This document shows, one piece after another, positions 1-9,978 of a DNA stretch of 9,978 nt. This DNA is from Acidobacteriota bacterium. GTDB lineage: Bacteria > Acidobacteriota > Blastocatellia > Pyrinomonadales > Pyrinomonadaceae. The DNA lies in assembly GCA_020853255.1 (NCBI GenBank), contig JADYZI010000252.1, positions 1-9,978 of the forward strand. The letters are read 5' to 3'. Position numbers and translations under genes: made by a program. Within the stretch, counting starts at the first letter, position 1. Every line of letters starts with the position of its first letter. The notes under the pieces were generated by a model, which made no database searches, had not been told where the DNA came from, and was given only the letters and a program-made list of their open reading frames with translations.

Positions 1-213
1 CCAAAGCGTGAGGGCATAAAGGAAAAGGACGAATCTCCGGCGAAAGAGGCAAAGATCAAGAAGAAGCCGGCGGCCGAGGCGGTGACGGACGAAGCCCCAA
101 AGGCAGCAAAGCCGAAAAAGGAAGCGGTCCCGCAGGCAGAGGCTGAAAAGCCCGCGAAGAAGGCCAAGGCCGAAAAGCCTGAGGTGAGCGAGGAGGCTGG
201 CGAAAATGAGTAA
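1..213 (+). CDS. rplD: 50S ribosomal protein L4, C-terminal tail (5' partial)
   Basis: The first 70 codons of the window are open in frame 1 and end at TAA 211-213. The peptide is entirely low complexity: Lys, Ala, Glu and Pro rich, with blocks such as EAEKPAKKAKAEKPE. None of the conserved L4 fold is visible, so the name rests on position: in the S10 operon rplD lies directly before rplW. Bacterial L4 normally ends in a compact domain without such a tail, so this looks like a lineage-specific C-terminal extension, probably disordered and exposed on the 50S surface. The last 8 nt overlap rplW (ATGAGTAA), suggesting translational coupling, and the tail codons carry the rplW SD sequence AGGAGG (191-196). 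In E. coli L4 also represses its own operon by binding the leader, which lies outside this window. An alternative is a separate small Lys/Ala-rich protein inserted here, which is less likely. Confidence 0.75.
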   Translation, partial: PKREGIKEKDESPAKEAKIKKKPAAEAVTDEAPKAAKPKKEAVPQAEAEKPAKKAKAEKPEVSEEAGENE

Positions 214-544
214 CTTTAGCGTTTGGGACATATTGAGATCGCCGGTCGTCACGGAGAAGAGCGTGATCTTGAAAGAGGATTCGACCGAGCAGGACGGCGA
301 GGCTACCGGCCGAAAAATGGGTCAGGTGCTTACCTTCCGTGTCGAACGCACGGCAGGAAAAAAGGATATTAAGCAGGCCGTTGAGGAGATCTTTAATGTA
401 AAGGTAGCTGCGGTCCGTACAGTGAATTACGAAGGCAAGGAAAAACGCCGCGGCCGTCAGGTCGGAAGAAGGCCGAATTGGAAAAAGGCCTACGTTACTT
501 TGAAAAAGGGCGAGCCGATGGTGGATTACGCCGAAGCGATCTAG
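206..544 (+). CDS. rplW: 50S ribosomal protein L23
   Basis: L23 binds 23S rRNA domain III beside the peptide exit tunnel, where trigger factor and SRP dock. The 112-residue product has the family signature near the N terminus (RSPVVTEKS, residues 11-19), the central IKQAVEEIFNVKVAAVRTVN stretch (55-74), and the basic loop followed by WKKAYVTLKKG (92-102). It is about 12 residues longer than E. coli L23; the extra residues are an acidic insertion around 25-39 (EDSTEQDGEATGRKM) between the first helix and the following strand. The ATG at 206 is chosen because AGGAGG at 191-196 lies 9 nt upstream and it overlaps the end of rplD by 8 nt. A 77-nt heptamer-repeat spacer follows. Identification is secure; the insertion is only seen here, and its role is unknown. 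Confidence 0.97.
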   Translation: MSNFSVWDILRSPVVTEKSVILKEDSTEQDGEATGRKMGQVLTFRVERTAGKKDIKQAVEEIFNVKVAAVRTVNYEGKEKRRGRQVGRRPNWKKAYVTLKKGEPMVDYAEAI

Positions 545-621
545 GCATTTGCGAAATTCGATTTGCGATTTGCGATTGAAAGAGATCGAAGATCGCAAAT
601 CGAAAATCGAAAGTCAAGAAT
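545..621. repeat. Inverted heptamer array between rplW and rplB
   Basis: The whole spacer can be read in seven-base units from 547: ATTTGCG, AAATTCG, ATTTGCG, ATTTGCG, ATTGAAA, GAGATCG, AAGATCG, CAAATCG, AAAATCG, AAAGTCA. The left arm (559-576) is complementary to the right arm (592-609) at 17 of 18 positions, with a 15-nt loop. The transcript could therefore form a long hairpin ending about 12 nt before the rplB start. No U-tract follows, so it is not a standard intrinsic terminator. No SD sequence is visible before rplB. Confidence 0.85.
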
Positions 622-1452
622 ATGGGAATCAAGAGATTAAAACCGACATCGCCGGCACGACGGTATCAGACGTATCTGACCCGCGACGAGCTGACGCCGG
701 GGGCAGAACCTGAACGGTCGCTGCTTGAACCAAAATTGCGGATCTCGGGGCGAAACAACGATGGCCGTATCACTATCCGTCGACGCGGCGGCGGCCACAA
801 GCGCTTTTACCGAGTGATCGACTTCAAGCGCGACAAGGCCGGCATTCCCGGACGCGTTTCGCAGATCGAGTACGACCCGAACCGCTCTGCGCACATTGCC
901 TTGATAACATATCTTGACGGCGAGAAGCGATATATTCTTGCTCCGCTCGGGCTTAAGGTCGGAACCTCGATCCTCAGCGGCGAAGAAGCTGATATTTTGC
1001 CGGGCAACGCTTTGCCGATCAAGAACATACCGCTTGGAACAGAGGTCCACAACATTGAACTTCGGCCGGGTAAAGGTGGGCAGATGGTGCGTTCGGCGGG
1101 CGGATTTGCACAGATAGTCGCAAAGGATGGCGATCATGCTCAGTTGCGTATGCCATCAGGTGAAGTTCGACGCGTTCCGGTGGTTTGCTATGCGACGGTT
1201 GGCCAGGTGGGCAACACGGAGCATGAGAATGTTTCGCTTGGCAAGGCCGGCCGCAGCCGGTGGATGGGCAAACGGCCGAAGGTTCGCGGCGTTGCGATGA
1301 ACCCGGTCGATCACCCGCACGGCGGTGGTGAAGGCAAGACGTCCGGCGGACGTAACCCGGTAACCCCGTGGGGCCAGCCGACACGCGGCTACAAGACACG
1401 TCGGAACAAGCGCACGACGAATATGATCGTGAAGGACCGCAGGAGAAAATAG
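622..1452 (+). CDS. rplB: 50S ribosomal protein L2
   Basis: L2 is an essential 50S protein that contacts 23S rRNA near the peptidyl transferase centre and helps form the intersubunit bridge B7b. The 276-residue product matches the family along its length (E. coli 273). Visible hallmarks are the N-terminal [12 protein letters not shown] stretch, the glycine/arginine block [12 protein letters not shown] (about 53-64), and the C-terminal signature [10 protein letters not shown], with His231 corresponding to the conserved catalytic-centre histidine near position 229 of E. coli. The C-terminal basic tail ([18 protein letters not shown]) is typical. The ATG at 622 gives the normal [14 protein letters not shown] start. 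The sequence just upstream (GTCAAGAAT) has no SD match, because the heptamer spacer occupies that position. Length and motifs leave little doubt. Confidence 0.98.
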
Positions 1453-1523
1453 GAGTGCGGAATGCGGAGTGCGGAATGCGGAGCCAAATCCAAAATCCAA
1501 GGTCCGAAATCCAAAATTGAAAG
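1453..1523. repeat. Two-part heptamer array between rplB and rpsS
   Basis: Nine consecutive seven-base units in one register run from 1456: TGCGGAA, TGCGGAG, TGCGGAA, TGCGGAG, CCAAATC, CAAAATC, CAAGGTC, CGAAATC, CAAAATT. They are followed by GAAAG and the rpsS ATG at 1524. Unlike the other spacers, the left half (TGCGGAR) is not the reverse complement of the right half (CAAAATC type), so no long hairpin forms. It looks like two half-arrays of different families joined together. There is no clear SD sequence before rpsS. Confidence 0.85.
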
Positions 1524-1814
1524 ATGCCACGTTCATTAAAAAAGGGACCGTTTATTGATCTGAGTGTGCAGAAAACTCTGCAGCGGATCCTGGATGGCGG
1601 GAAGAAGCCGCCAGCGATCAGGACTTGGTCGCGTCGTTCGACGATCTCGCCGGACATGGTCGGATTGACCTTTGGCGTTCATAATGGCAAACGCCATATA
1701 CCGGTTTTTGTGACCGAGAATATGGTCGGCCACAAACTTGGTGAGTTTTCGCCGACGCGAATGTTCAAGGGACATCCGGGAACGAAAGCGGAGAAAATGG
1801 CAAAACGAAAGTAA
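1524..1814 (+). CDS. rpsS: 30S ribosomal protein S19
   Basis: S19 sits in the head of the 30S subunit next to S13, binds 16S rRNA helices in the 3' domain and contributes to intersubunit bridge B1a. The 96-residue product (E. coli 92) carries the standard N terminus [12 protein letters not shown], the basic [14 protein letters not shown] segment (34-47), and the family signature [20 protein letters not shown] (52-71), followed by [13 protein letters not shown]. The ATG at 1524 gives the canonical first residues. No SD sequence precedes it; the upstream bases are the last heptamers of the rplB-rpsS spacer. The stop TAA is followed 5 nt later by the next repeat array. Identification is secure. 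Confidence 0.98.
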
Positions 1815-1899
1815 GACAGTTTGCGAATTTCGATTTACGATCTGCGATTAAGGAATCGCTGCGATCGCAAATCGCAAATTGCAAATCGCAAATACCAAA
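1815..1899. repeat. Inverted heptamer array between rpsS and rplV
   Basis: Eleven seven-base units run from 1820 to 1896. The left half is TTTGCGA, ATTTCGA, TTTACGA, TCTGCGA. The right half is CGATCGC, AAATCGC, AAATTGC, AAATCGC, AAATACC. The left arm (1820-1848) and the right arm (1864-1892) are complementary at about 24 of 29 positions, with a 15-nt loop, so a long imperfect hairpin is possible. The rplV ATG at 1900 follows the last unit by only 3 nt, leaving no room for an SD sequence. Confidence 0.85.
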
Positions 1900-2562
1900 A
1901 TGGAAGCGATAGCTAAAACACGAAATTTGAAGGGCAGTCCGCGTAAGGCGCGGCTTGTGATCGATCTGATCCGAGGACGAAATGTTTCGCAGGCTTTGTC
2001 GATACTGAAATTTACGGACAAGCGTGCGGCCGATCCGATCGCGAAAACGCTGCAGTCGGCGATCGCGAACGCGACGTACCAGGCCGAGCAGGAGAACATT
2101 GCGATCGACCCGGATGATCTGTGGGTGAAGACCTGCTTTGTTGACATGGGCCCGCATAAGAACCGGCGCCGAATGCGTCCCGCCCCGCAGGGCCGTGCGT
2201 ATCGCGAACAACGCCACTATTGCCACATAACCATCGAGGTTTCTAGCGACGAAAGGCCGAAGACCGAGAAAGAGTTGAAGGCCGAAGCCGCAAAGGCAAA
2301 GCGGTCGGCCGAAGGCGCTCCGAAAGAGAAGGCAGCAGCGAAGAAAGCCGAGGCCCCAAAGAAAGAGAAGAAGGCCGCAAAGCCGGCGGCGGAAGAGGTT
2401 GAGACTCCGGTACTAGAGGCTCCGGCCGAAACAGCGGCAAAGGGCGACGCGGAAGTGGCGGATGCCAAGAACGTCGAAACGCAGACGACCGAGGCTTTGA
2501 ACGAAACCAAGCCGGCGGATGAGGCTCAATTGGATAGGAATGAGGAGTTGGAGCGTCAGTAG
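1900..2562 (+). CDS. rplV: 50S ribosomal protein L22 with long C-terminal extension
   Basis: L22 contacts all six 23S rRNA domains, and its beta-hairpin lines the exit tunnel, where it affects macrolide binding and nascent-chain stalling. Residues 1-117 form the ordinary family: [20 protein letters not shown] at the N terminus, the central [12 protein letters not shown] helix, and the hairpin/C-terminal region [17 protein letters not shown] (98-114). Normal L22 has about 110 residues; here about 103 more follow. The first part is basic ([16 protein letters not shown]) and the second acidic (ends RNEELERQ). The tail's codon use resembles its neighbours, and the frame stays open to TAG 2560-2562, so it is not a frameshift artefact. 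I place the start at ATG 1900, which gives the family N terminus. A TTG at 1879 is in frame but lies inside the repeat array and is rejected. No SD sequence is visible. Confidence 0.96.
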
Positions 2563-2612
2563 TCCAGGTAGAGAGATCTCAGATTTGGGAATTTGAGATT
2601 TGAGAATAAGAT
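2563..2612. repeat. Short single-sided heptamer array between rplV and rpsC
   Basis: This 50-nt spacer holds a shorter and less regular version of the repeats: GATCTCA (2575), GATTTGG (2582), then ATTTGAG twice in tandem (2591-2604). No complementary half is present, so it looks like a half-array or a decayed copy. The rpsC ATG at 2613 follows GAGAATAAGAT, which is purine rich but not a convincing SD sequence. Confidence 0.65.
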
Positions 2613-3359
2613 ATGGGACAGAAAGTTCATCCATACGGTTTTAGGGTCGGTTATAACAAGGACTGGCACTCGCACTGGTACTCGAAAAATGATTTTGCCA
2701 AGTACTTGGCGGAAGACCTTGCTCTAAAGCGCGAGTTGAAGAAGAAATTTGCGGGCGGCGGCGTGTCACACATTGATATTGAACGTGCGGCCGCACGAAT
2801 GAAGATCATTATCTACACCGCGCGTCCGGGCATCATCATTGGCCGTAAGGGAGCCGAGATAGAAAAGCTCCGCGAGGACCTTTCGCGCAAGACGGGCCGC
2901 GAGGTGCTTATTTCGATCCAAGAGATTCGGCATCCGGAGCTGAATGCTCAGCTTCAGGCCGAGAAGATCGCCCAGCAGCTTGAAAAACGTATCGCGTTCC
3001 GCCGTGCGATGAAAAAAACGATGGAGGAATCGCAGCGATTCGGAGCCCAAGGGATCAAGGTAATGGTCTCAGGCCGTTTGAACGGGGCCGAAATCGCGCG
3101 AACCGAATGGTCGCTGCAGGGCCGCCTTCCGCTGCACACGCTGCGTGCCGATATCGATTACGGATTCGCGGAAGCGCTGACGACCTTCGGTATCATCGGA
3201 ATAAAGGTTTGGATCTATCGCGGTGAGATCCTTGACCCGAATGCGGCACTTGCCCGCGGCACGACCACGGATCCGGTGAACGAGGTCAAGGTTGAACGCG
3301 GAGCAGGCCGAGGAGACAGAAGGCCGAGAAGGGACGATCGCGGCGATCGAGGAAGATAA
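2613..3359 (+). CDS. rpsC: 30S ribosomal protein S3
   Basis: S3 lies at the mRNA entry channel of the 30S head and, with S4 and S5, gives the ribosome its mRNA helicase activity. The 248-residue product (E. coli 233) begins [13 protein letters not shown] as usual. It has a KH type 2 domain with the GxxG loop GRKG (77-80, in [17 protein letters not shown]) and the basic stretch AFRRAMKK (128-135), whose arginines and lysines correspond to the E. coli helicase residues around 131-135. The C-terminal domain signature [13 protein letters not shown] follows (154-166), then [11 protein letters not shown]. The last 20 residues or so are a lineage-specific Arg/Asp/Gly tail ([17 protein letters not shown]), probably disordered and RNA-contacting. 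The ATG at 2613 gives the canonical N terminus. Identification is secure. Confidence 0.98.
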
Positions 3360-3449
3360 GATCTGCTATTTGCGAATTTCGATTTTGGGGCCGCTGTTGG
3401 TTTTTATTCGAAGATCGCGATTTGAGATACGAAATTTGAGGGTTGAATT
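3360..3449. repeat. Degenerate heptamer array between rpsC and rplP
   Basis: The left part (3368-3387) reads TATTTGC, GAATTTC, GATTTTG in the style of the TTTGCGA family. A GC/T-rich centre follows, and then six units from 3406: ATTCGAA, GATCGCG, ATTTGAG, ATACGAA, ATTTGAG, GGTTGAA. The halves are only partly complementary (for example AATTTCG 3375-3381 with CGAAATT 3430-3436), so any hairpin is weaker than in neighbouring spacers. The final units contain GAGGG (3438-3442), which serves rplP as an SD sequence. Confidence 0.7.
3438..3442 (+). promoter_or_regulatory. Ribosome binding site of rplP inside a heptamer unit
   Basis: GAGGG lies 7 nt before ATG 3450. It arises across the last two heptamers (ATTTGAG and GGTTGAA), so here the repeat itself supplies the SD sequence, unlike most other repeat-spaced genes in the window. 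It supports ATG 3450 over the in-frame ATG at 3456. Confidence 0.65.
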
Positions 3450-3878
3450 ATGTTGATGCCGAAAAAGGTCAAGCACCGAAGAGTGATGAAGGGACGCATG
3501 CGCGGGAAAGCGACGCGCGGCGAAAACCTTGATTTCGGTGACTTCGGACTGAAAGCAATGGAGGCGGGCTGGATCACCGACCGCCAGATCGAGGCCGCAC
3601 GTATCGCGATGACGCGTCACGTCAAACGCGGTGGAAAGATCTGGATCAGGATGTTCCCCGACAAGCCGATCACCCGCAAGCCGGCCGAAACTCGTATGGG
3701 TTCTGGCAAAGGAGCTCCTGACCACTGGGTCGCGGTCGTCAAGCCGGGCCGAGTGCTTTATGAGATCCAGGGTGTTGATATGGAACTTGCCCGTGAGGCG
3801 TTTGCTTTGGCCGCACAGAAGCTGCCGATCAAGACAAAGTTCGTCTCGCGTGCGGACCTTGAAGGAGGCGTGGTTTAA
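3450..3878 (+). CDS. rplP: 50S ribosomal protein L16
   Basis: L16 is a late-assembling 50S protein near the A-site tRNA elbow and is needed for peptidyl transferase activity. The 142-residue product (E. coli 136) opens with the typical [19 protein letters not shown], has the [14 protein letters not shown] region (30-43), and the signature [20 protein letters not shown] (82-101). Arg82 aligns with the arginine that is hydroxylated in E. coli L16. The product ends [18 protein letters not shown], a few residues longer than usual. The start at 3450 is supported by GAGGG 7 nt upstream; ATG 3456 is a minor alternative. The last codons contain AAGGAGG (3862-3868), which serves rpmC 3 nt downstream, so the two genes are probably coupled. 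Confidence 0.98.
3862..3868 (+). promoter_or_regulatory. Ribosome binding site of rpmC within the rplP coding end
   Basis: AAGGAGG is the best anti-SD match in this part of the window. It lies inside the last codons of rplP, 13 nt before the rpmC ATG at 3882, a slightly long spacing. It supports that start and suggests coupling of L16 and L29 synthesis. Confidence 0.65.
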
Positions 3879-3881
3879 CAG

Positions 3882-4085
3882 ATGAAGGTCAAGGAACAGA
3901 AGGAACAACTCCGCGACATGAGCATTGATGAATTGAAGGAGCAGGCCGATGCGCTGAAAGAATCGTTGTTCAGGCTTAAGTTCCGCCGCTCACTCGGCGT
4001 AGGCAACGCGCTGGCCGATATCCGGCGTGAGAAAAAGACTTTGGCACGGGTTTATACGCTGTTAGGCCAGAAGGCAAAGGCGTAG
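3882..4085 (+). CDS. rpmC: 50S ribosomal protein L29
   Basis: L29 is a small two-helix protein beside L23 at the tunnel exit, contributing to the platform where trigger factor and SRP act. The 67-residue product (E. coli 63) reads MKVKEQKEQLRDMSIDELKE, then a helix containing LKESLFRLKFRRSLG, and ends with NALADIRREKKTLARVYTLL, the usual second helix with its conserved IRREKKTLAR core. It begins 3 nt after the rplP stop. The start is supported by AAGGAGG at 3862-3868. It is followed by a 74-nt spacer that holds two hairpins instead of heptamer arrays. Identification is secure. Confidence 0.97.
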   Translation: MKVKEQKEQLRDMSIDELKEQADALKESLFRLKFRRSLGVGNALADIRREKKTLARVYTLLGQKAKA

Positions 4086-4159
4086 AGCAGGCTATTTGCC
4101 TGTTCACATTGACGGGCAGAAAATGACGGGACCGTGAGACCTGTCATACGTGAAGAAAA
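4086..4159 (+). other. Spacer rpmC-rpsQ with two hairpins
   Basis: Two stem-loops can be drawn. AGCAGGC (4086-4092) pairs with GCCTGTT (4098-4104) over a 5-nt loop, with one G-U pair. ATGACGGG (4123-4130) pairs with CCTGTCAT (4140-4147) over a 9-nt loop, also with one G-U pair. TGACGGG occurs a second time at 4110-4116, exactly 14 nt earlier, giving an alternative 5' arm. No T-run follows either hairpin, so termination is unlikely. Upstream of rpsQ there is only a weak purine tract (GAAGAAAA). Confidence 0.6.
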
Positions 4160-4669
4160 ATGGCTAAGAAGAAAGAAGAAGGCGTAGAGGAAACGGTTGA
4201 AACGGCCGCCGCAGATGAGACCGCGGCCGAGAAAAAGCCGAAGCGGGCGACGAAAAAGGCGGACGCTGTTGACGGCGAGCCAACCGTGGCGGAGAGTGTG
4301 ATCGATACGGTCGCATCTGCGGCTGAGACTGTGGCGGATGCCGCCGTTGAAACAGTTGCCGCCGCGGCCGAGGCCGTCGCAAACGTTGTCAGCGGTCCTG
4401 GTAGCGAGAAAAATGCGATCGTTCATAAACGAGCGGAAAAGATCGGAGTGGTCGCTTCGGACAAGATGACGAAGACCGTAACCGTTCGTGTGGACCGATT
4501 GGTCAAGCATCCAACATATCGCAAATATGTTCGCCGCCGAAAGAAATTCATGGCGCATGACGAACTCGGTGCAAAGGTGGGCGATAAGGTGCGCATCATT
4601 GAAACGCGGCCGCTGTCGGCAAAAAAGCGTTGGCGCGTGGTAGAGATCCTGCACAAGGCGGAGTTGTAA
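4160..4669 (+). CDS. rpsQ: 30S ribosomal protein S17 with N-terminal extension
   Basis: S17 is a primary 16S rRNA-binding protein of the 30S body. The family domain lies at about 88-169: [20 protein letters not shown] (90-109), then [18 protein letters not shown] (113-130), [15 protein letters not shown], and the signature [18 protein letters not shown]. coli S17 has 84 residues in all; here about 85 precede the domain. The extension starts Lys/Glu/Ala rich (1-42), then becomes an apolar Ala/Val/Thr stretch (about 43-77, e.g. [20 protein letters not shown]) with TV pairs 7, 8 and 7 residues apart, as expected for an amphipathic helix. I keep ATG 4160 because no in-frame ATG lies between it and the Met at 103 inside the domain. 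A GTG start within the linker cannot be excluded, but the extension uses codons like its neighbours. Its function is unknown. Confidence 0.95.
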
Positions 4670-4749
4670 TTTGCGATTTGCAATTCGCGATTTGCGAGTG
4701 AATGAAGGTTGAGGATCGACATTCGCAGATCGAAAATACGAGGTAATTT
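4670..4749. repeat. Heptamer array between rpsQ and rplN
   Basis: The array begins immediately after the rpsQ stop codon: TTTGCGA (4670), TTTGCAA, TTCGCGA, TTTGCGA (to 4697). A central part is followed by AGGATCG, ACATTCG, CAGATCG, AAAATAC (4712-4739). The right half is a degenerate reverse complement of the left, with roughly 14 of 24 positions pairing. After the last unit comes GAGG (4740-4743), 6 nt before the rplN ATG, so this gene has both a repeat spacer and an SD sequence. Confidence 0.75.
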
Positions 4750-5118
4750 ATGATTCAGATGCAGACCTCTTTGGCGGTCGCGGATAATTCGGGGGCGAAA
4801 CGGGTTGAGATGATCGCTCCGATCGGCGGCTCGACGTCAAAGATCGCTCGGCTCGGCGACAAGATAAAGGTGACGGTGAAGGAAGCTGCGCCGGACGGCA
4901 CGGCGAAAAAGGGAAAGGTTTATAACGCCGTTATTGTGCGCACACGAAAGGAAGTTCGCCGGCGTGATGGCAGCTATATTCGCTTTGATGAGAATGCTGC
5001 AGTGCTTATCAAAGACGATGGAACGCCGGTCGGAACACGTGTCTTCGGGCCGGTTGCACGTGAGCTTCGTGAAAAGAATTTTATGAAGATCGTGAGCTTA
5101 GCTCCGGAAGTTATTTAG
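4750..5118 (+). CDS. rplN: 50S ribosomal protein L14
   Basis: L14 is the first protein of the spc operon. It binds 23S rRNA at the subunit interface, contacts L19 and forms bridge B8 with 16S rRNA. The 122-residue product is of normal length (E. coli 123) and almost canonical: [20 protein letters not shown] at the start, [12 protein letters not shown] (35-46), [20 protein letters not shown] (57-76), and the C-terminal [24 protein letters not shown]. The ATG at 4750 has GAGG 6 nt upstream. The 80-nt gap from rpsQ has no promoter I can support, so the spc genes are probably cotranscribed with the S10 genes. Identification is secure. Confidence 0.98.
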
Positions 5119-5225
5119 GCGTCGTTTCTTTTTCCTCTTCTTCATCTTTTTTCGGTGGTGCGGATTGTCTAACCGCCTAATATGAGGAATATCAGGAACA
5201 AGAGGAAAAGAAAAAGAATAAGAAG
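5119..5225 (+). other. Pyrimidine-then-purine spacer with inverted repeats before rplX
   Basis: The first part is a pyrimidine tract (about 5125-5153) and the last part a purine tract (about 5184-5225). TTTTCCTCTT (5130-5139) is perfectly complementary to AAGAGGAAAA (5200-5209). CTTCATCTT (5140-5148) is perfectly complementary to AAGATGAAG (5223-5231), which contains the rplX start codon. The two pairings interleave, so they could be alternatives. A small GCGG/CCGC stem (5160-5163 with 5173-5176) lies between them. No coding potential or promoter is evident. Confidence 0.55.
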
Positions 5226-5657
5226 ATGAAGACGGAAAAGAAAGGAACAGTCACAAGCAAGATAAAGCGCGGCGACCAGGTTGTATTTATCGCGGGCAAA
5301 GAATACGCACGGTATGACAGCCAGGGCAAGCGTCAGCCGTATCGCGGACGTGTAATTGCGGTGGATGCGCGGAACGGAAAGGTCAAGGTAGAAGGTGCGA
5401 ATATTCAAAAGCGGCATCGAAAACCCGTGCCGCAGTTGAACCGCGAAGGCGGCATCGTTCAGCAGGAAGGTTGGGTTGACGCGTCAAATGTCTCACTGAT
5501 CGACCCGGAAACAGGTAAACCGACGCGGGTGAAGATCGAACTCCGCGATGGAACAAAGGTACGTGTTGCAAAGAGCGGAAAGGTCATTCCGCTGCCGAAC
5601 GTTTTCGGTACAAAGGAGCCGAAGAAGATCGCGGCTGATAGGGAAGCGGAAGAGTAG
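5226..5657 (+). CDS. rplX: 50S ribosomal protein L24
   Basis: L24 starts 50S assembly by binding the 5' end of 23S rRNA and later sits near the tunnel exit. The KOW-type domain is visible: KIKRGDQVVFIAGKE (12-26), then YRGRVIAVDARNGKVKVEG (39-57) and ANIQKRHRKP (58-67), followed by GGIVQQEGWVDASNVSLIDP. At 143 residues it is clearly longer than the usual 100-105. The extra residues are an N-terminal lead of about 10 (MKTEKKGTVTS), an insertion of about 12 in the KOW loop (around 27-38, ARYDSQGKRQPY) and a C-terminal tail (PLPNVFGTKEPKKIAADREAEE). The start ATG 5226 has only a purine-rich upstream tract, with GAGG about 20 nt away. No better in-frame start was found, and the N-terminal length is less certain than the rest. 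Confidence 0.95.
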   Translation: MKTEKKGTVTSKIKRGDQVVFIAGKEYARYDSQGKRQPYRGRVIAVDARNGKVKVEGANIQKRHRKPVPQLNREGGIVQQEGWVDASNVSLIDPETGKPTRVKIELRDGTKVRVAKSGKVIPLPNVFGTKEPKKIAADREAEE

Positions 5658-5745
5658 CGGTTAAAAATTCGGCCTGGTAACGGCATCTAACTTGCTTCGG
5701 ACAATTTGAGATCCGAGAGACATGAAATCGAGCCGGGGCCCAGGC

Positions 5746-5750
5746 GAGGG
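5746..5750 (+). promoter_or_regulatory. Ribosome binding site deciding the rplE start
   Basis: GAGGG lies 7 nt before ATG 5758, ideal spacing, and favours that start over the in-frame ATG at 5722, which is preceded by GATCCGAGAGAC, a much weaker match. Confidence 0.7.
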
Positions 5751-5757
5751 AAGAGCA

Positions 5758-6297
5758 ATGGCAAGACTTAGAGAAAAGTATAAGAACGAGATCGCACCGG
5801 CATTGGCCAAAGAGTTCGACATTAAGAACCCGATGGCCATCCCGAAGATCGAGAAGATCGTAGTCAATATGGGACTTGGCGAGGCAAGTGCCAACGCCAA
5901 GATACTCGATGTGGCTTCGGACGAGCTCAAAGTGGTCACGGGACAGAAACCGGTCATCACTAAGGCCAAGAAATCGATCGCGGCATTCAAGCTGCGGCAG
6001 GGAATGAGTATCGGTACGATGGTCACGCTTCGCGGCGACAGGATGTACGAATTTCTCGACCGGCTGATCTCGATCGCTCTGCCGCGTGTTCGCGATTTTC
6101 GCGGTATTTCGCGGAAGGCGTTTGACGGCCGCGGAAATTATACGCTCGGCGTTCGCGAGCAGCTCATTTTTCCCGAGATCGATTTTAACAAGGTCGATAA
6201 GACGCGCGGAATGAATATCTCGATCGTAACGACAGCAAAAACGGATGAGCAGGCACGCTCACTGTTGAAATCGATGGGAATGCCTTTTAGGCAGTAG
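5758..6297 (+). CDS. rplE: 50S ribosomal protein L5
   Basis: L5 binds 5S rRNA together with L18 and anchors it to the central protuberance of the 50S subunit; it also contacts P-site tRNA and bridges to S13. With the start at ATG 5758 the product has 179 residues, exactly the usual bacterial length, and begins [20 protein letters not shown] as in the family. Hallmarks are [20 protein letters not shown] (24-43), [20 protein letters not shown] (61-80), and the C-terminal [20 protein letters not shown] (131-150) followed by [20 protein letters not shown]. The longer frame from 5722 would add 12 residues (beginning [12 protein letters not shown]) not expected in L5 and would overlap the SD of 5758. 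In E. coli this mRNA region is where S8 represses the spc operon; I cannot show an equivalent site here. Confidence 0.97.
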
Positions 6298-6398
6298 GGT
6301 TTATAACGCAGGGACGCAGAGTGTTTGAGAGTTTTCTCGCTGCCGACCAGTTCTAAACGAAACGAGCGTCTCAGTATCTTCGTGTTGAAGAAAAAGAT
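6298..6398 (+). other. Spacer rplE-rpsN with ACGCAG repeat remnant
   Basis: This 101-nt spacer lacks the heptamer arrays. It starts with two ACGCAG copies 8 nt apart (6306-6311 and 6314-6319). The stretch TAACGCAGGGACGC (6304-6317) closely resembles bases 9153-9167 before rplO, suggesting a shared dispersed element. No promoter, gene or stable long hairpin is evident. rpsN is preceded by a purine tract (GAAGAAAAAGAT) without a clear SD sequence. Confidence 0.45.
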
Positions 6399-6704
6399 AT
6401 GGCAAAGATCAGTAAGGTAGTAAAGAACAACGATCGGAAGCGGAAAGTGGAACTTTGGCGCGAGCGTCGATCTACGGCGAAAGCGATCATCAACAATCCG
6501 CGATCGACCCCGGAAGAGGTCGATGCGGCGGTGATAAAGCTTCAGAAGATGCCGCGAGATGGAAGCCCGATCCGGGTACGCAACCGCTGTTCGCAGTCGG
6601 GCCGTTCACGCGGATTTTTGAGGAAGTTCGGTATTTCCAGGATCGCCCTGCGTGAATTGTCGCTTGAGGGACAGATCCCGGGCGTTGTGAAATCGAGCTG
6701 GTGA
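6399..6704 (+). CDS. rpsN: 30S ribosomal protein S14, zinc-free long form
   Basis: S14 lies in the 30S head near the A-site and contacts S3, S10 and S19. The 101-residue product matches the long form found in E. coli (101). It has the N-terminal helix region with KRKVELWRERR (14-24), the linker NNPRSTPEEVDAAVIKLQKM, and the C-terminal core RVRNRCSQSGRSRGFLRKFG (59-78), followed by ISRIALRELSLEGQIPGVVKSSW. Only one cysteine (Cys64) remains, and the paired CxxC motifs of the short zinc-binding form are absent, so this is the C-minus type that does not depend on zinc. Its position between rplE and rpsH is canonical. The ATG at 6399 gives the expected MAKISKV start despite a weak ribosome binding site. 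Confidence 0.97.
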   Translation: MAKISKVVKNNDRKRKVELWRERRSTAKAIINNPRSTPEEVDAAVIKLQKMPRDGSPIRVRNRCSQSGRSRGFLRKFGISRIALRELSLEGQIPGVVKSSW

Positions 6705-6862
6705 GCCGATTTGGGATTTGAGATTGCTGGTCTTGGATTTTGAATCTGTAACACGCAGTCGTTGTAAGAGTTTGAAAATGCGGAACGGGAGTGGATGCAT
6801 CATTCGAGAATGCTAGATCCCCGAATCCACGATCCGCGATCAATTGACGGAGTTTAAGTAGA
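6705..6862 (+). repeat. Long spacer rpsN-rpsH with heptamer units and a branched hairpin
   Basis: This is the longest gap in the window (158 nt). It begins with in-register units GATTTGG (6708), GATTTGA, GATTGCT, GGTCTTG, GATTTTG (to 6742). The right part has ATCCCCG (6817), AATCCAC, GATCCGC, GATCAAT (to 6844). An imperfect structure pairs GCGGA (6780-6784) with TCCGC (6833-6837) and GTGGAT (6791-6796) with ATCCAC (6825-6830), enclosing a small CATT/AATG stem-loop (6801-6804 with 6809-6812). GGAG at 6849-6852 is the SD sequence of rpsH. I see no gene or supported promoter in it. Confidence 0.6.
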
Positions 6863-7255
6863 ATGACAGATCCAATAGCCGACATGCTAACGCGGATACG
6901 CAACGCGATCGCTGCAAATCACCCGCGGGTGGATATTCCTGGTTCGAAGCTGAAGGTAGAGGTTGCCCGCATCCTGAAGGAAGAGGGCTACATCAATAAC
7001 TACTCGACCAAGGGCGAAGGGCCGAAGTATGTGATCCGCGTTTTCCTTCGATATGATTCGCGCGGTACATCATCGATCACGCATCTTGCACGCGTTTCGC
7101 GTCCAGGCCGCCGCGTTTACGTCGGTGCCGGCGAGATCCCAAGGGTGCTGGGCGGGTACGGTGTTAATATCATCTCGACCTCGCGCGGCCTGATGAGCGG
7201 TAAGCGGGCCAAGGCCGAAAATGTCGGCGGCGAGATATTAGCGCAGGTCTATTAG
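6863..7255 (+). CDS. rpsH: 30S ribosomal protein S8
   Basis: S8 binds helix 21 of 16S rRNA and is central to 30S assembly; in E. coli it also represses the spc operon. The 130-residue product has the usual length. It starts MTDPIADMLTRIRNA, continues with the PRVDIPGSKLKVEVARILKE region (21-40) and EGYI, and ends with the signature GYGVNIISTSRGLMSGKRA (98-116) followed by AKAENVGGEILAQVY; the conserved STS motif that contacts RNA is at 105-107. The ATG at 6863 has GGAG 10 nt upstream. It is preceded by the longest spacer of the window and followed by a highly regular heptamer array. Whether S8 regulates this operon cannot be seen here. Confidence 0.98.
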   Translation: MTDPIADMLTRIRNAIAANHPRVDIPGSKLKVEVARILKEEGYINNYSTKGEGPKYVIRVFLRYDSRGTSSITHLARVSRPGRRVYVGAGEIPRVLGGYGVNIISTSRGLMSGKRAKAENVGGEILAQVY

Positions 7256-7347
7256 GTTGATTTTGGATTTTAGATTTTGGATTTTAGATTGCCTGGCGGC
7301 ATAAGTGAATCCAAAAGCGGCAATCCAAAATCCAAAATCGGAAAGTT
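7256..7347. repeat. Inverted heptamer array between rpsH and rplF
   Basis: This is the most regular array: twelve seven-base units in one register from 7259 to 7342. They are GATTTTG, GATTTTA, GATTTTG, GATTTTA, GATTGCC, TGGCGGC, ATAAGTG, AATCCAA, AAGCGGC, AATCCAA, AATCCAA, AATCGGA. The left arm (7273-7293) is complementary to the right arm (7319-7339) at 20 of 21 positions, with a 25-nt loop. It starts 4 nt after the rpsH stop and ends 5 nt before the rplF ATG. The only SD-like bases are GGAAAG (7340-7345), a weak match. Confidence 0.88.
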
Positions 7348-7908
7348 ATGTCACGAGTAGGAAAAAAACCGATCACGATTCCCGCCGGGGTAAGCGTTAA
7401 CATCAGCGATTCGCTGCTTGAGGTCAAAGGCCCGAAGGGCACCTTGAGTACTCCGGTCCCGGGCGGCGTCAAATTCAAGCAGGAAGACGGAACGTTGGTT
7501 GCTGAGCGGGCAAATGACGAACTGGCGGCGTTTCACGGCTTGGCCCGTGCATTGGCAAACAATGCGGTTGTTGGTGTTACGGAAGGCTTTAAGATCGAGC
7601 TTGATCTCGTTGGCGTAGGCTATAAGGCCGACGTTCAGGGCAAGAAGATCGTATTCGCTCTTGGGTATTCTCACCCGATCGAGTACCCGCTTCCTGACGG
7701 AATTGAAGCAAAGGCCGAACGCGTCGGAGCAAAAACGTCAATTTCGCAGTATCAATTGACGATAACGCTGTCCGGCATCGACAAACAGAAACTCGGCCAG
7801 GTGGCGGCGGAATTGAACCGCCTGCGTAAACCCGACGCATATAAAGGCAAGGGTGTCCGCTACGCGGCCAAGCAGTATAAACTAAAGCCGGGCAAGACGG
7901 GCAAGTAA
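7348..7908 (+). CDS. rplF: 50S ribosomal protein L6
   Basis: L6 lies at the base of the L7/L12 stalk beside the sarcin-ricin loop, where elongation factors bind. The 186-residue product (E. coli 177) begins [17 protein letters not shown] as in the family. It has two similar halves: the first with [11 protein letters not shown] (24-34), the second with the [20 protein letters not shown] region (76-95) and [15 protein letters not shown] (105-119). The C-terminal signature [12 protein letters not shown] (161-172) is complete, followed by a basic tail. The ATG at 7348 gives the canonical N terminus although its upstream sequence comes from the heptamer array and offers only a weak SD match. It is followed by another repeat spacer before rplR. 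Confidence 0.98.
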
Positions 7909-7983
7909 GCAGATTCTGGATCTTAGATTTTGGATTTTAGATTTCAAATCCAAGATCGGTGATCCTAAATCCGAAATTGAGAT
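7909..7983. repeat. Inverted heptamer array between rplF and rplR
   Basis: Ten units in register run from 7912 to 7981: GATTCTG, GATCTTA, GATTTTG, GATTTTA, GATTTCA, AATCCAA, GATCGGT, GATCCTA, AATCCGA, AATTGAG. Bases 7926-7937 pair with 7946-7957 as a 12-bp stem (one G-U pair) over an 8-nt loop, the most compact hairpin of the series. The array starts 4 nt after the rplF stop and ends 2 nt before the rplR ATG, which has no convincing SD sequence. Confidence 0.87.
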
Positions 7984-8385
7984 ATGGCACAGAAAAGTAG
8001 AGCAGATATTCGACGCGGCGTACATAGTCGCATCCGCAAGAAAGTTCGCGGTACGGCGGAACGGCCGAGGTTGGCGGTGTTTCGCAGCCTGAACCACATC
8101 TACGCGCAGGTTATTGATGACATTACGGGCAAGACGCTCGCGACCGCTTCGACCGCCGAAAAGGCATTTTCGGGAACCGGAGGCAATATTGCCGCGGCGG
8201 AGAATATCGGCAAGGCGATTGCCGAGCGTGCTCTTGCTGCTGGTGTGTCGAATGTCGTGTTTGACCGTGGAGGCTATGTATATCACGGGCGCGTCAAGGC
8301 GTTGCTCGACGCGACGCGTGAGGCCGGACTGAACAAGAACGAGGCGGCCGCGGACAAGCCAACAAAGGAAGAGGGCAATGAATAA
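7984..8385 (+). CDS. rplR: 50S ribosomal protein L18
   Basis: L18 binds 5S rRNA with L5 and brings it into the central protuberance. The 133-residue product has the N-terminal basic region ([14 protein letters not shown]), the core [20 protein letters not shown] (28-47), and the C-terminal signature [20 protein letters not shown] (91-110) followed by TREAGL. Typical L18 ends close to this point; here about 16 further residues, rich in Lys, Glu, Ala and Asn ([17 protein letters not shown]), follow. Those extra codons contain AAGGAA (8365-8370), the SD sequence for rpsE, and the final 8 nt (ATGAATAA) overlap the rpsE start, suggesting coupling of the two genes. The ATG at 7984 follows directly on a heptamer array, with only a weak ribosome binding site. 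Confidence 0.97.
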
Positions 8386-8881
8386 ACAGAGAATTTCTCC
8401 GAACGGCCTTTTGTTAAAGGACCAACTGATCTCGATCAACCGCGTCACGAAGGTCGTGAAGGGCGGCAAGAATATGTCGTTCGCGGCATTGGTCGTCGTT
8501 GGCGACGAAGCGGGACATGTTGGTTTTGGGACCGGAAAGGCAAAGGAAGTGCCGAACGCGATCAAGAAAGCTGTCGAGGCTGCAAAGAACAGTCTGATCC
8601 GCGTACCGCTCATCAACGGAACGCTTCCGCACGAACTGATCGGCGAATATGGGGCCGGTCGTGTGCTTCTCAAGCCCGCGGAAGAAGGTACGGGCGTTAT
8701 CGCCGGTGGCGCCGTTCGCTTGGTGTTGCAAAGCCTGGGGGTACACAACGTCCGCACGAAGATACTTGGTTCGAGCAACAACCATAACGTTGTGCGTGCT
8801 ACCTTCAATGGCTTGATGCGAATGAAGGACCCGATCGAAGTAGCAAGGCTTCGCGGTAAGCAGATTGAGGAATTGGTGTAG
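8378..8881 (+). CDS. rpsE: 30S ribosomal protein S5
   Basis: S5 sits on the back of the 30S subunit near the mRNA entry channel and influences decoding accuracy; substitutions in its loop 2 cause spectinomycin resistance in other bacteria. The 167-residue product equals E. coli in length. It shows [20 protein letters not shown] (15-34), the double-stranded-RNA-binding-like N-terminal domain with [20 protein letters not shown] (42-61), then [20 protein letters not shown] (81-100) and [12 protein letters not shown] (103-114), and the C-terminal [17 protein letters not shown]. The spectinomycin-linked loop (VTKVVKGGK, about 23-31) looks normal. The ATG at 8378 overlaps the end of rplR and has AAGGAA 7 nt upstream. 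Confidence 0.98.
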
Positions 8882-8886
8882 GCGGA

Positions 8887-9147
8887 ATGGCTGGCAACTC
8901 GCCGGCGAAATCAGGCCGCGGAAATGGCGGCGTTCCAAAGATCATGGCTAAGAACACAGAAAAATCGACCGGCGGGACGATCAATATCCAGTATTACCGG
9001 AGCTCGATCGGTTATTCACAGAAGCAAAAGGACATTGTCCGCAACCTCGGGATAACGAAGCTGAACCAGGTTGTCACGCGTCCGGATTCGGCCGCGACAC
9101 GCGGTATTGTCGCAAAGATCCCGCATTTGCTGAGGATCGTTGAGTAG
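8887..9147 (+). CDS. rpmD: 50S ribosomal protein L30
   Basis: L30 is a small 50S protein that binds 23S rRNA near helix 38. The family domain is residues 31-86: [20 protein letters not shown], then [20 protein letters not shown] and [15 protein letters not shown], with the conserved GL/ITKLNQ-V-R-D pattern. From ATG 8887 the product has 86 residues, against about 60 in most bacteria. An in-frame ATG at 8944 ([11 protein letters not shown]) would give 67. I prefer 8887 because it lies 5 nt after the rpsE stop and the intervening codons look like coding sequence rather than spacer repeat. Neither start has a good SD sequence (GAGG at 8867-8870 is 16 nt away), so the start is uncertain. L30 is missing from many lineages, including Cyanobacteria, and its presence helps narrow the host. 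Confidence 0.9.
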
Positions 9148-9197
9148 GATTTTAACGCCGGGACTGCGTTAAAGATCTTATCGAAAGAGGAAATACG
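9148..9197 (+). other. Hairpin spacer between rpmD and rplO
   Basis: TTTAACGC (9151-9158) and GCGTTAAA (9166-9173) form a perfect 8-bp stem over a 7-nt loop. With one bulged G (9174), three more pairs (GAT 9148-9150 with ATC 9175-9177) extend it to 11. No T-run follows, so it is not a typical terminator. GAGG at 9187-9190, 7 nt before the rplO ATG, is a good SD sequence and stays outside the hairpin. The hairpin sequence resembles bases 6304-6317. Confidence 0.65.
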
Positions 9198-9662
9198 ATG
9201 GCATTAGGACTTAATAACATAAAACCCGCACCCGGATCGACGCATAAGAAAAAGCGCGTGGGCCGCGGGCCCGGTTCGGGGCTCGGAAAAACCGCGGGCC
9301 GCGGGCACAAGGGGCAGAAATCGCGTTCCGGTTACAGCAGCCGGCCCGGATTTGAAGGTGGTCAGATGCCCCTGCAGCGGCGGTTGCCAAAGCGCGGGTT
9401 CACGAATATTTTCAAGAAGCAGTGGATAGAGATCAGCCTGGCCAAGATCGAAGCAAGTTTTAATGCAGGTGACGAGGTCACGCCTGAGGTTCTGCATCAA
9501 CGCGGCCTGATCAAAAAGGCAAAGCATGACCTTGTCATCCTTGGTAATGGAGATGTCTCAAAAGGGTTGAAGATCTCAGCCCATCGGTTTACCAAAACTG
9601 CCAAGGACAAGATCGAACGAGCCGGCGGTTCCGCCACACTGATCTCTAAAGCTGCGGTTTAG
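9198..9662 (+). CDS. rplO: 50S ribosomal protein L15
   Basis: L15 is a late-assembly 50S protein whose long glycine/basic N-terminal extension threads into 23S rRNA. The 154-residue product (E. coli 144) has that region intact: [20 protein letters not shown] (6-25), then [20 protein letters not shown] (26-45) and [20 protein letters not shown] (49-68). The globular part follows, with [20 protein letters not shown] (94-113), [19 protein letters not shown] and a C-terminal [13 protein letters not shown] motif (139-151). The ATG at 9198 is well supported by AAAGAGG 7 nt upstream. It is followed after 51 nt by secY, the canonical spc order. Identification is secure. Confidence 0.98.
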
Positions 9663-9713
9663 TTTTGGGTAGCAGCCTCAACAGGCAGGACCTACTCGAG
9701 ACACAGGATTTTT
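9663..9713 (+). other. Spacer rplO-secY with small nested stem-loop
   Basis: GCCT (9675-9678) and AGGC (9683-9686) flank a CAAC tetraloop, and GTAG (9669-9672) with CTAC (9692-9695) can pair outside it. The structure is weak. AGGA at 9705-9708, 5 nt before ATG 9714, is a modest SD sequence for secY. No promoter is evident. Confidence 0.4.
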
Positions 9714-9978
9714 ATGGAGCAGTTTCTAAACGCCGTCCAGAACATGTTCAAGATCCCGGAGCTCCGGAAGCGTATTCTATTTACGCTCGGGCTTCTGGCT
9801 GTATACCGTTTGGGCGCACATATTGCAGCGCCGGGCATTGATAAGGTCCGACTGGAAGCGGTTTGGCAGGACGTGGCCGGTACGCTCCTTGGCGTGCTCG
9901 ATCTGTTTTCGGGCGGGAACTTCAGGACCATTTCTGTATTTGCCTTAGGTGTGACGCCATACATTACGGCGTCGATCA
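9714..9978 (+). CDS. secY: Protein translocase subunit SecY, N-terminal part (3' partial)
   Basis: SecY is the inner-membrane channel of the SecYEG translocon, which exports proteins post-translationally with SecA and inserts membrane proteins co-translationally with SRP. The 88 visible residues begin [20 protein letters not shown], the usual cytoplasmic N terminus, followed by the first membrane segment (about 21-40, [20 protein letters not shown]). The first periplasmic region contains the plug-domain motif [20 protein letters not shown] (62-81) and then PYITASI, which leads into membrane segment 2; the family pattern is FDLFSGG followed by SIFALGIMPYISASI. The gene is cut by the window end, so the ten-segment channel cannot be confirmed. 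As last visible gene of the spc operon, it ties channel production to ribosome production. Confidence 0.96.

Follow-up and report, generated by a model that had tools for sequence, protein, structure and literature searches.

Heptad hairpins in the spacers of an acidobacterial ribosomal-protein operon: dispersed sequences that may replace one another at preferred sites

The window analysed here, a stretch of 9,978 nucleotides, comes from a Pyrinomonadaceae-like member of the Acidobacteriota and contains its S10/spc ribosomal-protein operon, in which nine spacers on the + strand carry sequence with a period of seven bases. For each spacer a lag-7 z was computed against 500 dinucleotide shuffles, and an arm score was compared with the best of 20 shuffles. 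The L23-L2 spacer (545..621) holds a heptad hairpin of the TTTGCGA/TCGCAAA type, with arms at 557-576 and 592-611 that pair at 19/20 positions (lag-7 z 5.8, MFE z -4.95; arm score 35 vs a shuffled maximum of 21). Another hairpin of the TTTGCGA type occupies the S19-L22 spacer (1815..1899; arms 1820-1848 and 1864-1892, 24/29 paired, score 33 vs 20; lag-7 z 6.4, MFE z -3.9). The spacer between S8 and L6 (7256..7347) is built from GATTTTR/AATCCAA units (arms 7273-7293 and 7319-7339, 20/21 paired, score 37 vs 17; lag-7 z 6.0, MFE z -4.1), and that between L6 and L18 (7909..7983) from GATTTTR/GATCCTA units (arms 7912-7937 and 7946-7971, 20/26 paired, score 22 vs 17; lag-7 z 5.8, MFE z -4.0). The L2-S19 spacer (1453..1523) is a chimera that is not self-complementary, a TGCGGAR array (1453-1482) followed by an unpaired AATCCAA array (1486-1522), with a lag-7 z of 6.8, 94% coverage and an arm score of 10 vs a shuffled maximum of 13. 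Borderline arms are found in the short ATTTGAG/GATTTGG array of the L22-S3 spacer (2563..2612; arms 2576-2585 and 2590-2599, score 15 vs 14, lag-7 z 2.6) and in the S17-L14 spacer (4670..4749; arms 4670-4687 and 4717-4736, score 16 vs 16), where a TTTGCGA array at 4670-4697 gives 35% coverage and a lag-7 z of 4.7. Degraded heptad sequence lies between S3 and L16 (3360..3449), with a single lag-7 segment at 3361-3386 (29% covered, z 3.9) and a non-significant arm score (14 vs 19). The S14-S8 spacer (6705..6862) is weaker, with only short heptad stretches at 6708-6725 and 6825-6841 (22% covered, z 3.1) and arms that are not significant.

A sequence-only reading of this DNA had described eight of these spacers, and parts of the S14-S8 one, as built wall to wall from seven-base units laid out in two complementary arms. 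The period is present in all eight (lag-7 match fraction 0.47-0.67, z 2.6 to 6.8) and recurs at lag 14 in seven of them (0.43-0.59, against 0.33 in 2563..2612), while all the remaining lags within 3-13 give match fractions of at most 0.42. The heptamer types listed for each spacer were also correct. "Wall to wall" describes six of the eight, which have 60-94% lag-7 coverage, and is too strong for the S3-L16 and S17-L14 spacers. The two-arm plan likewise stands for the four hairpins that exceed their best shuffle, is borderline in two spacers and fails in the L2-S19, S3-L16 and S14-S8 spacers. Six further spacers of the window (at 4086, 5119, 5658, 6298, 9148 and 9663) had no lag-7 segment, and Rfam models gave no match at the gathering threshold anywhere in the window. 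Terminator-like sites (a G+C-rich stem plus a T run) numbered 17 on both strands of the window, vs 13.3 expected; none of the four on the + strand falls inside a heptad spacer, and we therefore rejected intrinsic terminators as the identity of these spacers.

The same rhythm runs through related loci of this group of soil bacteria. We sampled 273 ribosomal spacers from 34 loci, the window plus the 33 loci closest to it, with start codons of ribosomal genes placed via tblastn; the relatives are metagenome assemblies whose completeness is not given. Period-7 arrays were found in 157 of the 273 spacers, vs 0.65 expected from shuffles, so that the spacers of the relatives are not random sequence. 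Over lags 2-35 the pooled autocorrelation is dominated by lags 7, 14 and 21 (z 58, 57 and 39), the next-best lags being 8 (6.9), 28 (6.8) and 6 (5.7); the arrays are thus tandem, degenerate seven-base units in intergenic position, like the short tandem repeats (STRR) of cyanobacteria. The lag-7 excess also extends beyond the operon, a condition that the sequence-only reading had set: it was detected in 400-kb samples of two relatives, clear in G003 and weaker in G002, where arrays scoring at least 14 numbered 20 and 9 in intergenic and 1 and 2 in coding sequence, with genes called by a purpose-written, non-standard script. Arrays are enriched in ribosomal operons (35/58 vs 89/481 elsewhere), which could reflect selection for hairpins instead of tolerance.

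The two arms of an element belong together. Own arms reach a mean score of 26.7, vs 15.4 with arms from the remaining spacers of their locus and 11.9 with those from other loci, and they lie above the 95th percentile of other-locus arms in 102/157 cases. Among 64 spacers with at least two segments, 61 had them inverted and two direct. Variant spellings are mirrored between the arms of 24 elements (0.57-0.58, vs 0.37-0.39 after arm swap; maximum of 0.53 in 200 shuffles of this control). In one pair of loci (L009 and L010), around an identical centre of 25 nt, the left and the right arm each differ by 49 nt, or exactly seven units; we take this symmetric change as a single striking case and not as a rule, since the lengths of the two arms correlate only weakly (Spearman 0.18, p 0.02, 163 elements). 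By eye we saw two hairpins nested inside the loop of another in the genome G019, and one stub of an old arm beside a new hairpin in G011; an automatic search returned no fully nested cluster and one made of a stub plus a hairpin. The two-arm form is not universal, because 372 of the 568 array clusters are single segments. Of 31 greedy families, 24 place the G-rich arm first within inverted pairs (p 0.003), as do 28 of the 32 genomes or loci that have a majority (two ties; L055 is an exception with 2:8). GGG or CCC, the tracts expected of quadruplexes, were found in the circular heptamer of only 5/221 segments.

What is conserved among relatives is the pattern. We assign elements to one family when their heptamer consensus agrees after rotation or reverse complementation; elements of the same family are not independent, and counts by family are used where this matters. 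A heptamer (at most one mismatch) is common to 10.9% of orthologous spacer pairs vs 8.3% of non-orthologous ones, array presence varies with which orthologous gap is considered, and sharing within a genome reaches 18.4% vs 8.3% between genomes. Related species often retain both the seven-letter rhythm and the hairpin at a given gap and change the words, which suggests that the pattern, and not the sequence, is copied or kept; in this respect the proposal that period and dyad symmetry persist in place of a fixed sequence is borne out. The clearest example is that of the sister genomes G019 and G011, 93% identical in their ribosomal genes. Of 19 arrays in G019, 17 could be mapped and 16 of these have arrays in both genomes, yet 13 of the 16 jointly occupied sites hold different heptamer families, with sites and flanks conserved where the array sequence was swapped. 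More widely, the same family is found in 8/15 shared array spacers at identities of at least 89% and in 0/30 at 84-89%, the latter to be read against a background of 10-13% at low identity. Beyond close pairs site occupancy is only partly conserved: at 79-84% identity 133 sites were occupied in both members, 124 in one only and 81 in neither.

Single heptamers have been amplified in single genomes. Counting forward and reverse matches with at most one mismatch, which are pattern counts and not numbers of elements, AAGTGACAAGTGAC has 876 matches in G019, 14 in its sister G011 and between 0 and 20 in a further ten genomes (controls with the reversed pattern 0-4), and GATGAACGATGAAC has 310 in G011, 84 in G012, 23 in G019 and 1-22 in nine others (controls 0-2). 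By the same count the heptamers of the window are barely amplified in its closest relative by L6 (G001; 6 and 8 matches). Pairs of copies within genomes are of the same hand in 589 cases vs 5 opposite, and copies from one family have centres that are only partly similar (14% and 16% of pairs score at least 20, vs 3% and 0% when shuffled). No target-site duplication was obvious by eye at the inspected elements. The amplified families, together with the mirrored arms, the nesting, the change by seven units and the swaps between sisters, support the idea, one of two offered by the sequence-only reading, that a mechanism generates or copies repeats.

Its other idea, RNA hairpins as the entity maintained, fares worse. 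It would hold that hairpins between cistrons are selected for translation insulation or for mRNA processing or stability, that any heptad hairpin serves, and that turnover is compensatory. Strong predicted folding speaks for it (mean MFE z -4.0 in array spacers and -2.1 in non-array ribosomal spacers), as do the enrichment in ribosomal operons and the sister pair that keeps its sites and flanks under swapped sequence; the strong folding of non-array ribosomal spacers indicates that other kinds of hairpin also occupy such sites. However, mispairs in the arms show no wobble excess, the G.U : A.C counts being 69 : 91 for the ribosomal spacers and 99 : 91 for co-directional spacers outside them, vs 84 : 0 in the stems of 60 tRNAs from the same sequences (tRNA detection being biased to pairs). 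Without such an excess, maintenance of the arms looks to be at the DNA level and not at the RNA level. Stronger folding of the sense than of the antisense strand (p 0.005) was rejected as evidence, because shuffles differ at least as much and the gap is thus one of composition. Convergent spacers of up to 300 nt are as rich in arrays (17/97) as co-directional ones (105/584), and two-armed arrays occur in tandem (100/176), convergent (18/31) and divergent spacers (9/26) alike (tandem vs rest, p 0.22). Arrays are under-represented in divergent, promoter-bearing spacers (9/135 vs 122/681 others, at most 300 nt, p 0.0007, on genes from the purpose-written caller). An early idea that only co-directional spacers hold two-armed arrays was dropped once the sample had been enlarged and the arm search improved; the early data had shown none among divergent spacers (0/13 segments), and in G019 the AAGTGAC elements with two arms had all lain in tandem ones (8/8). 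Selection on RNA would also leave the exact length of seven unexplained, and we consider it an unlikely explanation.

We lean towards a DNA-level explanation, namely that dispersed, DNA-templated heptad hairpins occupy the ribosomal spacers and replace one another at preferred sites. Copies of a hairpin would spread to further intergenic sites, preferably those with a resident heptad hairpin, and would avoid promoters; the incoming hairpin would first nest in the old one and then displace it. Template switching during replication within the folded single strand (quasipalindrome correction) may keep the arms complementary, since hairpin stems are reported to be both created and repaired by template switching (PMC8794818), and slippage would change the number of units in steps of seven. 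Ribosomal-protein spacers may be favoured because the gap between the stop codon and the Shine-Dalgarno site tolerates insertions or, alternatively, because any hairpin, whatever its sequence, is of use at that position. Local slippage with a seven-base step favoured by the polymerase, plus local palindrome correction, would dispense with copying between sites. The available passages of PMC4679880 and PMC4692102 credit Mrazek et al. (2007) with this hypothesis. It fits the lag-7 excess in two genome samples, the size change of L009/L010 in multiples of seven and the statement in those passages that, among long repeat units, heptamers rank first in abundance in most of the bacterial genomes studied. 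It is weakened by a heptamer whose matches run into the hundreds in one species but not in the sister, by the single hand within genomes, by the partly shared centres and by the nested elements, and seems to us quite improbable. Ectopic gene conversion, in which arrays from elsewhere in the genome or from imported DNA overwrite residents via short similar repeats, would amount to concerted evolution with no dedicated mobile element. It would account for the higher heptamer sharing within genomes and for conserved sites and flanks around swapped families, but the swapped families offer little common sequence for recombination and nested hairpins resemble insertion instead of conversion; we judge it, too, unlikely. 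REP/REPIN elements mobilised by a RAYT (Y1) transposase are likewise dispersed, palindromic, intergenic and under-represented in divergent spacers, and Y1 matches were found in 10 of the 12 genomes searched. However, a fixed terminal tag was not seen, sequences differ among families, and the Y1 transposase (PF01797), the one candidate family for a copying enzyme that was searched for, had no match in G021 or in G019, the most amplified genome; both matches in G011 contain stop codons. RAYT as copying engine is therefore rejected for G019 and largely refuted, unless that assembly misses the gene, and we hold this origin to be very improbable.

A bolder form of our preferred explanation, which we offer tentatively and consider possible though doubtful, is a class of replicating DNA hairpins defined by rhythm and symmetry, in which almost any heptamer may found a family that reaches hundreds of sites, nests in the loops of resident heptad hairpins and displaces them, with the arms rewriting each other on the DNA by steps of seven bases. 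The class would span at least two phyla here, and others according to the literature; the mostly G-rich first arm would be an intrinsic polarity, and the copying activity would have a seven-base step.

Observations of heptamer repeats in bacteria go back decades, to our knowledge with no accepted mechanism. Species pairs with fixed sites and changed words make the generating process observable apart from sequence conservation and help to tell DNA-level rewriting from selection on RNA. Such pairs also show that the family turnover described above is fast, and they point to specific sister genomes as places to look for the copying activity. If sequence-free hairpins are indeed able to spread and displace each other, mobile-repeat searches that rely on sequence similarity would overlook them.

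Cyanobacterial STRR are tandem, degenerate, intergenic heptanucleotides. They share these features with the arrays described here and differ by phylum, a comparison made from their description. Three tandem heptanucleotides are mentioned for Calothrix (PMC4692102, available passages), and close Cyanothece strains differ by 7-nt indels (PMC4679880, likewise). In the Nostoc tRNA-Leu(UAA) intron, the P6b stem is also a hairpin of seven-base repeats, with two very different classes (Class I TDNGATT, Class II NNTGAGT) of similar structure and lineages that shifted from one class to the other; unlike our elements, it is a single site in a self-splicing RNA whose structure is thought important at the RNA level (PMC4476775, in the part available). 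The TAACTGA repeats of marine Beggiatoaceae are intergenic and near start codons, some within ribosomal-protein operons as here, but they are one heptamer, for which the main genome has 169 direct-repeat sets and just one indirect set, and a two-arm plan is not described in the available passages (PMC4679880). REP/REPIN elements resemble ours as small dispersed palindromes outside genes with many copies and lineage-specific families (PMC3733652, PMC3116915), and differ in their non-periodic arms, fixed tag and, for GTAG-type elements, dedicated transposase (PMC3733652; parts of both sources). Heptamer repeats in Acidobacteria were not among the matches listed in the open-licence literature; such reports may be in print. 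A further likeness is with the Xanthomonas GGGAATC and Nostoc GGGGA(C/T)T repeats, dispersed intergenic heptamer arrays of which two Xanthomonas genomes hold 186 and 183, with 70 and 75 cases of two nearby arrays in convergent orientation, few between divergent genes (8% and 7%), and length and sequence that differ among close relatives (PMC4692102, available passages). In our reading the convergent pairs are inverted elements of two arms, the first of them the G-rich one, so that dispersal, inverted pairs, a 5' G-rich arm and scarcity in divergent gaps are all shared. The Xanthomonas system is one G-rich family, discussed as a G-quadruplex, vs 102 heptamer necklaces here, and the available part of that account (PMC4692102) does not describe family replacement at orthologous sites, mirrored variants or nesting. 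The elements in these ribosomal spacers are best read as akin to the cyanobacterial STRR and the GGGAATC repeats of Xanthomonas.

The window carries, on the + strand, rplD(end)-L23-L2-S19-L22-S3-L16-L29-S17-L14-L24-L5-S14-S8-L6-L18-S5-L30-L15-secY(start), the gene names having been assigned from gene order and a reading of the ORFs. Its L6 protein is 80–88% identical to the 17 best of 80 matches listed; the assemblies of 16 of these are titled Acidobacteria, Acidobacteriota, Blastocatellia or Pyrinomonadaceae, and one is titled only bacterium. On this basis we regard the window as Pyrinomonadaceae-like. A sequence-only reading had described eight spacers (545–621, 1453–1523, 1815–1899, 2563–2612, 3360–3449, 4670–4749, 7256–7347, 7909–7983) as filled wall to wall with in-register seven-base repeats on a two-arm plan. 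The period was recovered in all eight, with lag-7 matching of 0.47–0.67 (z 2.6–6.8). The filling holds for six spacers, 60–94% covered by lag-7 segments (arrays of tandem heptamers), and not for the other two (29–35%). The two arms were likewise confirmed only in part: four spacers are strongly complementary and two borderline, but 1453–1523 and 3360–3449 are not significant, the former being a TGCGGAR array joined to an AATCCAA array, not mutually complementary. At 1879–1899, an in-frame TTG (1879) within a heptad array could extend the L22 frame upstream of the ATG at 1900. The L14-L24 spacer (5119–5225) has another inverted repeat, pyrimidine-rich then purine-rich and with no lag-7 segment, whose arms (5125–5143/5196–5213) are paired at 17/19 positions (score 26, shuffled maximum 20); a similar purine-rich half is present in a relative's ribosomal locus, L001. 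Long low-complexity tails rich in Lys, Ala and Glu (1–205, 2260–2562, 4160–4430) were also seen in the ribosomal proteins, at the C-termini of L4 and L22 and as an N-terminal extension of S17 (169 aa).

With tblastn we located orthologues of the ribosomal genes in 80 loci, and took 273 spacers of 45–220 nt from the window and the 33 closest loci (L001–L033), counting as arrays lag-7 segments scoring at least 10. Arrays were found in 157 of the 273, versus 0.65 in shuffles and 0–5 at nine control lags. Pooled z was 58 at lag 7, 57 at lag 14 and 39 at lag 21, the next highest being lags 8 (6.9), 28 (6.8) and 6 (5.7); several lags fell below the shuffles. Arrays begin at a median of 3 nt past the stop codon and end at a median of 10 nt ahead of the start codon. 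Their presence varies among 13 spacers (chi-square p 9e-6), e.g., 21/23 in L23-L2, 18/21 in L2-S19, 1/9 in L29-S17 and 0/7 in L14-L24. The remaining 47 loci (L034–L080) had arrays in 31/109 spacers, spread over 11 loci that include Nitrospirae- or Nitrospirota-titled (L045, L048, L052, L056, L069) and Acidobacteria-titled ones (L038, L041, L055). Genome-wide statements rest on relatives' genomes rather than the window's own; in six sampled (G002, G003, G008, G010, G011, G019), co-directional spacers of 45–220 nt had arrays in 35/58 cases inside versus 89/481 outside the ribosomal operon (odds ratio 6.7, p 7e-11). Locus L001 has GC-rich palindromes of another kind in spacers L22-S3, S8-L6 and L6-L18, two of them of the GCGGACGC/GCGTCCGC type, as if ribosomal spacer sites accepted hairpins of several families.

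What varies freely is the heptamer sequence, not the hairpin shape. In the 157 array spacers there are 221 segments and 102 distinct heptamer necklaces. Heptamers were shared (at most one mismatch) by 10.9% of 1127 orthologous spacer pairs, 8.3% of 10717 non-orthologous pairs from different genomes and 18.4% of 402 pairs of different spacers within one genome. Arms match their own partner with a mean score of 26.7, same-locus partners with 15.4 and other-locus partners with 11.9, and the own-arm score exceeds the 95th percentile of other-locus partners in 102/157 array spacers. Among 64 spacers with at least two segments, 61 were inverted and 2 direct. Pairs at ≥89% identity had arrays in both spacers in 15 cases (8 of one family, i.e., one consensus up to rotation and reverse complement), in only one in 3 and in neither in 6; the corresponding counts were 30 (0 of one family), 20 and 19 at 84–89%, and 133 (17), 124 and 81 at 79–84%. 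Therefore family identity falls off quickly, down to a ca. 10% background, and spacers agree in occupancy more than in family, without occupancy being fixed.

Sister genomes G019 and G011 have ribosomal loci (L027 and L028) with 93% identity over 11 genes. Through their flanks, in these loci and three further regions, we traced 19 G019 arrays, of which 17 mapped and 2 did not. G011 also had an array at 16 of the 17 sites (at one, none above threshold), with one family at 3 and different families at 13, and the flanks are conserved up to the Shine-Dalgarno site. Next to its new hairpin, one of the 13 swapped sites still has part of the earlier left arm, as a stub; at L222, an unmapped site, the AAGTGAC type is apparently present in both genomes, as judged by eye. 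Pattern counts in 12 genomes (at most one mismatch, reversed-pattern controls) gave 876 matches (forward plus reverse, not numbers of elements) to AAGTGACAAGTGAC in G019, 14 in G011 and 0–20 in ten others (controls 0–4), and 310 to GATGAACGATGAAC in G011, 84 in G012, 23 in G019 and 1–22 in nine others (controls 0–2). The window heptamers are modestly amplified in G018, the second-closest relative by L6 identity: GATTTTGGATTTTG is found 50 times there (control 4), 23 in G013 (control 0) and 1–9 in ten others, and GATTTGCGATTTGC 16 times (control 1) and 0–8 in eleven others. G001, the closest by L6, has just 6 and 8 matches, respectively.

The sequence-only reading had offered RNA hairpins as what might be maintained. 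Selection on RNA stems is expected to spare G.U, whereas a DNA process should be blind to G.U versus A.C. Coding-strand mispairs in above-threshold ribosomal-spacer stems (116/157 hairpins) were 69 G.U and 91 A.C, laxer scoring gave 150:179 and 172:207, and co-directional spacers elsewhere gave 99:91; with no G.U excess over A.C, this proposal was not supported. The stems of 60 tRNAs gave 84:0, which checks direction only because the tRNA finder favours paired stems. From these sequence comparisons, the hairpins look as if they are maintained by a DNA-level process rather than by RNA selection. The mispair test bears on maintenance, and hairpins could still be favoured on arrival. Two-armed arrays also occur between convergent (18/31) and divergent (9/26) genes. 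Among spacers of ≤300 nt, arrays are 2.7-fold less frequent in divergent ones (9/135) than in the others (122/681), a scarcity like that of promoter-harming elements.

Across 24 same-family elements of G019, 57–58% of units match their mirror unit at the two variable bases, versus 37–39% after arms were exchanged among elements (200 shuffles reached at most 53%). Between loci L009 and L010 (95% identical), the 25-nt centre of the L30-L15 spacer is unchanged and the difference in each arm is exactly 49 nt, i.e., seven units. Arm lengths are only weakly correlated across 163 elements (rho 0.18), so other events occur besides coupled ones of this sort. Inverted-repeat template switching is documented as creating and repairing stems (PMC8794818), and PMC8604942 and PMC7202029 also appear to deal with it. 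Same-family hairpins share one hand in 589/594 comparable pairs within genomes and 695/982 between genomes, and their centres are partly shared within a genome. Reading the G019 sequence, we found two GTGAATC/GTCAATC-type hairpins nested in loops of AAGTGAC hairpins (contig C79:9000–9140, region L243; contig C14 near 52315, region L239); an automatic search of 568 clusters found none fully nested and one stub plus hairpin. Of these clusters, 372 were single-segment and 4 had at least three segments, adjacent pairs being inverted same-family (152), of different families (37) or direct (3). The Y1 (RAYT) transposase had no match in G019 or G021, and its G011 matches all contain stop codons, which rules it out as the general copying engine if these assemblies are reasonably complete. 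In G003, a Y1 match (C5:189906–190250) has long single-arm heptad arrays on either side (C5:188584–192096, region L090).

The hand of a hairpin is intrinsic, because a heptad hairpin is its own reverse complement. The G-rich arm was 5' in 24/31 greedy families (p 0.003; 34 genomes or loci), independently of gene direction, and these 31 families had no A/T arm bias (14:17). Dispersed intergenic heptamers and inverted heptamer pairs are an already known kind of element. In the portions of the open-licence literature covered by our search, we did not find descriptions of one family replacing another where the intergenic site is conserved, of variants mirrored between arms, of nested hairpins, of unit changes symmetric in both arms or of a wobble test against RNA maintenance. 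The convergent heptamer pairs of Xanthomonas (PMC4692102) have, in our interpretation, the same hand as here, and for one heptamer family giving way to another the Nostoc intron stem offers a precedent at a single site.
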